A stretch of 64,000 bases of DNA, taken from NCBI GenBank assembly GCA_003604975.1, contig QZIR01000010.1:1-64000 (forward strand), given 5' to 3'. A program made the position numbers and the translations under genes. The number at the start of each line of letters is the position of its first letter. Within the stretch, counting starts at the first letter, position 1. Below the pieces are notes generated by a model. That model made no database searches. It was not told the DNA's origin and saw only the letters and a program-made list of their open reading frames with translations. Origin of the DNA: Desulforudis sp. (GTDB lineage Bacteria > Bacillota > Desulfotomaculia > Desulfotomaculales > Desulforudaceae). Positions 1-64,000 of this stretch are shown in pieces.

Positions 1-1
1 C

Positions 2-1345
2 GGGGGGAGGGGGATGGCGCCGCGGCTACGCGCGTTGGCCGGTCAACTGGCCGACTACGACCTCACCGAACTTCCCGGACTCGACGATCTGCACGCCCCC
101 ACCGGACCGATCAGGCAGGCTGAGGCGCTGGCCGCTGATCTGTACGGTGCGGACGCGAGCTTCTTCCTGGTCAACGGCAGCACGGCCGGAATTCAGGCGA
201 TGATGCTGGCGCAGTTGCGCCCGGGTGAGAAGGTGATCCTGCCCCGGAACATCCACCGGGCAGTGGTGGCCGGTCTGGTGCTGAGCGGGGCGGAGCCGGT
301 CTACATTCCCCCGCCGTTTGACAGGGACTTCGGCGTCTGCCTGGGAATTCCGCCTGAGTTGCTGGCCCGGATCGTTCGGGAGCACCCGGACGCACGGGCT
401 GTCTTGCTGGTACATCCGAATTACTTCGGGGTGGCCGGGGTGACCGCCGAACACGCTGCCTTAACGACCGGGGCGGATATGGGCCTGCTGGTGGACGAGG
501 CACACGGGGCCCATCTGCCCTTTCAGCCCGGTCTGCCGCAGCCGGCCCTGGCCTCGGGCGCGGACGCCGCGGTACAGAGCACGCACAAGATGGGCGGCAG
601 TCTGACCCAGACCGCCCTGTTACACTTAAAGGGGGATCGGCTGAATCCGGACGCGGTACGCCGGGTCCTGAGGCTGTTACAGTCGTCCTCCCCGTCCTAC
701 CCGCTAATGGCTTCACTCGACCTGACCCGCCGCCGGCTGGCCCGGCAGGGGGGTCGGATCGTGGGCCGGATGGTGGAACTGGCCGGCGAATTACGCCTCG
801 GGCTAGAGGGCGCCGGATTTCCGGTGCTGGATGCCGATATGGGCCAGGATTCCACCAAGATACTGGTCTCATTGCGCGAAACGGGCCGGACCGGTCTGGA
901 AGCGGCGCGCCTGCTCCGTCACCGTCACCGGATCCAGGTAGAACTGGCCGATCCGTCGAACATCCTTTTTGTGATCGGGTCGGGTGCCACCCGAGAGGGG
1001 ATCCGGCGGCTGCTTCGGGCGATGGTCTCTCTGGTGGTACGAAGGCCAACGGTCTCCCGGGGGAAGCCCACGGTACCGGGCGGACCGCCCCCGATTCCGC
1101 ACCGGGTACTTACTCCACGAGAGGCATTTACCGCTGTGTCCGTTACTATTCATTTGACCCAGTCCGGGGGCCGGGTGGCCGCCGAAACCGTTACGGTAAC
1201 CCCTCCAGGGATCCCGTTGGTAATTATGGGCGAAAAAATCACTCCGGAAATGATAGAATATATCTTGGAGGTTCGTGCCAGCGGGCTGCCGCTAACAGCG
1301 AGCGATCCGAGCGGGGACACGCTTCGGGTCGTCGCGGAAAGGTGA
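2..1345 (+). CDS. Orn/Lys/Arg decarboxylase-like PLP enzyme (YaaO/SpeA family), 5' end cut by window
   Basis: This is a fold-type I PLP enzyme of the Orn/Lys/Arg decarboxylase family. The frame is open to the left window edge: the four codons before the first Met (Gly-Gly-Arg-Gly) fit the family's conserved HVPGHKGGRG entry, so the N-terminus lies outside. The Schiff-base lysine is in STHKMGGS (residue 192 counted from the Met at 14), preceded by the DEAHGAH segment typical of the PLP pocket. The C-terminal third is the family's small domain. It sits 4 bp before tmk, as yaaO does in Bacilli. Substrate (arginine, lysine or ornithine) cannot be assigned from sequence. Confidence 0.88.
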   Translation, partial: GGRGMAPRLRALAGQLADYDLTELPGLDDLHAPTGPIRQAEALAADLYGADASFFLVNGSTAGIQAMMLAQLRPGEKVILPRNIHRAVVAGLVLSGAEPVYIPPPFDRDFGVCLGIPPELLARIVREHPDARAVLLVHPNYFGVAGVTAEHAALTTGADMGLLVDEAHGAHLPFQPGLPQPALASGADAAVQSTHKMGGSLTQTALLHLKGDRLNPDAVRRVLRLLQSSSPSYPLMASLDLTRRRLARQGGRIVGRMVELAGELRLGLEGAGFPVLDADMGQDSTKILVSLRETGRTGLEAARLLRHRHRIQVELADPSNILFVIGSGATREGIRRLLRAMVSLVVRRPTVSRGKPTVPGGPPPIPHRVLTPREAFTAVSVTIHLTQSGGRVAAETVTVTPPGIPLVIMGEKITPEMIEYILEVRASGLPLTASDPSGDTLRVVAER

Positions 1346-1349
1346 TCGG

Positions 1350-1970
1350 ATGACGTTTATCGTCTTTGAGGGTGTCGACGGGGTGGGGAAGACCACCCAG
1401 ATCCGTCTTTTGCGGGACAGGCTCTCTGCCGTCGGGCTCCGGGTTCTGGTGACCAGGGAGCCCGGGGGTACCAGGCTGGGCGAGATTATCCGGGGGGTGT
1501 TACTGGACCCGGCCCACTCGGAAATGGCCTCCGAAACGGAGAGCCTGCTTTACGTGGCCGCCCGTGCCCAGTTCGTACGCGAGGTGGTCCGGCCGGCGCT
1601 GACCGACGGGATGGTGGTCTTAAGCGACCGTTTTGCCGATTCGACGCTGGCCTACCAGGGGTACGGCCGCGGACTCGATGTGGGACGGCTGCGGGAGATC
1701 AACCGGTTGGCCACCGCCGGCCTTCACCCGACACTTACGGTTCTGCTGGACCTGCCGATCGAGGCGGCCCTAGCGCGTACGGGCACAAAAGGCCGTGATC
1801 GCCTGGAGCGGGAAACCGGTGATTTCTATCAGCGGGTGCGGGACGGCTATCTGACCTTAGCCGCCGTCAACCCGGAGCGGTATCTGGTGCTTCCCGCGGG
1901 AGATCCGCCGGAAGATTTGGCCGCGGCAGTCTGGGAGCGGGTAGGAGGGATGCTGCATCCGGTTCAGTGA
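1350..1970 (+). CDS. tmk: thymidylate kinase
   Basis: Cytosolic dTMP kinase, 206 residues, normal length. The P-loop GVDGVGKT is at residues 8-15, the DR(F/Y) motif lies in LSDRFADS near residue 92, and a basic LID segment follows TGTKGRDR. It phosphorylates dTMP to dTDP with ATP, feeding dTTP synthesis. It starts 4 bp after the decarboxylase, with AAGGTGAT as ribosome binding site, and almost touches holB, so the three are probably one operon, as in Bacilli. Confidence 0.97.
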   Translation: MTFIVFEGVDGVGKTTQIRLLRDRLSAVGLRVLVTREPGGTRLGEIIRGVLLDPAHSEMASETESLLYVAARAQFVREVVRPALTDGMVVLSDRFADSTLAYQGYGRGLDVGRLREINRLATAGLHPTLTVLLDLPIEAALARTGTKGRDRLERETGDFYQRVRDGYLTLAAVNPERYLVLPAGDPPEDLAAAVWERVGGMLHPVQ

Positions 1971-1971
1971 C

Positions 1972-2958
1972 GTGATCGGGCAGGAAACGGCCAAACGCTC
2001 TCTGTCTGGGGCCCTGGAAAGCGACCGGGTGGCTCAGGCCTACCTTTTCCACGGTCCTGAGGGTGTGGGCAAGAGCAGAATGGCCCAAGTCCTGATGCGC
2101 CGTCTGGTCTGCCGGGCGCCGAACCGTGACGGGGCCTGCGGTACCTGCCCCGACTGCCGGATGTTTGAGGCCGGAACCCATCCCGACGTGCACCGTTTGC
2201 AGAGCCCGGATGATAAATCCTTCGGGATTGACGAGGTGCGACGGCTCCAGGGGGTGCTGTCCTACACGCCGTACGGGCGCACCCACGTGAGCTGTGTGGC
2301 CCCGGCGGACAGGCTGACTATCCAGGCGGCAAACGCCTTTCTGAAGACGCTGGAGGAACCGCCCGGGAGAGCGGTGTTTATTCTGGTATCGGCCTATCCG
2401 GAGCGGATACCGCCGACCGTGCTCTCCCGTTGTGTACGGATCCCCTTCCGACGCTTGTCCCGTGAAGAAATTATTGGTAGTTTGGAAAGAATGGGATATA
2501 TGGGGCCCCAAATCCGGACGGCGGCGGCCTTGGCCGAGGGTAGCCTGGCGAAGGCCGTGGAACTGGTCTCGGGGGCGTGGAACCCCTTGGTCAGGGACGA
2601 GATGATCTCCCTGGCCGGCCGGGCAAGGTCCCTGCGAACCGTGGATATCGCGGACCTGGGCCAGGAGATGGGCTCCCGGGCCGTTCTGGAGGAGTGCTTG
2701 CGGACGCTGGTGGCCTGGTACCGCGACCTGCTGATGTGGCTTGAAACAGCGGAGGAAGCGGTTATTGTGAATGCCGACCGGCTGAGTGAGGTCCGAACGG
2801 CCGCCGAAGGCTATAGTGCCCGTGAACTGGTGCAGATCATCACCAAGGTCGAGAACGCGCTGCAAAAGCTCGGGGCCAACGGTAACCCGCGCCTGATTAT
2901 CGAGGTATTGCTGCTCAATCTCGCCACTCTACGCTCTGCGAGTTTCGGGGCCGGGTGA
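1972..2958 (+). CDS. holB: DNA polymerase III delta' subunit
   Basis: Clamp-loader delta' subunit. The Walker A motif GPEGVGKS (residues 28-35), a CxxC...CxxC zinc module near residues 48-63 and the sensor segment LSRC are visible, so this is an AAA+ clamp-loader subunit that keeps an intact P-loop. The annotated GTG lies 22 nt past the only good ribosome binding site (GGAGGG, 1944-1949). The frame continues upstream to an ATC at 1957 that sits 7 nt from that site and would give an N-terminus reading RFSDVIGQ, the family's usual opening. The true start may therefore be 1957. Confidence 0.92.
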   Translation: MIGQETAKRSLSGALESDRVAQAYLFHGPEGVGKSRMAQVLMRRLVCRAPNRDGACGTCPDCRMFEAGTHPDVHRLQSPDDKSFGIDEVRRLQGVLSYTPYGRTHVSCVAPADRLTIQAANAFLKTLEEPPGRAVFILVSAYPERIPPTVLSRCVRIPFRRLSREEIIGSLERMGYMGPQIRTAAALAEGSLAKAVELVSGAWNPLVRDEMISLAGRARSLRTVDIADLGQEMGSRAVLEECLRTLVAWYRDLLMWLETAEEAVIVNADRLSEVRTAAEGYSARELVQIITKVENALQKLGANGNPRLIIEVLLLNLATLRSASFGAG

Positions 2959-3030
2959 AGTGTTGGTTCAGCGTTTTCGGGGTTGAGTAGATGTCTTTTT
3001 GAACAGGGTTCATCGCAAGGAGGGTGACAG

Positions 3031-3855
3031 TTGACCGGACAGATGGTTGGCGTCTGCTTTAAAGCTGCCGGTAAGGTCTATTATTTTGACCCGGGTAACC
3101 TGGAGTTAAAGGTTGGCGACGGGGTGATTGTGGAAACGGTTCGTGGCCTGGAATTTGGCACCGTGGTTACCGGACCTTTACCCCACAAGGGTGAGGAACA
3201 GGAACAGGCCCTAAAACCGGTAATCCGGAAAACGGACGAGGATGACCGGAAACGGATGGAGGAACTACGCGCCAAGGAGAAGCACGCCTTCAAGGTGTGT
3301 GTGGACAAGGTAGCCGCCCACGGGTTACCGATGAAGGTCGTGAGCGTTGATTATACCTTTGACGGGAACAAGATCGTCTTCTACTTCACGGCCGAGGGGC
3401 GGATCGACTTCCGTGAATTGGTTCGCGATCTGGCGGCCGTCTTTCGTACTCGCATCGAACTCCGGCAGATCGGGGTGCGGGACGAGGCCAAGATGGTGGG
3501 CGGCCTGGGGGGTTGCGGTCGGGAATTGTGCTGCGGCAGCTGGCTGCGGGAATTTACGCCCGTGTCCATCCGGATGGCTAAGGATCAGAACCTGTCCCTG
3601 AACCCCGCCAAGATTTCGGGGATCTGTGGCCGCCTGATGTGCTGCCTGAAGTACGAAAACGACACCTACGAGGACGCCCGGAAAGGGTTCCCGAACGTGG
3701 GGAGCACGGTGGTGACTCCCAAGGGAGAGGGTAAAGTAACCGGGATCAACATCCTGAAATCGATTCTGACCGTTGAACTCAAGAACCCCAAGGTGCAGGA
3801 AGAGTTTAAGCTGAACGAGATCAAGACCTGCTGCTGTTCCAGGAAGCGGGGATAA
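3031..3855 (+). CDS. ricT: PSP1-domain protein RicT/YaaT
   Basis: PSP1-family protein of 274 residues, orthologous in order and sequence to B. subtilis YaaT (RicT). In Bacillus it belongs to the Ric complex, which binds Fe-S clusters, stimulates RNase Y maturation of mRNA and promotes Spo0A phosphorylation. The conserved cysteine clusters GCGRELCCG and CGRLMCC lie around residues 166-210 and are the expected cluster ligands. It starts at TTG with the strong site AAGGAGGGTGA directly upstream. The next gene, rsmI, begins 2 bp after its stop. Confidence 0.93.
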   Translation: MTGQMVGVCFKAAGKVYYFDPGNLELKVGDGVIVETVRGLEFGTVVTGPLPHKGEEQEQALKPVIRKTDEDDRKRMEELRAKEKHAFKVCVDKVAAHGLPMKVVSVDYTFDGNKIVFYFTAEGRIDFRELVRDLAAVFRTRIELRQIGVRDEAKMVGGLGGCGRELCCGSWLREFTPVSIRMAKDQNLSLNPAKISGICGRLMCCLKYENDTYEDARKGFPNVGSTVVTPKGEGKVTGINILKSILTVELKNPKVQEEFKLNEIKTCCCSRKRG

Positions 3856-3857
3856 CT

Positions 3858-4697
3858 GTGACGGCAGGGACGCTTTTCGTCTGCGGCACCCCCATTGGTA
3901 ACCTGGAGGACGCCAGCCACCGCTTGCTTCGGATCCTGGGCGAGGTTGACCTGATCGCTGCCGAAGACACGCGGCACACCCGCAAGCTTTTGTCCCACTT
4001 CGGCATCCGCACACCGCTGACCAGTTTTCACGCCTATTCCGAAAAGGGCAAGGCCGAAACCTTAATGGCCGCGCTGCGCCAGGGGAAAACGGTGGCGCTG
4101 GTGTCTGATGCGGGAATGCCGGCCATCTCCGATCCCGGGGGGCCGCTGATCGCCGAGGTCCTGGCGGCCGGCCTGCCGGTGGAGGTCATTCCCGGCCCGA
4201 GCGCCCTGCTGACCGCACTCCTGCTCTCCGGCCTGCAGTCCGACCGGTTCGTGTTCGAAGGATTTGTACCGCGCAAGGGGCGCCGCAAGACCTTCGAGCG
4301 CTGGCGGGACGAAGAGCGGACGATCATCTTCTACGAATCACCATACCGGGTACTGGGTACCCTCCGGGAAATTCGGGAGACCCTGGGTGACCGGCGTGTC
4401 GCCGTATGCCGGGAACTGACCAAGAAGTTCGAAGAGGTCTTTCGCGGCCCGGTCTCTGACGCGTTGGCCCACTTCGAGGCCAAAACGCCGAAGGGTGAGT
4501 TCACGCTTGTGCTCGAGGGTGCTGTAGAGAAGGTCCAGGAAACGGTCCAGGTTCCGGTGGATCCAGAGTTACGGTCGGCCTTCGACGCACTGGTGGAGAA
4601 CGGCGCCGACCGGCGCGCCGCCGTTAAGGAACTGGCGAGTCGTTACAGACTGCGCCGGCGCGAGGTTTACGACGCCCTGTTCAAGAACGGCAAATAA
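3858..4697 (+). CDS. rsmI: 16S rRNA (cytidine-2'-O)-methyltransferase RsmI
   Basis: SAM-dependent tetrapyrrole-methylase-fold enzyme that 2'-O-methylates C1402 of 16S rRNA. Visible marks are the GTPIGNLED start, the AAEDTRHTRKLL segment, ISDPGGPL and the PGPSALL loop typical of the family. It has 279 residues, normal length, with a GTG start. It is coupled to ricT (2-bp gap) and is followed by a small GC-rich hairpin, so it probably ends the tmk-rsmI operon. Confidence 0.95.
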   Translation: MTAGTLFVCGTPIGNLEDASHRLLRILGEVDLIAAEDTRHTRKLLSHFGIRTPLTSFHAYSEKGKAETLMAALRQGKTVALVSDAGMPAISDPGGPLIAEVLAAGLPVEVIPGPSALLTALLLSGLQSDRFVFEGFVPRKGRRKTFERWRDEERTIIFYESPYRVLGTLREIRETLGDRRVAVCRELTKKFEEVFRGPVSDALAHFEAKTPKGEFTLVLEGAVEKVQETVQVPVDPELRSAFDALVENGADRRAAVKELASRYRLRRREVYDALFKNGK

Positions 4698-4701
4698 CAA
4701 A

Positions 4702-4737
4702 GAGGCCAAAACGGCCTCCTGTGAATGGTTAACCTTT
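4702..4737 (+). terminator. probable intrinsic terminator after rsmI
   Basis: GAGGCC (4702-4707) pairs with GGCCTC (4713-4718) across a short A-rich loop. The T-rich stretch starts only about 15 nt later, so termination may be weak. It lies between convergent rsmI and abrB-like genes. Confidence 0.45.
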
Positions 4738-4789
4738 TCTGTTTTCTCCAAGGCGCTAGCTTATGATGCTCGATCTGTTGGCCCTATGA

Positions 4790-5044
4790 CTAGATAGCCT
4801 GGGCCTTTTCAAACATCGCAATGGCGCATTCGCGACAGACTAGCTTGCCGCGGTAGTGCTGGACATCACCGGCGTTACCACAGAAGACGCAGGCGGGCTC
4901 GTACTTACGAAGGATGATCTTCTCCGCATCGACGTAAATCTCCAACGCGTCCTTTTCCTCGATGCCGAGCGTCCGTCTGAGTTCGATCGGTATAACCACC
5001 CGTCCGAGCTCGTCCACCTTCCGGACAATACCTGTCGATTTCAT
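4790..5044 (-). CDS. AbrB/SpoVT-type transition-state regulator with C-terminal zinc knuckle
   Basis: Small DNA-binding regulator of 84 residues. Residues 2-47 form the swapped-hairpin AbrB domain (STGIVRKVDELGRVVIP), almost the same opening as SpoVT at 34522. The C-terminus carries two cysteine pairs, CVFC and CREC, that look like a zinc ribbon and are absent from B. subtilis AbrB. It is divergent from metG, the position of abrB in Bacilli. It probably controls stationary-phase or sporulation entry, by analogy only. Confidence 0.9.
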   Translation of the reverse strand: MKSTGIVRKVDELGRVVIPIELRRTLGIEEKDALEIYVDAEKIILRKYEPACVFCGNAGDVQHYRGKLVCRECAIAMFEKAQAI

Positions 5045-5105
5045 TTAATGCAGCTCCTCCTCCCAAATATCTGTTCGACAGAATAAAACAAAATTGCGCA
5101 AGTAA

Positions 5106-5134
5106 ATGGTACCAAGCATACCAGTATAAGTCAA
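5106..5134 (-). promoter_or_regulatory. sigma-A-type promoter of the abrB-like gene
   Basis: On the minus strand, TTGACT (5134-5129) is followed after 17 bp by TACCAT (5111-5106), about 60 bp upstream of the start codon at 5044. Confidence 0.55.
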
Positions 5135-5194
5135 CAGGTTTTTCTAAGATTTTAGCAAAAAATGTTATCCCCTTCAGAGTCAAGGCGACACAAC

Positions 5195-5224
5195 TTGACA
5201 CATTGCTAATTGCTGGATTAAAAT
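5195..5224 (+). promoter_or_regulatory. sigma-A-type promoter of metG
   Basis: TTGACA (5195-5200) and TAAAAT (5219-5224) are separated by 18 bp. This promoter lies inside the longest open frame of metG, which argues for the shorter TTG start at 5263. Confidence 0.65.
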
Positions 5225-5262
5225 TGTCGGTAACTCCGACAAGAGAAGGAAGGGACAGGGAC

Positions 5263-6807
5263 TTGGGGAAACCTACGTTCTACATCACCACCCCCATCTA
5301 TTACCCCAGTGACAATCTCCATATCGGTCACGCCTATACAACCGTAGCCGCCGACACCGTCGCGCGGTTCAAACGTTTAACCGGGCATGACGTCTGGTTT
5401 CTGACCGGTTCGGACGAACACGGGCAGAAGATCGAGCGCATGGCCAGGGCCAACAACCAGGAGCCGCAGGCCTACGTAGATAAGATCGTCGCGGGCTTCA
5501 AGGAACTCTGGTCCAAGCTGGATGTGGAGTACTCTGATTTTATCCGGACTTCCGAGGACCGGCACAAGAAGGTCGTCTCCGAGATTTTTGCCCGGCTTTA
5601 TGAGCAGGGCGACATCTATAAGGCCACCTATGAAGGGTTATACTGTACTCCCTGCGAGGCCTTCTGGACCGAGCGGCAGCTTGTGGAGGGCAACTGCCCG
5701 GACTGTAACCGCGGGGTCGAGCTCCTGCAGGAGGAGAGCTACTTCTTCCGCCAGTCCAAGTACGCGGACCGTCTGCTCGAATACATCGATCAGCACCCCG
5801 GCTTTATCCAGCCGGTCTCCAGGCGGAACGAGGTCGTCAGCTTCATCAAAATGGGGCTCGAGGACCTCTGTGTTTCCCGCACCACCTTCGACTGGGGGAT
5901 CAAGGTTCCCTTCGACCCGAAACACGTCATCTACGTCTGGGTGGACGCTCTGACCAACTATATATCGGCCTTGGGCTACGGCACTGAGAATGATGAACTC
6001 TTCCGGCGCTACTGGCCGGCCGACATTCATCTGGTGGGCAAGGACATCGTCCGCTTCCACTGCATCATCTGGCCGATTCTCCTGATGGCCGCCGGGATCG
6101 ATCTGCCCAAACGGGTCATCGGCCACGGCTGGCTGCTAATGGAGAGCGGCAAGATGTCCAAGTCCAAGGGCAACGTGATTGATCCCCTGGTCCTGATCGA
6201 CAAGTACGGGGTTGACGCCATCCGTTACTACCTGCTGCGGGAACTGCCCTTCGGGGCTGACGGCTATTATTCTGAGGACAATCTGGTCTTTAGGACCAAC
6301 GTGGACCTGGCCAACGATCTGGGTAACCTGCTCAGCCGAACCACCGCCATGATAAACAAGTACTTTGACGGGCGAATTCCCCAGCCCGGGTCGGCCACGG
6401 CACTGGACCAGGAACTGATCGACCTGGCGCTGCAGACTCCCGCCGAGGTCGAACGGCTGGTCGACGCCTTCGAGTTGTCTAATGCGCTGGTGGCCATCGG
6501 CCGCCTGGTGGCCCGGGCGAACAAGTACATCGAGGAGACCTCTCCCTGGACAATGGCCAAGGACCCGGATGAGCACGATCAACTGGCCACGGTGATGTAC
6601 AACCTGGCCGAGTCCTACCGGATGGCTACGGTCATGCTAACCGCCTTCATGCCGGGCTTCCCGGCGCGGGTCTGGGCCCAACTCGGGATCAGCGACCGTA
6701 GCGACCTGCACACCTGGGAGTCGTTGACCTGGGGGCGGATCCCGCCCGGAACGGAGATCTCACGGGGACAGCCTCTGTTCCCGCGGATTGAGACGGAGAA
6801 GAAGTAG
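5263..6807 (+). CDS. metG: methionyl-tRNA synthetase, short form
   Basis: Charges tRNA-Met and initiator tRNA. The HIGH signature is at residues 20-23 and KMSKS at 297-301. A single zinc knuckle, CTPC...CPDC, occupies the connective peptide. At 514 residues it lacks the C-terminal tRNA-binding (Trbp111-like) domain of the roughly 650-residue Bacillus enzyme. The start is taken as the TTG at 5263, preceded by AGAAGGAAGGG and giving the usual GKPTFYITTPIYYPS opening; the longer frame from 5203 would overlap the promoter. Confidence 0.96.
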   Translation: MGKPTFYITTPIYYPSDNLHIGHAYTTVAADTVARFKRLTGHDVWFLTGSDEHGQKIERMARANNQEPQAYVDKIVAGFKELWSKLDVEYSDFIRTSEDRHKKVVSEIFARLYEQGDIYKATYEGLYCTPCEAFWTERQLVEGNCPDCNRGVELLQEESYFFRQSKYADRLLEYIDQHPGFIQPVSRRNEVVSFIKMGLEDLCVSRTTFDWGIKVPFDPKHVIYVWVDALTNYISALGYGTENDELFRRYWPADIHLVGKDIVRFHCIIWPILLMAAGIDLPKRVIGHGWLLMESGKMSKSKGNVIDPLVLIDKYGVDAIRYYLLRELPFGADGYYSEDNLVFRTNVDLANDLGNLLSRTTAMINKYFDGRIPQPGSATALDQELIDLALQTPAEVERLVDAFELSNALVAIGRLVARANKYIEETSPWTMAKDPDEHDQLATVMYNLAESYRMATVMLTAFMPGFPARVWAQLGISDRSDLHTWESLTWGRIPPGTEISRGQPLFPRIETEKK

Positions 6808-6811
6808 CAGA

Positions 6812-7570
6812 ATGCTTATTGATACCCATGCTCACCTTGACCATGAACGCTTTGACGGCGAGCGGGAGACCGTAATCGCCCGGGCGGAAGCAGCCGGGGT
6901 GGGTTTAATCATCTGTGTCGGGAGTGACTTGGAGTCGTCCCGCAAGTCGGTTACGCTGGCCCAAGCCAACCCGGCAATCTATGCCGCGGTCGGGGTGCAC
7001 CCGCATGAGGCCGCTGCAGCGCCGCCCCATTACTTGGACGAGGTGCGCCGCCTTCTGGGAGAGCCGAGGGTGGTGGCCCTGGGGGAAATCGGGCTGGACT
7101 ACCACTACGACTTTTCACCTCGCCCGGTGCAGAGGCAGGTTTTCGAGGCGCAATTGAAACTCGCCCGGGAACTCGACTGCTCGGTGGTGATACACAGCCG
7201 GAAGGCGGATGATGACACCTACCGGATGCTGACGGAGAGCGGTGTAACCAGGGTGGTGATGCACTGCTACTCCGGCGACTGGCGACTCGCCGAGCGATAC
7301 CTCGAATTGGGGTTCTTTATATCTCTGTCAGGTGTGGTGACCTTCCCGAAAAGCACCGAGACCCGGGAAGTGGCTACGCGCCTGCCCCTTGACCGCCTGA
7401 TGCTGGAGACCGACGCGCCGTACCTGGCGCCGGTACCACGGCGGGGCCGCCGTAACGAACCGGCCTACGTGTACCATACGGCCGAGGCCGTAGCGTTGAT
7501 CCGGGGGGTTAGTCTGGATGAGATTGCCCAACAGACGACGGCCAATGTCCGGGAGTTTTTTAGGCTGTAA
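6812..7570 (+). CDS. tatD: TatD family metal-dependent DNase/hydrolase
   Basis: TIM-barrel metal-dependent hydrolase of 252 residues (YabD/TatD). The metal ligands are recognisable in DTHAHLD, GEIGLDYHYD, VIHSRKADDD and METDAPYLAP. Family members act as 3'-5' exonucleases in DNA repair and turnover. The ATG at 6812, just after the metG stop, is chosen because the protein then begins MLIDTHAH; a longer frame would overlap metG. metG-tatD adjacency is conserved in Firmicutes. Confidence 0.93.
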   Translation: MLIDTHAHLDHERFDGERETVIARAEAAGVGLIICVGSDLESSRKSVTLAQANPAIYAAVGVHPHEAAAAPPHYLDEVRRLLGEPRVVALGEIGLDYHYDFSPRPVQRQVFEAQLKLARELDCSVVIHSRKADDDTYRMLTESGVTRVVMHCYSGDWRLAERYLELGFFISLSGVVTFPKSTETREVATRLPLDRLMLETDAPYLAPVPRRGRRNEPAYVYHTAEAVALIRGVSLDEIAQQTTANVREFFRL

Positions 7571-7644
7571 GGTCCTGCCCGGTATATAAAATGATGTTAC
7601 TACATAATGAACTGATGAACACTCGGGAAGCGGGAGGTGTGGTA

Positions 7645-8172
7645 ATGGCCGATCAGGGGCTGGTAATGGTCTTTACCGGAAACGGCAAGGGAAAAACCAC
7701 GGCGGCGCTGGGGTTGGCCCTACGGGCCTGGGGTCAGGGGATGCGTGTCCTGATGCTGCAGTTCGTGAAGCGTGACGGTAACCCGGGGGAAATCAAGGCG
7801 GCGGCCCAGATGGACGGCCTGGACATCCGGCCGATGGGGGCCGGATTCGTACGCCTCGGGGATGAGGCAGCATTGGTTAAGCACCGCGAAGCGGCGGCGG
7901 GGGCACTGTCCGAGGCATGGGCTTCGGTTCGCTCGGGCGATTATGAAATGGTGATCCTGGACGAGGTCCTGTACGCGGTGAAGCTTGGGCTGATAACAGA
8001 TGCCGATGTGATCGGGCTAATGGAAGCCAAGCCGGCAGGCCTGCACCTGGTGCTTACCGGCCGTAACACTTCACCGGCGATCGTGGCCAAGGCCGACCTG
8101 GTCACGGAGATGCTGGAAGTGAAACACCACTACCAGTACGGGGTCAAGGCTCAGAAAGGCATCGAATTTTAG
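7645..8172 (+). CDS. cobO: cob(I)yrinic acid a,c-diamide adenosyltransferase
   Basis: CobO/BtuR-type corrinoid adenosyltransferase of 175 residues. It transfers adenosyl from ATP to cobalt(I) corrinoids to make adenosylcobalamin. The P-loop GNGKGKTT is at residues 12-19; VILDEVLYAVKLGLI and LTGRN are family marks. The ATG at 7645 with GGGAGGTG upstream is preferred over earlier in-frame starts. It is inserted between tatD and yabE, away from any other cobalamin gene in the window, and points to B12-dependent metabolism. Confidence 0.93.
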   Translation: MADQGLVMVFTGNGKGKTTAALGLALRAWGQGMRVLMLQFVKRDGNPGEIKAAAQMDGLDIRPMGAGFVRLGDEAALVKHREAAAGALSEAWASVRSGDYEMVILDEVLYAVKLGLITDADVIGLMEAKPAGLHLVLTGRNTSPAIVAKADLVTEMLEVKHHYQYGVKAQKGIEF

Positions 8173-8252
8173 GGGTTTTCCCCGGCTAGAAGTTATTTGG
8201 AAACAGAAGGAGTTTGGATAACCCTTGCCGAATAGAATAGATTGGTGATTAC

Positions 8253-9269
8253 ATGACGTGGTCTACAATCCAAAGGCAGGATATGCCGGAAACCAGAAAG
8301 CGCCGGTGGGTGAACTGGGGGCTGGTTGTGGCTGTGAGTATGCTTGCCTTGTTGTTCTGTCTGGTCGCCTGGGGCGGTTACGCATGGGCCAAGAAGGACG
8401 TGGTTCTCAAAGACGGGGACCAGGCACAGACGCTGTTCACGTTTAAGCGTACCGTGGGCGAGATGCTGGCGGCCGAAGGAATTGAGGTCGGCCCCAGGGA
8501 CGCCGTCGAACCCGCGCTGGACACCGTCCTGAAGGACGGCCTGGAAGTGAGGATCGCACGTGCGGTTCCGGTCACGGTCCGGGTTGACGGTGACGAGCGC
8601 CGGGAACTAACCAGGGCGGCCACGGTTGGCGATCTGCTTCACGAGTTGAACATTACCCCGCGTCCAAATGACCTGGTACGGCCCGACCCGGCGACGCCGG
8701 TGGAGAAGGGTCTGCTGGTGGCGCTGGTCCGGGTAAGCGAGGAAATGGTTGAAGAAGAGGTCGAGCTCGCTTATAGCGTTTCCCGCCGGCCCGCCTATAA
8801 CCTGGAAAAGGGTAAGACCTCTGTGGTCGCCAAGGGCGCTCCCGGGCTGGAGCGGCGCTCCTTTAAGGTCGTTTACCACGACGGCCTCGAGGTGGTCAGG
8901 GAACTGGTATCAACCACGACCGTTAGGAAGCCCAAGGACGAGGTTGTACTCGTAGGAATGGTCCAGACGGTGAGCCGCGGCGGGCAGGACATGCATTTCT
9001 CAAGAGTTCTCGAGGCCCGTGCGACGGCTTACACCTATACCGGAAACAACACGGCCACGGGCAAACCGCCCGGACCTGGTACCATAGCCGTTGACCCGAC
9101 GGTGATCCCGCTCGGAAGCAAGCTGTACATCGATGGATACGGTTACGGAAACGCGATGGACGTAGGCCGTTCAATCAAGGGGAACCGGGTGGATGTCTTC
9201 TTCCCCACCCGTACCGAAGCCCTGCGCTGGGGTTCCCGGAACGTAAATGTCTACGTGATGTCGGAGTAG
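8253..9269 (+). CDS. yabE: YabE-like cell-wall protein (DUF348, G5 and 3D domains)
   Basis: Exported peptidoglycan-active protein related to YabE and resuscitation-promoting Sps factors. A membrane anchor lies at residues 22-43, followed by two DUF348 repeats, a G5 domain (about 165-245) and a C-terminal 3D domain with the three aspartates in AVDP, AMDVG and RVDVFF. The 3D domain resembles the lytic transglycosylase MltA core. The ATG at 8253 is listed; the in-frame ATG at 8283 has a better ribosome binding site (AAAGGCAGGAT) and would give 328 residues. Confidence 0.92.
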   Translation: MTWSTIQRQDMPETRKRRWVNWGLVVAVSMLALLFCLVAWGGYAWAKKDVVLKDGDQAQTLFTFKRTVGEMLAAEGIEVGPRDAVEPALDTVLKDGLEVRIARAVPVTVRVDGDERRELTRAATVGDLLHELNITPRPNDLVRPDPATPVEKGLLVALVRVSEEMVEEEVELAYSVSRRPAYNLEKGKTSVVAKGAPGLERRSFKVVYHDGLEVVRELVSTTTVRKPKDEVVLVGMVQTVSRGGQDMHFSRVLEARATAYTYTGNNTATGKPPGPGTIAVDPTVIPLGSKLYIDGYGYGNAMDVGRSIKGNRVDVFFPTRTEALRWGSRNVNVYVMSE

Positions 9270-9363
9270 CTTGTCCGGGAAAGTCTAAACAGGCCCGGCT
9301 AAGCTTATAACCTTAGCCGACAATCCGACATGCGATCGACGAACCAAATCTGGCTAGTTTTTG

Positions 9364-9392
9364 AGCGCCCCTCCCGGGGGCGTTATTTTTTT
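9364..9392 (+). terminator. intrinsic terminator after yabE
   Basis: CGCCCC (9366-9371) pairs with GGGGCG (9377-9382), followed by TTATTTTTTT. It separates yabE from rsmA. Confidence 0.8.
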
Positions 9393-9453
9393 GCCGTGAA
9401 CTGTGATAAACTGGATATAATGAGTAACTAGGGAGGGTATTGCTACGGATCTG

Positions 9454-10347
9454 GTGTCGCCTGTCAAGCTGCGCGAGGTGCTGACGCGCTATGGTATCCG
9501 GCTGCGGAAGAGCCTCGGCCAGAACTTCCTGATCTCCGGAAACGTGCTGGACCGGATCGTGGCCGCGGCTGAGATCGCGCCGGGGGACACGATCGTGGAG
9601 ATCGGGCCGGGGGTGGGGGTGCTCACCAGGCGTCTGGCCTTGGCCGGGGCCCGGGTGATCGCGTTGGAACTGGATACCCGCCTGCTGCCGCTGCTGGATG
9701 AGAGCCTCTCGGACTTGTCAGGCACGGTGGAGATCGTACCAGGTGATGCCCTGGAAGTAGACTACCGGGCGTTGTTGGCCGCGCGAGGGCTGGCGGGTAC
9801 GTTCAAGGTGGTCGCCAACCTTCCTTACTACATAACCAGCCCATTCATTGCCCGCCTGCTGGAGGAGCGTTACCCGTTTGAGCAGGCGGTTGTGATGGTC
9901 CAGAAAGAGGTGGCCGAGCGCCTGGCGGCCGGTCCGGGAACGAAGGCCTATGGGGCCCTCTCGGTCCTGGTACAATACTACACCGACCCGAAGATCGTGC
10001 TCCGCGTTTCCCGGCGGAACTTCTTCCCGCCGCCTGAGGTGGACTCGACGGTGGTCAGGTTGAGGCGGCTGGAGGAACCGCGGGTGAGGGTCAAATCGAT
10101 TCCCGTTTTCTTTGCCGTGGTCCGGGGGGCTTTCGGCCAGCGGCGTAAAATGTTGTCGAGTGCCCTGGAAGGATCCGGCCTCGGGTTAGATAAACGTTCC
10201 TGGATACGGGTGTGCGAGCTGGTAGGGATCGACCCCCAGCGCCGCGGGGAGACTCTTACCATCGGGGAATTCGGCCTGCTGGCCGACGCATATACTGAGT
10301 ATCGTGGGGAAACCTTTAGCGGGGAAGTGAAAAATGGATGTTTTTGA
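9454..10347 (+). CDS. rsmA: 16S rRNA dimethyladenosine transferase
   Basis: KsgA/RsmA dimethylates two adjacent adenines in the 3' helix of 16S rRNA during small-subunit maturation. The SAM site IGPGVGVLT and catalytic NLPYY motif are present; 297 residues is normal. GTG at 9454 is listed, but the ribosome binding site GGGAGG (9431-9436) is 17 nt away, so the in-frame CTG at 9451 is also possible. The 3' end overlaps the next gene by 10 bp, indicating translational coupling. Confidence 0.95.
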   Translation: MSPVKLREVLTRYGIRLRKSLGQNFLISGNVLDRIVAAAEIAPGDTIVEIGPGVGVLTRRLALAGARVIALELDTRLLPLLDESLSDLSGTVEIVPGDALEVDYRALLAARGLAGTFKVVANLPYYITSPFIARLLEERYPFEQAVVMVQKEVAERLAAGPGTKAYGALSVLVQYYTDPKIVLRVSRRNFFPPPEVDSTVVRLRRLEEPRVRVKSIPVFFAVVRGAFGQRRKMLSSALEGSGLGLDKRSWIRVCELVGIDPQRRGETLTIGEFGLLADAYTEYRGETFSGEVKNGCF

Positions 10348-10814
10348 CCAGCCCGACAAAGGGAAAACTGACCTTTGAGGAAACCATTGCCGAGATAATG
10401 GAGTTTATCACCGGCCTGCCGACCTCATCCTACAAGATCATCATCGGCAGCGACTCCCAGGTGATGAAGGGCAGTACCTGTTTTATCACCGCCATTATCG
10501 TCCACCGCCTGGGCAAAGGCGCCCGCTACTTCTACCGTAAAAAAACCCACCGCAAGATCAAAAGCCTGCGTCAAAAAATATTCTTTGAAACCGCACTCAG
10601 CCTGGAGATGGGCGGAATGGTCGCCAAGGAGTTTAGCGACCGGGGGACCACCGATGACTTTAAGGTGGAAATTCACATCGATGTCGGAAACTATGGCGAG
10701 ACCAAGGACTTGATCCGTGAGGTGGTCGGCATGGTTACCGGGAGCGGATTTTGTGCCCGCATCAAGCCCGAGGCCTTCGGCGCCTCCTCCGTAGCCGACC
10801 GCCACACGAAGTAG
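10338..10814 (+). CDS. YkuK-type ribonuclease H-like protein (DUF458)
   Basis: Protein of 158 residues of the DUF458 family, predicted RNase H fold. The first strand contains KIIIGSDSQVMKG, and further acidic residues appear in FETALSLEMGG and EIHIDVG, consistent with a two-metal nuclease site. It overlaps the end of rsmA, so the two are co-transcribed. No experimental role is known to me; RNA processing is a guess. Its stop abuts the convergent glycosyltransferase gene without a gap. Confidence 0.8.
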   Translation: MFLTSPTKGKLTFEETIAEIMEFITGLPTSSYKIIIGSDSQVMKGSTCFITAIIVHRLGKGARYFYRKKTHRKIKSLRQKIFFETALSLEMGGMVAKEFSDRGTTDDFKVEIHIDVGNYGETKDLIREVVGMVTGSGFCARIKPEAFGASSVADRHTK

Positions 10815-11612
10815 TCAATTCACTCTGTTTCTCAGGAAGTCATCCAAAATATCAAACCGCCGTGCATGGTGGTAACCGTCGAAGAGGATCCCGTTCAGCG
10901 AACGGGATCTTTCTTTTCCGCGGTACACACCGAAGGCCTCCAGGTAATCACCGACAATTGTCTTCCGGATTCGCCGGGCGTGTCCTCTTCCCTTGTCCGG
11001 CGAGCCGAGGACGCAGTGCGGTAACTGGGCGCCGATGGCCACCTTCAAGCCTGCCCGGGCGGCCAGAGCCAGGGTAACGGGCGGTACGGCGAGTTCATGT
11101 AGCGGTACCCGTTCCAGGAAGCGTCTTGAAACTGCGTGCGGACCGTGCGAGGGAGAGGCGGTACCCAGGTAATCCAGTCCGATGGTCTGGTTGAATAATT
11201 CACGGATTCGGCAAAGTTGCAGGGACTGTGTCGATCGCGGCGCAAATTCGTCTGCCGGGTAACAGTCGCTCAGGGCCATGTCTGCTTTCCCCGCTTCAAT
11301 AGCCTCCGCTAAGCCAAGCAGGGCTTTCCCGATGTCACCGGCCATGTCGCCGTCCACAAACAACAGGGTTTTCGCCCCCATATCCCGCGCACAGGCGGCT
11401 CCCACCGCACGGGGTACATCGATTCCCAGGGACTGTTCGAATCTCAGCGGACGGACACGGTCGGGCGGATACCGGGTCAGGATCTCGGCAGACCGGTCGG
11501 TACTGCCGTTGATCACCGGAAGCACGATATCCACCGGCAGCAAGAGCAGTGTAGAAATAACGGATTGGATGTTGTCGGCTTCGTTTTGAACCGGCACAAC
11601 GGCGCAGATCAT
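10815..11612 (-). CDS. family 2 glycosyltransferase, soluble
   Basis: GT-A fold protein of 265 residues opening VVPVQNEADNIQ, with the metal-binding acidic motif in LFVDGDMAGD. No membrane segments are visible, so it is probably cytosolic or peripheral. The donor and acceptor cannot be inferred. It is inserted, on the opposite strand, between rsmA and yabG, and it reads toward the RNase H-like gene. Its 3' part carries a plus-strand terminator inside the coding sequence (10887-10917). Confidence 0.8.
   Translation of the reverse strand: MICAVVPVQNEADNIQSVISTLLLLPVDIVLPVINGSTDRSAEILTRYPPDRVRPLRFEQSLGIDVPRAVGAACARDMGAKTLLFVDGDMAGDIGKALLGLAEAIEAGKADMALSDCYPADEFAPRSTQSLQLCRIRELFNQTIGLDYLGTASPSHGPHAVSRRFLERVPLHELAVPPVTLALAARAGLKVAIGAQLPHCVLGSPDKGRGHARRIRKTIVGDYLEAFGVYRGKERSRSLNGILFDGYHHARRFDILDDFLRNRVN
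10887..10917 (+). terminator. plus-strand intrinsic terminator embedded in the opposing glycosyltransferase gene
   Basis: GATCCCGTTC (10887-10896) pairs perfectly with GAACGGGATC (10900-10909), loop AGC, then TTTCTTTT. It would end the rsmA transcript 73 nt past the last stop codon, within the coding sequence of the convergent gene. Confidence 0.75.
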
Positions 11613-11729
11613 CCAGGCATATCCCCCTTCATCAATAATATATTGGGACTAAATGGAAATAGTGAGCGGCCGTAGATCGAAATCGTGATTCCGTTCATAG
11701 CATGAAGAAAGCGAAGAGGGGGGCGGACT

Positions 11730-12593
11730 ATGGCGCTTATTGAAGCGGGAGATATTGTAGGGCGCAAGTCATATAATCGCGATCTTTACTTCAAGGTCTG
11801 CGAACTGTATAACGATCCGGACGGTCGTCCGATGGCTAAACTCTACGGGCTGGATGTACGGCTTTGTGCCGATGCTCCGGTTGAGGATCTGGAGAAGATC
11901 AGCTCCGAAAAGGTGGCTGAACACTGGCGCAAGGTAATGATGAAGAGCGGAGAGCTGATCAAACGCAGCTTTGCCCGTCGCGACCAAGACCAGGCGAGTA
12001 TTCACTCCCGTAACTCGGAGGAGATCAAAACCTTTAACTTGCCGGGACGGGTACTGCACATGGATGGTGACCCGGATTACCTTGACCTCTGCGTAGCCAC
12101 CTATAAACAGCTGGGCGTAACCTGCCACGCCTACCACATTGCCGAAAAAAAGCAGCCCGGTGAGGTTGGCCAGCTACTGCAAAAGCACAACCCAGACATT
12201 CTGGTAGCCACAGGGCATGATTCCTTTCTTAAAGGCAAGAAAAACTTCAAAAGCCTGGACAATTACCGGAATTCGTGTTATTTCGTGGAAACCGTGCAGG
12301 CGGCCCGCCGGTTTGAGAAAAGCCGGGATGACTTGGTGATCTTTGCCGGGGCCTGCCAGTCTCATTACGAAGCGATTCTCGAGGCGGGGGCCAACTTTGC
12401 CAGTTCCCCGGAGCGGGTGCTGATTCACGCTTTTGACCCCGTGTTCGTCGTAGAACGGGTGGCCTACACCCCGGTGCACCTGCCGGTTGAACTACGGGAG
12501 ACCATAGAGGCTACGATCACCGGGTACCCGGGCATCGGCGGAGTTGATACCCCGGGCAAGTTTCGACTGGGGGCTCCTAAATCAGCCTATTAG
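11730..12593 (+). CDS. yabG: sporulation-specific protease YabG
   Basis: YabG (peptidase family U57) of 287 residues. In Bacillus it is made in the mother cell under sigma-K and trims coat proteins such as SpoIVA and YeeK; in Clostridioides it processes germination proteases. The conserved blocks GDIVGRKSYNRD, VLHMDGDPDYL, ATGHDS and GACQSHYEAILEAGANFASSP are all present. It lies after rsmA as in B. subtilis, separated by the inserted glycosyltransferase. It opens a run of sporulation genes. Confidence 0.95.
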   Translation: MALIEAGDIVGRKSYNRDLYFKVCELYNDPDGRPMAKLYGLDVRLCADAPVEDLEKISSEKVAEHWRKVMMKSGELIKRSFARRDQDQASIHSRNSEEIKTFNLPGRVLHMDGDPDYLDLCVATYKQLGVTCHAYHIAEKKQPGEVGQLLQKHNPDILVATGHDSFLKGKKNFKSLDNYRNSCYFVETVQAARRFEKSRDDLVIFAGACQSHYEAILEAGANFASSPERVLIHAFDPVFVVERVAYTPVHLPVELRETIEATITGYPGIGGVDTPGKFRLGAPKSAY

Positions 12594-12608
12594 TTTTCCA
12601 ACAAACTA

Positions 12609-12636
12609 ACACCCTTCTCTTTACCTACATATAATA
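12609..12636 (+). promoter_or_regulatory. sigma-K-like promoter upstream of the 12658 gene
   Basis: ACAC (12609-12612), then 15 bp to CATATAATA (12628-12636), which fits AC-N15/17-CATANNNTA. A short inverted repeat TTTACCTA/TAGGTAAA flanks the -10 element. Confidence 0.5.
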
Positions 12637-12657
12637 GGTAAAAAAAGGAGGGCGCCT

Positions 12658-13053
12658 ATGTCGGACGGTATTGCCCTGGCTCTGATTAATGACGTTCCGG
12701 TTATCGGCGCCCGCTTCAGTCAGAGGGAGAGGGCGTTGGCCGAGGCTAAGCGCCTAACCGAGCGCGTGGCGCTTTTCGTCAAGCCTGGTGGGGAGGCAAC
12801 GGTAGAGGTAAACTTCGAACCCCAGAACGACGGACGCTATACGCTGCAATTATACAGCGTGGGGGAAATGATCGTCTCTATCCCGGGTCTGGATGAACTT
12901 ACTCTTTGGCGATTCAAAAAGGCATACAGTTCCAAGAAAATGTTCATCCTGACCTGTTTCGTCAACTCGACCGGGAAGGAAGCGGAATCGCTGGTGGAGA
13001 CCGATGGTCTCGGGGTAGTGATTTACAAACCCGCCGCTGCGGGGAAGGCGTAG
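12658..13053 (+). CDS. hypothetical protein, probable late sporulation gene
   Basis: Protein of 131 residues that I do not recognise. It has no signal peptide or membrane segment. The middle looks like an antiparallel beta unit (ATVEVNF, RYTLQLYSVGEMIVSIPG), and the C-terminus is Ala/Lys rich. The ribosome binding site AAGGAGGG is strong. The sigma-K-like promoter upstream and position right after yabG suggest expression in the mother cell late in sporulation; that is inference only. Confidence 0.7.
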   Translation: MSDGIALALINDVPVIGARFSQRERALAEAKRLTERVALFVKPGGEATVEVNFEPQNDGRYTLQLYSVGEMIVSIPGLDELTLWRFKKAYSSKKMFILTCFVNSTGKEAESLVETDGLGVVIYKPAAAGKA

Positions 13054-13172
13054 GGGGAAAAGCCTTGGAAGAAGGCCACTCCGGTGGTCTTCTTCTCATT
13101 TCGGGATCAAACCTGCACAAAAGAAAACAGCAGAAATATGATGGTAATGGGAAAGGTCCGGGAGGGTGGTAT

Positions 13173-13466
13173 ATGTCTAGGCGGGACTGGGAACTGGGTT
13201 ACAACCAAGGTTATGCCGTGGGTTTTGAGGAAGGATACGACAAGGGATACGGTGAAGGGGTAAGCCTCGGACATAACAACGGGTTTGTGGCCGCGCTGGA
13301 AGAGCCGTCAGGGACGTCTGATCCCCGGCAAACCGTAGTCACCCTGCAGAAACTGACCGGCGCCGGTCTGGTCAGCATTGTCCTGTCCGGTACTGCCGCC
13401 AAAACAGCCTTGGCCCTGTTTGAGCAACTTGGGATAAAGGTAGAAATCCAATCCGTATTGGATTGA
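13173..13466 (+). CDS. small protein with Gly-Tyr-x-x repeats
   Basis: Protein of 97 residues. Residues 9-38 consist of consecutive four-residue units of the type G-(Y/F/V/H)-x-x, such as GYNQ, GYAV, GFEE, GYDK and GYGE, resembling the repeat of Yae1-like and some coat-associated proteins. The C-terminal half is a hydrophobic alpha/beta segment. The ATG at 13173 is preceded by GGGAGGGTGG. A longer frame exists but has no such site. The function is unknown; the context is sporulation. Confidence 0.65.
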   Translation: MSRRDWELGYNQGYAVGFEEGYDKGYGEGVSLGHNNGFVAALEEPSGTSDPRQTVVTLQKLTGAGLVSIVLSGTAAKTALALFEQLGIKVEIQSVLD

Positions 13467-13557
13467 GTAATCCATTTTGTACCATTTAACCTAAATGATG
13501 CTGAATTTATCGTAATTGCAGTAAATGGCTAATAAGAACAAAACATACCAGACTTCA

Positions 13558-13577
13558 GCAAACCTAGAGAGGTTTGC
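13558..13577. promoter_or_regulatory. palindromic operator-like site overlapping a -35 box
   Basis: GCAAACCT (13558-13565) and AGGTTTGC (13570-13577) form a perfect 8-bp inverted repeat with a 4-bp centre. It overlaps the TTGCCG -35 element of the next promoter, so a dimeric regulator bound here would block or position RNA polymerase. Confidence 0.5.
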
Positions 13578-13602
13578 CGGATTTGGTCATTTAGTTTATA
13601 AT
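13574..13602 (+). promoter_or_regulatory. sigma-A-type promoter of the CAP-domain protein gene
   Basis: TTGCCG (13574-13579), 17 bp, TATAAT (13597-13602). Transcription would start near 13609, about 34 nt before the ATG at 13643. Confidence 0.7.
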
Positions 13603-13642
13603 CTGGATGGACAAGTCCAGAAAAGGAAAAAGGAGGGTGTTC

Positions 13643-14611
13643 ATGCGGATTATAAACAGGAAATTTGTAGGGATTGTCATCACGCTATTGGTGAGTATGT
13701 TGTTCATCGTCCCCATCGCCTTCACCGCACAGCCGACGTCTGATGAGGTAAGGCTGGCTAAGATGGTGAACGCGGCCCGGGAGAAAGCCGGGCTTAAACC
13801 TTTAACCCTGGACCCGACCTTGTGTGATGCCGCACAGAAACAGACCCTGACCCGGTCGATCTATGTCAAGAGTCTTGCCACCAAAGGAATCAGCAGCACA
13901 AACCTCAGCCAGGTTACCGTTTTTGCGAACAGTATTGAGTCCGCGGCCCGGGCATTGATCGCACCCAGCGCTAGGACGATGCAGTCCCAGGACGGCCAGT
14001 TCGGACTGGCGTACCGCAACGGCCGGTTGGTCATGATCTTTAACGGCGGGTCCGTGAATCCGGTGGTCACAATTCCCAATCCGTGCAAACCACCGACAGC
14101 TCAGCCGCCAGCGCCGACACCGGCACCGACGCCAACTCCGACGCCGACACCGGCACCGACGCCAACTCCGACGCCGACACCCACGCCTACGCCTACGCCT
14201 ACTCCCCCGGCACCGGCTCCGACACCAGGCCTGAACGCAGATGAGGCCCGGATGTTTGAACTGGTAAACTCCGAACGTGTGAAGCACGGTTTGCGCCCCT
14301 ACCAGATCGACATGGAGTTGGTGAAGGTTGCGCGGATCAAGGCAAAAGATATGGTGGACCTTGGTTACTTTGCCCATATCTCGCCGACATACGGTTCGCC
14401 GTTCGACATGATGAAGCGATTTGGGATCACCTACCGGACGGCCGGTGAGAACCTAGCCGGCGCCCCCGACGTGGAACGCGCCCATGTAAACCTGATGAAT
14501 TCTCCGGGACACCGGGCCAACATCCTCAATGCCAACTTCACCAAGATTGGCATTGGAGTGGTGCAGGGCAGCCCGTACGGAAAGATTTTCGTCCAGTTGT
14601 TCACTGGTTAA
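13643..14611 (+). CDS. secreted CAP/SCP-domain protein with two CAP modules and a Pro-Thr linker
   Basis: Exported protein of 322 residues. Residues 1-32 form a signal peptide (basic start, hydrophobic core, AFTA). Residues 35-140 look like a degenerate CAP domain (MVNAAREKAGLKPLTLDPTLC). A Pro-Thr/Ala linker follows (about 150-195), then a complete CAP domain (FELVNSERVKHGLRPYQ, GENLAG, SPGHRANILN, HINANF-like end). YkwD-type members occur in clostridial spore coats and envelopes. The start at 13643 is fixed by AAGGAGGGTG. The promoter is vegetative type and differs from the sigma-K-like promoters nearby. Confidence 0.88.
   Translation: MRIINRKFVGIVITLLVSMLFIVPIAFTAQPTSDEVRLAKMVNAAREKAGLKPLTLDPTLCDAAQKQTLTRSIYVKSLATKGISSTNLSQVTVFANSIESAARALIAPSARTMQSQDGQFGLAYRNGRLVMIFNGGSVNPVVTIPNPCKPPTAQPPAPTPAPTPTPTPTPAPTPTPTPTPTPTPTPTPPAPAPTPGLNADEARMFELVNSERVKHGLRPYQIDMELVKVARIKAKDMVDLGYFAHISPTYGSPFDMMKRFGITYRTAGENLAGAPDVERAHVNLMNSPGHRANILNANFTKIGIGVVQGSPYGKIFVQLFTG
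14101..14227 (+). repeat. tandem repeat encoding the Pro-Thr linker
   Basis: Degenerate 6-bp units (CCGACA, CCGACG, CCAACT, CCTACG) form larger near-identical blocks such as GCACCGACGCCAACTCCG, which appears twice. They encode (PT)n with occasional PA. Such a tract can change length by slippage. Confidence 0.75.
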
Positions 14612-14626
14612 CTGGGTAAACTCCTC

Positions 14627-14653
14627 ACATTTCCTCCTTTTCGGCATATATTA
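14627..14653 (+). promoter_or_regulatory. sigma-K-like promoter of the first SPOCS gene
   Basis: AC (14627-14628), 16 bp, CATATATTA (14645-14653), a full match to AC-N16-CATANNNTA. The same arrangement precedes the second SPOCS gene. Confidence 0.65.
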
Positions 14654-14678
14654 TGGAAAAATGTGTCGAAAGGAGGAA
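14631..14678 (+). repeat. inverted repeat covering the ribosome binding site of the first SPOCS gene
   Basis: Left arm TTCCTCCTTTTCG (14631-14643) and right arm CGAAAGGAGGAA (14667-14678). The right arm contains the ribosome binding site. RNA started at the sigma-K-like promoter lacks the left arm, while read-through RNA contains both. Confidence 0.7.
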
Positions 14679-14684
14679 TTTTTC

Positions 14685-16097
14685 TTGAGTGGAATAGACG
14701 GTCCCGGTGCAGAGCACTTGGTCAAGTGTCAGCGAATCCGCGTCCGGCAGGTAATCGGGGAAGAAACCAAACAGACGGCCGTACGGGCCAGGATCATCAT
14801 CCCCGCTGAGAAGCCGCCAGCTGAGCAAGTTCTGGCTGCGCAGGCCCAGACCCAGGTACAGGAAGTCAGGATTGTCCCCAACAAGGTTATCGTGGAGGGT
14901 CGCGCCCATGTCCAGGTGACCTATGTCGCCGACAAGCCGAGCCAGCCCGTCCACCATGTGCAGGGGGACGTTAAGTTCATCGAATCCTTTGACATCCCCG
15001 GGGCAGAACCGGGGCAGGATGTAGTGGTGCAACTGACGGTGGAGAAGGTCTCGGTACACCTGGACGAAAACGACCGGACCCACCGGGTCATCGTGGTAGT
15101 GATCATTGTCCGGATCTTCGTAAAAGTCACGGAAACGGTGGATGTAGATGTCCTGGAGGATGCGCCGCCCGATCTGAAGCCGGTAAAGAAAACCATAAGC
15201 CTTGAAGAGGTTATCGCTTTCGGGGAGCGGCAGGTGGTGGTCAGCCAGCAGGTGAAGATTAATGATCTCTTCTGCGGTGTTAAACCGTGTCCGGAAAAGA
15301 TTATTGATGTTATTGCCGACATTCGGATTACCAAGAAGGAAGTCATCAAAGACAAGGTTATTGTCGAGGGTATCATCACCCTACAGATCATCTACGTCGC
15401 CAAGACATGGGAAGGCAGCCAGCCGGTACACCACGCGCATGTCGAGATTCCCTTCACCGAGTTCGTTCACGTGCAGGGTGCGCGTCCGGACATGATGGTT
15501 GACGTCACAGTCGTTATTGAAGATGCCACCGCCCGGGTCAAGAACCACTGTGAAGTGACAATCAGCGTAGTCTTGCAGATTAGGGCCGAAGTGACCAAGG
15601 AGATCACCAAGAAGGTCGTGGTGGACATCAAGGGCAACGGTCGGTTTGAGAAGATTACGCTCTTCCTTGACAAGGTCCTGGCCGAAGTAATGCGACAGGT
15701 CACGATTCATGATTCTGTCGCCATTCCCCAGCAGAAACCGCCGGTCCAGAAAATCCTTGACGCCTTCGCTGTTGCCTGTGAAATCACCGAAACCGAGGTC
15801 CTCACCAATAAGGTAATTGTGCGTGGTATTGTAACGGTCAAAGTGACCTACGTGGCCGACAAGCCGACTCAGCCGGTACACGCCTTTGAGGTGGAAATCC
15901 CCTTCACCACCTTTGTCGACATCAAGGGTGTTGGTGAAGATGAACCTCGGCTGAACGTAATGTGCACTGTCGAGTTCGTGGCCGCCGACCTTGAGAACCA
16001 TCGCAATGTGGGTATCAACATCGTGCTCCGGGTGGATGTTAAAGCCACCAGAATTGTACAGCAGCAGGTGGTCATCTGCCTGGAAAAGAATGCCTAG
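14685..16097 (+). CDS. SPOCS-domain (DUF3794) spore-coat type protein, paralog 1
   Basis: Protein of 470 residues made of three consecutive SPOCS/DUF3794 modules of about 150 residues, recognisable by recurring KVIVEG/KVIVRG...VTYVADKP and IPF(T)xF segments. SPOCS proteins occur in spore coat and cortex morphogenesis in Firmicutes. There is no LysM domain, unlike its tandem paralog at 16294, which it matches over nearly its whole length. TTG at 14685 follows AAGGAGGAA by 6 bp. The sigma-K-like promoter implies mother-cell expression. There is no signal peptide, as expected for a coat protein assembled from the mother-cell cytosol. Confidence 0.9.
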   Translation: MSGIDGPGAEHLVKCQRIRVRQVIGEETKQTAVRARIIIPAEKPPAEQVLAAQAQTQVQEVRIVPNKVIVEGRAHVQVTYVADKPSQPVHHVQGDVKFIESFDIPGAEPGQDVVVQLTVEKVSVHLDENDRTHRVIVVVIIVRIFVKVTETVDVDVLEDAPPDLKPVKKTISLEEVIAFGERQVVVSQQVKINDLFCGVKPCPEKIIDVIADIRITKKEVIKDKVIVEGIITLQIIYVAKTWEGSQPVHHAHVEIPFTEFVHVQGARPDMMVDVTVVIEDATARVKNHCEVTISVVLQIRAEVTKEITKKVVVDIKGNGRFEKITLFLDKVLAEVMRQVTIHDSVAIPQQKPPVQKILDAFAVACEITETEVLTNKVIVRGIVTVKVTYVADKPTQPVHAFEVEIPFTTFVDIKGVGEDEPRLNVMCTVEFVAADLENHRNVGINIVLRVDVKATRIVQQQVVICLEKNA

Positions 16098-16235
16098 ACG
16101 GCGATTTGTGAAACCTGGGAGGCCCGCTTAGTCCTGCGGGGCACCCGAGTGCCAGATCAGGGAAACAGCTGGCGGTGGTGTAGCCAGAGTAGGCGAAAAA
16201 TAGGTCTGGTACGTTTACCGGTCAACCGGTCAAAA
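16098..16235. other. structured spacer between the SPOCS paralogs
   Basis: Contains CCCGC/GCGGG (16123-16140) and GGCAC/GTGCC (16140-16153) hairpins, a CTGGC/GCCAG stem (16169-16187) and an 8-bp direct repeat ACCGGTCA twice (16217-16232). No T-tract follows, so it is not a clear terminator. No ORF with a ribosome binding site is seen. Confidence 0.4.
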
Positions 16236-16237
16236 TC

Positions 16238-16264
16238 ACACTTCCTCCTTGTCGGCATATATTA
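16238..16264 (+). promoter_or_regulatory. sigma-K-like promoter of the second SPOCS gene
   Basis: AC (16238-16239), 16 bp, CATATATTA (16256-16264). Sequence and spacing equal those of the promoter at 14627-14653. Confidence 0.65.
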
Positions 16265-16287
16265 TAGCAAAATGCCGAAAGGAGGAA
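16242..16287 (+). repeat. inverted repeat covering the ribosome binding site of the second SPOCS gene
   Basis: Left arm TTCCTCCTTGTCGGCA (16242-16257), right arm TGCCGAAAGGAGGAA (16273-16287), one bulge. It is longer than the copy at 14631-14678, and changes in one arm are matched in the other. Confidence 0.7.
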
Positions 16288-16293
16288 TTTTTC

Positions 16294-17916
16294 TTGGGCG
16301 TAGTGGAAGGTCCCGCCGCCCCGGTAGGGCGGATTAGATGCCAGCGGATCCGTGTCCGGCAGGTCATCGGGGAGCAGACCAAGCAAGCGGGCGTACGGGC
16401 CAGGATTGTTATTCCGCAGGAGAAGCCGCCTGCCGAGCAGGTCTTGGCCGCCCGTGCCCAGACCCAGGTCCAGGAAATCAAGATCATTCCGAACAAGGTG
16501 ATAGTGGAGGGCCGTGCCCACGTGCAGGTCACCTACGTGGCCGACGTTCCGAGCCAGCCGGTGCACCACGTCGGCGGCGACGTCAAGTTCGTCGAGTCCT
16601 TCGACATCCCGGGTGCCCAACCAGGGCAAGACGTAGTGGTACAGCTTACGGTGGAGAAGGTCGCTGTCCATCTGGACGAAAACGACAAGGACCACCGGGT
16701 GATCGTGGTCACCATTATCGTGAAGATCTTCGTGAAGGTCACCGAGACCGTTGAGGTCGACGTCCTCGAGGAAGCCCCGGCTGATTTGAAGCCGGTAACC
16801 AGGCAGATTAGCCTCGAAGAGGTCGTGGCCTTTGGGGAACGGCAGGTTGTCGTCAGTCAGCAGGTGGATATCAAGAAGCTCTTTGACGGTGTGAAGCCCT
16901 GTCCTGAAAAGATTATCGATGTAATCGCCGACATTCGCATCACCAAGCGGGAAGTAATCAAAAACAAGGTGATCGTGGAGGGTGTCCTCACCCTGCAGAT
17001 CATCTATGTCGCCAAGACCTGGGAAGGCAGCCAGCCGGTGCATCACGCGCACGTCGAGGTTCCCTTCACCGAGTTCGTACATGTGGAAGGCGCTCGTCCC
17101 GACATGATGGTCGATATCCAGGTGACGATAGAAGACGCCGCCGCTCGGGTCAAAACGCACTGTGAAATCTCCATCAGCGTGGTCCTGCAGATCAGGGCCC
17201 AGGTAACCAAGGAAATCACGAAGACCGTCGTGATCGACATTACCGGCAACGGACGCTTTGAGAAGATTACGCTCTTCCTCGACAAGGTCCTGGCTGAGGT
17301 GATGCGACAGATTACCATCCGTGACACGGTTACGATACCCGACCAGAAGCCCCCGGCCCAGAAGGTCCTTGACGCCTTCGTGGTGGCCTGTGAGGTTACC
17401 GAGACGGAGGTCCTGGCCAATAAGGTCATCGTCCGCGGTGTTGTCACCATCAAGGTCACCTACGTCGCCGATAAGCCGACCCAGCCGGTGCACGCTTTTG
17501 AAGTGGAAGTCCCCTTCACCACCTTTGCGGACATCAGGGGTGTTGGTGACGACGACCCGCGGGTAGTCGTGATGTGCACGGTGGAGTGGGTCGCAGCCGA
17601 CCTGGAGAACCACCGCAATGTGGGTCTGAACATCGTAGTCAGAGTTGACGTAAGGGCGACCAGGATTGTACAGCAGCCGGTCGTCATCTGTCTGGAACCT
17701 GTTCCCGAAGTAGTGGAACCGGTAGTTGAGCCCAAGGTTCCGGAGCCCAAGGTACCCACTCCGCCTGTTGCCCGTACGTACACCATTCAGGCCGGGGATA
17801 CCTTCTTTAGATTGGCCCAGCGGTTTGGGACTACGGTAGCCGCCATCCAGGCCGCAAACCCCGGGGTCGATCCGAATAGACTGCAGATCGGCCAGGTGAT
17901 AAATATCCCCGGTTAA
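16294..17916 (+). CDS. SPOCS-domain (DUF3794) spore-coat type protein with C-terminal LysM, paralog 2
   Basis: Protein of 540 residues. Residues 1-470 repeat the three-SPOCS layout of the preceding gene with few changes. A Pro/Val/Glu linker ([16 protein letters not shown]) leads to a single LysM domain at about 492-539 ([17 protein letters not shown] ... INIPG) that should bind peptidoglycan of cortex or germ-cell wall. The layout recalls SafA/SpoVID-type LysM anchors at the cortex-coat interface. The start is TTG at 16294 after AAAGGAGGAA. It is a tandem duplicate in which one copy gained or lost LysM. Confidence 0.92.
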
Positions 17917-17927
17917 GCCTGATCGCA

Positions 17928-17970
17928 CCACAAAAACAGGCTGCCGTTAAAAGGCAGCCTGTTTTTGTGG
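17928..17970. terminator. bidirectional intrinsic terminator
   Basis: An 18-bp perfect stem, 17928-17945 against 17953-17970, with a 7-nt loop. Each arm has a run of five A or T, so it can end both the SPOCS transcript and the convergent gene at 17981. Confidence 0.85.
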
Positions 17971-17980
17971 TCTTCTTGTT

Positions 17981-18526
17981 TCACCAGCCCCGGTAGTGCT
18001 TGCCAATCCTGCCGGCGAAACGTCCGGCTACGAACTTTTCCCAGCTTCCGCCAGAGATAAAGACCCCGGTCTCGCGACCGCCCGCGATCTGGGGATGCAC
18101 GCCGGCCTGGGAAGCGATCACGGTTCCCCCCGTAACCTCGGAAAACTTGCGCGCGTAGTCCTCGTTCGCCAGATTACAGCCGTACAGGGCGACCACCGAT
18201 CCGAAAGCGAAACGGATGCGTCCGGCGCGTATCTCGGCGCCCAGTTCATCCAGGTAGGCTGCCAGCTCGTTATCGCTGGGACCGGGTGAGTGGTAGAATC
18301 CGCTCCAGTTGGACAGGATCACTCCGCGCGGGTAGGAGTGGCTGAAGATCTTCAGGTTTAAGATGGTACCGTGTTGGGCCAGAAGTGCCAGAAGTTCCTT
18401 GCCGGTGGTGGGTTGAAGCACTCTGTAACGCGTACGCGAGGCGCGGTGGTCAAAGGCCCCTTCATCACCGTAGCCGTGACAGGAGACGGCGAGGTTTATG
18501 GTACTTCTGGTCAGGATTTGAGTCAT
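17981..18526 (-). CDS. DUF4347-like protein, probable sporulation gene
   Basis: Protein of 181 residues with no signal peptide. The block FSHSYPRGVILSNW followed by VVALYGCNLANE and VTGGTVIASQAG resembles DUF4347, a caspase-like (clan CD) fold in which the His and the Cys of YGCN would be catalytic. Whether it is a protease is not shown. The ATG at 18526 is used because GGAGGTGA lies 7 nt upstream; a TTG two codons earlier is too close. A sigma-K-like promoter precedes it on the minus strand. Confidence 0.65.
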   Translation of the reverse strand: MTQILTRSTINLAVSCHGYGDEGAFDHRASRTRYRVLQPTTGKELLALLAQHGTILNLKIFSHSYPRGVILSNWSGFYHSPGPSDNELAAYLDELGAEIRAGRIRFAFGSVVALYGCNLANEDYARKFSEVTGGTVIASQAGVHPQIAGGRETGVFISGGSWEKFVAGRFAGRIGKHYRGW

Positions 18527-18548
18527 CCACAAATCACCTCCTGCTAAC

Positions 18549-18576
18549 TAACATATGTCATTGAGGGTCCGGGTGT
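18549..18576 (-). promoter_or_regulatory. sigma-K-like promoter of the DUF4347-like gene
   Basis: On the minus strand, ACAC (18576-18573), 15 bp, CATATGTTA (18557-18549). This is the same ACAC-N15-CATANNNTA layout as upstream of the gene at 12658. Confidence 0.5.
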
Positions 18577-18686
18577 CCGGACTGTATTATCACCCCGGCG
18601 ACGGACAAGAATAAGGGAGTGTGCCTTCTGTAGAAGCCACGAGCTGGGCCGTTAAGTAATAATCACGGGTGTAAGGAGCGGAGCTA

Positions 18687-19133
18687 TTGAGTGGCCAGAT
18701 GATCCCATTCATCATCGCCGCGGTGGCCGGCATTACCATGGCCTTTCAGGGGGCGATCAACTCCGGTCTCTCCAAAATCATCGGGCTCTTGGAGGCTACC
18801 TTTGTGGTGCATGTGGTCGGGCTGATCCTGGTGACCACGCTGCTTTTTGTGTTCGGGCTGGGTGACGGATCACTGGCCAGGTATGCGGAGGCGCCATGGT
18901 ATTACTACATCGGGGGTTTGCTGGGTGTATTAATTGTATATGGCGTGGTCCGCAGCATACCCCAGGTCGGAGTGGCGCCGGCGACTACGGCGATTATCCT
19001 CGGACAGGTACTGACCGCCGCCGCGATCGACCACCTGGGCCTGTTCGGCCTGAAGCAGATTCCCTTCACCTGGTACCGTATCGCCGGGGTCTTCCTGATG
19101 TCCGGGGGTGCCTTTCTCCTTCTAAAGAAATGA
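18687..19133 (+). CDS. DMT-superfamily small transporter (DUF606/YdcZ type)
   Basis: Integral membrane protein of 148 residues with about five hydrophobic helices. The opening IAAVAGITMAFQGAINSGLSK and the QVGVAPATTAIILGQVLTAAAID segment are typical of DUF606 half-size DMT transporters, which often work as pairs or dimers. The substrate is unknown. It starts at TTG with AAGGAG 9 bp upstream. It ends inside the 3' end of the convergent ZIP gene (12-bp overlap). Confidence 0.85.
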   Translation: MSGQMIPFIIAAVAGITMAFQGAINSGLSKIIGLLEATFVVHVVGLILVTTLLFVFGLGDGSLARYAEAPWYYYIGGLLGVLIVYGVVRSIPQVGVAPATTAIILGQVLTAAAIDHLGLFGLKQIPFTWYRIAGVFLMSGGAFLLLKK

Positions 19134-19829
19134 ATTTAAAACGACCACGATGAGGACGCCTGTTACCAGGCCGCCAAAGGTGAAACGGGCACTTTCCTGT
19201 AGTGAGCGCGGAAGAAGTTCGAACACCACGATATAGAGCATGGCTCCGGCCGCGGCCGTCGAGAGGAAAGAGACCGGCAAGAGGTTGTTGCGAGCCAGGA
19301 AGAGGCCCAGGAAGGTGCCCAGAGGGGTTACCAGGCTGACCAGGGCATTAAGGAGCATAACGCGCCAAGGGGATATCCCGGCGGCACGCAGGGGGACGGC
19401 CATCGCCATTCCCTCCGGGAGGTTGTGCAGGCCGATGGTGAGCGCCATCAAAAAGCCCAGGTTGGTGTAGGTGGCAAAGCCGGCCGCGATGGCCATTCCC
19501 TCCGGTAAATCGTGCAGGGCAATACCCAGGGCAATCAGGATGCCCGTCTTCAGGAAACCCCGCTGCAGCGGACCGAGAATTGCGGAGATCTGAATATCCA
19601 ACAGGGCAATAGCGAGGATACCCGCAGCGAAACCGGTGATTACGGTTTGCGTCCTGCCTTGGTCGAGAGCCGTCGGAATCAGGTCACAGAAGATTACAGC
19701 CGCCATCACCCCGGCGGCCAGTCCGAGAAAGGCGGCGATCGTACGCGAACGCGGTTGTCCGAGGAACATGACCAGGGCAGCTCCGAGCAGAGTACCCAGA
19801 CCGGCGATCAGACTTACGGTTAACTCCAT
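19122..19829 (-). CDS. ZIP family divalent metal transporter
   Basis: Membrane protein of 235 residues with seven to eight helices. The metal-binding helix motifs HDLPEGMA and HNLPEGMA lie at about residues 104 and 135 and are diagnostic for ZupT-like ZIP proteins, which import zinc, iron or manganese. It is convergent with and overlaps the DMT gene, and is divergent from ispE. No Zur or Fur box could be assigned with confidence. Confidence 0.93.
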   Translation of the reverse strand: MELTVSLIAGLGTLLGAALVMFLGQPRSRTIAAFLGLAAGVMAAVIFCDLIPTALDQGRTQTVITGFAAGILAIALLDIQISAILGPLQRGFLKTGILIALGIALHDLPEGMAIAAGFATYTNLGFLMALTIGLHNLPEGMAMAVPLRAAGISPWRVMLLNALVSLVTPLGTFLGLFLARNNLLPVSFLSTAAAGAMLYIVVFELLPRSLQESARFTFGGLVTGVLIVVVLNSFL

Positions 19830-19888
19830 GCATCGCTCCCCGGGAGACCACTGCCAAACGGGGCCGGTTGCGCAGCAATCTCCTCGTC

Positions 19889-19904
19889 AATTTACCTGTA
19901 AATT
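19889..19904. promoter_or_regulatory. palindrome between the ZIP transporter gene and ispE
   Basis: AATTTAC (19889-19895) and GTAAATT (19898-19904) form a 7-bp inverted repeat with a 2-bp centre, in the A/T-rich divergent spacer. It could be an operator for a metal-sensing regulator of the ZIP gene; no match to a named box is claimed. Confidence 0.3.
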
Positions 19905-19969
19905 AATACTGGAATGAAGGATAATTTATGCCCTCGGCAAAATTGTAGAGGTAAGGGGGGAGGAAGAGC

Positions 19970-20821
19970 ATGCTCGCCGTAAAGGCCTTCGCCAAGATCA
20001 ACCTCACGCTTTCCGTAGGCCGGAAGCGCTCGGACGGCTATCACGACCTGGAGTCGGTGATGCAGCAGCTCGAACTGCACGACCTGCTGGAATTCGTGAT
20101 TACCAAAGATGAAATCTCGCTAACTACCGAAAATACCGAGGTCCCCACTGGTTCCGATAATCTGATTGTAAAGGCGGCGGAACTGCTGCGCCGTCATACC
20201 GGATGCCTCTGGGGCGCGCGAATCAGGCTTTTTAAAAACATCCCCGTAGCCGCTGGCCTGGGCGGCGGTTCAGCGGATGCCGCGGCTACCCTGATTGGTT
20301 TGAATAACCTGTGGGGGCTGGGCCTGTCGATGGATCGGCTGCTGGAACTGGGCGCCCGTCTCGGCTCGGACGTGCCTTTTTGCCTGTTCGGCGGAACGGC
20401 CCTGGCCCGGGGCCGGGGCGAGGTGCTGGATCGCCTGCCCGAAGCGTCGCCGATGGGCGTGGTGTTGGTAAAACCGGGCTTTAGCGTCAGCACCGCCGAG
20501 GCCTATCGCATGTTTGACGATCTGCCTGACCCCGAGGTGTACGACGCCCAGACCATGGTTTTAGGCCTGCATGAAGGGGATTTCGAAACGATAGCCCAGG
20601 CCCTGCATAACGACCTGGAGAGAGCGACCTTCACTATGCATCCCGAACTGCCCCAGTTGAAGGACGGCTTGTTAGGGGCCGGGGCCGCTGGCGCGTTGAT
20701 GGCCGGCAGCGGACCGACCATCTTCGGTCTGGCCCCCTCCCCGGAAGAGGCCCGGAGGATTGCGGACAGGCTTGAGCATCCGGGCCTTAGCGTCTGGGCC
20801 ACCACGACGGCGGCTTTTTAA
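19970..20821 (+). CDS. ispE: 4-diphosphocytidyl-2-C-methyl-D-erythritol kinase
   Basis: GHMP kinase of the MEP isoprenoid pathway, 283 residues. The N-terminal KAFAKINLTLSVGRKRSDGYHDLES motif and the ATP loop PVAAGLGGGSADAAA (about residues 91-105) are classical. A strong ribosome binding site (GGGGGGAGG) precedes the ATG. Location downstream of the sporulation block matches Bacilli; the usual purR/yabJ/spoVG neighbours are replaced by a GntR regulator and a nucleotidyltransferase. Confidence 0.97.
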   Translation: MLAVKAFAKINLTLSVGRKRSDGYHDLESVMQQLELHDLLEFVITKDEISLTTENTEVPTGSDNLIVKAAELLRRHTGCLWGARIRLFKNIPVAAGLGGGSADAAATLIGLNNLWGLGLSMDRLLELGARLGSDVPFCLFGGTALARGRGEVLDRLPEASPMGVVLVKPGFSVSTAEAYRMFDDLPDPEVYDAQTMVLGLHEGDFETIAQALHNDLERATFTMHPELPQLKDGLLGAGAAGALMAGSGPTIFGLAPSPEEARRIADRLEHPGLSVWATTTAAF

Positions 20822-20880
20822 GTTGCCGCAGGGTTATTAAAGCGTTACAATGTCAGTAATGAACGAAAGGGGTGCTCTTG

Positions 20881-21573
20881 ATGGAAAACCAGGGACGCTT
20901 GCTCCCCGTGAAACTGGACAGCTACAAACCGTTGCGGGAAGTCGTTTTTGAGTCTCTGCGGGAGGCGATCATCCAGGGCATCCTAAAACCGGGCGAACGG
21001 ATGATGGAACTGCAGCTGGCCGAGGAACTCGGGGTCAGCCGGACACCGGTGCGCGAGGCCATCCGCAAGCTGGAGTTGGAGGGCTTCGTGGTAATGGTTC
21101 CCCGCAAGGGAGCCTATGTGGCCGGTATCACCTACAAGGATATTACCGATGTGTTTGAAGTCCGGGCCGCCCTGGAAGCACTGGCCGCCGGGTTGGCCGC
21201 CGAGCGTATCACCGATGAGGAACTGGACAAACTGGAACGTTCCGTGGTGCAGATCGGTGAAGTGGTGGAGAACGAGAACATTAACGCCCTGGTTGAATAC
21301 GATACCGAGTTTCACGAAATCATCTACCAGGCTAGCCGCAATAAACGGCTGAAGTCCATTGTGCTGCACCTGCATGAACAGATCCACCGCTTCCGCCAGA
21401 TCACGCTCTCCCAGCCTGGCCGGACCAGACTGGCCCTGGAGGAACACAAGAGACTGGTGGACGCGATCTCGGACCGTAATGTGGAGCTAGCGATGACTCT
21501 GGCCCGGGAGCATATTGAGAACGCCGAGAACAGTTTTCTGTGCGCGGTTGAAGAGGATTTGAAGAGGAGTTAG
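20881..21573 (+). CDS. GntR family transcriptional regulator (FCD/FadR subfamily)
   Basis: Regulator of 230 residues. The winged helix occupies about 12-80 (LREAIIQGILKPGERM, LAEELGVSRTPVREAIRKLELEG), followed by an all-helical FCD domain (FEVRAALEALAAGLAAERI, FHEIIYQAS, EHIENAENSF) with His/Asp residues that can hold a metal or carboxylate ligand. ATG at 20881 follows AAAGGGG by 9-10 nt. It runs into the nucleotidyltransferase gene with a 6-bp gap. The effector is unknown. Confidence 0.9.
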   Translation: MENQGRLLPVKLDSYKPLREVVFESLREAIIQGILKPGERMMELQLAEELGVSRTPVREAIRKLELEGFVVMVPRKGAYVAGITYKDITDVFEVRAALEALAAGLAAERITDEELDKLERSVVQIGEVVENENINALVEYDTEFHEIIYQASRNKRLKSIVLHLHEQIHRFRQITLSQPGRTRLALEEHKRLVDAISDRNVELAMTLAREHIENAENSFLCAVEEDLKRS

Positions 21574-21579
21574 GGCATA

Positions 21580-22335
21580 ATGATCGACTGTTTGCTCCTG
21601 GCCGGCAGTCCAAACACCGGTCCGCTTCAAGACGTGAGCACGGCCAGATACGAGGCCACCATCCCGGTTGGGGGACGGCCGATGTTTGGTTTTGTGCTCG
21701 ATGCCCTGCGGGGGTCGGCGCAAATCGGCCAGATTATCGTGGTTGGGCCGCCCGACCTGAATAAGTATATCAATCATCCCGATACCCGCCTGGTTCCCAT
21801 GAAGCAAGGCCTCATGGACAACATCGCGGAGGGTTTTACCGCTTTGGGGATGCCTGACGCGCCCGTTCTGGTGGCTACCTCCGATATCCCGCTACTAACT
21901 GCGACCGCGTTGGACGACTTTCTGGCCCATTGCGGCGCAATGGACGCGGACATCTATTATCCCGTGGTTTCGGAAGAGACGGTCTCCAAAGCCTTTCCCG
22001 GTGTAAAGCGGACCTACGTTCGACTGAAGGATGGCCGTTTCACCGGAGGAAACATTTCGGTCTTCCGTCCGTCCGTCTTCGGCCAGTGTCGCGCCAAGGG
22101 CGAGGAGTTCAGCATGTACCGGAAAAAACCACTTAAGCTGGCAATGGTCGTGGGGAGCGGGTTTCTGGTACGTTTCGTCGTTGGGGCCCTGTCCCTGGCG
22201 GATGCCGAGAAGAAGATTACGGGGTTGGTGGGCGTACGGGGACGGGTTATCGTCTCGGATTATCCGGAAATTGCGGTCGATGTGGATAAACCAAGCGATT
22301 ACCACCTGGTCGAGGCCCTCTTGAACGCGATCTAA
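21580..22335 (+). CDS. MobA-like nucleotidyltransferase family protein
   Basis: Sugar-phosphate or cofactor nucleotidyltransferase fold, 251 residues. The opening is LLLAGS followed by a degenerate version of the usual GxxxRM loop; VATSDIPLLT corresponds to the metal-binding D-P-L strand and FTGGNISVF to the product-binding part. It is found next to ispE in related Clostridia. Substrate unknown. It is probably co-transcribed with the GntR gene and ends at a strong terminator. Confidence 0.8.
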   Translation: MIDCLLLAGSPNTGPLQDVSTARYEATIPVGGRPMFGFVLDALRGSAQIGQIIVVGPPDLNKYINHPDTRLVPMKQGLMDNIAEGFTALGMPDAPVLVATSDIPLLTATALDDFLAHCGAMDADIYYPVVSEETVSKAFPGVKRTYVRLKDGRFTGGNISVFRPSVFGQCRAKGEEFSMYRKKPLKLAMVVGSGFLVRFVVGALSLADAEKKITGLVGVRGRVIVSDYPEIAVDVDKPSDYHLVEALLNAI

Positions 22336-22357
22336 GAAAAGGCTAAGAGCATAAAAC

Positions 22358-22401
22358 GAAAGAAGACGCAGACTTTTTCCAGACGGTCTGCGTCTTCTTT
22401 C
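22358..22401. terminator. bidirectional intrinsic terminator
   Basis: A 16-bp perfect stem, 22358-22373 against 22386-22401, with a T-rich loop, between the convergent nucleotidyltransferase and yedF genes. Confidence 0.85.
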
Positions 22402-22464
22402 ATTCTGCCTCGTTTCGGCTCCGTAAGTCGCCCGGATGGTAAATCCGGACCGCTCATAACAGTC

Positions 22465-22683
22465 TCACTTGGTCAAGGTGAGCACCCACTCCTCACCCCG
22501 GTCCTCGACCTGCACTGTCCAGCCCTGGCTGGTCGCCAGGCGCTTGATGTTTTCACGCGCAGCCTCCGAGTCAGCGATGGCGACAACCTTACCCTTGCCC
22601 TGGGCTTCGATCTGTCTTTTGACCATCAGCATCGGCTCGGGACAGCCAAGACCCCGGCAATCGACCGTGTTGTTATTAGGCAC
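22465..22683 (-). CDS. yedF: YedF/TusA-like sulfurtransferase
   Basis: TusA/SirA-fold protein of 72 residues with the conserved CRGLGCPEPML motif at its N-terminus, where the first Cys can carry persulfide or selenium. YedF typically accompanies YedE. GTG at 22683 overlaps the yedE stop (GTGCCTAA), so translation is coupled, with GGAGG about 10 nt upstream. It is the last gene of the leftward tRNA-yedE-yedF unit. Confidence 0.93.
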   Translation of the reverse strand: MPNNNTVDCRGLGCPEPMLMVKRQIEAQGKGKVVAIADSEAARENIKRLATSQGWTVQVEDRGEEWVLTLTK

Positions 22684-23758
22684 TCTCAGTCACCCTCCCT
22701 TGCTGCAGTACTCTAGCTCCGGACAAGGCGAAACCGATGACTAGAACCACAGCCAACCCCGCCATGACGGCGACCTGCCCGTTCACCGAAACCCCTGCCG
22801 GACTGGCGGCAAGTCCAAAGTTGTGGGCGGTGGCGGCACCGAGCAGAATCCCAAAGAGCGTTACGGCCGAGTCGGTATTGCCTTCAGAAGCCGAGATCAT
22901 CTGGCGTAGCGGACACCCGGCGATCAGGGTGAAGCAGAGCCCGCCCAAGGCCATCCCCAGGAAATTCCACAGGCCGTCAGTATGGGCGATCGGTTGGTTC
23001 TCAAAGCCTAGGGTAAAGTTCCCGAGCGCCAGGTTACCAACTAGCGCGGCCACAAAAACACCGACCATTCCGAACATCAGGTAGGGGTCGCGGAACATAA
23101 TCAGGTCGCGGACGGGACCGATCAGGCACATCCGTGTACGCTGCGCCAGAGCACCCACCACGAGTCCGGCCCCGAGGGAGATCAGGAGAGGGGCGCGCAT
23201 CGCGCCGGGACCTTCGGAGCTGTATAGGAAAATGGTTGAGTTAAAGAGCAGAAAGATCAGCAGGACCAAAAAGATCAGCGGAAACACGTAGCCGTGAGCC
23301 GAGTTCTGACGGTTTACCCGTCCCAATGTAAAACCACGGTTAATAAACCAAATCCCGATCAGGATACCCACCACCAGACCGACCAGACCGACCCAGGCGT
23401 TAAGGTCTCCGGCGGACATCCGGAGGAGCATCCGCAGCGGGCAGCCCAGGAAGACCAACAGGCCGATCATGCCGATAAATCCGAGGACAAACCTGGTGAG
23501 GGTACTGGAACCGCCCACGGAGCGATAGGATTTCGTAGCCAGGGCCGCAATGAAGGCTCCGAGAATAATCCCGGGGATCTCCGGCCTTACATACTGTAGC
23601 TTGGCCGCACTGTGCAACCCAAGTCCACCCGCGATATCGCGTAGAAAACAGGCAATGCACATTCCCATATTGGGCGGGTTGCCGGTTGCCATCAGGATTA
23701 TGGCCAGCGCACCGACCGTAAGCCCGGTCAAAGCAATAAGTCCTTTCCCTTTAAACAT
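22676..23758 (-). CDS. yedE: YedE/YeeE family membrane transporter (sulfur or selenium)
   Basis: Polytopic protein of 360 residues, two homologous halves. Each half has a Cys/Arg loop: MCIACFLRD with FLGCPLRM in the first, and TRMCLIGPVRD with AGCPLRQM in the second. Related YeeE conducts thiosulfate, and the YedE branch is associated with selenium-utilising genomes. The ATG at 23758 is chosen because GAGGTG lies 6 nt upstream; an in-frame GTG three codons earlier overlaps that site. Its leader contains the unusual tRNA at 23786-23878 on the same strand. Confidence 0.93.
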   Translation of the reverse strand: MFKGKGLIALTGLTVGALAIILMATGNPPNMGMCIACFLRDIAGGLGLHSAAKLQYVRPEIPGIILGAFIAALATKSYRSVGGSSTLTRFVLGFIGMIGLLVFLGCPLRMLLRMSAGDLNAWVGLVGLVVGILIGIWFINRGFTLGRVNRQNSAHGYVFPLIFLVLLIFLLFNSTIFLYSSEGPGAMRAPLLISLGAGLVVGALAQRTRMCLIGPVRDLIMFRDPYLMFGMVGVFVAALVGNLALGNFTLGFENQPIAHTDGLWNFLGMALGGLCFTLIAGCPLRQMISASEGNTDSAVTLFGILLGAATAHNFGLAASPAGVSVNGQVAVMAGLAVVLVIGFALSGARVLQQGRVTESA

Positions 23759-23785
23759 TGGATTCACCTCATCACACTTTTAAAA

Positions 23786-23878
23786 TGGAGGAGGGAAGTG
23801 GGAATCGAACGCCACCCCCGCCTTGCGGCATGGCCAACGGATTTGCATTCCGCGGGGAGCACCAGCTCCGTTCCCTCC
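23786..23878 (-). tRNA. tRNA with GCA (Cys) anticodon on a tRNA-Sec-like body
   Basis: Read on the minus strand from 23878. The acceptor GGAGGGAA pairs with TTCCCTCC over 8 bp, followed by discriminator T (23789) and an encoded CCA (23788-23786). The D arm is GGAGC/GCTCC with a 4-nt loop TGGT. The anticodon stem GCGGA/TCCGT closes loop ATGCAAA, anticodon GCA at 23846-23844. A long variable arm contains GCC-GCAA-GGC. The T loop is TTCGATT; its stem GTGG-G/CCCAC carries one bulged C (23811). A normal tRNA-Cys has a 7-bp acceptor, larger D loop and short variable region. The 8-bp acceptor, tiny D loop and long arm are tRNA-Sec traits, whereas GCA and U73 are CysRS identity elements. It lies 27 nt before yedE. 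Confidence 0.85.
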
Positions 23879-24001
23879 ATAGTCAAATCCACAGTGCCGG
23901 AACCATCACCTCCTCTACCCGCTATCTCCCTACAGAAGATCCTATTTCTCGCAGTTCACATAAGAATCCTTTATTAGACTGATTAAATAATGTTATAGCT
24001 A

Positions 24002-24044
24002 GGGGCGAAGATAGACCCTCTGCGAGGACGCAGTGGTCTTCCCC
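24002..24044. repeat. hairpin element 1 of the repeat cluster
   Basis: Interrupted inverted repeat, GGGGCGAAGATAGACC (24002-24017) against GGTCTTCCCC (24035-24044). It contains the 14-bp direct repeat CCCTCTGCGAGGAC (24016-24029), which recurs at 24091-24104. Confidence 0.6.
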
Positions 24045-24070
24045 GGTTTACACTAGAAGACTACAACCAT

Positions 24071-24115
24071 GGAGAACGCTCAGAAACGAGCCCTCTGCGA
24101 GGACAGGCGTTCTCC
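24071..24115. repeat. hairpin element 2 of the repeat cluster
   Basis: GGAGAACGC (24071-24079) is the perfect inverse of GCGTTCTCC (24107-24115). The end sequence GGAGAACGCTCAGAA is a variant of the family-A end GGAGAGCGCTCAGAA seen at 24149 and 56965. It includes the second CCCTCTGCGAGGAC copy. Confidence 0.6.
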
Positions 24116-24148
24116 TCTCAGTACCTCCCGCTTGAAGGCTACCAGTAT

Positions 24149-24289
24149 GGAGAGCGCTCAGAAGCAAGCGGGGCCCAGCACTCAACGTGCCTTCTGCTAA
24201 GTCGACTCTATGTCCCAACAGGATATTTTTAATGACCCGTATGTCTTTGGATCTCGGCTTGAGTGCTGGGTAGCTTATCAGCGCTCTCC
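24149..24289. repeat. family-A palindromic element, 141 bp
   Basis: Ends are GGAGAGCGCTCAGAAGCAAG (24149 rightward) and, inverted from 24289, GGAGAGCGCTGATAAGC. Inner arms CCCAGCACTCAA (24174-24185) and TTGAGTGCTGGG (24259-24270) pair perfectly. It overlaps the last codons of the lysR gene and supplies its stop codon. The same two end types recur, in the other orientation, at 56878-56965. Confidence 0.7.
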
Positions 24290-25171
24290 TCTTAGTACGA
24301 AGTCCAGGAAGGCCTGGGTGGGGCGGGTGACGACGCGGTCACGGGCATAGATCAGGTAGAGGCTACGCCTAATGGAGAGGTTCTTCACACGGATGGTCCA
24401 GACCTTGTCCAGTTCCTCGGCCCGCTGCACGGACCAGCGTGAAACGAAGGACAATCCCAGGCCAGCCTCCACGGCGGCGAGTACCGCTTCGGTACTCCCG
24501 AACTCGCCAGCGGTCCGGAACACGTCTGGGGGTATATTGTTCTGCCTCAGACTCTCCTCAATGATCCGCCTGGTCCCCGACTGTTTTTCACGTGAAACCA
24601 TTCGTTGGCCGATCAAGTCGGAAGGGCTCACTTCCATCCGGTCGGCGAAAGGATGGCCCACTGGCACGGCCAGTACAATCTCGTCCTCGGCGAAAGCCTG
24701 GCAGGCGATGCCCTCATCCTCAACCGGGGCGCCGACCGCCCCGATGTGGATGGCGTTCTCGCGCAACCGGCCGGTGATCTTTCCGGTGTTGGCGATCTCC
24801 AGGGAGACCTTCACTTCGGGGTACCGTGCGGCGAATCGGCCGAGCAGGGGAGGCAGGACATAGTGACCGGGGATGGTGCTGGCGCCGATATTCAGGCTGC
24901 CCTTGATTTCACCGGTAAAGGAACGGACGTCCTCGTAGGCACGGCCCATGGTGTCCGCCATTTGGAGGGCGTAGTTGTACAGCACCTGGCCGGCGTCGGT
25001 CAGTTCGACCCGGCGACTGGTACGGCTGACCAACTGGATGCCGTAGTGCTGCTCCAGAAGCGAGATGTGCTTACTGACCGCGGGCTGGGTAAGGTTTAGG
25101 TTCTGCGCGGCGCGAGAGAAGCTCTGGTACCGGGCCACGGCGATCAGGGTTTCCAGGTAGTTGAGATTCAT
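24278..25171 (-). CDS. LysR family transcriptional regulator
   Basis: Regulator of 297 residues. The N-terminal winged helix (MNLNYLETLIAVARYQSFSRAAQNL, LTQPAVSKHISLLEQ) is followed by the periplasmic-binding-like effector domain (about 90-295). It resembles the CysL/CbbR branch. ATG at 25171 is used; an in-frame GTG six codons upstream also exists and neither has a clear ribosome binding site. It is divergent from the threonine deaminase gene, a common layout for a regulator and its target. The last four codons lie in a family-A repeat. Confidence 0.92.
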   Translation of the reverse strand: MNLNYLETLIAVARYQSFSRAAQNLNLTQPAVSKHISLLEQHYGIQLVSRTSRRVELTDAGQVLYNYALQMADTMGRAYEDVRSFTGEIKGSLNIGASTIPGHYVLPPLLGRFAARYPEVKVSLEIANTGKITGRLRENAIHIGAVGAPVEDEGIACQAFAEDEIVLAVPVGHPFADRMEVSPSDLIGQRMVSREKQSGTRRIIEESLRQNNIPPDVFRTAGEFGSTEAVLAAVEAGLGLSFVSRWSVQRAEELDKVWTIRVKNLSIRRSLYLIYARDRVVTRPTQAFLDFVLRGER

Positions 25172-25266
25172 TTCTAAATTATATAACACTTAGTTATAAA
25201 TGCAAATAATCTTCGGGGTATTCTCCGGGAACCCTAAGGACAGAGCAAAATACGGCCAAAACATGG

Positions 25267-26277
25267 GTGAATAACTTGAAGATTGCCGATGTTCAGGAAG
25301 CACGGCGCAAACTGAGGCCTATCGTTCGGCGGACTCCCCTGGACTACTCCCGCACGATCAGTGAACTCCTGCGGCGCGAAGTCTACCTCAAATACGAGAA
25401 CCTGCAGCGCACCGGATCCTTCAAAATCAGGGGCGCCTACTACAAGATGTGTGGCCTGGCCCACACGGACCGGGGCGTCGTGGCCGCTTCGGCGGGCAAC
25501 CACGCCCAGGGAGTGGCCCTGGCTGCCGCCGAGCACGGATTGACGGCCACCGTGGTGATGCCGCGACAGGCACCGGGGAGTAAGATCCAGGCCACGATGG
25601 GCTACGGGGCGCGGGTGATCCTGGCCGGGCAAAACTACGATGAGGCGTATGCAGAGGCCTCACGCATTGCGGAGGAATCCGGCGCTACCTTTATCCCCGC
25701 CTTCGACGATCCGGAAATCATTGCTGGACAGGGGACTATCGGTTTTGAGATCATCGAAGACTTGCCGGACGTCGAAGCGGTGCTGGTGCCGGTGGGCGGA
25801 GGCGGCCTGATCAGCGGTATCGGTTTGGTGGTCAAGTCCCTGAAACCCGACACGCGGGTGATCGGCGTTACGACGGTCAACGCCCCGGCTGCCTTGCTTT
25901 CCCGCCACCGGGGAAAACTGCAGGAAGTACCGGTCGGGCGCACGATCGCCGACGGCATCGCCGTCAAGCGTCCAGGGACACTGCCCCTGGAACTGATCCG
26001 GAGATACGTGGATGACATTGTGGCGGTCGAAGAGGAGTTTATCGCCAAGTCCCTCCTGGTTCTGCTGAGCCGGACTAAAACGCTGGTCGAGGGAGCGGGG
26101 GCCGTGGGCTTGGCCGCCCTGTTGAGCGACAAGGTTCGCGATCCGGCCCGGAAACTGGCCATTGTTCTGAGCGGGGGAAACATCGATGCCACTACCATTG
26201 CGAGAATCATCGTCAGCCGAAAAAGGATGACCTCAGGGAAGGAACTTGAAGTCTGGCGCAGAAATTTTTTACATTAA
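25267..26277 (+). CDS. threonine ammonia-lyase, short form without ACT domain
   Basis: PLP-dependent threonine/serine deaminase of 336 residues. The PLP lysine is in TGSFKIRGA (near residue 57), with SAGNHAQG and the phosphate-cup GGGGLISG. It converts threonine to 2-oxobutyrate and ammonia. The common 400-residue form has a C-terminal ACT domain, which is absent here, so allosteric control should differ. The start is GTG at 25267, without a strong site. The divergent LysR gene may regulate it. Confidence 0.92.
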   Translation: MNNLKIADVQEARRKLRPIVRRTPLDYSRTISELLRREVYLKYENLQRTGSFKIRGAYYKMCGLAHTDRGVVAASAGNHAQGVALAAAEHGLTATVVMPRQAPGSKIQATMGYGARVILAGQNYDEAYAEASRIAEESGATFIPAFDDPEIIAGQGTIGFEIIEDLPDVEAVLVPVGGGGLISGIGLVVKSLKPDTRVIGVTTVNAPAALLSRHRGKLQEVPVGRTIADGIAVKRPGTLPLELIRRYVDDIVAVEEEFIAKSLLVLLSRTKTLVEGAGAVGLAALLSDKVRDPARKLAIVLSGGNIDATTIARIIVSRKRMTSGKELEVWRRNFLH

Positions 26278-26458
26278 GCAGAAAACCCGCGCCGCCCATC
26301 CGATGACGGCTTGGAGTGCGGGCTCTGATTCAAAATGCGGTATTTAATGCCTTTTACCCGGGGTGAGGTTTAAGATATCAAATTTGAAACAAGGAAAAGA
26401 TCATTTTTTGGCGAATAGACTATACTGTAGTAAATCCGGAACCTTGGGAGGTCACCCG

Positions 26459-27847
26459 ATGGCATTAGCGGCGGTGGTGCTGGCTGCTGGCAAGGGGACG
26501 CGAATGAAATCACGCCGACCGAAAGTACTGCATCGGGTGGCGGGAAAACCAATGGTGGCCCACGTGATCAAGGCGGCCCGGAAAGTAGGAGTCGATCGGT
26601 TGATTGTCGTGGCCGGTTACGGCTTTGAGGATGTTGCCGCGGCGGTGGAACCCGAGGCCGAGGTGGTATGTCAGGCGGAGCAGCTTGGCACTGCCCATGC
26701 CGTGATGCAGGCTGAAAAAAGACTAACGGGTTTTGAGGGGGATATTCTCGTTCTGTGCGGGGATACCCCCCTTCTTACTGGCCAAACACTTTCGGGCCTG
26801 GTCGCGCACCACCGGAATACGGGGGCGGCAGCCACCGTACTCACAGCCCGTCTGGATGATCCCTTTGGTTACGGCCGTGTTCTGCGGGACGCGGCGGGAA
26901 TGGTCCGGCGCATCGTGGAACAGAAGGACGGTTCGCCCGATGAACTCACGGTCCAGGAGATCAATACCGGGGTGTACTGCTTCAGGCACGCCGGCTTCTT
27001 CGAGACCCTGCACCGGATCACCCCCCAGAACAAGCAGGGCGAGTTTTACCTTACCGACATCATTGAAATGTACGTGACCGGGGAACGCCCGGTGGTGTCT
27101 TACCTGTTGGATGACTTCCGGGAAACACTCGGCGTGAACGACCGGCGCCAGCTTGCCGAAGCCGACCGCCTGATGCGGGAGCGGGTTCTGAATGCGTTAA
27201 TGGCCGCCGGGGTGACGGTAGTAGATCCGGCCTCCACCTTTGTAGAGGACGGGGTGACCGTCGGGATGGACACCGTGATACATCCCTTTTCCTTTCTTGA
27301 AGGTTCCACCACCGTGGGCGAGGACTGCACCATCGGCCCCGCCACACGTCTTATAAATGCCCAGATTGGTGACGGGTCCACCGTACAGCAGTCTGTAATC
27401 GTTGATTCGAGGGTCGGGCTCCAGGCGAATATCGGCCCCTATGCCTATATCCGTCCCGGCAGCGAGGTTGGGGACGGAGTTAAGATCGGGGACTTTGTGG
27501 AGATCAAGAAATCGCGCATTGGAACGGGTAGCAAGGTGCCGCACCTTTCCTACATCGGCGATGCCGTGATCGGCAGCGGGGTGAACGTGGGGGCCGGTAC
27601 AATCACCTGCAACTACGACGGGGTTAAGAAATGGACCACCATCATCGAGGACGGGGCTTTCATCGGCAGTAACACCAACCTGGTAGCGCCGGTCCGGGTG
27701 GGTGAAGGCGCCTACGTAGGCGCTGGATCCACGATCACTAAGGATGTGCCGCCGGGGGCTCTGGGTGTGGCCCGGGGGCCGCAGACCAATATTAAGGACT
27801 GGGTTCAGAAGAAGAAGGGACGTACGGAGGATAAGGCAAATGTTTAG
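26459..27847 (+). CDS. glmU: bifunctional UDP-N-acetylglucosamine pyrophosphorylase / glucosamine-1-phosphate N-acetyltransferase
   Basis: Makes UDP-GlcNAc for peptidoglycan. N-terminal uridyltransferase domain with [18 protein letters not shown] (residues 7-24), then a left-handed beta-helix acetyltransferase with NYDGVKK and repeated (I/V)G hexapeptides. 462 residues, normal. ATG at 26459 follows GGGAGGTCAC; earlier in-frame codons lack such a site. It overlaps prs by 8 bp (ATGTTTAG), so the two are translationally coupled as in Bacilli. Confidence 0.97.
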
Positions 27848-28787
27848 CCGTCACAAAAAACTCAAGATCTTTACCGGTAACGCCAACCCGGCGCTGGCCA
27901 GCGAGATCTGCCAGTATCTCGGGGTGCCTCTGGGGGTCTCGGCCGTCAGCCGGTTCTCGGACGGCGAGATAAAGGTTCGCATTGACGAGAACGTGCGCGG
28001 GGCGGACGTGTTTGTGATCCAGCCCACGTGTCATCCGATCAATGAAAACATCATGGAACTCGTAATCATGATTGACGCCCTGAGGAGGGCTTCGGCCCGC
28101 CGGATCACCGCCGTGGTACCGTACTACGGGTATGCGCGGCAGGATCGCAAGACCAGATCACGGGAGCCGATTACTGCCAAACTGGTGGCTAACCTCCTGA
28201 CGGCCTCGGGGGCCAACCGGGTAATCACGATGGACCTGCACGCCGGACAGATCCAGGGTTTCTTTGACATTCCGGTGGACCACCTACCGGCCGGTCCCAT
28301 TCTAGCCGAGTATATCATTCGCAGTCACTTGGAGAACGTGGTCGTCATTTCACCCGATGTAGGCGGAGTGGTGCGGGCCCGGGACCTGGCCGAACGGATC
28401 GGAGCCCCGCTGGCGATCATCGATAAGCGCCGTCCCGAACCGAATGTGGCCGTGGTGCTGAATGTGATCGGACCTGTCCAGGGCCGGACCGCAGTCGTGC
28501 TGGACGACATTATCGATACTGCGGGAACGATCACCAAGGGCGCTGAGGCACTCCTGGATTTCGGCGCCAATGAAGTGTGGGTGGCCTGTACTCATCCGAT
28601 CCTCTCCGGCCCGGCCGTAGAAAGATTGGACAAGTCGGTGATCAAGGAAATCATCGTGACCAATACCATCCCGATTCCACCCGAACGGATGCTGAACAAG
28701 ATCAAGGTGCTTTCGGTGGCCCCGCTCCTGGGCGAGGCCGTCATCCGAGTGCACGAGAATCTTTCCGTAAGCAAGCTCTTCGACTAA
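27840..28787 (+). CDS. prs: ribose-phosphate pyrophosphokinase
   Basis: Makes PRPP from ribose 5-phosphate and ATP for nucleotide, histidine and tryptophan synthesis. 315 residues. The [13 protein letters not shown] catalytic segment and the PRPP loop [13 protein letters not shown] are present. The start ATG at 27840 overlaps the end of glmU, giving [14 protein letters not shown], a normal PrsA opening. A weak hairpin follows at 28809-28825. Confidence 0.97.
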
Positions 28788-28804
28788 TAAGTGTGGCCAT
28801 ACTT

Positions 28805-28828
28805 AAAACCCGTCAAAACAACGGGCTT
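28805..28828 (+). terminator. weak terminator-like hairpin after prs
   Basis: CCCGT (28809-28813) and ACGGG (28821-28825) with a 7-nt A-rich loop and a short T run. The stem is only 5 bp. Confidence 0.35.
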
Positions 28829-28869
28829 TGATGCGGTGTAGGTAGACTTTGGCAAGCCCAGAGGCCGCG

Positions 28870-28930
28870 AGACTGGGAGATAAGAGGCGAGAGGTTAGTC
28901 TCCCACTTCTAATTTCACACTTCTCACATC
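28870..28930. repeat. family-B palindromic repeat
   Basis: ACTGGGAGA (28872-28880) against TCTCCCACT (28899-28907), continuing into a GTGAGAAGTGTGAA motif on the minus strand. Related copies are at 38131-38166 and 50026-50136. The stop codon of the PRC-barrel gene lies inside this copy. Confidence 0.55.
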
Positions 28931-29508
28931 TCATCCGTCGGCTCCTCCGGCTTAGCTTTCTTTTTCGGCAGCATCTGGCGCATTCTTTCCTCGAGTCCGC
29001 CGTCGATCCGGTTCATGGATTCCGCTGTGTTGTCGCTTACGACCACGGCTTCGCGGCCCAGGGTGCGGATTAGGTGCACGGAAATGTGGTGGCTGCCTTT
29101 CAGCATCCGGTTGAGGCTGGACTCGGCCAGTTCAATGCCTTCAATCTGACCGTTATCAAGGTCGACCGTGTAGTCCTGCACCCTTCCCAACACCGTTCCG
29201 TTCTCGCTGATCACCCTGGCTCCGACCAGAGTTACTTTGTCTTTCCATAACTGCACGATGTGGGGCAGGCTGGCCCCTTTCTCAGCGTTAGTGATCCGGC
29301 TTATAGTCACCGCATCAAAGCCCATCGAATGGATCTTGGCCAGCGGAATGAAACGCTGTTCCCGGAACAGGCCCGATGACTCCACGATGAGGGCGGCCAG
29401 GGCCTTGCTGGGGGGGTCGATGACCAGACCCTTCACGTGGCCCAGCTTTACTCCTTCATCCAGGCTGATTACGGGCAATCCCAGGAGGTCCCTTGATTTC
29501 TTGGTCAT
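28924..29508 (-). CDS. PRC-barrel domain protein
   Basis: Protein of 194 residues with two PRC-barrel-like beta modules (SRDLLGLPVISLDEGVKLG and LVGARVISENGTVLG), the fold used by YlmC/YmxH and RimM C-terminal domains. The C-terminal region is charged (KKKAKPEEPTDE). The ATG at 29508 is preferred over a far longer frame without family support. The role is unknown; related proteins are often sporulation-linked. It is divergent from rplY and ends in a palindromic repeat. Confidence 0.8.
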   Translation of the reverse strand: MTKKSRDLLGLPVISLDEGVKLGHVKGLVIDPPSKALAALIVESSGLFREQRFIPLAKIHSMGFDAVTISRITNAEKGASLPHIVQLWKDKVTLVGARVISENGTVLGRVQDYTVDLDNGQIEGIELAESSLNRMLKGSHHISVHLIRTLGREAVVVSDNTAESMNRIDGGLEERMRQMLPKKKAKPEEPTDEM

Positions 29509-29613
29509 GCAGGCAAACCCCCTTTTTGGTACAATGTTTATGGGATAATATGCCGGACGCCGGTTTGTTATAACTGCGATAGGGGAATAATTTCCCCAGA
29601 AGGAGTGAAAACA

Positions 29614-30252
29614 ATGACCGGTGTTGAACTGGAGGTTAGACCGAGAAAGGGTAGGACGAAGGGTTACCTGAATCGCATCAGAGCCGAGGGATTCGTCCCC
29701 GGAGTGGTATACGGAAAGCAGTTGGATGGGGTTGGTGTGGAATTTGAGGGGCGCGCCCTGGAGGCGATTCTCAAGCGTCACGGAAGGAATACCATTCTCA
29801 ACATGCGTATACAATCTAACGGGAAGAAGCCTCGGAAGTATACCGTCCTGATCAAAGACGTGCAGTATCACCTGATGAAAAATGACATTCAGCACGTGGA
29901 CTTTCAGCAGATCTCCCTGAAGGACGAGATTTCAACCGTAGTGAACCTGCATCTTGTGGGTGAGGCCCCCGGTGTGGCCGTCGGCGGAAACCTCTCGCAA
30001 CCGTTGCGCCAGCTGGAAATTAGCTGCCTGGCGACTGCGATTCCGGACAGTATTGAGGTGGATGTCTCCGGCCTTGATATCGGGCACAGTATTCATGTCT
30101 CTGATCTGAGAGTACCGGAAGGGGTCAAGGTGCTGAATGAACCGCAGGCCCTGGTGGTTAGTGTAACGGCACCCAGGCGGGCGGAAGCCGGGGAAGCCGC
30201 TGAGACTCCTGAGGCGGCTCCGGCTGATGAAGAGAAGCAGGTGAACGAGTAA
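29614..30252 (+). CDS. rplY: large ribosomal subunit protein bL25 (Ctc form)
   Basis: 5S rRNA-binding protein of 212 residues. The N-terminal L25 barrel (TGVELEVRPRKGRTKGYLNRIRAEGFVPGVVYG) is followed by the TL5/Ctc C-terminal beta domain and an acidic Ala/Glu tail. In Bacillus, Ctc is a stress protein. ATG at 29614 lies 8 nt after AAGGAG; a GTG at 29605 overlaps that site. A GGGGAA/TTCCCC palindrome (29582-29597) lies just upstream of the ribosome binding site. Confidence 0.95.
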   Translation: MTGVELEVRPRKGRTKGYLNRIRAEGFVPGVVYGKQLDGVGVEFEGRALEAILKRHGRNTILNMRIQSNGKKPRKYTVLIKDVQYHLMKNDIQHVDFQQISLKDEISTVVNLHLVGEAPGVAVGGNLSQPLRQLEISCLATAIPDSIEVDVSGLDIGHSIHVSDLRVPEGVKVLNEPQALVVSVTAPRRAEAGEAAETPEAAPADEEKQVNE

Positions 30253-30274
30253 CAAACAGAAACAGAGATAAAAA

Positions 30275-30838
30275 ATGAGACTGATTATTGGATTAGGCAA
30301 TCCGGGAGAGGTATACCGTAACACCAGGCACAACATTGGTTTTCTAACGGTTGACCGTCTGGCCAGCCGGCTGGGAATCAGTGTCAAGAAGAGGCAGTGT
30401 TTTTCCCTAACGGGAGACGCCCATGTTGACGGGAACAAACTGATCCTCGCGAAGCCGCAGACCTTTATGAATCTCTCCGGCCGGGCCGCCCTGGCCCTAA
30501 CTGAATACTACAAGGTGCCTCCCGAAGAGTTCCTGGTCGTCTGTGACGATATGGATCTGCCCTTCGGGCGGTTGCGCCTGCGCGCACGCGGCGGATCAGG
30601 GGGCCACCGGGGCCTCAATTCGATCATCGGCCTTCTGGGCAGTAGTGGTTTCCCCCGCCTGCGGGTGGGTATCGGTCGCGGTCCGGAGGTGGTGTCCTAT
30701 GTCCTGGGCCACTTTGGATCAGACGAGGAATCGCTGGTTAACGAGGTTCTGGACGCGGCCGCGGATGCGGTGCTGATGGCGCGGTCCGAAGGCTTGGAGC
30801 GGGCGATGAACCGGTACAACGCGTTAACTATCGGTTAA
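30275..30838 (+). CDS. pth: peptidyl-tRNA hydrolase
   Basis: Releases peptides from prematurely dropped peptidyl-tRNA. 187 residues. The motif GLGNPGEVYRNTRHNIGF holds the catalytic His (residue 20), with KPQTFMNLSG and RARGGSGGHRGLNS further on. It follows rplY by 22 bp; the ribosome binding site is weak, so it may rely on read-through translation. The rplY-pth-mfd order is conserved in Firmicutes. Confidence 0.96.
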   Translation: MRLIIGLGNPGEVYRNTRHNIGFLTVDRLASRLGISVKKRQCFSLTGDAHVDGNKLILAKPQTFMNLSGRAALALTEYYKVPPEEFLVVCDDMDLPFGRLRLRARGGSGGHRGLNSIIGLLGSSGFPRLRVGIGRGPEVVSYVLGHFGSDEESLVNEVLDAAADAVLMARSEGLERAMNRYNALTIG

Positions 30839-30887
30839 CGCATCCGGTTACTGGTTGTTTTCCACATCCCAGTAGAGGAGTCCCTTG

Positions 30888-33800
30888 ATGCATGATGGCA
30901 TAGCGGAATTGGTGAGTAAGGTCTCTCCAATTCCAACCGTCAGGGAAGCGCTGGCGAGGGGCTACGGCCCCCAGCATTTACACGGGGTGGGTGCCGGTCA
31001 CCACGGCCTGGTCAGCGCGGCCCTGGGATTTCCGGACAAACCCATGCTGATCATTACCCCCGGGGAAAAGGAAGCAGTTACCCTGGCCGAGGACCTGGGT
31101 ACCCTGCTCCCGGGCCGGGGGATTTTTGTGTTCCCGCCATGGGAATTGCTTCCAGTTGAGGTTTTGGCCTACTCCAAGCATCTCACGGTGAGGCGCATCA
31201 AGGTGCTTGCCGCCTTGAGCAGTGGGGCGAATCCGATCGTGGTTGCCCCGGTCGATGCCCTGGCCAGGCGACTGCCACCTCCGGACGTAATCCGGGCCGG
31301 GGTATTTTCGCTGACTACAGGGCAGACCTGGGACCTGGCCGAGCTGCGCAAACGGCTGTTGGAACTCGGCTACCAGAACGTGCCGCGTGTTGAATCGGAA
31401 GGGCAGTTTGGTTCGCGCGGCGGAATCCTGGATGTCTTTCCCGTAACCTCCGACGCCCCTGTGCGGATCGAATTCTTCGGAGACGAGCTCGAATCCATCC
31501 GGGTGTTTGACCCGGAAACCCAGCGCTCGGAAAAGCGTTTGGACGGTGACGTGACCATCACTCCGGTGGGTGAGTTGTTTGTGGAGCCGAAACGCTGGCA
31601 GCCCGGGCACGAGGAAATTCGAAAAGAATTTTCCAAGCAGTGCACCCGTCTCTTGGAGACAGGTCGCGGTGAGGCCGCCCGTCGGTTAGAGGAGAGCTTT
31701 TCTGAAACGCTGGCCAGGATCGAGGCCGGCGCCTACTTCCCTGGCATGGAGGAATTCCTGGACTTTTTCTATCCGGATGCGGTACCCCTGCGTGACTACC
31801 TGCCTCCCCAAACCTTCGTCCTGGTTTCGGAGCCGGAGCGGGTAAGTGAGGTGGCGCGCAGTTTTCAGAACCAGCGGAGCCAGGGCTATGCCTCCCTGAT
31901 CGAGCAGGGGCGGGTGTTGCCGCGGCAGTTCCTGGTGTACCGGGACTGGCCTGAGATGCGGGAGGATCTATCCGGTCTCGCCTCAATATATCTCTCATTT
32001 ACCCCGCGTTACGGGGATTTTGCGGCGCCGCGCCAGGGCGTTGAATTCCCGGTCCGTGAGGTTGCCGGGAGCATGGGGCGGCCCGAGACCCTGATCACGG
32101 AAGTTCAACACTGGCAAAAGAAGAATTATGCCGTCAGTCTGCTGGTCGGCACCGCCGACCGGGTGCGCAAGCTAACCGGTACTCTGGAGCGGGGCCGGAT
32201 CCGCAGTATTGTCGTGGACGGTGCTCCGGGTCAACCCGGAAGAGTGACGATCACCCAGGGAACACTGGGTATCGGCTTCGAGCTTTCGAACGCGAACCTG
32301 GTGGTTCTGACCGAGACGGAGGTCTATGGCAAGAAACTCGTGACCCGGAAACAACCCCACCGGAGGGCGCCGCAGACCCTGGAAGACCTGGAACTGGTAC
32401 CGGGCGATTACGTGGTCCACGTGAACCACGGGATCGGACGCTTCCAGGGGATCGTACCGCTGGAAATCACCGGCATCAAGCGTGAGTACCTGCTGTTAAA
32501 ATACCACGGTGAGGATAAGCTCTACGTTCCCACCGATCAGCTGGGACTGGTACAGAAGTATATCGGGGCTGAGGGTGAGGTCCCGCGCCTCTCCCGCCTG
32601 GGTGGCAGCGACTGGGCCCGAACCAAGAAGCGGGTCCAGGAAGCCGTACGGGAGATGGCCGAGGACCTGATCAATCTCTACGCGGCGCGCCAGTCCCTGC
32701 CGGGAAACGCATTCCCGGCGGACACACCCTGGCAGCAGGAGTTTGAACTGGCCTTTCCGTATGAGGAGACTCCCGATCAGCTGCGGGCGATTTCCGAGTC
32801 CAAACGAGATATGGAGCGGGCCCGGCCGATGGACCGGTTGCTCTGCGGCGATGTCGGTTACGGGAAGACGGAGGTGGCCATGCGCGCCGCATTCAAGGCT
32901 GTGATGGGGGGCAAACAGGTGGCTGTTTTGGTGCCTACCACCGTACTGGCGCAGCAACATTTCCAAACTTTCGGTGAACGGTTCCAGAACTACGCCTTTA
33001 CCGTCGAGGTACTCAGCCGGTTCCGCTCACTGCGGGAGCAGCGGGAAGTGCTTAAGGATCTGGCGGAAGGTAAGGTGGACATCGTCATCGGTACCCACCG
33101 CTTGGTCCAGGATGACGTCACATTCAAGAACCTGGGTCTGGTGGTCGTGGACGAAGAGCAGCGCTTTGGGGTAGCGCATAAGGAACACCTGAAAATCCTG
33201 CATCCGACCGTGGACGTGCTGACCCTGACCGCCACGCCGATTCCTCGTACCCTGTACATGTCCCTGGTTGGGGTCAGGGACGCCAGTCAGCTGCAGACAC
33301 CGCCGCTGGACCGCTTTACGGTCCAAACCTACGTAGTGGAGGAGGACCCGGTATTGATCAGGGAGGCGATTACGCGGGAGATGGCGCGGGGGGGACAGAT
33401 TTACTTCGTGCATAACCGGGTGGCCGAACTGGATCGGGTGTATGCCTGGCTGCAGCGTCTGGTTCCGGATGCCCGGATCGGGATCGGTCACGGGCAGATG
33501 CGTGAAGACCAGCTAGAGCAGGTGATGCTGGATTTTGTGAACGGTGAATACGACATCCTGCTGTGTACCACGATTATTGAAACGGGTCTGGACATTCCGA
33601 ACGTAAATACGCTGATTGTCAAGGACGCCGACCAGTTCGGCCTCGCCCAGCTCTACCAGCTGCGCGGCCGGGTAGGCCGTTCTAACCGGTTAGCCTTCAC
33701 CTATTTCACCTATCGCCGGGACCGGATCCTTGGTGAGCCGGCCGAGAAACGCCTACGAGCGATCCGTGACTTTACCGAATTCGGTTCGGGCTATAAACTG

Positions 33801-34397
33801 GCCAAACGCGACCTGGAAATCCGCGGCGCCGGCAACCTCCTGGGTACGGATCAGCACGGACACGTCTCGGTGGTTGGTTTTGAAATGTACTGCCGCTTAC
33901 TGGAAGACGCGGTGTGCGAGATAAAGGGCGGGAAGCGCCCAGCCCAAGAGGTCGAAACCGTCGTGGAACTGCCGATCACCGCTTTCATTCCCGACGAGTA
34001 TATTCCGGACGGGGAGCAGAAAGTACGGATGTACCACGCCTTGGCGAACGTACGCCAAAAGGCCGATGTGGAGGAAATCGGCGAGGAACTGGAAGATCGG
34101 TTCGGGAAGCACCCGGTCCCGGTGCGCAATCTCCTGGCCGTGGCCCGACTGCGGGCCATCGCCCGACAATTGCGCGTAAAGAGCATCAGCCGACAGGGAA
34201 CTTATTACCGCTTCGTCTTCGGTGACGCACATCCTCTTGACGGGGAAAAACTGGTAAGTGTTGCGTCAAAGCACCCCCAGAGGCTGCGCTTCAAGGAAGA
34301 AAATGGTGCGTTCGAGATATGGTTAAAAGGCTCAAATAAAGACGAATCGCTGTATTCGATCAAAGAGGTTGAGGAATTTCTTACCAATATCAGTTGA
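30888..34397 (+). CDS. mfd: transcription-repair coupling factor
   Basis: Mfd removes RNA polymerase stalled at DNA damage and recruits UvrA. 1169 residues. The N-terminal UvrB-homology part (1-350) leads to the RNA polymerase interaction domain (GDYVVHVNHGIGRFQGI, about 505), the helicase motifs LLCGDVGYGKTEVA, VVDEEQRFG and TATPIPRTLYMS, the second lobe GRVGRSNRLAF, and the C-terminal TRCF autoinhibitory domain. ATG at 30888 sits 8 nt after GAGGAG; a TTG one codon earlier is also open. Confidence 0.97.
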   Translation: MHDGIAELVSKVSPIPTVREALARGYGPQHLHGVGAGHHGLVSAALGFPDKPMLIITPGEKEAVTLAEDLGTLLPGRGIFVFPPWELLPVEVLAYSKHLTVRRIKVLAALSSGANPIVVAPVDALARRLPPPDVIRAGVFSLTTGQTWDLAELRKRLLELGYQNVPRVESEGQFGSRGGILDVFPVTSDAPVRIEFFGDELESIRVFDPETQRSEKRLDGDVTITPVGELFVEPKRWQPGHEEIRKEFSKQCTRLLETGRGEAARRLEESFSETLARIEAGAYFPGMEEFLDFFYPDAVPLRDYLPPQTFVLVSEPERVSEVARSFQNQRSQGYASLIEQGRVLPRQFLVYRDWPEMREDLSGLASIYLSFTPRYGDFAAPRQGVEFPVREVAGSMGRPETLITEVQHWQKKNYAVSLLVGTADRVRKLTGTLERGRIRSIVVDGAPGQPGRVTITQGTLGIGFELSNANLVVLTETEVYGKKLVTRKQPHRRAPQTLEDLELVPGDYVVHVNHGIGRFQGIVPLEITGIKREYLLLKYHGEDKLYVPTDQLGLVQKYIGAEGEVPRLSRLGGSDWARTKKRVQEAVREMAEDLINLYAARQSLPGNAFPADTPWQQEFELAFPYEETPDQLRAISESKRDMERARPMDRLLCGDVGYGKTEVAMRAAFKAVMGGKQVAVLVPTTVLAQQHFQTFGERFQNYAFTVEVLSRFRSLREQREVLKDLAEGKVDIVIGTHRLVQDDVTFKNLGLVVVDEEQRFGVAHKEHLKILHPTVDVLTLTATPIPRTLYMSLVGVRDASQLQTPPLDRFTVQTYVVEEDPVLIREAITREMARGGQIYFVHNRVAELDRVYAWLQRLVPDARIGIGHGQMREDQLEQVMLDFVNGEYDILLCTTIIETGLDIPNVNTLIVKDADQFGLAQLYQLRGRVGRSNRLAFTYFTYRRDRILGEPAEKRLRAIRDFTEFGSGYKLAKRDLEIRGAGNLLGTDQHGHVSVVGFEMYCRLLEDAVCEIKGGKRPAQEVETVVELPITAFIPDEYIPDGEQKVRMYHALANVRQKADVEEIGEELEDRFGKHPVPVRNLLAVARLRAIARQLRVKSISRQGTYYRFVFGDAHPLDGEKLVSVASKHPQRLRFKEENGAFEIWLKGSNKDESLYSIKEVEEFLTNIS

Positions 34398-34440
34398 GCC
34401 AAAGTAGGCTTTAAAGGCCGTCCAACCCTTGGAAAAATAT

Positions 34441-34470
34441 GAATAAATGAAATCTGTCCGATGTATACTA
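34441..34470 (+). promoter_or_regulatory. sigma-G-like forespore promoter of spoVT
   Basis: GAATA (34441-34445), 18 bp, TATACTA (34464-34470), close to the forespore consensus (G-ATA, N17-18, CATACTA). B. subtilis spoVT is sigma-G dependent. Confidence 0.55.
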
Positions 34471-34521
34471 TTCTCAGGAAGAACGAGCAATGATATGTAG
34501 AAAAGGAGGGACGGAAGTCTT

Positions 34522-35070
34522 ATGAAAGCCACCGGTATTGTACGCCGCATTGACGATCTAGGAAGGGTTGTTATACCCAAAGAAATCAGACGGACGCTGC
34601 GCATTCGGGAAGGCGATCCCCTCGAAATATTCGTAGATCGTGACGGTGAGGTAATCCTGAAGAAATACTCGCCCATCGGGGAGCTCGGGGAGTTTGCCAA
34701 GGAATATGCCGATTCTTTATATGAGGCGACTGGCCACATTGCCTGCATCGCCGACCGCGACGCGATCATTGCGGTTTCAGGAGCGCCGAAAAAGGAGTAC
34801 CTGAACAAGATGATCAGCCCGGCCGTGGAGAAGGTAATGGAAGACCGCAAGCCCGTAATGGCCAACATTCCTGGCGAAGAAGCGCTGCCACTGATCAACG
34901 ACGAGACCCCCAACTACACCGCCGAAGTGATCGCACCCATCATCTCGAATGGGGATCCGATTGGGGCGGTGGTCTTGATTTCCAAGGAGCCGGGGATGAA
35001 GATGGGGCAACTCGAGCTGAAACTGGCCGAAACGGCGGCAGGATTTCTTGCCAAGCAAATGGAACAATAA
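34522..35070 (+). CDS. spoVT: stage V sporulation protein T
   Basis: Forespore transcription factor of 182 residues: AbrB-type swapped-hairpin DNA-binding domain (residues 1-50) and a GAF-like C-terminal domain (about 56-180). It modulates sigma-G genes, spore structure and germination. AAAGGAGGG precedes the ATG. It is located between mfd and yabN; the spoVB gene found there in B. subtilis is missing. Confidence 0.96.
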   Translation: MKATGIVRRIDDLGRVVIPKEIRRTLRIREGDPLEIFVDRDGEVILKKYSPIGELGEFAKEYADSLYEATGHIACIADRDAIIAVSGAPKKEYLNKMISPAVEKVMEDRKPVMANIPGEEALPLINDETPNYTAEVIAPIISNGDPIGAVVLISKEPGMKMGQLELKLAETAAGFLAKQMEQ

Positions 35071-35093
35071 TGGCCGAAAGGCCATTTTTTTTT
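35069..35093 (+). terminator. intrinsic terminator after spoVT
   Basis: AATGGCC-GAAA-GGCCATT with a run of eight to nine T. It begins at the spoVT stop codon and separates it from yabN. Confidence 0.9.
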
Positions 35094-35113
35094 GGAAAGT
35101 GGAGGGTTTTGGG

Positions 35114-36577
35114 TTGGGTAGGGAAATTACCATTGTGGGTCTTGGACCCGGAGCCGTCGAAGCGCTTCCGGTTGGCGTCGTGGATGCGCTCGGCCAGTCC
35201 GGGACCAAGAATATTCTGCGTACCGAACGGCACCCGGTAGTGCCCTGGTTGCGTGAACAGGGGATTGAGTTCGTTTGCTGTGACCACTATTACGAGCAGG
35301 GTCGTGATTTCGCCGAGGTCTACCGGGAGATTGCCGACCTTGTGCTGGAGGTCTCCCGCTGGTCCCCGGTGGTCTACGCGGCGCCGGGTCATCCTCTTGT
35401 GGCTGAGGAAGCAACGAGGCTGATCCTGGAGGGAGGCCCCGGTAAGAACCGGAAGATCCGGATTATCCCGGCGATGAGTTTTCTGGATGCGGTGTTTGCA
35501 ACCCTGCGTCTGGATCCGGCGGCCGGGATTAATATCATCGATGCCCTGCAGTTGGATAAGCAGTCACCGGTGCGTAGAATCGGGAACATCTTGATGCAGG
35601 TCCACGGGCCACTTACGGCCGGGGATGCTAAGATTTCGCTCATGGAACACTACGTGGATGATCAACCGGTTACCGTGGTCCGGGCTGCGGGGGTACCTGG
35701 CGAAGAGCGGATTGCCGAGGTGGCGCTGTACGAGTTGGACCGCCTGGATTGGATTGATCACCTGACCTCCGTCTACATCCCCCCTGCCGTAGACGAACGT
35801 CCTACATACAGCCTCGACCCGCTGGCCCACATCATGGCCGAGCTGCGGTCCGAGCATGGTTGTCCCTGGGACCGCGAACAGGATCATGCCTCCCTAAAAA
35901 AGTACCTTATTGAGGAAAGCTATGAGGTCGTTGAAGCGGTTGAAAGCCTTGATATGTATAGTATCCGCGAAGAATTGGGAGACTTATTATTACAGATCGT
36001 TTTTCATGCACAGATCGCACGTGAAGAAGGGCATTTTGACCTTAACGACGTGATCCGGGGTATTTGTGAGAAGATGATTCATCGCCATCCCCATGTGTTC
36101 GGGTCAACCCGGGTCAAAGACGCCGCTGAGGTGCTGGTGAACTGGGAGCGGCTCAAAAGGGATGAAAAGGAGTCGGGGCGCTCCTGCCTCGAGGGGATTC
36201 CCAGAAGCCTGCCCGCCTTGCAGCGTGCTGACTTGATCCAAAGTAAGGTTTCACGGGTGGGGTTTGACTGGCCCAATTATCGGGGGGCCATGGACAAGGT
36301 CTTCGAAGAGCTGGGTGAACTTAAGGAGGCATTCCGGACAGAGGACAAGGAAAGGATTACGGATGAACTGGGCGATCTGCTCTTTGCAACCGTGAATCTG
36401 GCCCGCCTTTCAGGAGTTGACGCCGAGGATGCCTTACGTCACACGATGGAAAAATTTTGTCGGCGGTTTACCTTTATTGAGGAAAAGATTGTATTATTAG
36501 ACAAGAAACTGGGACAAGTGTCCCTGGAAGAGATGGATAGGTGGTGGGAGGCGGCAAAAAACTTGAAAAAAACCTAG
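35114..36577 (+). CDS. mazG: YabN: tetrapyrrole methylase-like domain fused to MazG pyrophosphohydrolase
   Basis: Fusion protein of 487 residues. Residues 1-225 form a tetrapyrrole (corrin/porphyrin) methylase fold (ITIVGLGPGAVEALPVG, YAAPGHPLV); residues 250-487 are a double MazG NTP pyrophosphohydrolase (CPWDREQDHASLKKYLIEES and EELGDLLLQIVFHA, repeated as ELGDLLFATVNLA). It removes aberrant NTPs. TTG at 35114 follows GGAGGG by 7 nt. The order spoVT-yabN-hup-yabO is conserved. Confidence 0.95.
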   Translation: MGREITIVGLGPGAVEALPVGVVDALGQSGTKNILRTERHPVVPWLREQGIEFVCCDHYYEQGRDFAEVYREIADLVLEVSRWSPVVYAAPGHPLVAEEATRLILEGGPGKNRKIRIIPAMSFLDAVFATLRLDPAAGINIIDALQLDKQSPVRRIGNILMQVHGPLTAGDAKISLMEHYVDDQPVTVVRAAGVPGEERIAEVALYELDRLDWIDHLTSVYIPPAVDERPTYSLDPLAHIMAELRSEHGCPWDREQDHASLKKYLIEESYEVVEAVESLDMYSIREELGDLLLQIVFHAQIAREEGHFDLNDVIRGICEKMIHRHPHVFGSTRVKDAAEVLVNWERLKRDEKESGRSCLEGIPRSLPALQRADLIQSKVSRVGFDWPNYRGAMDKVFEELGELKEAFRTEDKERITDELGDLLFATVNLARLSGVDAEDALRHTMEKFCRRFTFIEEKIVLLDKKLGQVSLEEMDRWWEAAKNLKKT

Positions 36578-36660
36578 GAAAGCTTTTCTATAAGGCAGGA
36601 ATCTTGCGGAATGCAAAGAATAGTAAGCTTGACAAATCATAATTACCAGGAGGGATCGTT

Positions 36661-36936
36661 GTGAACAAAGCGGAACTCGTCTCGAGCGTTGCCGAAAAAA
36701 CCGATCTGACCAAGAAAGACGTCGAAAAGGCTGTCTCAGCGATGCTTGATAGCATTAGTGACGCCCTTGCCAAAGGGGACAAGGTACAGTTAGTTGGTTT
36801 TGGGACTTTCGAGACCCGGCAGCGAGCCGCCCGTAAGGGCAGAAACCCCCAGACGGGTCAGGAAATCGACATTGCCGCGACCAGCGTGCCTGTGTTCAAA
36901 GCCGGTAAGGTCTTACGCGAATCCGTAGCAAAATAG
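36661..36936 (+). CDS. hup: HU-type DNA-binding protein
   Basis: Histone-like nucleoid protein of 91 residues, the usual length. [24 protein letters not shown] helices, the [21 protein letters not shown] beta arm that inserts in the minor groove, and the FKAGKVLRE end are all standard. The start is GTG after CAGGAGGG. rqcP follows after a 3-bp gap. Confidence 0.96.
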
Positions 36937-36939
36937 CTT

Positions 36940-37200
36940 GTGCGTCTGGACAAGTTTTTAAAGATTTCGCGAATCATTAAAAGGCGAACGTTGGCTAAGG
37001 AAGTCTGCGAGCGCGGGTTGGTCGTTGTCAATAACCGACCGGCCAAAGCCGGAACCACACTTAAACCTGGCGACATTGTCTGCATTGAGTTTGACTTACG
37101 CCGTGTGCAGTTTGAGGTTCTCAAACTGGAAGATAACGTACCGGCCAAACAGGCCGGGGAACTCTATCGAATGATCGGGGGCGAGGTCAGCCTCGACTAG
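36940..37200 (+). CDS. rqcP: S4-domain ribosome quality-control protein RqcP (YabO)
   Basis: S4 RNA-binding protein of 86 residues (Hsp15-like). In Firmicutes, RqcP works with RqcH on 50S-peptidyl-tRNA to add C-terminal Ala tails. The S4 motif is MRLDKFLKISRIIKRRTLAKEVCERGLV with VNNRPAKAGTTLKPGDIV. The start is GTG 3 bp after hup, so the two are coupled. A terminator follows. Confidence 0.94.
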   Translation: MRLDKFLKISRIIKRRTLAKEVCERGLVVVNNRPAKAGTTLKPGDIVCIEFDLRRVQFEVLKLEDNVPAKQAGELYRMIGGEVSLD

Positions 37201-37229
37201 GACGCACTTGTTTTAATATTTGGTGTAAT

Positions 37230-37269
37230 ACAGACGCCTGCTTGCAAAAGTGGGTGTCTGTTGTTTTTA
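37230..37269 (+). terminator. intrinsic terminator after rqcP
   Basis: ACAGACGCC (37230-37238) pairs, with one mismatch, with GGTGTCTGT (37253-37261), followed by TGTTTTTA. Confidence 0.75.
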
Positions 37270-37308
37270 TAGACGCGCTTAATAACCCGCCGGAAGGCCC
37301 CATTTAGG

Positions 37309-37338
37309 CATATTTAGGTTCGGCGAAGGCATATCCAT
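37309..37338 (+). promoter_or_regulatory. sigma-E-like promoter of yabP
   Basis: CATATT (37309-37314), 15 bp, CATATCCAT (37330-37338), similar to the mother-cell sigma-E pattern (ATATT, N14-15, CATACAAT). The start codon is 40 bp downstream, and yabP is sigma-E controlled in B. subtilis. Confidence 0.5.
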
Positions 37339-37377
37339 TATTGAGTTGTTTCCATATGATAGGGGGCTGGAGGACAG

Positions 37378-37656
37378 ATGGATGCTGAAATCACACACCG
37401 GATGGAGATGTCCGAACGGAAGATGCTCCGGGTTGAGGGTGTGCAGCACGTAGAAAGTTTCACCGATGAGAAGATCGCCATCGATACCAACATGGGTTTT
37501 CTGCTGGTTGCTGGAGAGGGACTGCATATCACGCAACTTAACCTGGATGCCGGGACAATGGTGGTTGAGGGGTTTGTCAACGGAATCCAGTATCGTGAAG
37601 CCGGCTCCCGCCAGGGGCGCCGGGGCAAGAAGATCTTGAACCGCCTGCTTAGGTAG
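37378..37656 (+). CDS. yabP: sporulation protein YabP
   Basis: Protein of 92 residues in the YabP/YqfC family, needed for early mother-cell stages in Bacillus. The HRMEMSERKMLRVEGVQHVESFTDEKI and LLVAGEGLHITQLNLDAGTM segments are typical and form a small beta-rich fold. GGAGG lies 7 nt before the ATG. It is followed by yabQ, consistent with a sigma-E operon. Confidence 0.94.
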   Translation: MDAEITHRMEMSERKMLRVEGVQHVESFTDEKIAIDTNMGFLLVAGEGLHITQLNLDAGTMVVEGFVNGIQYREAGSRQGRRGKKILNRLLR

Positions 37657-37687
37657 GTAAGGCGCACAGGGGGAGTCTATCCTGTCT

Positions 37688-38128
37688 TTGTACGAGCAGT
37701 TTTGCGCCTTCCTGATCACGATCGGGATAGGCATGGCGGCGGCCTTCTTTTTCGACTTTTACCGGGCGGTGCGGTTTTGCCTGGGTTTGCGCAGGCTCGG
37801 CGGCAGTATCGCCGACCTGGTTTTCTGGATCTTCTTGACGGGCATTGTCTTTGGCCTGCTGCTGTTGGGTACCTGGGGCGATGTACGCTGGTACGTACTG
37901 GTAGGCCTCGCGGTCGGGGCCCTCTTATACCGGCGCTACTTCACGGCCCGGGGCTATGCCTTCTGGTGCGGTTATTTGCGCTTTTCGTCCCGGACGGTAC
38001 GGTTCGCCTGCCAGCCCCTGGTGTGGTTCTGGCAGGCCTTAACCTGGCCGGTACGTGTCCTGGTATCGCTCTTCAGAAGGATGCGCCGGAGCCTGCGCTT
38101 GCGTATCCGGCGCCCGCCCCCGCCGTAA
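37688..38128 (+). CDS. yabQ: spore cortex biosynthesis membrane protein YabQ
   Basis: Membrane protein of 146 residues with about four helices (ITIGIGMAAAFFFDFYRA, LVFWIFLTGIVFGLLLLG and others) and a very basic C-terminus (RRMRRSLRLRIRR). YabQ is required for cortex formation in Bacillus. TTG at 37688 is listed; an in-frame CTG at 37682 sits closer to AGGGGGAG and may be the real start. A terminator shared with the convergent gene follows. Confidence 0.92.
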   Translation: MYEQFCAFLITIGIGMAAAFFFDFYRAVRFCLGLRRLGGSIADLVFWIFLTGIVFGLLLLGTWGDVRWYVLVGLAVGALLYRRYFTARGYAFWCGYLRFSSRTVRFACQPLVWFWQALTWPVRVLVSLFRRMRRSLRLRIRRPPPP

Positions 38129-38130
38129 AG

Positions 38131-38169
38131 GGAAGTGTGAGGTGGGAGGTTAATCTCACCTCCCATTTT
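38131..38169. terminator. terminator made from a family-B repeat copy
   Basis: TGGGAGGT (38143-38150) pairs perfectly with ACCTCCCA (38158-38165), followed by TTTT. Its sequence (GAAGTGTGAGGTGGGAGG) belongs to the same family as 28870 and 50026, so a dispersed repeat is acting as terminator between yabQ and the convergent gene. Confidence 0.7.
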
Positions 38170-38578
38170 ACAGGCGGATTTTCAAACGTGCACCGATCAG
38201 GGCACCGATGATCCCGGTCAAGCTGATTGGTGCCCAGACGGTGGCCACTTCGTTGAAGGGGGTGGTTCCACCGCCCACCTGGACCACCAGCAACAAGGCA
38301 AAGGTGCCCAACGCCGGTAGGCTGCCCGTAAGAACCTTGTGGCGCGGGGCCAGGACGGCCAGCATGAGCCCGAGTAACAGGGCGAACGCCATCGGTGCCA
38401 CTGGATGCGTGTCGCGTTCAGTCGCCACCCAGAGAATCGCCCCGCTGAATAACAAGATCGGGAGGAACGTAGGAAATATCTTCACCTGTCTCCCGCGTCT
38501 CGTGTTAACCGACCTGACCCGCTGGGTTTCCTGGCCGGCGATAACCCGTTTGTTACGGGTTTGTTTCTGTTTGGCCAT
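38168..38578 (-). CDS. hypothetical four-helix membrane protein
   Basis: Protein of 136 residues, not recognised. The first 35 residues are strongly basic (KQKQTRNKRV, NTRRGRQVK), followed by about four hydrophobic helices (FLPILLFSGAILWVA, MAFALLLGLMLAVLA, LGTFALLLVVQV, ISLTGIIGALIGARL). ATG at 38578 is selected because AAGGATGG lies 7-8 nt upstream; an ATG four codons earlier overlaps that site. It is convergent with yabQ. Confidence 0.65.
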   Translation of the reverse strand: MAKQKQTRNKRVIAGQETQRVRSVNTRRGRQVKIFPTFLPILLFSGAILWVATERDTHPVAPMAFALLLGLMLAVLAPRHKVLTGSLPALGTFALLLVVQVGGGTTPFNEVATVWAPISLTGIIGALIGARLKIRL

Positions 38579-38754
38579 CGTCAAATCCATCCTTAAAGTC
38601 TCGTTTACCTGATGGTTCGCCGCGAACTCCGTCCTTTCCTCTGAATAATAAAAAGTTCAGGCCCGGGGCAGGAAATATCCGGTGGGCGTAGAAACTGCTT
38701 AGTATGTTTGTAGTAATTTTGTACACAACTTGTGGACAGATCTGGGGATAAGCG

Positions 38755-39003
38755 ATGCAGATCGAGATCAGAGGTGCGGAAAGGCTGAGTTTCCGGGAAC
38801 GTCAGGTCGTCGTTCTTAAGGAAATGAACCGTTCAACCGAGGAGATTGCAAAACAGCTGGGCTTAAGTCCTAGCACGGTTGGTACGCTCTATAACCGGGC
38901 GCGGTCAAAAGGATACCAGGTGGTAATCTTACTCAGCGGGGATCCTCTCGGCCTGTTTAACGGAAACGACGAGGAGGCTGGTGACGACAGTGGAGGCCGC
39001 TAA
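38755..39003 (+). CDS. small sigma-70 region-4-like HTH protein
   Basis: Protein of 82 residues. Residues 10-50 (LSFRERQVVVLKEMNRSTEEIAKQLGLSPSTVGTLYNRARSKG) form a helix-turn-helix like sigma region 4 or LuxR-type regulators, and the tail is acidic. It has no other sigma regions, so it cannot act as a full sigma factor. It overlaps divIC by 23 bp, so the two are co-expressed. Target unknown. Confidence 0.75.
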   Translation: MQIEIRGAERLSFRERQVVVLKEMNRSTEEIAKQLGLSPSTVGTLYNRARSKGYQVVILLSGDPLGLFNGNDEEAGDDSGGR

Positions 39004-39328
39004 AAGACGCCGCTTTAACCTGATGCGGAGCAGGCTGCCCTACCTGTTCCTGGCAGTACTGCTGGTGTATATCGCGATCTGCTTCGCCGCCCAGTTGAAC
39101 CGCCTCTGGGCGATGCAGGCCTCCCTGCAAGAGGTGGAGCAGCAGGTAATCCAGGTTCGGGATAAGAACAGCGCCCTGTGGGACCGGTTGACCGTCCTGG
39201 AGAGCGAGGGTTATATCGAAGACGCCGCCCGGGAGCACCTTGGCCTGATCAAGCCGGGTGAAACCCGGATCATCACCGTCATTCCGGAACGTGAGGAACC
39301 GGAAATTGACCGGAGCATTAAGGACTAA
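38981..39328 (+). CDS. divIC: septum formation initiator DivIC/FtsB-like protein
   Basis: Bitopic division protein of 115 residues. One membrane helix (PYLFLAVLLVYIAICFAA, about 20-37) is followed by a coiled coil (LNRLWAMQASLQEVEQQVIQVRDKNSALWDRLTVLES) and the short conserved part AREHLGLIKPGE. It should join the FtsL-DivIB complex. GTG at 38981 is listed; a GTG at 38990 is also possible with GAGGAGG upstream. Position before spoIIE matches Bacilli. Confidence 0.93.
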   Translation: MTTVEAAKRRRFNLMRSRLPYLFLAVLLVYIAICFAAQLNRLWAMQASLQEVEQQVIQVRDKNSALWDRLTVLESEGYIEDAAREHLGLIKPGETRIITVIPEREEPEIDRSIKD

Positions 39329-39457
39329 TGATAAGGACATGCTGTTGATAATCCGATCTTGGTTTGTTAAAGTATGGGTATAATCTGCAAGCACTCGGAA
39401 AACACGGAGGTATGGTTTTTGGCGCTTGAAACGCGGGCGGGAAAAGGTGTATTGGGG

Positions 39458-39589
39458 ATGCTGAGGATCAGGTTCCGGTGCACCATCGGCTTCATCTTAG
39501 GATTCATCGCCCTGGTGTTGCTCGATTTGCGTTACTGGATTTGGCCCCGGCTGACGGGTAAACGCCGAAGAAAGCAAAACCTCCGGTAA
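39458..39589 (+). CDS. possible small membrane protein
   Basis: Open frame of 43 residues, MLRIRFRCTIGFILGF then a second hydrophobic half, and a basic C-terminus (GKRRRKQNLR). One membrane helix fits. AAAAGGTG lies about 8 nt upstream. The frame is open further upstream (to 39374) without a good ribosome binding site. No family is recognised, and its stop codon is inside the terminator hairpin. Confidence 0.4.
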   Translation: MLRIRFRCTIGFILGFIALVLLDLRYWIWPRLTGKRRRKQNLR

Positions 39590-39605
39590 TACCGGAGGTT
39601 TCTTG
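39577..39605. terminator. intrinsic terminator before hisG
   Basis: AAACCTCCGGT (39577-39587) pairs perfectly with ACCGGAGGTTT (39591-39601). A/T runs on both sides allow use by the small ORF and by convergent hisG. Confidence 0.8.
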
Positions 39606-39622
39606 ACTCTAAGAAGATCCGC

Positions 39623-40492
39623 TCAGGGAATTACTTTATTCAGTGGGTACTCGATGATGTCCTGCGCCCCGGCCTTTTTCAGGAGCGGGATCAAATCACG
39701 TACCTGTTCCTCGGAGAGGATCGTCTCGACGGCCACCCAGTCGCTGTTATAGAGTTGGGAGACGGTAGGGTGCTTCATTGAGGGCAAGTTGTCCAGTACC
39801 TCGTTGATCCGGTCTCCCGGTACGTTCATCTTTAGTCCCACCTGTGATTCGGCCCGTAGTGCGCCCAGCAGCAGCACCGACAGATCCTCGAGCTTCTCCC
39901 GCTTCCAGGGATCGCTCCAGGCCTGGCGATTGGCGTGCAGCTTCGTGGTCGATTCCAGGATCGTGGTAATCACCCGGAGGTTATTGGCCCGCAGCGAGTT
40001 ACCGGTTTCGGTCAGGTCGGCGATGGCGTCAACCAGGTTTGGTACCTTGACCTCGGTCGCTCCAAAGGAGTACTCCACGGTCGCCTCCACCCCGTAGCGT
40101 TTGAGATAATCCTTGGTTACCTGGACCAGTTCCGTGGCAATGCGTTTACCCTGCAGATCGGTTACCGAGGTGATCGGGCTATCCTGGGCCACCGCCAGAA
40201 CCAGTTTCACCGGCCGCTGGGATTGGCGGGCGTAAACCAGATCGGCCACCTCAACCACGTCGGCCCGGTTTTCCATTATCCAGTCCAGGCCGCTCAAACC
40301 TGCGTCGAGCACGCCGTCATTGACGTAGCGCGGGATCTCCTGGGCACGCATCAGCAGGATTTCCAGTTCAGGGTCGTTCACGACGGGATAATAGGAGCGG
40401 GAATTAACGTTAATCTGGTAGCCGGCTTTTCTGAAGAGTTGGAAGGTTTTCTCCTGAAGACTTCCTTTAGGTAGACCAAGGCGCAGTTTCAA
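39623..40492 (-). CDS. hisG: ATP phosphoribosyltransferase, long form
   Basis: First enzyme of histidine synthesis, condensing ATP and PRPP. 289 residues: two periplasmic-binding-like lobes (LGLPKGSLQEKT, DAGLSGLDWIMEN) plus the C-terminal ACT-like regulatory domain of HisG-L, which is inhibited by histidine and does not need HisZ. TTG start with AGGAGG 11 nt upstream. It is alone here, apart from any his operon, between divIC and ppx. Confidence 0.95.
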   Translation of the reverse strand: MKLRLGLPKGSLQEKTFQLFRKAGYQINVNSRSYYPVVNDPELEILLMRAQEIPRYVNDGVLDAGLSGLDWIMENRADVVEVADLVYARQSQRPVKLVLAVAQDSPITSVTDLQGKRIATELVQVTKDYLKRYGVEATVEYSFGATEVKVPNLVDAIADLTETGNSLRANNLRVITTILESTTKLHANRQAWSDPWKREKLEDLSVLLLGALRAESQVGLKMNVPGDRINEVLDNLPSMKHPTVSQLYNSDWVAVETILSEEQVRDLIPLLKKAGAQDIIEYPLNKVIP

Positions 40493-40612
40493 TGTGGTTA
40501 AATGCCTCCTTGATTACATGACAGGGCTTCCCCTGTCCATACATTTAATGTATATCGGAAAAAAGCGGCTCCGTCAAGAAAAGTCTTTGTGAAGACCGGA
40601 GAGGTGAATCGA

Positions 40613-41521
40613 GTGGGCGAAAAGGTAGGCGCAATTGACATCGGCACCAATTCCATCCGTCTACTGGTAGCTGTAGTCGACGGTGACCGGGTTAAAACGC
40701 TCCGCAATGCGATGCAGATCACCAGGCTGGGACAGGACATCGGGGCAGGCCGGTTACAGTCCGAAGCGATCGCCCGGACCGTGGGGGTGCTGCGGCAATA
40801 CCGGTCGATCTTGGATGATGAAGGGGTAAGCCTGGCAGTCGTCGCCGCGACTAGTGCGGTGCGGGACGCGGTCAACCGCGAGGAGTTTATGCAAACCGTC
40901 CGTGAGGAAACAGGTCTTGAGATTACTGTTTTGAGCGGCGAGGAAGAAGCGGTCCTGGGGTACCGCGGGGTGCTTGCAGGTCTTCCCCTGGATCCCGCGG
41001 ACACCATTGTCGTTGACGTGGGTGGGGGAAGCACGGAATTCGTCTGGACGGACACCGGCAGATGTCACTTTTGCAGCCTGGATGTTGGTGCGGTACGGAT
41101 GACCGAACAGGGCGCTGATGACCGTCGGATTCAGGCTCTCCTTGCTCCTGTTCTACAGGAACTGGAGCCCCTCCAGGCATCCAACCTGGTGGGTGTGGGC
41201 GGCACGGTGACCACCCTGGCGGCGATGACCCAGGGGCTGGTGCGATACAATCCCAACCTGGTCCACGGTTTCCACCTGAGCTATGCTGCGGTCAACGGCA
41301 TGCTAGGGGAGATCCGGTCAAAGTCTTCGGGCGAACTCCGGCAAATGCCGGGGTTGCAGCCGGAACGCGCGGACATCATCGAGGCGGGTGTCCGCATCGT
41401 AGCCACGATTATGGGCAGTCTCGGGCGGGAACACCTGGTCGTCAGCGAAACCGACATTCTTTACGGCCTGGCTCTAACCGTGGCCGGGGGTGTCGAAACA
41501 AAATGCCAGGCTGTCGATTGA
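40613..41521 (+). CDS. ppx: Ppx/GppA family exopolyphosphatase
   Basis: Actin-fold phosphatase of 302 residues. The phosphate loops AIDIGTNSIRLLV (near residue 8) and VVDVGGGSTEF (near 125), and GVGGTVTTLAAM, are standard. It cleaves polyphosphate or pppGpp. GTG at 40613 follows GGAGAGGTGA by about 6 nt; a GTG eight codons earlier overlaps that site. The gene's 3' end contains the Spo0A boxes of the spoIIE promoter. Confidence 0.94.
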   Translation: MGEKVGAIDIGTNSIRLLVAVVDGDRVKTLRNAMQITRLGQDIGAGRLQSEAIARTVGVLRQYRSILDDEGVSLAVVAATSAVRDAVNREEFMQTVREETGLEITVLSGEEEAVLGYRGVLAGLPLDPADTIVVDVGGGSTEFVWTDTGRCHFCSLDVGAVRMTEQGADDRRIQALLAPVLQELEPLQASNLVGVGGTVTTLAAMTQGLVRYNPNLVHGFHLSYAAVNGMLGEIRSKSSGELRQMPGLQPERADIIEAGVRIVATIMGSLGREHLVVSETDILYGLALTVAGGVETKCQAVD

Positions 41522-41556
41522 TTGTGACAAATATTTCCTGTGCTCTGCCTTATAAT
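41491..41556 (+). promoter_or_regulatory. Spo0A-activated spoIIE promoter with 21-bp spacer
   Basis: TGTCGAA (41491-41497, exact 0A box) and TGTCGAT (41512-41518, one mismatch) lie 21 bp apart. They precede GTGACA (41524-41529) and TATAAT (41551-41556), which are separated by 21 bp. This long spacer and box arrangement is the known hallmark of Spo0A-dependent sigma-A promoters such as B. subtilis spoIIE and spoIIG. Confidence 0.75.
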
Positions 41557-41638
41557 AAACCCTATAAGCACGCAGCTGAATATTAAGGAAGCCGCTCACA
41601 AACAGGGTTCCTAACGGTCTGCGGTTAGGGGTGGGTTA

Positions 41639-44059
41639 GTGGCTCAGGAAAGCAACATCTACGCGGATGGGAGACGGGCCAGCCACTGGGCGGGCGTCGG
41701 CCCGGTTCGCCGAAAACGAACTTCCGCGGGGCTTCGTTGGGGACGAGCCCTTGAATTGATGAACTGGCAGAAACTCGCCCTCTGTGGTCTTGGTTTCTTC
41801 TTGGGGCGGGCCGTCCTGCTGGGCGAACTAACCCCATTCACGGCGGCCTTTACGGCTGCCGCGTTGTTTGGGTTTGGCCCGGGCGCCTGGCCGGCGATCT
41901 TCTTTTCTCTGCTTGGACAAGCAACCGTGCTGCCGGCAGCCGAACTGGGCCGTTCAATGCTGGTGGTCGCCGTCGTTGCCGTTGGGGTCCGTTCCATCCC
42001 GCGCGAGACTCGCAATCCCTGGCCGGCCGTCGTCCTTATCGTGGGCGCGGCCGTCCTGATTGTAAAAACAGCCTTTTTGGCTTTTGGTACGGCCACGCTC
42101 TACGATTACGTGGCGGTTCTCTTTGAAGCGGTACTGGCCTCGACCCTGGCCTATGTTTTCCTGCGGGTTTTTGCCGTACGCAACCGCCCCTTGACTCCGG
42201 AAGAGGCCTTTTGCACCGTGGTTCTGTTGGCCGGGGTTCTGGCCGGCAGCGCCACCCTGGGTTACGAAATGGTTACCCTGAACGGAGTCCTGAGCAAGTC
42301 TGTGATCCTGGTTGCTGCTTTTGTCGGCGGGGCCGGGATCGGCGCAGGCGTCGGCGCCATCGTGGGCATCGTCCCGGGCATCGCCTACACCGTGGCCCCG
42401 GCTGTGGTCGGGGTTTATGCGTTTGCCGGTCTGCTGGCCGGACTCGGGCGCCATTACGGCAAACTGGGCGTAGCCGGCGGATTTGTGCTGGGCAGTATCG
42501 TGCTGGCCATCTATATGGACGACTACACCAGCCTAGCCCGGATTATGGCCGAGTCCGGCATTGCCGTGGGGATCCTGCTACTCTTCCCGGACACTTGGCG
42601 CGACCGGCTGGTCGCCGCCCTCCCGTCCGGGGTTACGGGCTCTTTCTCGGCAGGGGAGCAGGTCGAGGAGATTGTAAAGGGCCGGATGCGCAACTGGGCG
42701 AAGATGTTTGCCGAGCTTTCACGCACGTTTAACCAGGTCTCGCCCGTCGAATCCGAAACCGGGCATGGGAAGTCCTTTCAGGAACTGCTGGATGAGGTCG
42801 GCAACCGTATCTGCAAGGAGTGTCCGCTCTACCGCAGTTGCTGGGAGCGGGACTTCTATCGGACCTACCAGCACTTCACGGACGCCCTGGAGACGATCGA
42901 GAGCACCGGACGGGTGCGGAGCGAGGATTTCCCGGAACACATCCGTAAGCGCTGTCTGCGTCTGAAGGAACTGGCGTTGGCCCTGACCTGCCTTTATGAG
43001 AATCATAAGATCAACCAGTATTGGTATAAGCGCCTGGTGGAGAGCCGTGAGGCTGTTTCGGAACAGCTCCGTGGTTTGTCAAGCATCATGCACAACCTGT
43101 CCGCCGAATTAACGAACAGTATCGAACACGCCGGCCGGATTGACGGGACGTTACGCCGCAAACTGAGACAGCTGGAAATCCCCATCCACACCGTTGAGGC
43201 CACCCCGCGTGACGACGGAAAACTCGAGATTACGATTACCCGGCCCCCGTGCCACGGGGACATGGCCTGCCGCTACATTGTCGCTCCGGTGGTGTCCAAA
43301 GTAATCGGGCAGCCCTTTACCGTCTGTCAAACCACCTGTGTACGTGAGGATGAGGCTCAGGAGTGCTCTTTTCGTCTTGCTCCGGCCCTCCGGTTCCAGG
43401 TATCGGTTGGCGTCACCAAGATCGGTAAGAGCGGAAACCAGGTTTCCGGTGACACCCATTCCTGCCTGGCGCTGCACGACGGGAAATTCGCAATGCTTTT
43501 AAGCGACGGGATGGGGGTTGGGCCGTCCGCCGCCCTGGAAAGCAGTACGACCATTTCACTACTGGAACATATGTTTGAGTCCGGTTTTGGTCAGGACATG
43601 GCCGTCAAAACGGTCAACTCCATCCTCCTGCTTCGGGCCCCGGACGAGAGTTTTGCCACGGTAGACATCACCGTGATTGACCTTTACAGCGGGCGTACAG
43701 AGTTCGTTAAGATCGGGTCGGCATCCAGCTTCATTCTCAGCGGGCCGACCGTACGCATGGTTCAGAGCGCCTCCCTGCCGGTGGGCATTCTGAGGGAGAT
43801 CGAGGTCTCTTCGGTGGTCCGGAACCTGGTGGTCAACGACATTGTGGTGATGGTTACCGACGGCGTGATTGACGCCTTTGTGGACGAGGCTGACAAGGAG
43901 GCCTGTTTTGCCGCCTTTCTGCGTGACCTGCCCCGGGTTGATCCCCAGCAGATCGCCGATATGATTCTGGAGTACGTGATGGCGCAGGCCGGCGGCAAGG
44001 CCAATGACGATATCACGGTGCTGGTCGGAAAGATCGGGGCCGCTGCGGTCCAGGGGTAA
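41639..44059 (+). CDS. spoIIE: stage II sporulation protein E (PP2C phosphatase)
   Basis: Phosphatase that dephosphorylates SpoIIAA, freeing sigma-F in the forespore, and that takes part in polar division. 806 residues: cytosolic N-tail, about ten membrane helices (45-320), a central regulatory region (about 330-590) with a Cys cluster (CKECPLYRSC), and a C-terminal PP2C domain (LSDGMGVGPSA near 620, MVTDGVIDAF, NDDITVLVGKI). GTG start. A Spo0A-type promoter lies about 80 bp upstream. Confidence 0.97.
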   Translation: MAQESNIYADGRRASHWAGVGPVRRKRTSAGLRWGRALELMNWQKLALCGLGFFLGRAVLLGELTPFTAAFTAAALFGFGPGAWPAIFFSLLGQATVLPAAELGRSMLVVAVVAVGVRSIPRETRNPWPAVVLIVGAAVLIVKTAFLAFGTATLYDYVAVLFEAVLASTLAYVFLRVFAVRNRPLTPEEAFCTVVLLAGVLAGSATLGYEMVTLNGVLSKSVILVAAFVGGAGIGAGVGAIVGIVPGIAYTVAPAVVGVYAFAGLLAGLGRHYGKLGVAGGFVLGSIVLAIYMDDYTSLARIMAESGIAVGILLLFPDTWRDRLVAALPSGVTGSFSAGEQVEEIVKGRMRNWAKMFAELSRTFNQVSPVESETGHGKSFQELLDEVGNRICKECPLYRSCWERDFYRTYQHFTDALETIESTGRVRSEDFPEHIRKRCLRLKELALALTCLYENHKINQYWYKRLVESREAVSEQLRGLSSIMHNLSAELTNSIEHAGRIDGTLRRKLRQLEIPIHTVEATPRDDGKLEITITRPPCHGDMACRYIVAPVVSKVIGQPFTVCQTTCVREDEAQECSFRLAPALRFQVSVGVTKIGKSGNQVSGDTHSCLALHDGKFAMLLSDGMGVGPSAALESSTTISLLEHMFESGFGQDMAVKTVNSILLLRAPDESFATVDITVIDLYSGRTEFVKIGSASSFILSGPTVRMVQSASLPVGILREIEVSSVVRNLVVNDIVVMVTDGVIDAFVDEADKEACFAAFLRDLPRVDPQQIADMILEYVMAQAGGKANDDITVLVGKIGAAAVQG

Positions 44060-44090
44060 TGATCACCTAAAGCCATAAATACAATCGTGG

Positions 44091-44116
44091 AAGGCGGAGG
44101 AGACTCCGCCTTTTGC
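44091..44116 (+). terminator. intrinsic terminator after spoIIE
   Basis: AAGGCGGAG (44091-44099) pairs with CTCCGCCTT (44104-44112), loop GAGA, then TTT. Confidence 0.85.
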
Positions 44117-44309
44117 CGTGGTTGGTACCGATGGTTGCCAAAACAGCTGGATAAAAGGTACGTTTTTGGAGGAGAGGAGTTAAACAGCGTTGAATACTAA
44201 TAAAATGTCTCAAGTATCCTTCCCCCGTTTGATGCCATTCGTTTAATACACTCCGCTTGATTAGTTGCCCTAACCGGCCCAATCTGATCATAGAAATGGT
44301 GTGTAGCCT
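44117..44309. other. spacer between spoIIE and tilS
   Basis: A/T-richer than its flanks and free of convincing ORFs. The Bacillus tRNA genes found near this position are absent, and no cloverleaf was seen. No clear promoter could be assigned to tilS, whose ribosome binding site is also weak. Confidence 0.4.
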
Positions 44310-45731
44310 GTGGAATTCTTGGACTGTGTCCGTCGAACCGTAAAACGGTACCGTATGTTCCGCCAGGGCGACTCGGTCCTGGTAGCCGTGTCGGGTGGTC
44401 CTGATTCGACATCTTTACTGGACGTCCTATTTCAGCTGGCGCCGGAATTGGAACTGGCCCTGACGGTCGCCCACCTGAACCACATGTTCAGGGGGGCGGA
44501 GGCCGAAGCGGACGCTCTCCACGTCCGCAACCTGGCGGCTCGGTACGGCCTCCCCTATGTGGGTGAAGACGTGGATGTGCCGGCCTACCGGCAGGAACAA
44601 GGCCTTTCCGCCCAGGTCGCAGCGCGAGAGGTCCGCTACGGCTTTCTTGAGGAAACGGCCCGCGAAACGGGGGCCGCGGTGGTGGCCCTCGGACATAACG
44701 CGGATGATCAGGCCGAGACCATCCTCCTTAATTTTCTGCGCGGCACGGGCCTGGCCGGCCTAGGGGGGATCCCCCCTGTCCGTGACCACTATGTACGCCC
44801 GCTTATCGAATTGCGGCGCCATGAGATCGAGGACTACTGCCGAAAGCAGGGTCTGGTGGCCCGTCAGGACAGTTCCAACCTGAAGCCGGTTTACACCCGC
44901 AACCGGATCCGCCACCAGCTGATGCCCCTTTTGGAACGGGAATACAATCCGGGTCTGGTAACGGCCTTGTTGCGGCTCGGGGAGATTGCCCGGGCAGAGA
45001 ACCAGTACCTGGACGACGAGGCGGCGATGGCCCTGGATCTGGTCCGGGAACCCGGGGAAGAGGACGGGGGTGTAGCGCTGGATCTGAAAGTGCTCAGGGA
45101 TATGCCTCCGGTGATCTGCCGGCGGGTACTCCGACAGGCCTGGCAGACCGTAGCCGGCCCGGTTGCCACCGATTACAGGCATATCGAACGGCTGTTCAGC
45201 CTGCTCCACACCCCGGCCGGAGGGCAGCTGGTGGAACTGCCTGGCGGAATCATGGTGGAGAAGGTGCGCCACGCCCTCCTGGTCCGTCCGGCGGCCGGTC
45301 CGGCGGAGAGTGCACCGTATACGATGAAACTGGAAGTCCCCGGGGAGACTGGGGTTCCGGGCCGTCCCTGGTCGATCCGCGCGGTAATCTGGGACGGTGA
45401 GATCGACCTGGACGCCGTACGCCGCAGCGAGGACCGGTCCTGGATCTACGTTGACTATGATTGCCTGGAATGGCCGCTTGAGTTACGCAACCGCCGGCAG
45501 GGGGACATCTTTGAACCCTTCGGACTGGGCGGTACGGTCAAGTTGAAGAAGTACTTCAATGATCTGGGCCTGGCCCGCGGTGAGCGGAATGATGTGCCGC
45601 TGGTGGTTGATGGCCGTGGCCGGATCGTCTGGGTGGTCGGCCTGCGTCCCGCCGACTTTTGCCGGATTACCCCCCTTACCAGGAGGGCCCTTTACCTCCA
45701 GGTTGTGGGACAGGTTCCGGAACGGGCTTAA
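44310..45731 (+). CDS. tilS: tRNA(Ile)-lysidine synthetase
   Basis: Modifies C34 of tRNA-Ile(CAU) to lysidine so it reads AUA. 473 residues. PP-loop SGGPDS at residues 28-33, HNADDQAET, then a middle helical region and the C-terminal TilS barrel (RRQGDIFEPFGLGGTVKLKKYFND). GTG start without a strong site. hprT, which separates tilS from ftsH in B. subtilis, is missing. Confidence 0.95.
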   Translation: MEFLDCVRRTVKRYRMFRQGDSVLVAVSGGPDSTSLLDVLFQLAPELELALTVAHLNHMFRGAEAEADALHVRNLAARYGLPYVGEDVDVPAYRQEQGLSAQVAAREVRYGFLEETARETGAAVVALGHNADDQAETILLNFLRGTGLAGLGGIPPVRDHYVRPLIELRRHEIEDYCRKQGLVARQDSSNLKPVYTRNRIRHQLMPLLEREYNPGLVTALLRLGEIARAENQYLDDEAAMALDLVREPGEEDGGVALDLKVLRDMPPVICRRVLRQAWQTVAGPVATDYRHIERLFSLLHTPAGGQLVELPGGIMVEKVRHALLVRPAAGPAESAPYTMKLEVPGETGVPGRPWSIRAVIWDGEIDLDAVRRSEDRSWIYVDYDCLEWPLELRNRRQGDIFEPFGLGGTVKLKKYFNDLGLARGERNDVPLVVDGRGRIVWVVGLRPADFCRITPLTRRALYLQVVGQVPERA

Positions 45732-45756
45732 GGTGTCGTTCAGGGGTTCAGGTTGT

Positions 45757-45785
45757 TTGAAACCGGCAATAAAGTGTGATAAAAT
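45757..45785 (+). promoter_or_regulatory. sigma-A-type promoter of ftsH
   Basis: TTGAAA (45757-45762), 17 bp, TAAAAT (45780-45785), 47 bp before the start codon. Confidence 0.75.
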
Positions 45786-45832
45786 ACCTCTGTTGTGGGC
45801 CAACTAGTTAATGTCCGAGAGGAGTGGCCTTA

Positions 45833-47662
45833 TTGCATAAAATCGCGAAGAACCTGAGCATCTACCTGCTAATCGTGCTGGTTATCCTGGTGTTGCTCCG
45901 GTTTATGTCCCCGGACGGCACCGATGTGGAGAATTTGAATTATTCGCAGTTCTTTGCGGCCGTTGAACAGGGACAGGTACAGAGGGTTTTGATTAAGACC
46001 GATAACGACACCAACCTGATCACGGGGAAGTTCCGTGACGGGCGTGACTTTCAGACTAAAGGACCGGCCAATGATCCGGACCTGATCAAGCTGTTGCGCG
46101 ACCGGAAGATACAGCACGAGCAGGACGTACCACCCCGTCCGAGCTGGTTTGCAACGATGGCCTTTTCCTTCCTGCCGATCCTGTTGATTGTGGCCCTGTT
46201 CTTCTTCCTGATGCAGCAGAGCCAGGGCGGCGGGAACCGGGTGATGTCTTTCGGCAAGAGCCGGGCCAAGCTGCACAGTGACGATAAGCAGAAGGTAACC
46301 TTTGCTGACGTCGCCGGGATCGATGAGGTCAAGGAGGAGGTCGAAGAACTGGTCGACTTCCTGAAGGACCCGAGCAAGTTTAACGACATCGGCGCGCGTA
46401 TCCCCAAGGGTGTGCTGCTGTTTGGACCTCCCGGAACGGGTAAGACCCTGTTGGCCCGTGCCGTTGCCGGAGAGGCGGGGGTACCCTTTTTCACCATCAG
46501 CGGCTCTGACTTTGTAGAGATGTTTGTGGGTGTGGGCGCCTCGCGTGTCCGCGACCTGTTTGAGAACGCCAAGAAGAATTCCCCCTGCATCGTCTTCATC
46601 GACGAGATTGATGCGGTGGGACGCCAGCGTGGCGCCGGTCTGGGCGGCGGCCACGATGAGCGGGAACAGACCTTAAACCAGCTCCTGGTGGAGATGGATG
46701 GTTTCAGCCCGAACGAGGCGGTCATCATTATCGCCGCCACCAACCGGCCGGACATCCTGGACCCGGCGCTCCTGCGTCCGGGCCGCTTCGACCGGCAGGT
46801 CGTGGTCAGCATGCCGGACATCAACGGGCGGCGGCAGATCCTGGCCGTGCATTCCGCGAACAAGCCGCTGGATGATGACGTCGACCTGGACGTGTTGGCC
46901 CGCCGGACACCGGGCTTCTCGGGTGCCGATCTGGCCAACCTGGTAAACGAAGGGGCGCTACTGTCCGCACGCTCCAACAAGAAGCGCATTGGAATGAGGG
47001 ATCTGGAGAATGCTATTGAACGGGTGATCGCCGGTCCGGAAAGGAAATCACGTGTGATCAGCGACAACGAGAAGAAGCTGGTCAGCTATCACGAGGCCGG
47101 TCACGCCCTGGTCAGCTACTTCCTGCCGACCAGTGACCCGGTACACAAGATTTCGATTATCCCGCGAGGGCGGGCAGGCGGTTACACGCTCCTGTTGCCC
47201 AGAGAAGAGCGCTACTATATGACCAAGTCCCAGCTACAGGATCAGATCACCATGCTCCTGGGCGGTCGGGTAGCCGAGGCCCTGGTGCTGAAGGAAATCA
47301 GCACCGGCGCTCAGAACGACCTGGAGCGGGCAACCGAAACAGCACGCCGGATGATCATGGAATACGGGATGAGCGAGGAACTCGGCCCGCTGACCCTGGG
47401 CCGCAAGCAGGAAGCCGTTTTCTTGGGTCGCGATATCGCGCGCGACCGCAACTACTCGGAAGAGATCGCTTTCGCGATTGACCGCGAAGTGCGTAAGATG
47501 GTAGACGAGAGCTACCACCGCGCTGAACGTATTTTGACCGAGAATAAGGATGGCCTGCACCTGGTGGCGGAGACCCTGTTTGATAAGGAGACCATCGAGG
47601 GTAAGGAGTTTGAGGACCTGATGCGGCAGGCGACCGGGGATCAGGCATCCACGGAGGCCTGA
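45833..47662 (+). CDS. ftsH: ATP-dependent zinc metalloprotease FtsH
   Basis: Membrane-anchored AAA+ protease. 609 residues: helix 1 at about 7-23, extracytoplasmic domain, helix 2 near 105-127, AAA core with Walker A GPPGTGKT (198-205) and [12 protein letters not shown], then the zinc protease site HEAGH (420-424). It degrades unassembled membrane proteins and, in Bacillus, sporulation inhibitors. TTG at 45833 is used because AGAGGAG lies 9 nt upstream; an in-frame GTG at 45824 directly abuts that site. Confidence 0.96.
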
Positions 47663-47703
47663 TCGAGGTGACTGCGGTTTTTCCGTAATGATTGTCTGTG
47701 TAA

Positions 47704-47729
47704 ACGGGCGGGGGTATTACCCCGCCCGT
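47704..47729 (+). terminator. GC-rich hairpin after ftsH
   Basis: ACGGGCGGGG (47704-47713) pairs perfectly with CCCCGCCCGT (47720-47729). No T-run follows, so it may be a pause or partial terminator, leaving ndk partly linked to ftsH. Confidence 0.55.
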
Positions 47730-47755
47730 GGTCTAATATAAGGAGGTTCAAAATT

Positions 47756-48205
47756 TTGGAACGTACTTTTGTAATGGTTAAGCCCGACGGGGTCCAGCGC
47801 GGACTGGCCGGCCAGATCATTTCCCGGTTTGAGACTCGTGGCTACAAGCTGATGGGTCTGAAGCTGATGCAGATCAGCCGGGAACTGGCCGAGACTCACT
47901 ATGGTGAGCATAAGGGCAAGGGCTTTTTTGAGCCGCTGGTTTCCTACATTATCTCCGGTCCCGTGGTGGCGATGGTGCTGGAAGGCAAGGACGTCATCCA
48001 GGGCGCGCGTGATATGATGGGCGCCACTAATCCGGCCAAGGCGGCCCCTGGTACGATCCGGGCCACCTATGGGATTGATGTGGGGCGCAACATCATCCAC
48101 GGTTCGGACTCCGCGGCCAGCGCCGAGCGCGAAATCAACCTGTTTTTCAAGCCGGAAGAACTGGTCAGCTATACACGCGACATTGACCGGTGGCTTTACG
48201 AGTAA
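47756..48205 (+). CDS. ndk: nucleoside diphosphate kinase
   Basis: Equilibrates NTP pools by a phosphohistidine ping-pong. 149 residues. The catalytic His is in NIIHGSDS (residue 115), with [11 protein letters not shown] at the start and [13 protein letters not shown] before the active site. TTG start with AAGGAGG upstream. It follows ftsH and precedes the formate-THF ligase gene. Confidence 0.97.
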
Positions 48206-48286
48206 AGGGCTTAACCTCTGGTGCGTACAGTAACCAGACCCGCCGCTACAGTCTTAACAGTGAATGTGCAACAGGAGGCAGTAAGG

Positions 48287-49987
48287 ATGGCCATCCCAAG
48301 TGACCTGGAGATCGCCCAGGCCCACCGGCTTACTCCCATCGTGGAGATCGCCCGGAACATCGGGCTGGATGAAGACGAAATCGAGCTTTACGGGCGCTAC
48401 AAGGCCAAGATCTCCCTCTCGGTGCTGGATCGGCTCCGGGATCGGCCGGACGGTAAGCTGATTGACGTAACCGCGATTACTCCCACCCCGCTCGGCGAGG
48501 GCAAGACACTCACCACCATCGGCCTGACCCAGGGGCTAGGCCGTCTTGGGAAGCGGGCGATCTGCACCATCAGGCAGCCTTCGATGGGACCGGTGTTCGG
48601 GATCAAGGGAGGCGCCGCCGGGGGCGGCTACAGCCAGGTGGTGCCGATGGAAGACCTCAACCTGCATTTCACCGGCGACATCCACGCCGTGGCGCTCGCC
48701 CACAACCTGCTGGCGGCCATGGTTGATACCTCATTGTTTCACGGCAATCCGCACGGTCTTGATCCCCTTTCCATCAATTGGCCCCGTGTCATCGACGTCA
48801 ACGACCGTGTGCTCCGGCAGATCGTGGTCGGCCTGGGGGGCCGGGCCAACGGCAATCCCCGGGAAACGGGCTTCGACGTGGCGGTTGCCTCAGAGGTGAT
48901 GGCCGTGCTGGCCCTGACTACCGGAATGAGCGACCTGCGCCGTCGCCTGGGAAGGATGGTGGTCGGATACAACGGAAACGGCCAGCCGGTTACGGCGGAA
49001 GACATCCAGGGCGCCGGAGCGATGGCCACGATACTGAAAGATGCGATCAAGCCCAATCTGATTCAGACACTGGAGGGTCAGCCGTGCATCGTACACGCCG
49101 GACCCTTTGCGAATATTGCGCACGGGCAGTCCTCGGTGCTGGCCGACCGGATGGCCCTCAAGCTGGCCGACTACGTGGTTACGGAAAGCGGATTCGGGGC
49201 CGATCTGGGGATGCAGAAGTTCATGGACATCAAGTGCCGTCAGGCCAGGCTGCGTCCGAATTGCGTTGTGGTGACCTGCACGATCCGGGCCTTGAAGATG
49301 CACGGCGGTGTGGGTCACATCGTTCCGGGGCGCCCGCTGCCGGAGGAAATCCTGCGGGAAAACGTGGCTGCCGTGGAAGTAGGCTGCCGGAACCTGGCCC
49401 ACATGATCAAGATCGCCCACTACTACGGGGTGCCCGTCGTCGTAGCCATCAACCGGTTTGCCACGGACACTGAGGCGGAAATCGAAACAGTACGCCGTAT
49501 CGCGATACAGGCCGGGGCGCGTACCGCCTACCCCAGTACAGTACACGCGGATGGCGGGGCTGGAGCGGCCGACCTGGCCCGGGCCGTGGTAGAGGCCTGT
49601 GCCCAGGAGACCGATTTCCGTTTCCTTTACCAGGACGATCTGCGGATTCAGGAGAAAATTGAAATAATGGCAACCCGGGTTTATAATGCAAGTGCGGTAA
49701 GCTTCAGTCCCCTGGCGGAGAAGAAGATCGAACAGTTTGAGGCGCTGGGCTGGGGACGCCTGCCGATCTGCATGGCCAAGACCCACCTCTCGATTTCACA
49801 CGACCCCGCATTGAAAAATGTGCCTGACGGGTACGTTTTCCCGATCCGGGACATCCGGCCTTCGGTAGGCGCCGGTTTCCTCTATCCGCTGGCGGGGACG
49901 ATAATGACGATGCCGGGCCTGCCGTCGCGGCCTGCGGCGCACCAGATTGATGTGGATGAGGAAGGCCGCATAACAGGCCTCTTCTAA
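48287..49987 (+). CDS. fhs: formate-tetrahydrofolate ligase
   Basis: Makes 10-formyl-THF from formate, THF and ATP; it is the entry step of the methyl branch of the Wood-Ljungdahl pathway and a purine one-carbon source. 566 residues. The P-loop-like TPLGEGKT (K73), FGIKGGAAGGGYSQV and SGFGADLGMQKF are family marks. ATG at 48287 after AGGAGG is chosen over a 22-residue longer frame. Its TAA stop lies in the CTAAGAGG end of a family-A repeat. Confidence 0.96.
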   Translation: MAIPSDLEIAQAHRLTPIVEIARNIGLDEDEIELYGRYKAKISLSVLDRLRDRPDGKLIDVTAITPTPLGEGKTLTTIGLTQGLGRLGKRAICTIRQPSMGPVFGIKGGAAGGGYSQVVPMEDLNLHFTGDIHAVALAHNLLAAMVDTSLFHGNPHGLDPLSINWPRVIDVNDRVLRQIVVGLGGRANGNPRETGFDVAVASEVMAVLALTTGMSDLRRRLGRMVVGYNGNGQPVTAEDIQGAGAMATILKDAIKPNLIQTLEGQPCIVHAGPFANIAHGQSSVLADRMALKLADYVVTESGFGADLGMQKFMDIKCRQARLRPNCVVVTCTIRALKMHGGVGHIVPGRPLPEEILRENVAAVEVGCRNLAHMIKIAHYYGVPVVVAINRFATDTEAEIETVRRIAIQAGARTAYPSTVHADGGAGAADLARAVVEACAQETDFRFLYQDDLRIQEKIEIMATRVYNASAVSFSPLAEKKIEQFEALGWGRLPICMAKTHLSISHDPALKNVPDGYVFPIRDIRPSVGAGFLYPLAGTIMTMPGLPSRPAAHQIDVDEEGRITGLF

Positions 49988-50017
49988 GAGGAGAACGTTT
50001 GATAAGCTTCGCCTGGC
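49986..50017. repeat. family-A repeat end, solitary copy
   Basis: Contains GGAGAAC...GATAAGCTTCGCCTGGC, matching the GATAAGC-type end of the element at 56878 (GATAAGCTACGCGTGGC). No second end was found nearby. Confidence 0.55.
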
Positions 50018-50025
50018 AAAAATTG

Positions 50026-50136
50026 GAGGTGAGAAGTGTGAAGTTTGAGGTGAGAAACTTGTAGGAATTCGCCGGGCGAATTCCATCCTATGATCTCACT
50101 TCCAACGTCCCACCTTTCATTTCTCATACGCTGGTA
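50026..50136. repeat. family-B palindromic repeat with a central perfect hairpin
   Basis: GGAATTCGCC (50064-50073) and GGCGAATTCC (50075-50084) form a 10-bp stem around one base. The outer GGTGAGAAGTGTGAA motif faces a TCTCACTTCC arm. Related to 28870-28930 and 38131-38166. No gene lies between 49988 and 50265. Confidence 0.6.
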
Positions 50137-50265
50137 ATTATATGTATTTTGGTGGACTAACTAGGCTTTACGATCATGTACGGCGAAAGTATTAATCAGG
50201 GCAGTGGCGAGCGGGAGTTCGCACCTTTTGGGGAACCCCCGCCCTGCCTTTTCAGTAACGATTCC

Positions 50266-50508
50266 TTAATAGATGCGGGGGGTGATGTGGTCGTCGGTGA
50301 TGGATTCATCCCCTTGCACAAAGGTCTTGCAAGCTGTGGCCATGCAGGTATCTACAGGCGTGGGTGCAGCGTTTTCGGCCTGCATCGCGTCGTAAGTGTC
50401 AAGAGCGTCGTCAGCGATACTGTCCGACACGATCAGGATACTGGAGGCCCGGCACCGGTTCCTTTCAGCCCAGTAGTGACAGTTGTTTACGGTACACATG
50501 ACAGCCAT
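50266..50508 (-). CDS. DUF1540 small cysteine-rich protein
   Basis: Protein of 80 residues with cysteines in the DUF1540 arrangement: CTVNNCHYWAERNRC near the N-terminus and CMATACKTF near the C-terminus, probably binding a metal or cluster. ATG at 50508 is chosen for AAGGATGGTGA just upstream. DUF1540 proteins are common in spore-forming Clostridia, but their role is not established. Confidence 0.85.
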   Translation of the reverse strand: MAVMCTVNNCHYWAERNRCRASSILIVSDSIADDALDTYDAMQAENAAPTPVDTCMATACKTFVQGDESITDDHITPRIY

Positions 50509-50667
50509 TGGATCACCATCCTTTCTCATGTAATAGCTTGCGGATTACGGGGTAAATTATGTGTCTGGCTGAATGTAAGCCAGTTTACACCATAATCCCT
50601 TGGCATGATACGGTTATTGACGTATGCCCTTTAGGTTTTTATAATAAGCAAAGGTGATGAGGACAGC

Positions 50668-51135
50668 ATGGGAAGACCGCCAAAATGTAGACGAGTAGAG
50701 TTTCTTCCACAGTGTACCTTTTTTAAGCCGGCCGGCATTCCGTTATGGAGCCTGGAAGAGGTGAGCCTGACGGTGGAAGAGGTCGAAGCGCTCCGGTTGA
50801 AAGACATGGAGGGTCTGGAACAGGAGAAGTGCGCGGAACGAATGGGTATCTCCCGTCCCACCTTCCAGAGAATCCTAACCGGGGCACGGCAAAAGGTGAC
50901 CCAGGCCCTGGTCGAAGGTAAGGCGATTCGGGTGGAAGGCGGGAACTACGAGTACGTCTCCCGTCGCCTGCGTTGTGCAAAGTGCCGTACGGAATGGGAT
51001 TCACAGCCCACCGACCCGGCCGATCCATCCTGCCCGCAGTGCGGGGGCAATGAGATCGCCCGTATGCCCCGCCGGCGGTGCCAGACCCGGATGAAGAACT
51101 GGCCGGAATCTCAGGGTACACCGGAGAAGGCTTGA
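50668..51135 (+). CDS. DUF134 family HTH protein
   Basis: DNA-binding protein of 155 residues. The opening MGRPPKCRRVEFLP and the HTH SLTVEEVEALRLKDMEGLEQEKCAERMGISRPTFQRIL are characteristic of DUF134 (UPF0251). The C-terminal part has a zinc ribbon, CAKC...CPQC. DUF134 genes often sit beside Mrp/NBP35 or NifB-like Fe-S genes, as here. It may regulate or sense Fe-S metabolism; that is inference from neighbours. Confidence 0.9.
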   Translation: MGRPPKCRRVEFLPQCTFFKPAGIPLWSLEEVSLTVEEVEALRLKDMEGLEQEKCAERMGISRPTFQRILTGARQKVTQALVEGKAIRVEGGNYEYVSRRLRCAKCRTEWDSQPTDPADPSCPQCGGNEIARMPRRRCQTRMKNWPESQGTPEKA

Positions 51136-51197
51136 TCCGTGATTGCGGTATCCAGAGACGAGAAAACATCAGTTTAATTGAAAGAAGGAGATTCTCA

Positions 51198-52127
51198 GTG
51201 GGAAGTACAAACGGTAAATCCGGGGAGACTTCTTGTGCCCTGGCCAAAGACGGTAATTGTCCTGGCAGCAGTGCCTGCGGGCAGCCGGAAGCCTCGAGTT
51301 GTGGACAATCCGCCGACAAGAAGAGCGGGCTGGACTTGTTGCCCGTTAATGATTACTCAGAGATCGGCCGCGTGGTCGCCGTGGCAAGCGGCAAGGGCGG
51401 TGTGGGTAAATCCTCGGTCACCGCGCTTCTGGCCGTGGCCCTCGCCCGCCGTGGACGCCGTGTCGGGGTTCTCGACGCCGACCTTACCGGACCCAGCATT
51501 CCCAAGATATTTGGTCTCAGCGGGCGGCCCGGAGTGATTGGACAGGCCCTGGCGCCTGTGGAAAGCGCCAGTCTGGGGATCAGGGTAATGTCCATCAACC
51601 TGATGCTGGAGCAAGAGGACGAGCCGGTGATCTGGCGTGGGCCGATCATCGGGGGTGTGATCAAGCAGTTCTGGAACGATGTGGCCTGGGGTAAACTGGA
51701 CTACCTGCTCATCGACCTTCCCCCGGGGACAGGTGACGCCCCCTTGACGGTAATGCAATCCATCCCGGTAGATGCTGTGGTGATGGTTTCTTCCCCGCAG
51801 GCCCTGGCCGGGATGATCGTACGCAAAGCGATCAAGATGACCAATATCATGAACGTACCGATTGCCGGTCTGGTGGAGAACATGAGCTATGCCACCTGCC
51901 CCAAGTGTAATGAACACTATGAATTGTTCGGTCCTTCACGGGCCGAGGAGATCAGTGCGGAAACCGGTCTGGCCGTGCTGGGTAAGTTGCCTCTGGATTC
52001 GGCGGTCGCGGCCCTGGCGGACCGGGGTCAGATCGAACAATACGAGGCGGATCACCTGCCCAATCTAGCCATTCGCTTTGAAGACAGAATGAACGAACTG
52101 CCGAAAAGGCCCAGTATCACTGCATAG
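51198..52127 (+). CDS. Mrp/NBP35-type P-loop ATPase, Fe-S cluster carrier
   Basis: Deviant Walker ATPase of 309 residues: SGKGGVGKSSV near residue 67, DADLTGPSIPK, DLPPGTGD. The C-terminal CPKC pair (about 237-240) is the usual cluster-binding site. The first 45 residues are a Cys-containing extension (CALAKDGNCPGSSACGQPEASSC spread over 12-35), giving an NBP35-like second cysteine cluster. GTG at 51198 follows AAGGAGA. It probably loads clusters on enzymes such as the Hdr pair downstream. Confidence 0.92.
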   Translation: MGSTNGKSGETSCALAKDGNCPGSSACGQPEASSCGQSADKKSGLDLLPVNDYSEIGRVVAVASGKGGVGKSSVTALLAVALARRGRRVGVLDADLTGPSIPKIFGLSGRPGVIGQALAPVESASLGIRVMSINLMLEQEDEPVIWRGPIIGGVIKQFWNDVAWGKLDYLLIDLPPGTGDAPLTVMQSIPVDAVVMVSSPQALAGMIVRKAIKMTNIMNVPIAGLVENMSYATCPKCNEHYELFGPSRAEEISAETGLAVLGKLPLDSAVAALADRGQIEQYEADHLPNLAIRFEDRMNELPKRPSITA

Positions 52128-52159
52128 AAGGGTTGTTTCAGCGGGTTCAAAGAAAAGAA

Positions 52160-52189
52160 TTGACAGTGAACCAGGAATGATATTATACT
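52160..52189 (+). promoter_or_regulatory. sigma-A-type promoter of the hdrA-like gene
   Basis: TTGACA (52160-52165), 18 bp, TATACT (52184-52189). A transcript would carry a leader of about 220 nt before the ATG at 52420. Confidence 0.7.
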
Positions 52190-52195
52190 GGGGAC

Positions 52196-52419
52196 AAGTT
52201 ACAGAATATTCTATAGGATTTCTTCCGTGGGCTGGCGGCGAGGCTGCCGATGCCCTGGATTTTGTTTCTCGGTTTACAGTTAGTTGACGAAAGATTAAAG
52301 AGAGTCCAAGGGAGGGATGCCGCGCAAACTGAAGGAATCTTCAAAGCGGTGAAAGTTACTGATTTTCTTGGCTCGGCTCGTTGCCGAGACGCTCAAATGG
52401 GAGGACGGGTTGAAACGGT
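52196..52419 (+). other. long structured leader of the hdrA-like gene
   Basis: Contains a GGGC/GCCC-closed hairpin around GGCGGC-GAG-GCTGCC (about 52229-52255), an AAGATT/AATCTT pairing (about 52290/52338) and a CTCGGC/GCCGAG hairpin (52373-52389) before the coding region. I could not match it to a known riboswitch. There is no ORF with a ribosome binding site. Confidence 0.4.
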
Positions 52420-55400
52420 ATGCCAAATAAAATTGGATCTGTAATGGTAGTTGGTGGCGGTATCGCCGGTGTACAGGCTTCTCTGGACTTAGCTGAAGCC
52501 GGATACTATGTATATCTTGTTGAGCGTTCATCGGCCATCGGTGGTACGATGGCGGCGCTGGACAAAACCTTCCCCACCAACGACTGCTCCATGTGTATTC
52601 TTTCCCCGAAGCTGGTCGAGTGCGGCAGGCACCCCAATATTGAGATCGTGACTCTGGCCAGCCTGGTTGACCTGCAGGGTGAGCCCGGAAACTTCAAAGC
52701 GACCCTGATTCAGGCTCCCAGGTATGTAGACGGGGACAAGTGTGTGGCCTGCGGCGACTGCGCGGCGAAGTGTCCCGTTAAGATTTCGGATGAGTTTAAC
52801 GAAGGACTCGCCATCAAGAAGATCATCGGGAACAAATACGCTCAGGCGGTACCCAACACCTACGCGATTTCCCATCCCGAGAAGTGCCTCTACCTGACCA
52901 AGGGCGTACAGACCGGCAAAGAGGTCTGCAAGCTCTGTGTGAAGGCCTGCAACAAGGATGCCATCAACTTAAACGACAAGGAAAAGACCTTCAACCTCGA
53001 CATCGGTGCGGTCATCCTGGCCCCCGGCTTTGATGAGTTCGAACCGGCCAGCTTGAAGTCGTTTGGCTACGGTGTGTACAAGAACGTGGTCACCAGTATC
53101 GAGTTTGAACGGATTCTGAGTGCTTCCGGCCCGTTCAGCGGCCACCTGGTACGGCCTTCGGATCATACCGAGCCGAAGAAGGTCGCCTGGATCCAGTGCG
53201 TCGGTTCACGTGACCGGAGGATCGGCTGCAACTACTGTTCGTCCGTCTGCTGCACCTACGCGATCAAGGAAGCCATGATCGCCAAGGAGCATAGTGCCAC
53301 CCCGCTGGATACCGCAATCTTCTTTATGGATATGCGGACCTACGGCAAGGGCTTTGAAGCCTACTACAACCGTGCTCAGAATGAGACAGGCATTCGCTTC
53401 GTCCGCTCGCGGATCTTTGAATTGGCCCCCGGCAGCACCGAGGACTCCCTCAAGATTCGCTACAGTGACGAGGATGGCGAGATTAAGAATGAAGAATTCG
53501 ATATGGTCGTACTGTCCGTCGGTCTACAGCCGTCCAAGAGCGCCATTGAGATGGCCGGTAAAATCGGCGTAGAGCTTAACAAGTACAACTTTGCGGATAC
53601 CACCAACTTTACCCCGGTGGAGACTTCGCGTTCCGGCGTGTTCATCTGCGGCGCCTTCCAGAGCCCGATGGACATCCCGACTTCCGTAATGCAGGCCAGT
53701 GCAGCGGCCGCGGCGGCGGGTACCCTGCTGGCCGAGGCCCGGGGCACAGCTTTGAAGGCTGCGGCCGAGCCGACCGTTGAACTGGACGTAGCCGGTGAGG
53801 AGCCGCGGGTAGGCGTGTTTGTCTGCAACTGCGGTATCAACATCGGTTCCGTGGTCAGTGTACCTGAGGTCAGGGATTATGTTGCCACCCTTCCGAACGT
53901 GGTGTACGCCGAGGAAAACCTGTACACCTGTTCTTCGGATACCCAGGATAAGATCAAAGAAGCCATCAAGACGCACAAGCTGAACCGTGTCGTGGTTTCG
54001 GCCTGCACCCCGCGGACGCACGAGCCGCTCTTCCGCGCCACCTGCGCTGAAGCGGGCTTAAACCCCTACCTGTTTGAATTCGGTAACATCCGTGAGCACT
54101 GCTCCTGGGTACATATGAAGGACAAGGAAGCGGCTACCCAGAAGGCCAAGGAGATCACTGCCAGGGCTATCGCCAAGGCTCGCCTGTTGGATCCGCTGCA
54201 CACCGTGACGATCGGCGTGAATAAGAGCGCGCTGGTGATCGGCGGCGGTATCGCCGGCATGAACGCGGCCCTAGACCTGGCCACCCAGGGCTTCGAAGTC
54301 AGCCTGCTGGAGAAATCCGACGCACTGGGCGGTATGGCGCGGCGGATCCACTTCACCCTCGAGGGGATGAACGTGACCTCCTACCTGGAAGGCCTGGTTA
54401 GTGCCGTGACCGCAAACCCGAAGATCAAGGTGTACACCGGAGCCCAGATCAAGGATGCGGTCGGCTACGTCGGCAACTTCACCACCACGGTCGAGGTGGG
54501 CGGTAAGACTGAGGAGATCAACCACGGCGCCGTCGTGATCGCCATCGGCGGACGTGAACTGAAGACCACCGAGTACATGTACGGTCAGGACGCCCGTGTA
54601 ATGACCGGTCTCGAATTGGAAGAAGAAATCGCCAAGGGCTCGGACAAGGTAAAGAACGCGAAGAACATCGTGATGATCAACTGCGTCGGTTCCCGTGAAC
54701 CCGACCGCGTCTACTGCAGCCGCGTCTGCTGCAGCGAGTCGGTCAAGAACGCGCTCAAGGTTAAGGAGCTTAATCCCGACGCCAACGTTTACGTACTGTA
54801 CCGCGATATGCGCACGTACGGCTTCAAGGAAGACTACTACGAGGCTGCTCGCGGCAAGGGCGTTATGTTCCTGCGCTTCGATCCGGGGAACAAGCCGGTG
54901 GTCGCGAACGACGGTGGCAAGCTGACCGTTGCCGTAACCGACCCGATCCTGAAGGAAGCCTTCACTATCGATGCTGACATGGTCGGACTGGCCGTAGCCA
55001 CCCTGCCGCCGGAAGACTCCAAGGGAATTGCCCAGCTCTATAAGGTTACCGGCGAATACGAAGGCGGCTTCTTCCTGGAAGCGCATATGAAACTGCGGCC
55101 GGTAGACTTCGCTACTGACGGTGTCTTCCTGGCTGGTCTGGCCCACGGACCGAAATTCATCGAGGAGAGTATCGCTCAGGGTAGAGCAGCGGCCGCCCGT
55201 GCGGCCACCGTTCTGACCAAGGATCAGTTGGTCGGCGGCGGCGCAGTGGCCAAGGTGGACAAGGAGAAGTGCTCTGGCTGCCGCGTCTGTGTCACTCTCT
55301 GCCCGTACAATGCGATTACCTTCCTGGAGGAAGAGAATGTGGCCGAGGTTAACGAGGTGCTCTGTAAGGGCTGCGGCACCTGCGTAGCGGCCTGCCCGTC

Positions 55401-55470
55401 GAAAGCCACGCAGGCGATGGGCTTCAAGGACGAGCAGATCTTTGCCGAGATCGAAGCGTTCCTGGCCTAA
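52420..55470 (+). CDS. HdrA-like FAD/Fe-S oxidoreductase, double-module form
   Basis: Protein of 1016 residues. Module 1 (1-455) is QmoA/HdrA-like: FAD loop VVGGGIAGVQASLDLAEAG, the cysteine motif TNDCSMCILSPKLVEC and a ferredoxin-type CVACGDCAAKCP (about 108-119). Module 2 (464-1016) is canonical HdrA: VCNCGIN, SACTPRTHEPLF, a second FAD loop VIGGGIAGMNAALDLA (about 605), and a C-terminal two-cluster ferredoxin (CSGCRVCVTLCP near 950, CKGCGTCVAACP near 980). HdrA proteins bifurcate electrons between ferredoxin and a disulfide or other acceptor. It is paired with the HdrD-like gene downstream. Cytosolic. Confidence 0.9.
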   Translation: MPNKIGSVMVVGGGIAGVQASLDLAEAGYYVYLVERSSAIGGTMAALDKTFPTNDCSMCILSPKLVECGRHPNIEIVTLASLVDLQGEPGNFKATLIQAPRYVDGDKCVACGDCAAKCPVKISDEFNEGLAIKKIIGNKYAQAVPNTYAISHPEKCLYLTKGVQTGKEVCKLCVKACNKDAINLNDKEKTFNLDIGAVILAPGFDEFEPASLKSFGYGVYKNVVTSIEFERILSASGPFSGHLVRPSDHTEPKKVAWIQCVGSRDRRIGCNYCSSVCCTYAIKEAMIAKEHSATPLDTAIFFMDMRTYGKGFEAYYNRAQNETGIRFVRSRIFELAPGSTEDSLKIRYSDEDGEIKNEEFDMVVLSVGLQPSKSAIEMAGKIGVELNKYNFADTTNFTPVETSRSGVFICGAFQSPMDIPTSVMQASAAAAAAGTLLAEARGTALKAAAEPTVELDVAGEEPRVGVFVCNCGINIGSVVSVPEVRDYVATLPNVVYAEENLYTCSSDTQDKIKEAIKTHKLNRVVVSACTPRTHEPLFRATCAEAGLNPYLFEFGNIREHCSWVHMKDKEAATQKAKEITARAIAKARLLDPLHTVTIGVNKSALVIGGGIAGMNAALDLATQGFEVSLLEKSDALGGMARRIHFTLEGMNVTSYLEGLVSAVTANPKIKVYTGAQIKDAVGYVGNFTTTVEVGGKTEEINHGAVVIAIGGRELKTTEYMYGQDARVMTGLELEEEIAKGSDKVKNAKNIVMINCVGSREPDRVYCSRVCCSESVKNALKVKELNPDANVYVLYRDMRTYGFKEDYYEAARGKGVMFLRFDPGNKPVVANDGGKLTVAVTDPILKEAFTIDADMVGLAVATLPPEDSKGIAQLYKVTGEYEGGFFLEAHMKLRPVDFATDGVFLAGLAHGPKFIEESIAQGRAAAARAATVLTKDQLVGGGAVAKVDKEKCSGCRVCVTLCPYNAITFLEEENVAEVNEVLCKGCGTCVAACPSKATQAMGFKDEQIFAEIEAFLA

Positions 55471-55480
55471 GCGTACAGTC

Positions 55481-55511
55481 GATCCCGGACCGCTCGAGGC
55501 GGTTCGGGGTC
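55481..55511 (+). terminator. strong hairpin between hdrA- and hdrD-like genes
   Basis: A 13-bp stem (55481-55493 against 55499-55511) with two G-T wobble pairs and loop TCGAG. No T-tract follows; it may attenuate transcription or protect the 3' end of upstream mRNA. Confidence 0.5.
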
Positions 55512-55548
55512 GTGGTCCTAAATTCAGGTTGGTGGAGGGATATCATAA

Positions 55549-56811
55549 ATGGAAGCCAAGAAGTTGAACGAGGTAAGGGATCCCAAATTCAGGGATGAAA
55601 TAGTCGAAAAGATGTGCTTTCACGACGACAAGGCTAAGTTCAATCTGAACTACTGCCTGTCGTGCGGCACCTGTGCGGCTGGGTGTTATTTCACGGATCT
55701 TGTGGAAAACCACGACCCGCGCAAGTTTATGCGTAAGATTGCCCTGGGCCTGAAGGATGAGGTCTTAAACGACCCGTTCGTATGGCTCTGCAACATGTGC
55801 GGCCGCTGTACCATGAACTGCCCCGGCAATATCCCGCTGGCCAACGTGGTGCGTACCGTCCGCGGTCAGTTTGGTCTGACGGCGCCCGGTCACCTGCAGA
55901 AAGTTGCCGAAACCCACATGGAAACCGGCAACCAGATGGCGGTAACCGAGGAAGACTTCCTGGACACCATTGACTGGATGCAGGAAGAGTTGCAGGAAGA
56001 GTTCGGTGATCCGAATTTCACGATTCCGGTCAACGTCGAGGGCGCGGAGATCCTCTTCATCGCCCACCCGCGTGAAATTAAGTACTACCCCGAGGACATC
56101 AAGAGCTGGACCAAGGTCATGGTCAACGCCAAGGAGAGTTGGACGCTCTGCCCGACCGCCTTTGACGTCACCAACTTCGGTCTCTTCAACGGCCGTGACG
56201 ACGAGGCGCGCAAGATCATGGACTTCACCATCAATGAGGCGAAGCGTCTGGGTGTCAAGCGGATCGTGATGACCGAGTGCGGTCACGGTTACTGGGCCTA
56301 CAAGTGGGGCCAGAAGGTCTGGTACAAGGAAGGCGAATGCCCGTTCACGTTTGAACACTTCGTCGAGTATATGGCCGACCTGATCAAGACCGGCAAAATC
56401 AAGGTTGACAAGAGCAAGAACCCGCAAACGGTTACCATCCACGACCCGTGCAACACCGTGCGCAAGGGCGGTCTGATTGAAGAGGGCCGCTACATTCTGG
56501 AGAATGTGGCCGAGAACTTCGTGGATATGTGGCCGAACCGCGAGTACAACATCTGCTGCGGCGGCGGCGGTGGCGCCCTGCCGATGGGTGACTGGGTGAA
56601 GGAAGCGCGGATGAAGAAGGGTAAGCTGAAGGCCGACCAGATGATGGCCACCGGTGCCGAGATCTGCTGCGCGCCCTGCCACAACTGTTACGACCAGCTG
56701 AACGACATCAATAAGGAATACAAGCTGGGCATGAAGATCAAGCACCTGCACCACCTGGTGGCAAATGCTTTGATCTGGGAAGAAGGCACCGGGCCCAAGA
56801 CCGAAGAGTAA
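55549..56811 (+). CDS. HdrD/DsrK-like Fe-S protein with CCG domain
   Basis: Protein of 420 residues combining HdrC- and HdrB-like parts. Two [4Fe-4S] motifs, CLSCGTCAAGC (from 35) and CNMCGRCTMNCP (from 81), are followed by a CCG-type domain: HDPCNTVRKGG (about 298), NICCGGGGG (about 334) and CCAPCHNC (about 373). CCG domains can hold the noncubane cluster that reduces disulfides. With the HdrA-like gene it should form a soluble electron-transfer complex; the substrate is unknown. No membrane helices are seen. Confidence 0.88.
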   Translation: MEAKKLNEVRDPKFRDEIVEKMCFHDDKAKFNLNYCLSCGTCAAGCYFTDLVENHDPRKFMRKIALGLKDEVLNDPFVWLCNMCGRCTMNCPGNIPLANVVRTVRGQFGLTAPGHLQKVAETHMETGNQMAVTEEDFLDTIDWMQEELQEEFGDPNFTIPVNVEGAEILFIAHPREIKYYPEDIKSWTKVMVNAKESWTLCPTAFDVTNFGLFNGRDDEARKIMDFTINEAKRLGVKRIVMTECGHGYWAYKWGQKVWYKEGECPFTFEHFVEYMADLIKTGKIKVDKSKNPQTVTIHDPCNTVRKGGLIEEGRYILENVAENFVDMWPNREYNICCGGGGGALPMGDWVKEARMKKGKLKADQMMATGAEICCAPCHNCYDQLNDINKEYKLGMKIKHLHHLVANALIWEEGTGPKTEE

Positions 56812-56834
56812 CCCTTTATTAGGAAGCGACCCAT

Positions 56835-56872
56835 AACCGTGAAGGCCGTAGGCCTTCACGGTTCCTCTTTTC
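56835..56872 (+). terminator. intrinsic terminator after the hdrD-like gene
   Basis: AACCGTGAAGGCC (56835-56847) pairs perfectly with GGCCTTCACGGTT (56851-56863), loop GTA, then CCTCTTTT. Confidence 0.85.
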
Positions 56873-56877
56873 CTAGA

Positions 56878-56965
56878 GGAGAGCACCGATAAGCTACGCG
56901 TGGCTTTGTCATGCTCCGCCGTCCGTCGTCGCCTTTCGCGCCACGCTTGCTTCTGAGCGCTCTCC
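56878..56965. repeat. family-A palindromic element, 88 bp
   Basis: The left end reads GGAGAGCACCGATAAGC and continues to CGCGTGGC; the right end, inverted from 56965, reads GGAGAGCGCTCAGAAGCAAG and continues to CGTGGC. The ends are imperfect inverses of about 26 bp. It is the same element type as 24149-24289, in the opposite orientation. The flank beyond the right end (CATGCTTGTAGCAGTCTAGT) also recurs in variant form beside 24071. Confidence 0.65.
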
Positions 56966-57101
56966 ATGCTTGTAGCAGTCTAGTGGAAGATAGCGCTCCA
57001 ATCCAGCCATTGGGAATTTCTGGTTTAGTCCATTAAGCCTTGTCATGAAAGTGACGGAGGAGTAGAATCACGCTAACCTGTGGTCATCGGAGGCGCTTCT
57101 A

Positions 57102-58052
57102 TTGAACCAGGAGAAGAACCATTTAGCGATCCTGTTGCTGTTTCTGACCCCGGTGTTCTGGGGCGGGGCCTTTGTGGCGGCAAAGTATGTGGTACCCGAA
57201 CTGCATCCGGTGGTGGCGGCCAGTGTCCGCTTCCTGCTTTCCTTTTTGTTCCTCTTTCCGGTATTGATGATTTGGGAGGGCCGTAAGTCCCTTCCCGCCT
57301 TACGGGACATACCGCTCCTGATGTTCCTGGGTTTGACAGGAGTCTTCACCTACAACGTACTCTTCTTTTACGGCCTTCAGACGTCCCAGGCGGCCGACGG
57401 GGCGCTGGTGGTGGCCTCCAGCCCGGTCTTTACCGCAATCGTAGCCGCAATTTGGCTGCGGGAGCGTTTCTGCCTGGGCCAGTTGGCGGGCTTTGCGCTC
57501 TGTCTGGCGGGATTGCTGACGATCATCGCCAAGGGCTCCCCCTCGGTCCTGCTCAACCGCGAGTATAACCCAGGCGATCTCCTGCTTCTGGGATGCGCGG
57601 TCTCCTGGGCCCTTTACTCCGTAGGTGGCAAGCTCGTGATGCAGCGGATATCTCCCCTAGCCTCAACCACCTATGCGGTCGGGTTTGGGGCCCTCTTCCT
57701 GACGGTGGCCGCCGTGCCCTTTGGTTCCCGGGAGATGGTCATGGGGATGTCCGTGTCTGTGGTGTGGGGTCTGTTGTTCCTCGCCCTGTTTGCCTCGGGG
57801 GTCGCTTATGTGTTCTGGTTCTCCGGGGTCAACAAGGTTGGCGCCGGGCGCTCATCCGTCTTTGTGAACTTCGTGCCCTTCTGGGCCGCCGTGGCCGGAG
57901 TGGCAATGCTGGGCGAACATCTGGCGCTCTTCCACCTGGTCGGCGCGGCATTAACCGTAGGCGGCGCTTACCTGGTCACCACCAAAAAGGCGAAGGCCTG
58001 CAAAACAGCTGGTCCGGTTCGGACACCGACCGCGGCAACCGAGGCCAGGTAA
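57102..58052 (+). CDS. EamA/DMT-family transporter
   Basis: Ten-helix drug/metabolite transporter of 316 residues made of two EamA repeats (FWGGAFVAAKYVVPELHPVVAASVRF and SWALYSVGGKLVMQRISPLASTTY). Exports or imports small organic molecules; the substrate is unknown. The start is TTG 7 nt after GGAGG. The Lys/Ala/Thr-rich C-terminal tail (about 285-316) is cytosolic. Confidence 0.92.
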   Translation: MNQEKNHLAILLLFLTPVFWGGAFVAAKYVVPELHPVVAASVRFLLSFLFLFPVLMIWEGRKSLPALRDIPLLMFLGLTGVFTYNVLFFYGLQTSQAADGALVVASSPVFTAIVAAIWLRERFCLGQLAGFALCLAGLLTIIAKGSPSVLLNREYNPGDLLLLGCAVSWALYSVGGKLVMQRISPLASTTYAVGFGALFLTVAAVPFGSREMVMGMSVSVVWGLLFLALFASGVAYVFWFSGVNKVGAGRSSVFVNFVPFWAAVAGVAMLGEHLALFHLVGAALTVGGAYLVTTKKAKACKTAGPVRTPTAATEAR

Positions 58053-58120
58053 CCCTTACCCGGTAGAAACCTCAGGTTTCGGAATCCTAGCGTTGGGTAA
58101 ACAGTGAGGTTATCACGGGT

Positions 58121-58149
58121 TTACAGTAATTCCAAATAGAAGGTATAAT
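58121..58149 (+). promoter_or_regulatory. sigma-A-type promoter of the folP operon
   Basis: TTACAG (58121-58126), 17 bp, TATAAT (58144-58149). The start codon at 58169 is only about 13 nt after the predicted start site. Confidence 0.75.
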
Positions 58150-58168
58150 ACCAATAGCAGGGGGCGAC

Positions 58169-59371
58169 ATGAGCGAAAATCAGATCTGGGTAATCAATGT
58201 GGCTAATCGGGAACAGGCCATCCGGGAGATCCAAGGGGTGGGATCAGATGCCGTGGGCTGTCGGCTGATGGCGCCCAAGGCCGTGCACCGGGTGGTTAAA
58301 ATCACCGGTTTGAGTCCCGTCCAGGCCAACATTATCAAACAGGAAATGCTGGCCCGGGGCGGCGATGCGGCACTTACCCGGGGATCGGTCAATATGTCCG
58401 TCAACCGGACTGACGTGCTGGTCATGGGCACCCTTAGGCAGTTGCGGGGCTTCACGGCCAAGCTGAGGATGCAGCCCTTCGGTTTACCGGCTCTGGCCGA
58501 CCGTATTGAGGCGGTATTATGTAACCTTGAGAAAACCCGCGTGCGGCGCCTGGATTGCCGCGGCCACGAACTCGCGCTGGGCGCCCGCACCCTGGTAATG
58601 GGTATCCTCAATATAACCCCCGACTCCTTTTCGGACGGCGGCCGATACAACGACGCGGAAGAGGCCCTGAGGCGGGCACGGCAGATGATTGCCGAGGGCG
58701 CCGACATCATCGACGTCGGGGGAGAGTCCACACGGCCGGGGTCTGAGACGGTTTCGGCCGAGGATGAATGGCGACGCATTGGGCCCGTGCTTGAAAGACT
58801 CGTGCCAGCGGTGGACGTGCCGGTTTCGGTGGATACTTCGAAGGCGGCAGTCGCCCAAAGGGCCCTGGAACTGGGTGTCCACATTGTGAACGACCAGTGG
58901 GCGCTGGCGGACAGCGGGATGGCGGAACTGGTGTCCCACTACGAGGTACCGGTGATCCTGATGCATAACCAGCAGGGCACAGATTACCTTGACCTGCTGG
59001 GTAACATTGTTGCGTATTTTGAGGCCTCTGTCGAGAAGGCCAAGGATGCTGGTATTAGACCGGATAAGATCATCCTGGACCCCGGATTTGGTTTTGGGAA
59101 GACCGTGGACCAAAACCTGGATGTCATCCGGCGCTTTGGAGAGTTACGTAGCCTGGGGTTTCCGCTGCTGATCGGTACCTCCCGGAAATCCACCATCGGT
59201 AAGGTCCTGGACCTTCCGATCGACCAGCGGGTAGAGGGGACGGCGGCCACCGTAGCCGTGGGCATCGCCAACGGGGCCGATTTGGTCCGGGTGCACGACG
59301 TGCGGGAGATGGTACGGGTGGCGCGGATGACCGACGCCATCGTCAGGGGGTGGAGCGATGCCGAGGGATAA
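58169..59371 (+). CDS. folP: dihydropteroate synthase with N-terminal extension
   Basis: Joins 4-aminobenzoate to dihydropterin pyrophosphate in folate synthesis. 400 residues: residues 130-395 are the TIM-barrel DHPS (MGILNITPDSFSDGG, DVGGESTRPGS, DPGFGFGK, GTSRKS). Residues 1-120 are an additional domain not in the usual 280-residue enzyme, with an internal KITGLSPVQANIIKQEMLARGGDAALTRG part. That extension is known in some Clostridia, but I know of no assigned role. It overlaps folB by 14 bp. Confidence 0.95.
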   Translation: MSENQIWVINVANREQAIREIQGVGSDAVGCRLMAPKAVHRVVKITGLSPVQANIIKQEMLARGGDAALTRGSVNMSVNRTDVLVMGTLRQLRGFTAKLRMQPFGLPALADRIEAVLCNLEKTRVRRLDCRGHELALGARTLVMGILNITPDSFSDGGRYNDAEEALRRARQMIAEGADIIDVGGESTRPGSETVSAEDEWRRIGPVLERLVPAVDVPVSVDTSKAAVAQRALELGVHIVNDQWALADSGMAELVSHYEVPVILMHNQQGTDYLDLLGNIVAYFEASVEKAKDAGIRPDKIILDPGFGFGKTVDQNLDVIRRFGELRSLGFPLLIGTSRKSTIGKVLDLPIDQRVEGTAATVAVGIANGADLVRVHDVREMVRVARMTDAIVRGWSDAEG

Positions 59372-59732
59372 GGTGATCCTGGATGGAATGGAGTTTTACG
59401 GCTACCACGGGGTTCAGAAGGCGGAGCACGAACTGGGACAGCCCTTTATCGTGGATCTTGAACTTGGTCTGGACCTGGCTCCGGCCGGGCGGAGTGATGA
59501 TCTCCGGCAGGCCGTAAACTACGTTGAAGTCTACAACACGGTGCGTGAAATCGTGCAGAAGGGACGGTTCTTGTTACTGGAAGCCTTGGCGGAGGCGATC
59601 GCTTCCGCCGTACTGCGCGACTTCCCGGTTGAGGAGTTGATGGTCCGGGTCAAGAAGCCACACGTACCGATACCGGGGCGCATTTGCTTTGCGGCGGTAG
59701 AAATTAAACGGCAAAATGAGGTGAAGGCTTAA
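59358..59732 (+). CDS. folB: dihydroneopterin aldolase
   Basis: Converts dihydroneopterin to hydroxymethyl-dihydropterin and glycolaldehyde. 124 residues, normal. GMEFYGYHGVQKAEHELGQPFIVDLEL and the catalytic Lys in VRVKKPHVPIPG are present. It starts inside the end of folP, so translation is coupled. Confidence 0.95.
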   Translation: MPRDKVILDGMEFYGYHGVQKAEHELGQPFIVDLELGLDLAPAGRSDDLRQAVNYVEVYNTVREIVQKGRFLLLEALAEAIASAVLRDFPVEELMVRVKKPHVPIPGRICFAAVEIKRQNEVKA

Positions 59733-59779
59733 CGGTCACCGACAATCCCCCGGTGTGCTGAAGCAAGGAGGCGGGACAG

Positions 59780-60295
59780 ATGGTCAAGGCCTATCTGGGG
59801 CTGGGCTCAAACATGGGTGACAAGGAAAGGAACATCTGGGTGGCACTGAAGCTCCTCAATGCCGAATCGGGTATCTCCGTGCTCCGGGTGGCCTCCCTGT
59901 ACTATACAGAGCCGGTCGGGTTTGCCGAGCAGGAGTGGTTTGTGAACACGGTGACCGAGATTGAAACCACCCTATCCCCTTTCGAATTGATGTCCCAACT
60001 GCTACGTATGGAACACCGGATGGGGCGCCGGCGTGACGTTTTCTGGGGTCCGCGCGTGATTGACCTGGACTTGCTGCTCTATGACGACCTGTTCCTGGCC
60101 ATTCCAGGTCTACAGATCCCTCACCCCAGGATGGCCGAACGCGCCTTTGTGGTCTTTCCCCTGGCGGAACTGGAACCGGACATGGTGTTGCAGGGCTTTC
60201 GTGCCACTGACTTGGGCGCGGAACTAGCCAAGGTGCAGAGAATCGAACTGATACCCGAACGATTCTGCGTGTGGCCGGTTGCAGACCTGTACTAA
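59780..60295 (+). CDS. folK: hydroxymethyl-dihydropteridine pyrophosphokinase
   Basis: Adds pyrophosphate from ATP to hydroxymethyl-dihydropterin. 171 residues. LGLGSNMGDKERNI, YYTEPVGFAEQEWFVN and the metal-binding RVIDLDLLLYDD with IPHPRMAERAFV are all intact. AAGGAGGCGGG precedes the ATG. Its last codon overlaps the stop of the convergent membrane gene. Confidence 0.95.
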   Translation: MVKAYLGLGSNMGDKERNIWVALKLLNAESGISVLRVASLYYTEPVGFAEQEWFVNTVTEIETTLSPFELMSQLLRMEHRMGRRRDVFWGPRVIDLDLLLYDDLFLAIPGLQIPHPRMAERAFVVFPLAELEPDMVLQGFRATDLGAELAKVQRIELIPERFCVWPVADLY

Positions 60296-60909
60296 GGTAA
60301 TGCTGCGGCAGTACCGGTAATAGCCTCATACAGGAAGTAGATACCATAAGCGGTTACCATCGTGCCGGCGAGGCAATCAAGATATCTTGGCGGTATCTTT
60401 TCAAATATACCGACCCTGCCCAGAGTTAAGGCCAATACTCCAACCACGATCAGTCCGATCAAGACGCCCATGCTTGCCACGGCCATCCCCTCTTTTAAGG
60501 AAACGCCCAACCAAACAATCATTATCTCCAGACCTTCTGCAAACACCCCCCACGCAGCCACCGTTACTCCGGTGACATTAACCGGTCTGGCGAGCGGCAT
60601 GCTGAACTCCGGGGCAAACTCCGGTGCCGGGCTTACACCCGGTTTGCCCGCAAAGCTGTAGAGAAACAGGCCAAATCCCAGCAGAAGAGTGGCTGAAACC
60701 CAGTCCAGAATGTGTATAGGAATATGTGTTGCCAGGCTGCCGAGGGCGAATGCGATAATCACGATGGCTGCTACACCAAGCGAAGAACCTATAACCGCGC
60801 TTCGCCATCCGTTCTTGTAAGCGATGCAGGCAATTACAGTAGCAGCAATAAAGAGTTCCGTAAAAGTAACCTGAAATGTAACCAGGGCGCCGACCCAGGA
60901 CAATTCCAT
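60292..60909 (-). CDS. six-helix membrane protein, possibly COG4280-type transporter
   Basis: Protein of 205 residues with about six membrane helices. Two similar acidic helix motifs, VTFTELFIAATVIA near the start and GVFAEGLEIMIVWLGVS in the middle, suggest an internal repeat like that in GDT1/LysE-fold transporters. It best resembles COG4280 predicted membrane proteins, but the assignment is tentative and the substrate unknown. It lies 16 bp downstream of the dynamin-like gene on the same strand, so it is probably under the same fluoride riboswitch. Confidence 0.65.
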   Translation of the reverse strand: MELSWVGALVTFQVTFTELFIAATVIACIAYKNGWRSAVIGSSLGVAAIVIIAFALGSLATHIPIHILDWVSATLLLGFGLFLYSFAGKPGVSPAPEFAPEFSMPLARPVNVTGVTVAAWGVFAEGLEIMIVWLGVSLKEGMAVASMGVLIGLIVVGVLALTLGRVGIFEKIPPRYLDCLAGTMVTAYGIYFLYEAITGTAAALP

Positions 60910-60925
60910 ACTGACTCCTCCCGTA

Positions 60926-62677
60926 TTACTTGGGGTTGACCGTACTTTCCTTGAATACGGCCTTCAACCGTTGAATCATCGCGGTGTCGTCCTGCCAGAC
61001 GGCCAGCGCCTCCTGCCTTTCATGCTCACCCGCTTCACGCTGACGCAAAGCGTCCTGTAGAGCCGTGGTCAAGCCCTTGGAGACCAAGTCGGCCCGGAGA
61101 CGCAGCTCGCCGGCCACACCGGTGGCCACTTCCTTGAGTACTTCAATCAGGTTAGACCGCGTTCGGCCGCAGTTCAGTTCAAAGTATTCCACCAGCCGGT
61201 CCTCGTAGGTTTTAACCAGTTTCTTCTTTACCAGCGCCCCCGGGATCAGGCCCATTCCCGGGATATCTTCCAGCGGAGGGTAAAACGTGGGAAAGTCGTG
61301 GAAATAGTAGGAGAAATTACGGTCACCCAGGATATACTCCTTGGACTGGGCAAGCTCAACCGAAACGCCAAAAATGTCGGACGAGACGGTCATCATCCGG
61401 TCCACGATTTCCTCGATGTTTCTAAAAAACCGGTCGGCGGTTTCCTGGATTCCGACGCTCAGGAGCTGCTTTTCCTGTTCCCGGTGTTCAGCCAGGGCGA
61501 TTTCGATCAGTTCATGGGCTTTTTCTTTCAGGGACTGCCCGATTTCCTTTGGTGTGCCGTGCGCCTCCCGGGCAAAATTGCGATACTGGCCGAGTATAAC
61601 CGGGAGTACCTGTTTCCGGAAATCTCTCAGACGTTCTTCCGCTTTGCGTCCCAACCCGTCTATGTCCCGGTAGAGCAGGTAGATGCTGTCCTCACGTTCC
61701 CGTTCCAGGATGGTTAGTTCCTTCTCGAACCGGGCCACCTTTTCCGTAATGTCTTCAAGCGAGCCTTCCATTGCCTTTTGCCAGAGGGCGAGTTCCATCT
61801 CCAGTTCGCTGATCACGCGCAGCGCCCGGGCAGAGGTAACCTCCCTGACCAAACGGCTTTTTCCGCCGCTGATTAGATCGTTAAGCCGTCGTTCGAAGTC
61901 GGTAAACCGGCTTTTTTTCTGCTGTTCCTCACTGCCGGATATTTTGGCTTCCAGCGCTTGGCGGGCCGACAGCGGGAAAATCGTGATGTCTTCCGTTTCG
62001 AGGGTTTCTTTTAGGACCTTTTGGGTGAAAGTTAGCAGTTCTTCAAGTTGGCCCGGAGCCAGAATGTCAATTTTGTTGATGACAAAGATCAGGTTGTGCA
62101 CGTACTGCCGAATATCGCCTAGAAAAGCCAGCTCGCTTTGGCCGACGGGCGCGTCCACCGAGATCAGGAATACCGCGACGTCTGAATGCGGCAGGTAGGC
62201 GTAGGCGGCATCGGTGTTATGTTGATAAACGGAACCAACCCCCGGAGTGTCGACCAGGATTACGCCCTGCCTTAGAAGCTCGGCCGGGTAGCAGACCCTT
62301 ACCTCCCGCACCTGCTTTTCGTTGCGCGGGTTCTCTTTCTCAGTAACGAAGAGGGTAATCTCGTCTGTAGAGATGGAGTGACTGTCGCCGTTTTCGAAGG
62401 TGACCAGGGCCGAAGGAGCCGAACCGTACTCTATGATGGTAGGAATAGCAGTCAGGGGAACAATACCCGTCGGCACCAACTCGGAGCCAAGCAAAGCATT
62501 GATGAAGGTGGATTTACCCCGCTTAAACTCACCCATAATAACCAGGGTGAAGCTTTCTTCCCGTAACCTCCGAATACTCTCCTCCAACAGGGTTTGCGCA
62601 AAGGCATTCCCCCGCTTGGCGGAAAAAACCTGTAACTCCTGAAGGACATTCACCATGGCTCTCGTTTCTTCCGGCAT
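60926..62677 (-). CDS. dynamin-like GTPase
   Basis: Large GTPase of 583 residues. P-loop GEFKRGKST at 49-57, G2 in PLTAIPT, G3 DTPGVGS (about 143) and G4 NKID (about 202). The rest is mostly helical with long coiled-coil stretches (about 290-420) and an amphipathic region near 470-500 (PGMGLIPGALVKKKLVK) that may touch membrane, as in bacterial dynamin-like proteins (LeoA, DynA, DUF-type). It may act in membrane remodelling or repair. AAGGAGGTAG precedes the ATG. A fluoride riboswitch lies directly upstream. Confidence 0.9.
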   Translation of the reverse strand: MPEETRAMVNVLQELQVFSAKRGNAFAQTLLEESIRRLREESFTLVIMGEFKRGKSTFINALLGSELVPTGIVPLTAIPTIIEYGSAPSALVTFENGDSHSISTDEITLFVTEKENPRNEKQVREVRVCYPAELLRQGVILVDTPGVGSVYQHNTDAAYAYLPHSDVAVFLISVDAPVGQSELAFLGDIRQYVHNLIFVINKIDILAPGQLEELLTFTQKVLKETLETEDITIFPLSARQALEAKISGSEEQQKKSRFTDFERRLNDLISGGKSRLVREVTSARALRVISELEMELALWQKAMEGSLEDITEKVARFEKELTILEREREDSIYLLYRDIDGLGRKAEERLRDFRKQVLPVILGQYRNFAREAHGTPKEIGQSLKEKAHELIEIALAEHREQEKQLLSVGIQETADRFFRNIEEIVDRMMTVSSDIFGVSVELAQSKEYILGDRNFSYYFHDFPTFYPPLEDIPGMGLIPGALVKKKLVKTYEDRLVEYFELNCGRTRSNLIEVLKEVATGVAGELRLRADLVSKGLTTALQDALRQREAGEHERQEALAVWQDDTAMIQRLKAVFKESTVNPK

Positions 62678-62696
62678 ATGTCTACCTCCTTACAGA

Positions 62697-62727
62697 CAAA
62701 ATAAAAGCCCTACCAAGGTTGGTAGGG
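62697..62727 (-). terminator. riboswitch-controlled intrinsic terminator
   Basis: On the minus strand, CCCTACC-AACCTT-GGTAGGG (62727-62708) is followed by CTTTTATTTT. Its left arm shares the CCCTACC used by the aptamer pseudoknot, so ligand binding and termination exclude each other. Confidence 0.9.
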
Positions 62728-62772
62728 GTCATCAACCACTCTTCGTGGTAGTTGCGGCGAACCCCATCGCCG
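62721..62772 (-). ncRNA. fluoride riboswitch (crcB motif) aptamer
   Basis: On the minus strand the aptamer opens CGGCGATGGGGTTCGCCG, continues CAACT, then a stem ACCAC-GAAGA-GTGGT, and ends TGATGACCCCTACC. This matches the fluoride aptamer layout: GGCGATG helix, AACT, helix, TGATG and a pyrimidine strand pairing with the GGGG loop as a pseudoknot. The downstream terminator gives a typical fluoride-ON switch. It controls the dynamin-like gene and probably the membrane gene behind it. Confidence 0.93.
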
Positions 62773-62807
62773 CACCGGTTAACCACCGGTGTCGTACGGT
62801 TGGCTAA

Positions 62808-62836
62808 ATGTTACCAGAAACCTGGCTTAAGATCAA
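62808..62836 (-). promoter_or_regulatory. promoter of the riboswitch transcript
   Basis: On the minus strand, TTGATC (62836-62831), 17 bp, TAACAT (62813-62808). The start site would be near 62801, with a CACCGGT/ACCGGTG hairpin (62791-62773) ahead of the aptamer. Confidence 0.6.
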
Positions 62837-62890
62837 TCTTCCCGACCACAAGAGAACCACGGTGGTGTTGACTGCGCCTATTTGGGTTAC

Positions 62891-63331
62891 CTACTTGCCG
62901 GGTTCGCAGCTATCCTTGATAACCAAAACCGGGCAATGGGCGTATTTAACAACAAACTGGGAAACGCTACCCAGGAAGATGCGCTGGAGGCGGCTGAAAC
63001 CTCGGGCTCCAACTATAACCAGGTCGAAATCCCGCTCCTTAGCAAACCGGACGAGTTTATCTCCTGTGTGGCCGAAGAGCAGGTGGGTGCTGACTCTCTC
63101 CATCCGGTCCCCTGCCAGTTCCTCGACCTTCCGGATCTTCTGGTCGAAGAAGGCCCGCGCCTCGTTCTGAATCTCGTCCACTTCACCGATGGTCCCCGCG
63201 TAGTCCGGCAGACCGGCCACCATGACCACGGCAAGGTCGGCATCATAGCGGTCCATCAGGTCTACCCCAGCGGCGAGCGCCCGGTTGGCGCAATCCGAAC
63301 CGTCATAGGCGACCATTATTCTCTGGAACAT
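62891..63331 (-). CDS. universal stress protein
   Basis: UspA-fold protein of 146 residues. MFQRIMVAYDGSDCANRAL, LLFGHTGDKLVRFAKERDFDLVIVGARG and the ATP-binding GSVSQFVVKYAHCPVLVI are typical of the ATP-binding class. ATG at 63331 follows AAGGAGG by 10 nt; upstream codons would overlap the antiporter gene. It lies 17 bp after the antiporter and is probably co-transcribed with it. Confidence 0.93.
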   Translation of the reverse strand: MFQRIMVAYDGSDCANRALAAGVDLMDRYDADLAVVMVAGLPDYAGTIGEVDEIQNEARAFFDQKIRKVEELAGDRMERVSTHLLFGHTGDKLVRFAKERDFDLVIVGARGFSRLQRIFLGSVSQFVVKYAHCPVLVIKDSCEPGK

Positions 63332-63347
63332 GGTGGTAAACCCTCCT

Positions 63348-63999
63348 TTACGCTCGTTTCCGTTCTTCATCTTCAGTAAGTTCCTGGCTGTCGCCAGGGC
63401 GCCCTATTATGGGGCGGAAGAAAGCCTGGGCGATCAGTGTCGGTACAATGGCGCTGCCGATTACTACTGTTACCAGTATTGTATACTGCTCCTGGGTGAT
63501 CAAGTTCTGGCTGAGACCGAAAAGAGCCGAAATGGTGCCGAAGGTAAGACCAGTGCTCATCAACAGTGTCGTGTACATACTGTCACGGTTACTGAAGCGG
63601 AACAGCTTCGCCAGCGGCCAGACGCCGACGAACTTGGCAGCCACCTTCACCGCCATCAGAATGGAGATCAGGATGATCCCGCCGGCCATGGCCGGGAGGG
63701 AAACGTGCAGCCCGGCCTTCAGGAAGTAAAAAGGGGTGAAGAAGGCGAAGGCAATAGTCCGCAGGCGGTGCAGCAACTCCTTGTGAGCCATCATGTAACC
63801 GGCCACCGAAAGACCAAGGATGTAGGCCGGCAAAACTGCCTCGCTGTTAGCCTTTAACGCCAGGCCCCCCAGGACCAGGAGCAGGAAGACGAACAACTTG
63901 ACCTCGATCTGGGCGATCCTTCCCCCGTATCGCTCGACAAACCACGGTGTCAGGCGCGGGGTAATCGTGAACACAGCTACGGATACGGTGATAAAGACC
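63348..63999 (-). CDS. cation/proton antiporter (CPA2/KefB-NhaP type), N-terminus beyond window
   Basis: C-terminal part of a monovalent cation/proton antiporter. The frame stays open to the right window edge, so the start is missing. About six hydrophobic helices are visible, with the family segment FFTPFYFLKAGLHVSL and MSTGLTFGTISALFGLSQNLI; the tail is charged (DSQELTEDEERKR). The exchanged ion is unknown. It forms an operon with the universal stress protein gene. Confidence 0.88.
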   Translation of the reverse strand, partial: VFITVSVAVFTITPRLTPWFVERYGGRIAQIEVKLFVFLLLVLGGLALKANSEAVLPAYILGLSVAGYMMAHKELLHRLRTIAFAFFTPFYFLKAGLHVSLPAMAGGIILISILMAVKVAAKFVGVWPLAKLFRFSNRDSMYTTLLMSTGLTFGTISALFGLSQNLITQEQYTILVTVVIGSAIVPTLIAQAFFRPIIGRPGDSQELTEDEERKRA

Positions 64000-64000
64000 G

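Follow-up and report, generated by a model that had tools for sequence, protein, structure and literature searches.

The window, a 64,000-nucleotide stretch of DNA from a Desulforudis-like bacterium, carries a gene for a tRNASec-like tRNACys that looks like a member of a selenium regulon. Read along the minus strand, the locus comprises in turn lysR, a candidate operator, the tRNA, yedE and a TusA-like gene (Table 1). Both the operon of tRNA, yedE and tusA and the regulon are well supported. Taken as a whole, it is probable that this is a selenium-regulon operon whose tRNA would supply cysteine in place of selenocysteine when selenium runs short, and such a fallback during shortage is the likeliest reading of the function of the tRNA. 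We establish here the anatomy of the locus, its conservation, the site that its promoter region has in common with other loci and the specificity of that site for selenium genes.

Table 1. Coordinates of the tRNA, its neighbours and the candidate operator in the window
Feature	Position	Strand	Details
tRNASec-like tRNACys (presumably the tRNA-ReC type), 93 nt	23786..23878	-	G1 at 23878, U73 at 23789
Encoded CCA of the tRNA	23788-23786	-	
8-bp acceptor stem of the tRNA	23878-23871 paired with 23797-23790	-	
GCA anticodon of the tRNA	23846-23844	-	
tRNA-yedE spacer, 27 nt	23759..23785	-	Shine-Dalgarno GAGGTG at 23770-23765
yedE, predicted selenium transporter	22676..23758	-	TIGR04112, 489.2 bits (cut-off 200)
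TusA/SirA-like sulfurtransferase, 72 aa	22465..22683	-	GTG at 22683; PF01206, 60.5 bits
Candidate selenium-regulon operator, ATAACATTATTTAATCAGTCTAATAAAGGA	23967..23996	-	88 nt 5' of the tRNA
LysR_Sec_metab regulator gene (LysR_Se)	24278..25189	-	NF040786, 277 bits (cut-off 250); 400 nt 5' of the tRNA

Standard annotation does not reveal the tRNA gene: ARAGORN called zero tRNAs over the 64-kb window, and Rfam at its gathering threshold gave nothing at the tRNA position, T-box or other riboswitch included. The sole Rfam match of gathering score in the window is a fluoride riboswitch (RF01734, 46.9 bits) at 62716-62780 on the minus strand. When the whole genome was searched with the tRNA-Sec model RF01852, the window tRNA scored 47.0 bits, equal to the family cut-off, and a true UCA tRNA-Sec with G73 was found on contig C13 at 74 bits; an ordinary tRNA-Cys also lies elsewhere in the host genome (L004). 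The D-stem of the window tRNA has 5 bp, and its anticodon stem has five pairs with two more past a bulge. The variable arm is long, and the T-stem, with five pairs and a bulged C, gives the tRNA an 8/5 plus bulge form. Its fold taken alone lacks significance (z -1.6). In an alignment of 17 relatives, 92.7% of the pairs are standard and 24 cells are compensated, compared with 8.2 in shuffles, and we conclude from these values that the tRNA is real.

This kind of tRNA is already known as the tRNASec-like tRNACys of Desulfotomaculum. The window tRNA combines a Sec-like body (8-bp acceptor, long variable arm and extended anticodon stem) with the Cys identity elements U73 and GCA, and its genome encodes both a canonical tRNA-Sec (C13) and SelB (C3, 363 bits). 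We take the name of this tRNASec-like tRNACys(GCA) type to be tRNA-ReC; a literature search for the names tRNA-ReC and tRNA-ReU was without a match. Other assignments were considered and rejected. The gene does not specify a canonical tRNA-Sec, as it has GCA and U73 rather than UCA and G73 and its RF01852 score is merely at the cut-off; an ordinary tRNA-Cys would have a 7-bp rather than an 8-bp acceptor and a short rather than a long variable arm; and the 8/4 selC* tRNACys is ruled out because the stems here have 8 + 5 pairs and the bulged base is a C, not A51a.

Relatives of the window tRNA were found by DNA search in 18 of 100 near genomes, its own included. A covariance model built from 17 of these copies was run over 113 genomes of the order, and its scores split into an upper group of 72 places in 64 genomes, all at 73.7 bits or above, and a lower group that does not exceed 64 bits; a truncated copy in G066 (L026/L153) was excluded from the counts. 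In the upper group, U73 and CCA are present at all 72 order loci, and the anticodon is GCA in 70 and ACA in two. The eight lower-group members sampled (L154-L161) are all UCA, with G73 in six and A73 in two, matching what is expected of tRNA-Sec. Because U73 and CCA hold throughout the upper group and the sampled members of the lower group are UCA, the upper group is, judged by sequence, a family with Cys identity on a Sec-like body. Base 33 is not invariably U in these 72 copies, being C in five and A in one. A search at class level drew on no genomes beyond the 113 of the order and contributed counts alone. Outside the order, a sample of 398 phylum genomes gave 13 places at 74.7 bits or above, all with U73. 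Named loci in the pattern scan include Desulfofundulus, Desulfallas, Desulfovirgula, Desulfotomaculum copahuensis and Desulforudis. The 8/4 form with a bulged A was met in Desulfofervidaceae (L042, L060, L078 and L081), a group in which selB (TIGR00475, 305 bits) lies 20-34 nt downstream of the tRNA in three loci.

GCA tRNAs of a second kind, which have long variable arms and in most cases a GGCCGGT-like acceptor, were seen in Planctomycetota, Spirochaetes and deltaproteobacteria (L044, L045, L047, L048, L055, L058, L065, L067-L071, L076, L077 and L080). Some of these tRNAs lie within selenium clusters. At L068, yedE comes first in the row, then genes resembling tusA and a cysteine desulfurase, then the tRNA, another gene that matches TusA and finally selD, and at L076 the order is activase, tRNA, yedE and tusA.

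The earlier note on this DNA placed the 3' end of the tRNA 27 nt before the yedE ATG, on one strand and with no terminator between, and the coordinates and a hairpin scan bear this out. The ATG of yedE is at 23758 and its TAA at 22678-22676, the open reading frame list beginning at an in-frame GTG at 23767. The spacer contains neither a terminator-like hairpin nor a regulatory site, and scanning found no sigma-70 promoter between tRNA and yedE, this being a weak scan that returned two hits in 3 kb where shuffles lead one to expect 1.2. Terminator-like hairpins are absent from all 23 tRNA-yedE gaps, compared with 18 of the 49 unlinked copies that have one within 150 nt (shuffles 3-6%); the three hairpins found within 150 nt of the tRNA at linked loci are all located inside yedE. 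The overlap of yedE with the following gene, as previously described, is also present and amounts to 8 nt, but the description of that gene as yedF does not stand. The protein is merely a TusA/SirA domain, which scores 54.9 bits against the YedF model TIGR03527 (cut-off 110), through the N-terminal part alone, and is without the DsrE half.

Conservation of the linkage was assessed by tblastn of the window proteins against the 71 non-own order loci, in 22 of which a same-strand yedE lies directly downstream at 23-240 nt. With the window included, the arrangement recurs at 23 of 72 order loci, in 22 genomes by a hand tally and under six family codes: f1 (eight genomes), f2, f4, f5 (five), f14 (two) and f16 (five). 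This recurrence places the tRNA-yedE linkage beyond chance. It was the repetition in relatives that the earlier note had proposed to look for; the contrary outcome that it had named, a promoter between tRNA and yedE together with unconserved linkage, did not appear, no site being found there and the linkage being conserved. TusA follows yedE in all linked loci except L082. At L118 yedE is divergent from the tRNA, and at L114 it is 2.1 kb downstream.

The two genes also occur apart. The pair yedE and tusA stands without this tRNA in 57 of the 60 non-adjacent yedE loci fetched, and the presence of the tRNA is not associated with that of yedE, which was counted by hand in 50 of 64 tRNA-bearing genomes and 38 of 49 others. 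In a tree built from 85 yedE proteins (23 linked and 62 not; the loci of G045, G088, G082 and G029, broken or at contig edges, were excluded), the adjacency label changes at least 11 times, six of these changes being forced by starred branches, and the mean in shuffles is about 20. Adjacency appears to have been maintained inside lineages and gained or lost many times. In family f16, yedE-linked second copies appear to have drifted, with an ACA anticodon (L135 and L149), a stem mismatch (L148) or a broken T-arm (L152), and the tRNA at L226 is a decayed remnant (20.5 bits) with the same ACA. With four such copies drifted and one decayed, the position before yedE is not always the home of a working tRNA.

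These observations bear on the suggestion, made in the earlier note, that the tRNA is a leader through which charging is sensed. In its general form, a tRNA or tRNA-like domain in the 5' untranslated region would sense Cys or Sec charging, or would fold so as to control yedE, and the short terminator-free distance and the repeated linkage are what such a leader would display. It is nevertheless very unlikely. There is no yedE directly downstream of 49 of the 72 order copies, yedE-tusA is usually without the tRNA, and the yedE of G041 is intact although the tRNA before it has decayed. Unlinked copies too keep U73, CCA and the cloverleaf, as a trans-acting tRNA would. The features of a T-box are lacking, with no riboswitch in the region according to Rfam and no terminator in the gap, and the regulatory-looking site, which also precedes yedE where yedE stands alone, is found 5' of the tRNA.

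That site was recognised, as an AT-rich stretch conserved ahead of the tRNA, in an alignment of eight f1 loci and in the raw upstream regions of 15 others. Gibbs sampling of the 23 linked upstreams gave the consensus ATAA-N5-TT(A/T)(A/T)AT-N7-ATA(A/G)AGG, and the candidate operator of Table 1 is the only site in the window to score 12 or more when both strands are scanned. Of the 22 linked loci other than the window, 21 reach a score of at least 14 in the region before the tRNA, an in-sample figure, and the best score across 22 tRNA-yedE junctions is 3.7. Separate motif discovery on the upstreams of the 60 non-adjacent yedE genes alone returned the same consensus and, for 22 of the 23 linked loci, pointed to the position already identified; with this yedE-only motif the window site scores 24.5 and the next best in the 64 kb 5.9.

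Out of sample, sites scoring at least 14 precede 40 of the 60 non-adjacent yedE genes (0.6% in dinucleotide shuffles), the other 20 falling below 14, and 15 of the 49 unlinked tRNAs (0 in shuffles). Nine of the 15 lie 28 nt or more from the tRNA; the other six are closer than 28 nt and may be plain promoters. At three more unlinked loci the operator stands before the gene that precedes the tRNA, namely selD (L092), hdrA-mvhD (L095) and a double-cubane reductase (L114), which leaves 31 of the 49 with no site of this score either directly or via the adjacent upstream gene. The f5 loci have a TATAAT-like hexamer within about 20 nt of the tRNA, which would place the start site at the tRNA. Among ordinary tRNAs, no operator was found at any of 37, kept from 45 after dropping eight that lie just downstream of a copy of the tRNA under study. 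Other open reading frames of at least 120 aa in the same loci have the site in 6 of 322 upstreams, namely those of hdrA and selD and of two double-cubane reductases and two activases. Beyond the order, the operator is clear at three tRNA loci (L186, 27.1; L190, 22.3; L192, 16.4); among the ten remaining loci, seven stay below 14 and three have scores of 15-17 at a distance of 13-20 nt from the tRNA.

The gap between lysR and the operator in the window is occupied by direct and inverted repeats at 24016-24289, including arms of CCCAGCACTCAA. The distance from lysR to the tRNA is 400 nt here, compared with about 110-175 nt in relatives of like gene order. The 12-mer CCCAGCACTCAA recurs in L026, where the G066 copy of the tRNA breaks off, and the repeats are perhaps a mobile element.

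An exact form of the operator pattern gave 57 matches in 39 of the 113 genomes, and the reversed pattern used as a control gave two. With two mismatches allowed, control counts equalled real ones in several genomes; the relaxed pattern being thus swamped by chance, the regulon was tallied from exact sites alone. Sites were assigned by tblastn on fetched loci or otherwise from the coordinates of yedE and the tRNA. The tally is 18 for yedE (six through this tRNA and one through a decayed remnant), one for an unlinked tRNA, 12 for selD, two for mvhD, 16 for the double-cubane reductase (three at only 37-38% identity), three for molybdopterin oxidoreductases and two for C_GCAxxG proteins, with three sites left without assignment. 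It is because 49 of the 57 exact sites precede yedE, this tRNA, selD, double-cubane reductase or mvhD that the window tRNA looks like a member of a selenium regulon. The host genome has a single exact match, and its own selD is without the operator. Exact sites before the molybdopterin oxidoreductase, C_GCAxxG and mvhD genes (L303, L316, L327, L298, L321, L325 and L328) mark these as candidates for further regulon members or for Cys substitutes of selenoproteins.

The neighbours of the tRNA are of the same kinds. It is found near double-cubane reductase and activase (L047, L066, L076, L103, L126, L127, L134, L143, L187 and L191), near selD (L092, L068 and L188, with selD directly upstream in G019) and near hdrA-mvhD (L095, L096 and L150), genes that overlap the selenium neighbourhood described in passages of Lin et al. 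2015 (PMC5322559). These associations weigh on whether an ordinary extra tRNACys has simply hitch-hiked on a convenient strong promoter, its linkage to yedE being neutral. We regard this as unlikely, even though the linkage is patchy (23 of 72 loci), some linked copies have drifted and many unlinked copies lie within tRNA arrays or before terminators. The changes of adjacency on the yedE tree are fewer than the shuffled mean; the tRNA also follows sites that stand before selD, hdrA-mvhD and double-cubane reductase; it adjoins selB in Desulfofervidaceae; and neutral linkage does not predict that its partners should be mainly selenium genes.

In f2 and in seven of the eight f1 loci, a LysR gene lies upstream on the same strand. 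Of the 113 genomes, 103 have LysR_Se and 109 have a SelB over its cut-off; both genes, like yedE, are so near to universal in the order that presence ties neither LysR_Se nor SelB to the tRNA. It is instead the gene adjacency (in f1, f2 and f17), the dyad shape of the site and the annotation, not co-occurrence, that point to LysR_Se as the most likely binder of the candidate operator. The one SelB of the host over the cut-off (C3) does not adjoin the tRNA. The host has a TGA-containing selD and a TGA-containing formate-dehydrogenase-like gene, so that targets for the re-reading of UGA exist.

The mechanism that we propose has the tRNA as the first gene of an operon with yedE and tusA. Its promoter, upstream of the tRNA, would contain a LysR-type regulator site, the likely binder being the LysR_Se protein of the adjacent upstream gene. 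Cleavage of the primary transcript on either side of the tRNA would release the free tRNA and leave a yedE-tusA mRNA whose 5' end would lie immediately before the ribosome-binding site of yedE. The regulon, which in Desulfotomaculia would also include selD, double-cubane reductase with its activase and hdrA/mvhD in varying combinations, would be turned on at low selenium, and YedE-TusA would raise or redirect the selenium supply. Charged with Cys by CysRS and borne by the single SelB, the tRNA would place Cys at SECIS-marked UGA codons, and selenoenzymes would still be produced, in a Cys form. What we infer is that the genes have a common transcript, that this is processed as described, that LysR_Se is the binder, that control runs in this direction and that the window copy decodes UGA. 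The further claim, that a LysR-type switch turns on selenium uptake, selenophosphate synthesis and a SelB-borne Cys tRNA and that the proteome-wide reading of SECIS-site UGA codons changes reversibly, with selenium status, from Sec to Cys, is put forward tentatively.

The direction of control could be the reverse, the regulon being turned on by high selenium in response to excess or toxicity, with YedE exporting selenium and the Sec-like tRNACys competing so as to limit the misuse of Sec. An export role for YedE was raised by Lin et al. 2015 (PMC5322559, in part). This is distinctly unlikely, since the yedE transcript of Methanococcus maripaludis is described as rising on selenium depletion (PMC11097638, in part) and selD under the same site fits supply better. 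A role for the tRNA outside the ribosome, in tRNA-bound chemistry such as the conversion of Cys-tRNA to Sec-tRNA by SelA and selenophosphate with selenium arriving via YedE-TusA, would suit a Sec-like body with Cys identity set beside selenium-supply genes, and also the position of selD in G019. It is most improbable: no gene for such a step was found among the loci examined, GCA rather than UCA is retained in 70 of 72 copies, and the relative in D. nigrificans inserts Cys, according to passages of a review (PMC11415595). No evidence was found for the delivery of selenium or persulfide to the tRNA, a kind of role that the earlier note had offered as an example. Its broader idea, that the tRNA and its transport and sulfurtransferase partners form one system, holds in that the arrangement is operon-like, selenium-related and conserved in its linkage; the charging-sensing leader is not supported.

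The preferred reading, a fallback tRNA within a selenium regulon, has consequences beyond this locus. Recoding tRNACys was already known by sequence and from the work on D. nigrificans, and its placement in a selenium regulon is the new part; neither the tRNA-yedE linkage nor the operator was found in a literature search, a weak negative, and both look new as far as limited searches go. With the tRNA gene behind a site common to selD and yedE, the idea of a selenium-shortage fallback becomes directly testable and, if true, it would represent a regulated, reversible change of codon meaning. The outcome also supplies a candidate LysR_Se operator and a list of regulon members, the unexplained double-cubane reductase included.

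Among known systems, the tRNASec-like tRNACys(GCA) of D. nigrificans, which we take from its name to belong to the same order as the window host, shares Cys identity (U73 and GCA) on a Sec-like body in a host that has tRNA-Sec and SelB. There, Cys is inserted at UGA through SelB (Vargas-Rodriguez et al. 2018, as described in part of the review PMC11415595); by analogy, the window copy would be charged, bind SelB and decode UGA in the same manner. Placement of the D. nigrificans tRNA in a selenium operon or regulon goes unmentioned in the passages of that review on this tRNA. The selC* tRNACys of anaerobes (Mukai et al. 2017, via passages of the review PMC7609411) is also Sec-like with U73, has GCA or UCA, 8/4 stems and a bulged A51a, and is followed by a second selB downstream in some groups. 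Its 8/4 A-bulge form is the one met in Desulfofervidaceae, whereas the window tRNA has one more T-stem pair and a bulged C, and the single SelB of its host over the cut-off does not adjoin it.

The neighbours of the window tRNA, YedE, a SirA-like partner and LysR_Se, are those described by Lin et al. 2015 (PMC5322559), in whose passages on these genes the tRNA and the operator site are not described. The same source, in the part concerned, assigns to LysR_Se the LysR-type protein HrsM of Methanococcus, which represses Cys isogenes when selenium is adequate (PMC11097638, in part). According to the same part of PMC11097638, the yedE transcript of Methanococcus increases by 5.3 log2 on selenium depletion, and deletion of yedE in M. 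maripaludis gave no clear evidence of a transport role. The likeness thus lies in LysR-type control of Cys substitutes and in the induction of yedE on selenium depletion, and the Desulforudis-like bacterium would have a single Cys tRNA under a switch like that governing the spare Cys genes of the methanogen. The difference is that HrsM switches separate Cys isogenes, whereas in the window a single Cys tRNA would suffice for every Sec codon.

Follow-up and report, generated by a model that had tools for sequence, protein, structure and literature searches.

The window, by which we mean the whole 64,000-nucleotide stretch of DNA that was analysed, carries on its minus strand a tRNA gene that combines the body of a selenocysteine tRNA with the marks of a cysteine tRNA, and this gene stands between a selenium-associated regulator gene upstream and a putative selenium transporter gene downstream. 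The genes of the locus and the elements of the tRNA are as follows:

24278-25171, minus strand: LysR_Se, selenium-metabolism-associated LysR regulator (NF040786, 277 bits, cut-off 250)
23786-23878, minus strand: tRNA assigned to the selC*-type tRNA-Cys (tRNA-ReC), 93 nt, anticodon GCA, U73, encoded CCA
23871-23878, minus strand: 5′ strand of the acceptor stem, GGAGGGAA, 8 nt (tRNA positions 1-8)
23870, minus strand: linker nucleotide C between acceptor stem and D arm
23856-23869, minus strand: D arm, GGAGC-UGGU-GCUCC, 5 bp with the 4-nt loop UGGU, 99.5% paired among 84 distinct tRNAs
23837-23853, minus strand: anticodon arm, GCGGA-AUGCAAA-UCCGU, 5-bp stem, with U33 at 23847, GCA at 23844-23846, and A37
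23816-23836, minus strand: long variable region, 21 nt, with a GCC-GCAA-GGC hairpin core
23798-23815, minus strand: T arm, GUGG-C-G-UUCGAUU-C-CCAC, 5 pairs and one bulged C (23811)
23790-23797, minus strand: 3′ strand of the acceptor stem, UUCCCUCC (tRNA positions 82-89)
23786-23789, minus strand: discriminator U73 (23789) and encoded CCA (23786-23788)
22676-23758, minus strand: yedE, putative selenium transporter (TIGR04112, 489 bits, cut-off 200)
22465-22683, minus strand: gene for a small TusA/SirA-like protein, similar to the N-terminal part of YedF (PF01206, E 1.4e-16)

Read on the minus strand from 23878 to 23786, with its CCA encoded, the full 93-nt tRNA is GGAGGGAACGGAGCUGGUGCUCCCCGCGGAAUGCAAAUCCGUUGGCCAUGCCGCAAGGCGGGGGUGGCGUUCGAUUCCCACUUCCCUCCUCCA; a CC dinucleotide separates the D arm from the anticodon arm. 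A sequence-only reading had described this gene as having the shape of a tRNA-Sec, with an 8-bp acceptor stem, a 4-nt D loop and a long variable arm, and as bearing the cysteine marks GCA in a 7-nt loop with U33, U73 and an encoded CCA. All of these elements are present, and what that description passed over is the bulged C of the T stem, a feature that is frequent among relatives, yet absent from some. Scoring with covariance models, as the same reading had proposed, bears out the tRNA-Sec shape: the Rfam tRNA-Sec model RF01852 detects the gene at 47.0 bits, just at its gathering threshold of 47 (E-value 1.1e-8 in a small search and 3.1e-8 in the whole genome), whereas the general tRNA model RF00005 returns 46 tRNAs across the genome without this one among them, and ARAGORN found no tRNA in the window. 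Since both ARAGORN and the general model miss a gene of this type, it is probably under-annotated. Its folding energy (z -1.62) is unremarkable and by itself uninformative.

A gene that is missed by two general methods and reaches the Rfam gathering line without exceeding it could be a decaying tRNA pseudogene, and comparison with relatives bears directly on this reading. By DNA similarity, relatives could be traced in 18 of the 113 genomes of the class, the host counted, and 17 of these relatives served to train a lineage covariance model, which gives the window tRNA 97.9 bits, as against 51.5 for the host selC, 34 for tRNA-Tyr and 30 for tRNA-Cys. With this model, 72 copies were found in 64 of the 113 class genomes (at 70 bits or more), and a copy was found in 26 genomes of a phylum sample of 398 (at 75 bits or more). 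Desulfofundulus, Desulfovirgula, Desulfotomaculum and Ca. Desulfopertinax are among the named carriers, and copies also occur in some MAGs bearing the labels Deltaproteobacteria, Desulfofervidaceae, Actinomycetota and Zipacnadia.

In an alignment of 88 homologous tRNAs (84 distinct), which is itself fitted to the model, 96.4% of the cells form pairs, compared with 82.1% in shuffles, so that the loss of stems in homologs, which the earlier reading had named as evidence against a true tRNA, was looked for and the stems proved to be kept. Both sides of a pair have changed in 339 cells, as against 96 ± 11 in shuffles, none of 500 of which reached 339, and structures slid along the alignment gave just 12-52 such cells. 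An independent MAFFT alignment of 17 sequences (A1), which is not fitted to the model, gave 24 against 8.2 ± 2.3, again with 0 of 500 shuffles reaching the observed value. In the acceptor stem, pairs are 99.4% intact among the 84 distinct tRNAs and compensatory changes occur in six of the eight. Every stem is thus preserved, with covariation, across the 84 distinct sequences; together with the 97.9 bits of the lineage-specific model, this argues against decay, and the covariation rules out the pseudogene reading, to which we would give a negligible chance.

The cysteine marks are kept as strictly as the stems. U73 is found in all 88 aligned copies, of which 86 carry the anticodon GCA and the other two ACA; position 33 is U in 81 copies, C in six and A in one, and CCA is encoded in the Firmicutes copies. 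On this comparative evidence, which is decisive, the window tRNA is real and widely conserved in bacteria, and, as judged from the patterns of change in the alignments, its stems and its cysteine identity are under selection.

Some individual copies depart from the general picture. Two GCA copies from Deltaproteobacteria MAGs (L149:2401-2493 and L153:1794-1886) lack an encoded CCA and have the 3′ end TTTA. Both ACA copies (L072:8172-8268 in genome G018 and L195:3044-3139 in G022) lie directly upstream of yedE, and the same genomes hold a separate GCA copy elsewhere. The T loop is disturbed in L089:1501-1594 (genome G159; GGTGTGAACCC), perhaps because this copy is decaying, and that of its congener L079 (G231) is intact.

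The type to which the gene belongs was described in 2017-2018, and it is this description, of the selC* tRNA-Cys, that comes nearest to the survey by the Soll laboratory mentioned in the sequence-only reading (PMC7609411). The selC* tRNA-Cys from Mukai 2017 have a tRNA-Sec body, U73, GCA and a bulged T stem and occur in anaerobic Firmicutes (PMC7609411). The window tRNA shares with them the tRNA-Sec-like body, the 8-bp acceptor stem, the long variable arm, U73 and GCA, and, like them, it occurs in an anaerobic Firmicute that also has a canonical tRNA-Sec. Its agreement with them in the T stem is less certain: a bulge is present, but it is a C at a shifted place, near position 52, in a stem of five pairs, whereas four pairs and an unpaired A51a are given for the selC* tRNA-Cys in the review, although perhaps the same structure is only described differently. 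We are therefore nearly certain that the window gene is a functional selC*-type tRNA-Cys, that is, a paralogue with a tRNA-Sec body and cysteine identity elements. The selC* tRNA-Cys of Mukai 2017 are presumably the same as the tRNA-ReC of Vargas-Rodriguez 2018, the study that reportedly gave the group this name and that is said to have found a Desulfotomaculum member to be charged by CysRS, to be recognised by SelB and to recode UGA with Cys in E. coli.

Other known tRNAs are further removed. Canonical tRNA-Sec (RF01852) has in common with the window tRNA the 8-bp acceptor stem, the 4-nt D loop, the long variable arm and a score at the gathering line, but the window tRNA has GCA rather than UCA, U73 rather than G73 and a D stem of 5 rather than 6 bp. 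Ordinary tRNA-Cys shares GCA, U33, U73 and a near-identical anticodon loop; in the host, however, it has a 7-bp acceptor stem and a short variable loop, in contrast to the 8-bp stem and long variable arm found here, and this structure, together with the non-detection by RF00005, rules out an ordinary tRNA-Cys. The allo-tRNAs (8/4 and 9/3), which come from the same surveys, also have a long acceptor stem and a long variable arm, but they carry serine identity elements where the window tRNA has U73 and GCA. In the Desulfobacterales, selC* is accompanied by an anticodon-blind CysRS* and the tRNA has the anticodon UCA (PMC7609411). By comparison with this selC*/selB*/cysS* subtype, no second SelB or CysRS lies beside the window tRNA, where yedE and LysR_Se are found instead.

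The host genome (G000; 3.14 Mb, 99.4% complete) was searched for the partner genes that the earlier reading had listed, and all of them were found: a canonical selC (UCA, G73; C13:41195-41284), an ordinary tRNA-Cys with GCA (C15:54996-55067; 7-bp acceptor stem, short variable loop), one selA adjoining one selB, and a selD (G000:C7:10031-10954) with an in-frame TGA (UGA) at the active-site motif GGG*AAKIGP. There is one cysS. The window gene thus comes in addition to the usual tRNAs, in a cell that is fully competent for Sec. Among the tested Firmicutes carriers no dedicated CysRS or SelB was found, the genes being single copies except for two SelB in G042, and CysRS is single in each of the 31 genomes tested. 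SelB is present in 109 of the 113 class genomes, so its co-occurrence with the tRNA is useless as a test of partnership.

A full Sec machinery, together with the tRNA-Sec body, the long variable arm and the ACA anticodon of two relatives, would also suit a tRNA that is charged with Ser, converted by SelA and used to insert Sec at the cysteine codons UGC and UGU; Mukai 2016 reportedly observed Sec insertion at UGU in Aeromonas salmonicida. The sequence-only reading had allowed for such charging with Ser and then Sec, but U73 is invariant (88 of 88 copies, against G73 in the host tRNA-Sec), which disfavours the route. The D stem, moreover, has 5 rather than 6 bp, and the ordinary tRNA-Cys would compete for the same codons, so that we consider Sec insertion at cysteine codons highly improbable.

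The earlier reading was right to see a hybrid tRNA but did not notice the probable selenium operon in which it lies. The ATG of yedE lies 27 nt past the CCA, with a GAGGTGA Shine-Dalgarno sequence inside the gap, and the TusA/SirA-like gene, which TIGR03527 matches below cut-off and in its N-terminal part only, overlaps the end of yedE. LysR_Se lies upstream of the tRNA on the same strand. No terminator was found in the 27-nt gap, and this, with the Shine-Dalgarno sequence there, makes it very probable that tRNA and yedE are co-transcribed; a sigma-70-like promoter was not found upstream of the tRNA. In the host lineage a selenium-uptake operon of the order tRNA-yedE-tusA very probably exists downstream of LysR_Se, with the tRNA as its first cistron. 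The interval between LysR_Se and the tRNA also holds two imperfect tandem repeats (window 24016-24169, spacing about 75-78 nt), which comprise CCCTCTGCGAGGAC and a 39-nt element and match no Rfam family, even at E 5.

The arrangement recurs across genomes. Within the class, 23 of the 72 copies have yedE directly 3′ on the same strand, in 22 genomes of at least six families, with a distance from tRNA to the start of the YedE profile that is mostly 40-60 nt; in the host's family, each of the eight genomes has the tRNA before yedE, and G022 has two such cassettes. The two genes are linked yet separable, since 38 genomes have yedE and no detected selC* and 14 have selC* and no yedE. When YedE, LysR_Se, SelD, the double-cubane reductase and SelB are considered together, one of them lies within 1 kb of 34 of the 88 copies and none within 1 kb of the other 54, as compared with 0 of 37 loci that surround other tRNAs in the host, counts in which the copies are phylogenetically non-independent. 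The tRNA adjoins selD in G071 and LysR_Se, with selD nearby, in G234; in G388 it lies between yedE and a tusA-like gene. In two non-Firmicutes MAGs (L149 and L167), selB starts 18-32 nt downstream of the tRNA (32 nt in L149). The gene for a double-cubane-cluster anaerobic reductase (NF040772) adjoins the tRNA in G110, G159, G231, G038 and G042, an association that suggests the reductase to be another member of this set of selenium genes; the copies so linked are L065, L079, L082, L087 and L089.

YedE, SirA-like proteins, LysR_Se and 2-hydroxyglutaryl-CoA-dehydratase-type proteins have been put forward as selenium candidate genes, LysR_Se has been suggested to sense selenophosphate, and in archaea its orthologue HrsM acts, in the presence of selenium, as a repressor of hydrogenases that contain none (PMC5322559). 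The genomic coupling of the tRNA thus points to a role tied to selenium status. Coupling of the tRNA to yedE was not found in the literature searched, outside which lie the surveys of Mukai 2017 and Vargas-Rodriguez 2018, and, as far as that literature goes, what is new relative to the known selC* is that the tRNA is tied to genes for selenium uptake and for a selenium-associated regulator.

The tight spacing to yedE and the Shine-Dalgarno sequence within the gap could alternatively mean that the element is a tRNA-like leader which, whether or not it also functions as a tRNA, controls the translation or stability of yedE by sensing charging, SelB or RNase P. A leader of this kind would not be expected to keep its U73 and anticodon so fully or, in Firmicutes, to encode CCA, and 49 of the 72 class copies are not directly before yedE; we regard it as quite improbable.

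We would rather see the operon as coupling a recoding tRNA to selenium supply, an explanation that we think the best as a whole and somewhat probable. Its mechanism, which draws on analogy with relatives, seems to us to have about an even chance of being correct. The ordinary CysRS would charge the tRNA with cysteine through U73 and GCA, as it must if, as in the 31 genomes tested, there is one CysRS per genome; the Cys-tRNA would be acceptable to SelB by virtue of its 13-bp acceptor/T stack and its long variable arm; and the Cys-tRNA would then enter at SECIS-programmed UGA codons in competition with Sec-tRNA-Sec. When selenium is short and Sec-tRNA-Sec scarce, the outcome would be cysteine versions of selenoproteins instead of truncated ones. 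The supply of the tRNA would follow selenium status because it lies in a selenium-uptake operon downstream of LysR_Se. For relatives, the literature reports charging by CysRS, binding by SelB and recoding of UGA; for the tRNA described here we infer co-transcription, selenium-dependent expression and a physiological benefit. The GCA anticodon is an established identity element of CysRS (PMC7609411). That the Firmicutes copies keep GCA would be explained by a single CysRS that uses it, whereas the Desulfobacterales can use UCA with an anticodon-blind CysRS*. Insertion of Cys at Sec UGA codons with SelB has been proposed for the selC* type, and selenium scarcity is the setting posited for the Desulfobacterales system (PMC9437257); the title of Vargas-Rodriguez 2018, as it appears in the reference list of PMC8762117, likewise proposes Cys at Sec UGA codons via SelB.

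That literature also makes the suggestion of the sequence-only reading that the tRNA reads UGC and UGU incomplete, although GCA does suit these codons. Since GCA should in fact read UGC/UGU better than UGA, the tRNA might instead serve general cysteine decoding, as a minor regulated isoacceptor that works through EF-Tu and provides extra Cys decoding when selenium or sulfur metabolism shifts. GCA in 86 of 88 copies and the cysteine-like anticodon loop would fit this. Certain base pairs of E. coli tRNA-Sec are antideterminants for EF-Tu, and the corresponding A7:U66 and U50:A64 of the window tRNA differ from them. A plain isoacceptor, however, would explain neither the strong compensatory change by which the tRNA-Sec-like body is kept nor the clustering with selenium genes, and the host already has a normal tRNA-Cys. 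We therefore think an isoacceptor rather unlikely.

If the recoding explanation holds, SelD would be an attractive target of Cys insertion, given the in-frame UGA in the host selD. More tentatively, the LysR_Se-controlled tRNA and the selenium transporter might form one selenium-starvation operon in which Cys replaces Sec at UGA codons, including that of SelD, so that the pathway restarts, with the ACA copies upstream of yedE being specialised. Within the class, almost every selD contains an in-frame UGA; the UGA of the host SelD is for this reason compatible with Cys replacement without being evidence for it, and enrichment of UGA-containing SelD is useless as a test of a restart. The conserved place of this hybrid tRNA before yedE and behind LysR_Se yields a concrete, testable hypothesis which, if true, would mean that a natural organism reads a single codon as Sec or as Cys depending on selenium.

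Two minor observations may be added. Copies L045 and L046 have an apparent 3-nt D loop (GGAGC-UGG-GCUCC), which may be a draft-assembly error, and a fluoride riboswitch (RF01734, 46.9 bits) lies elsewhere in the window, at 62716-62780 on the minus strand.
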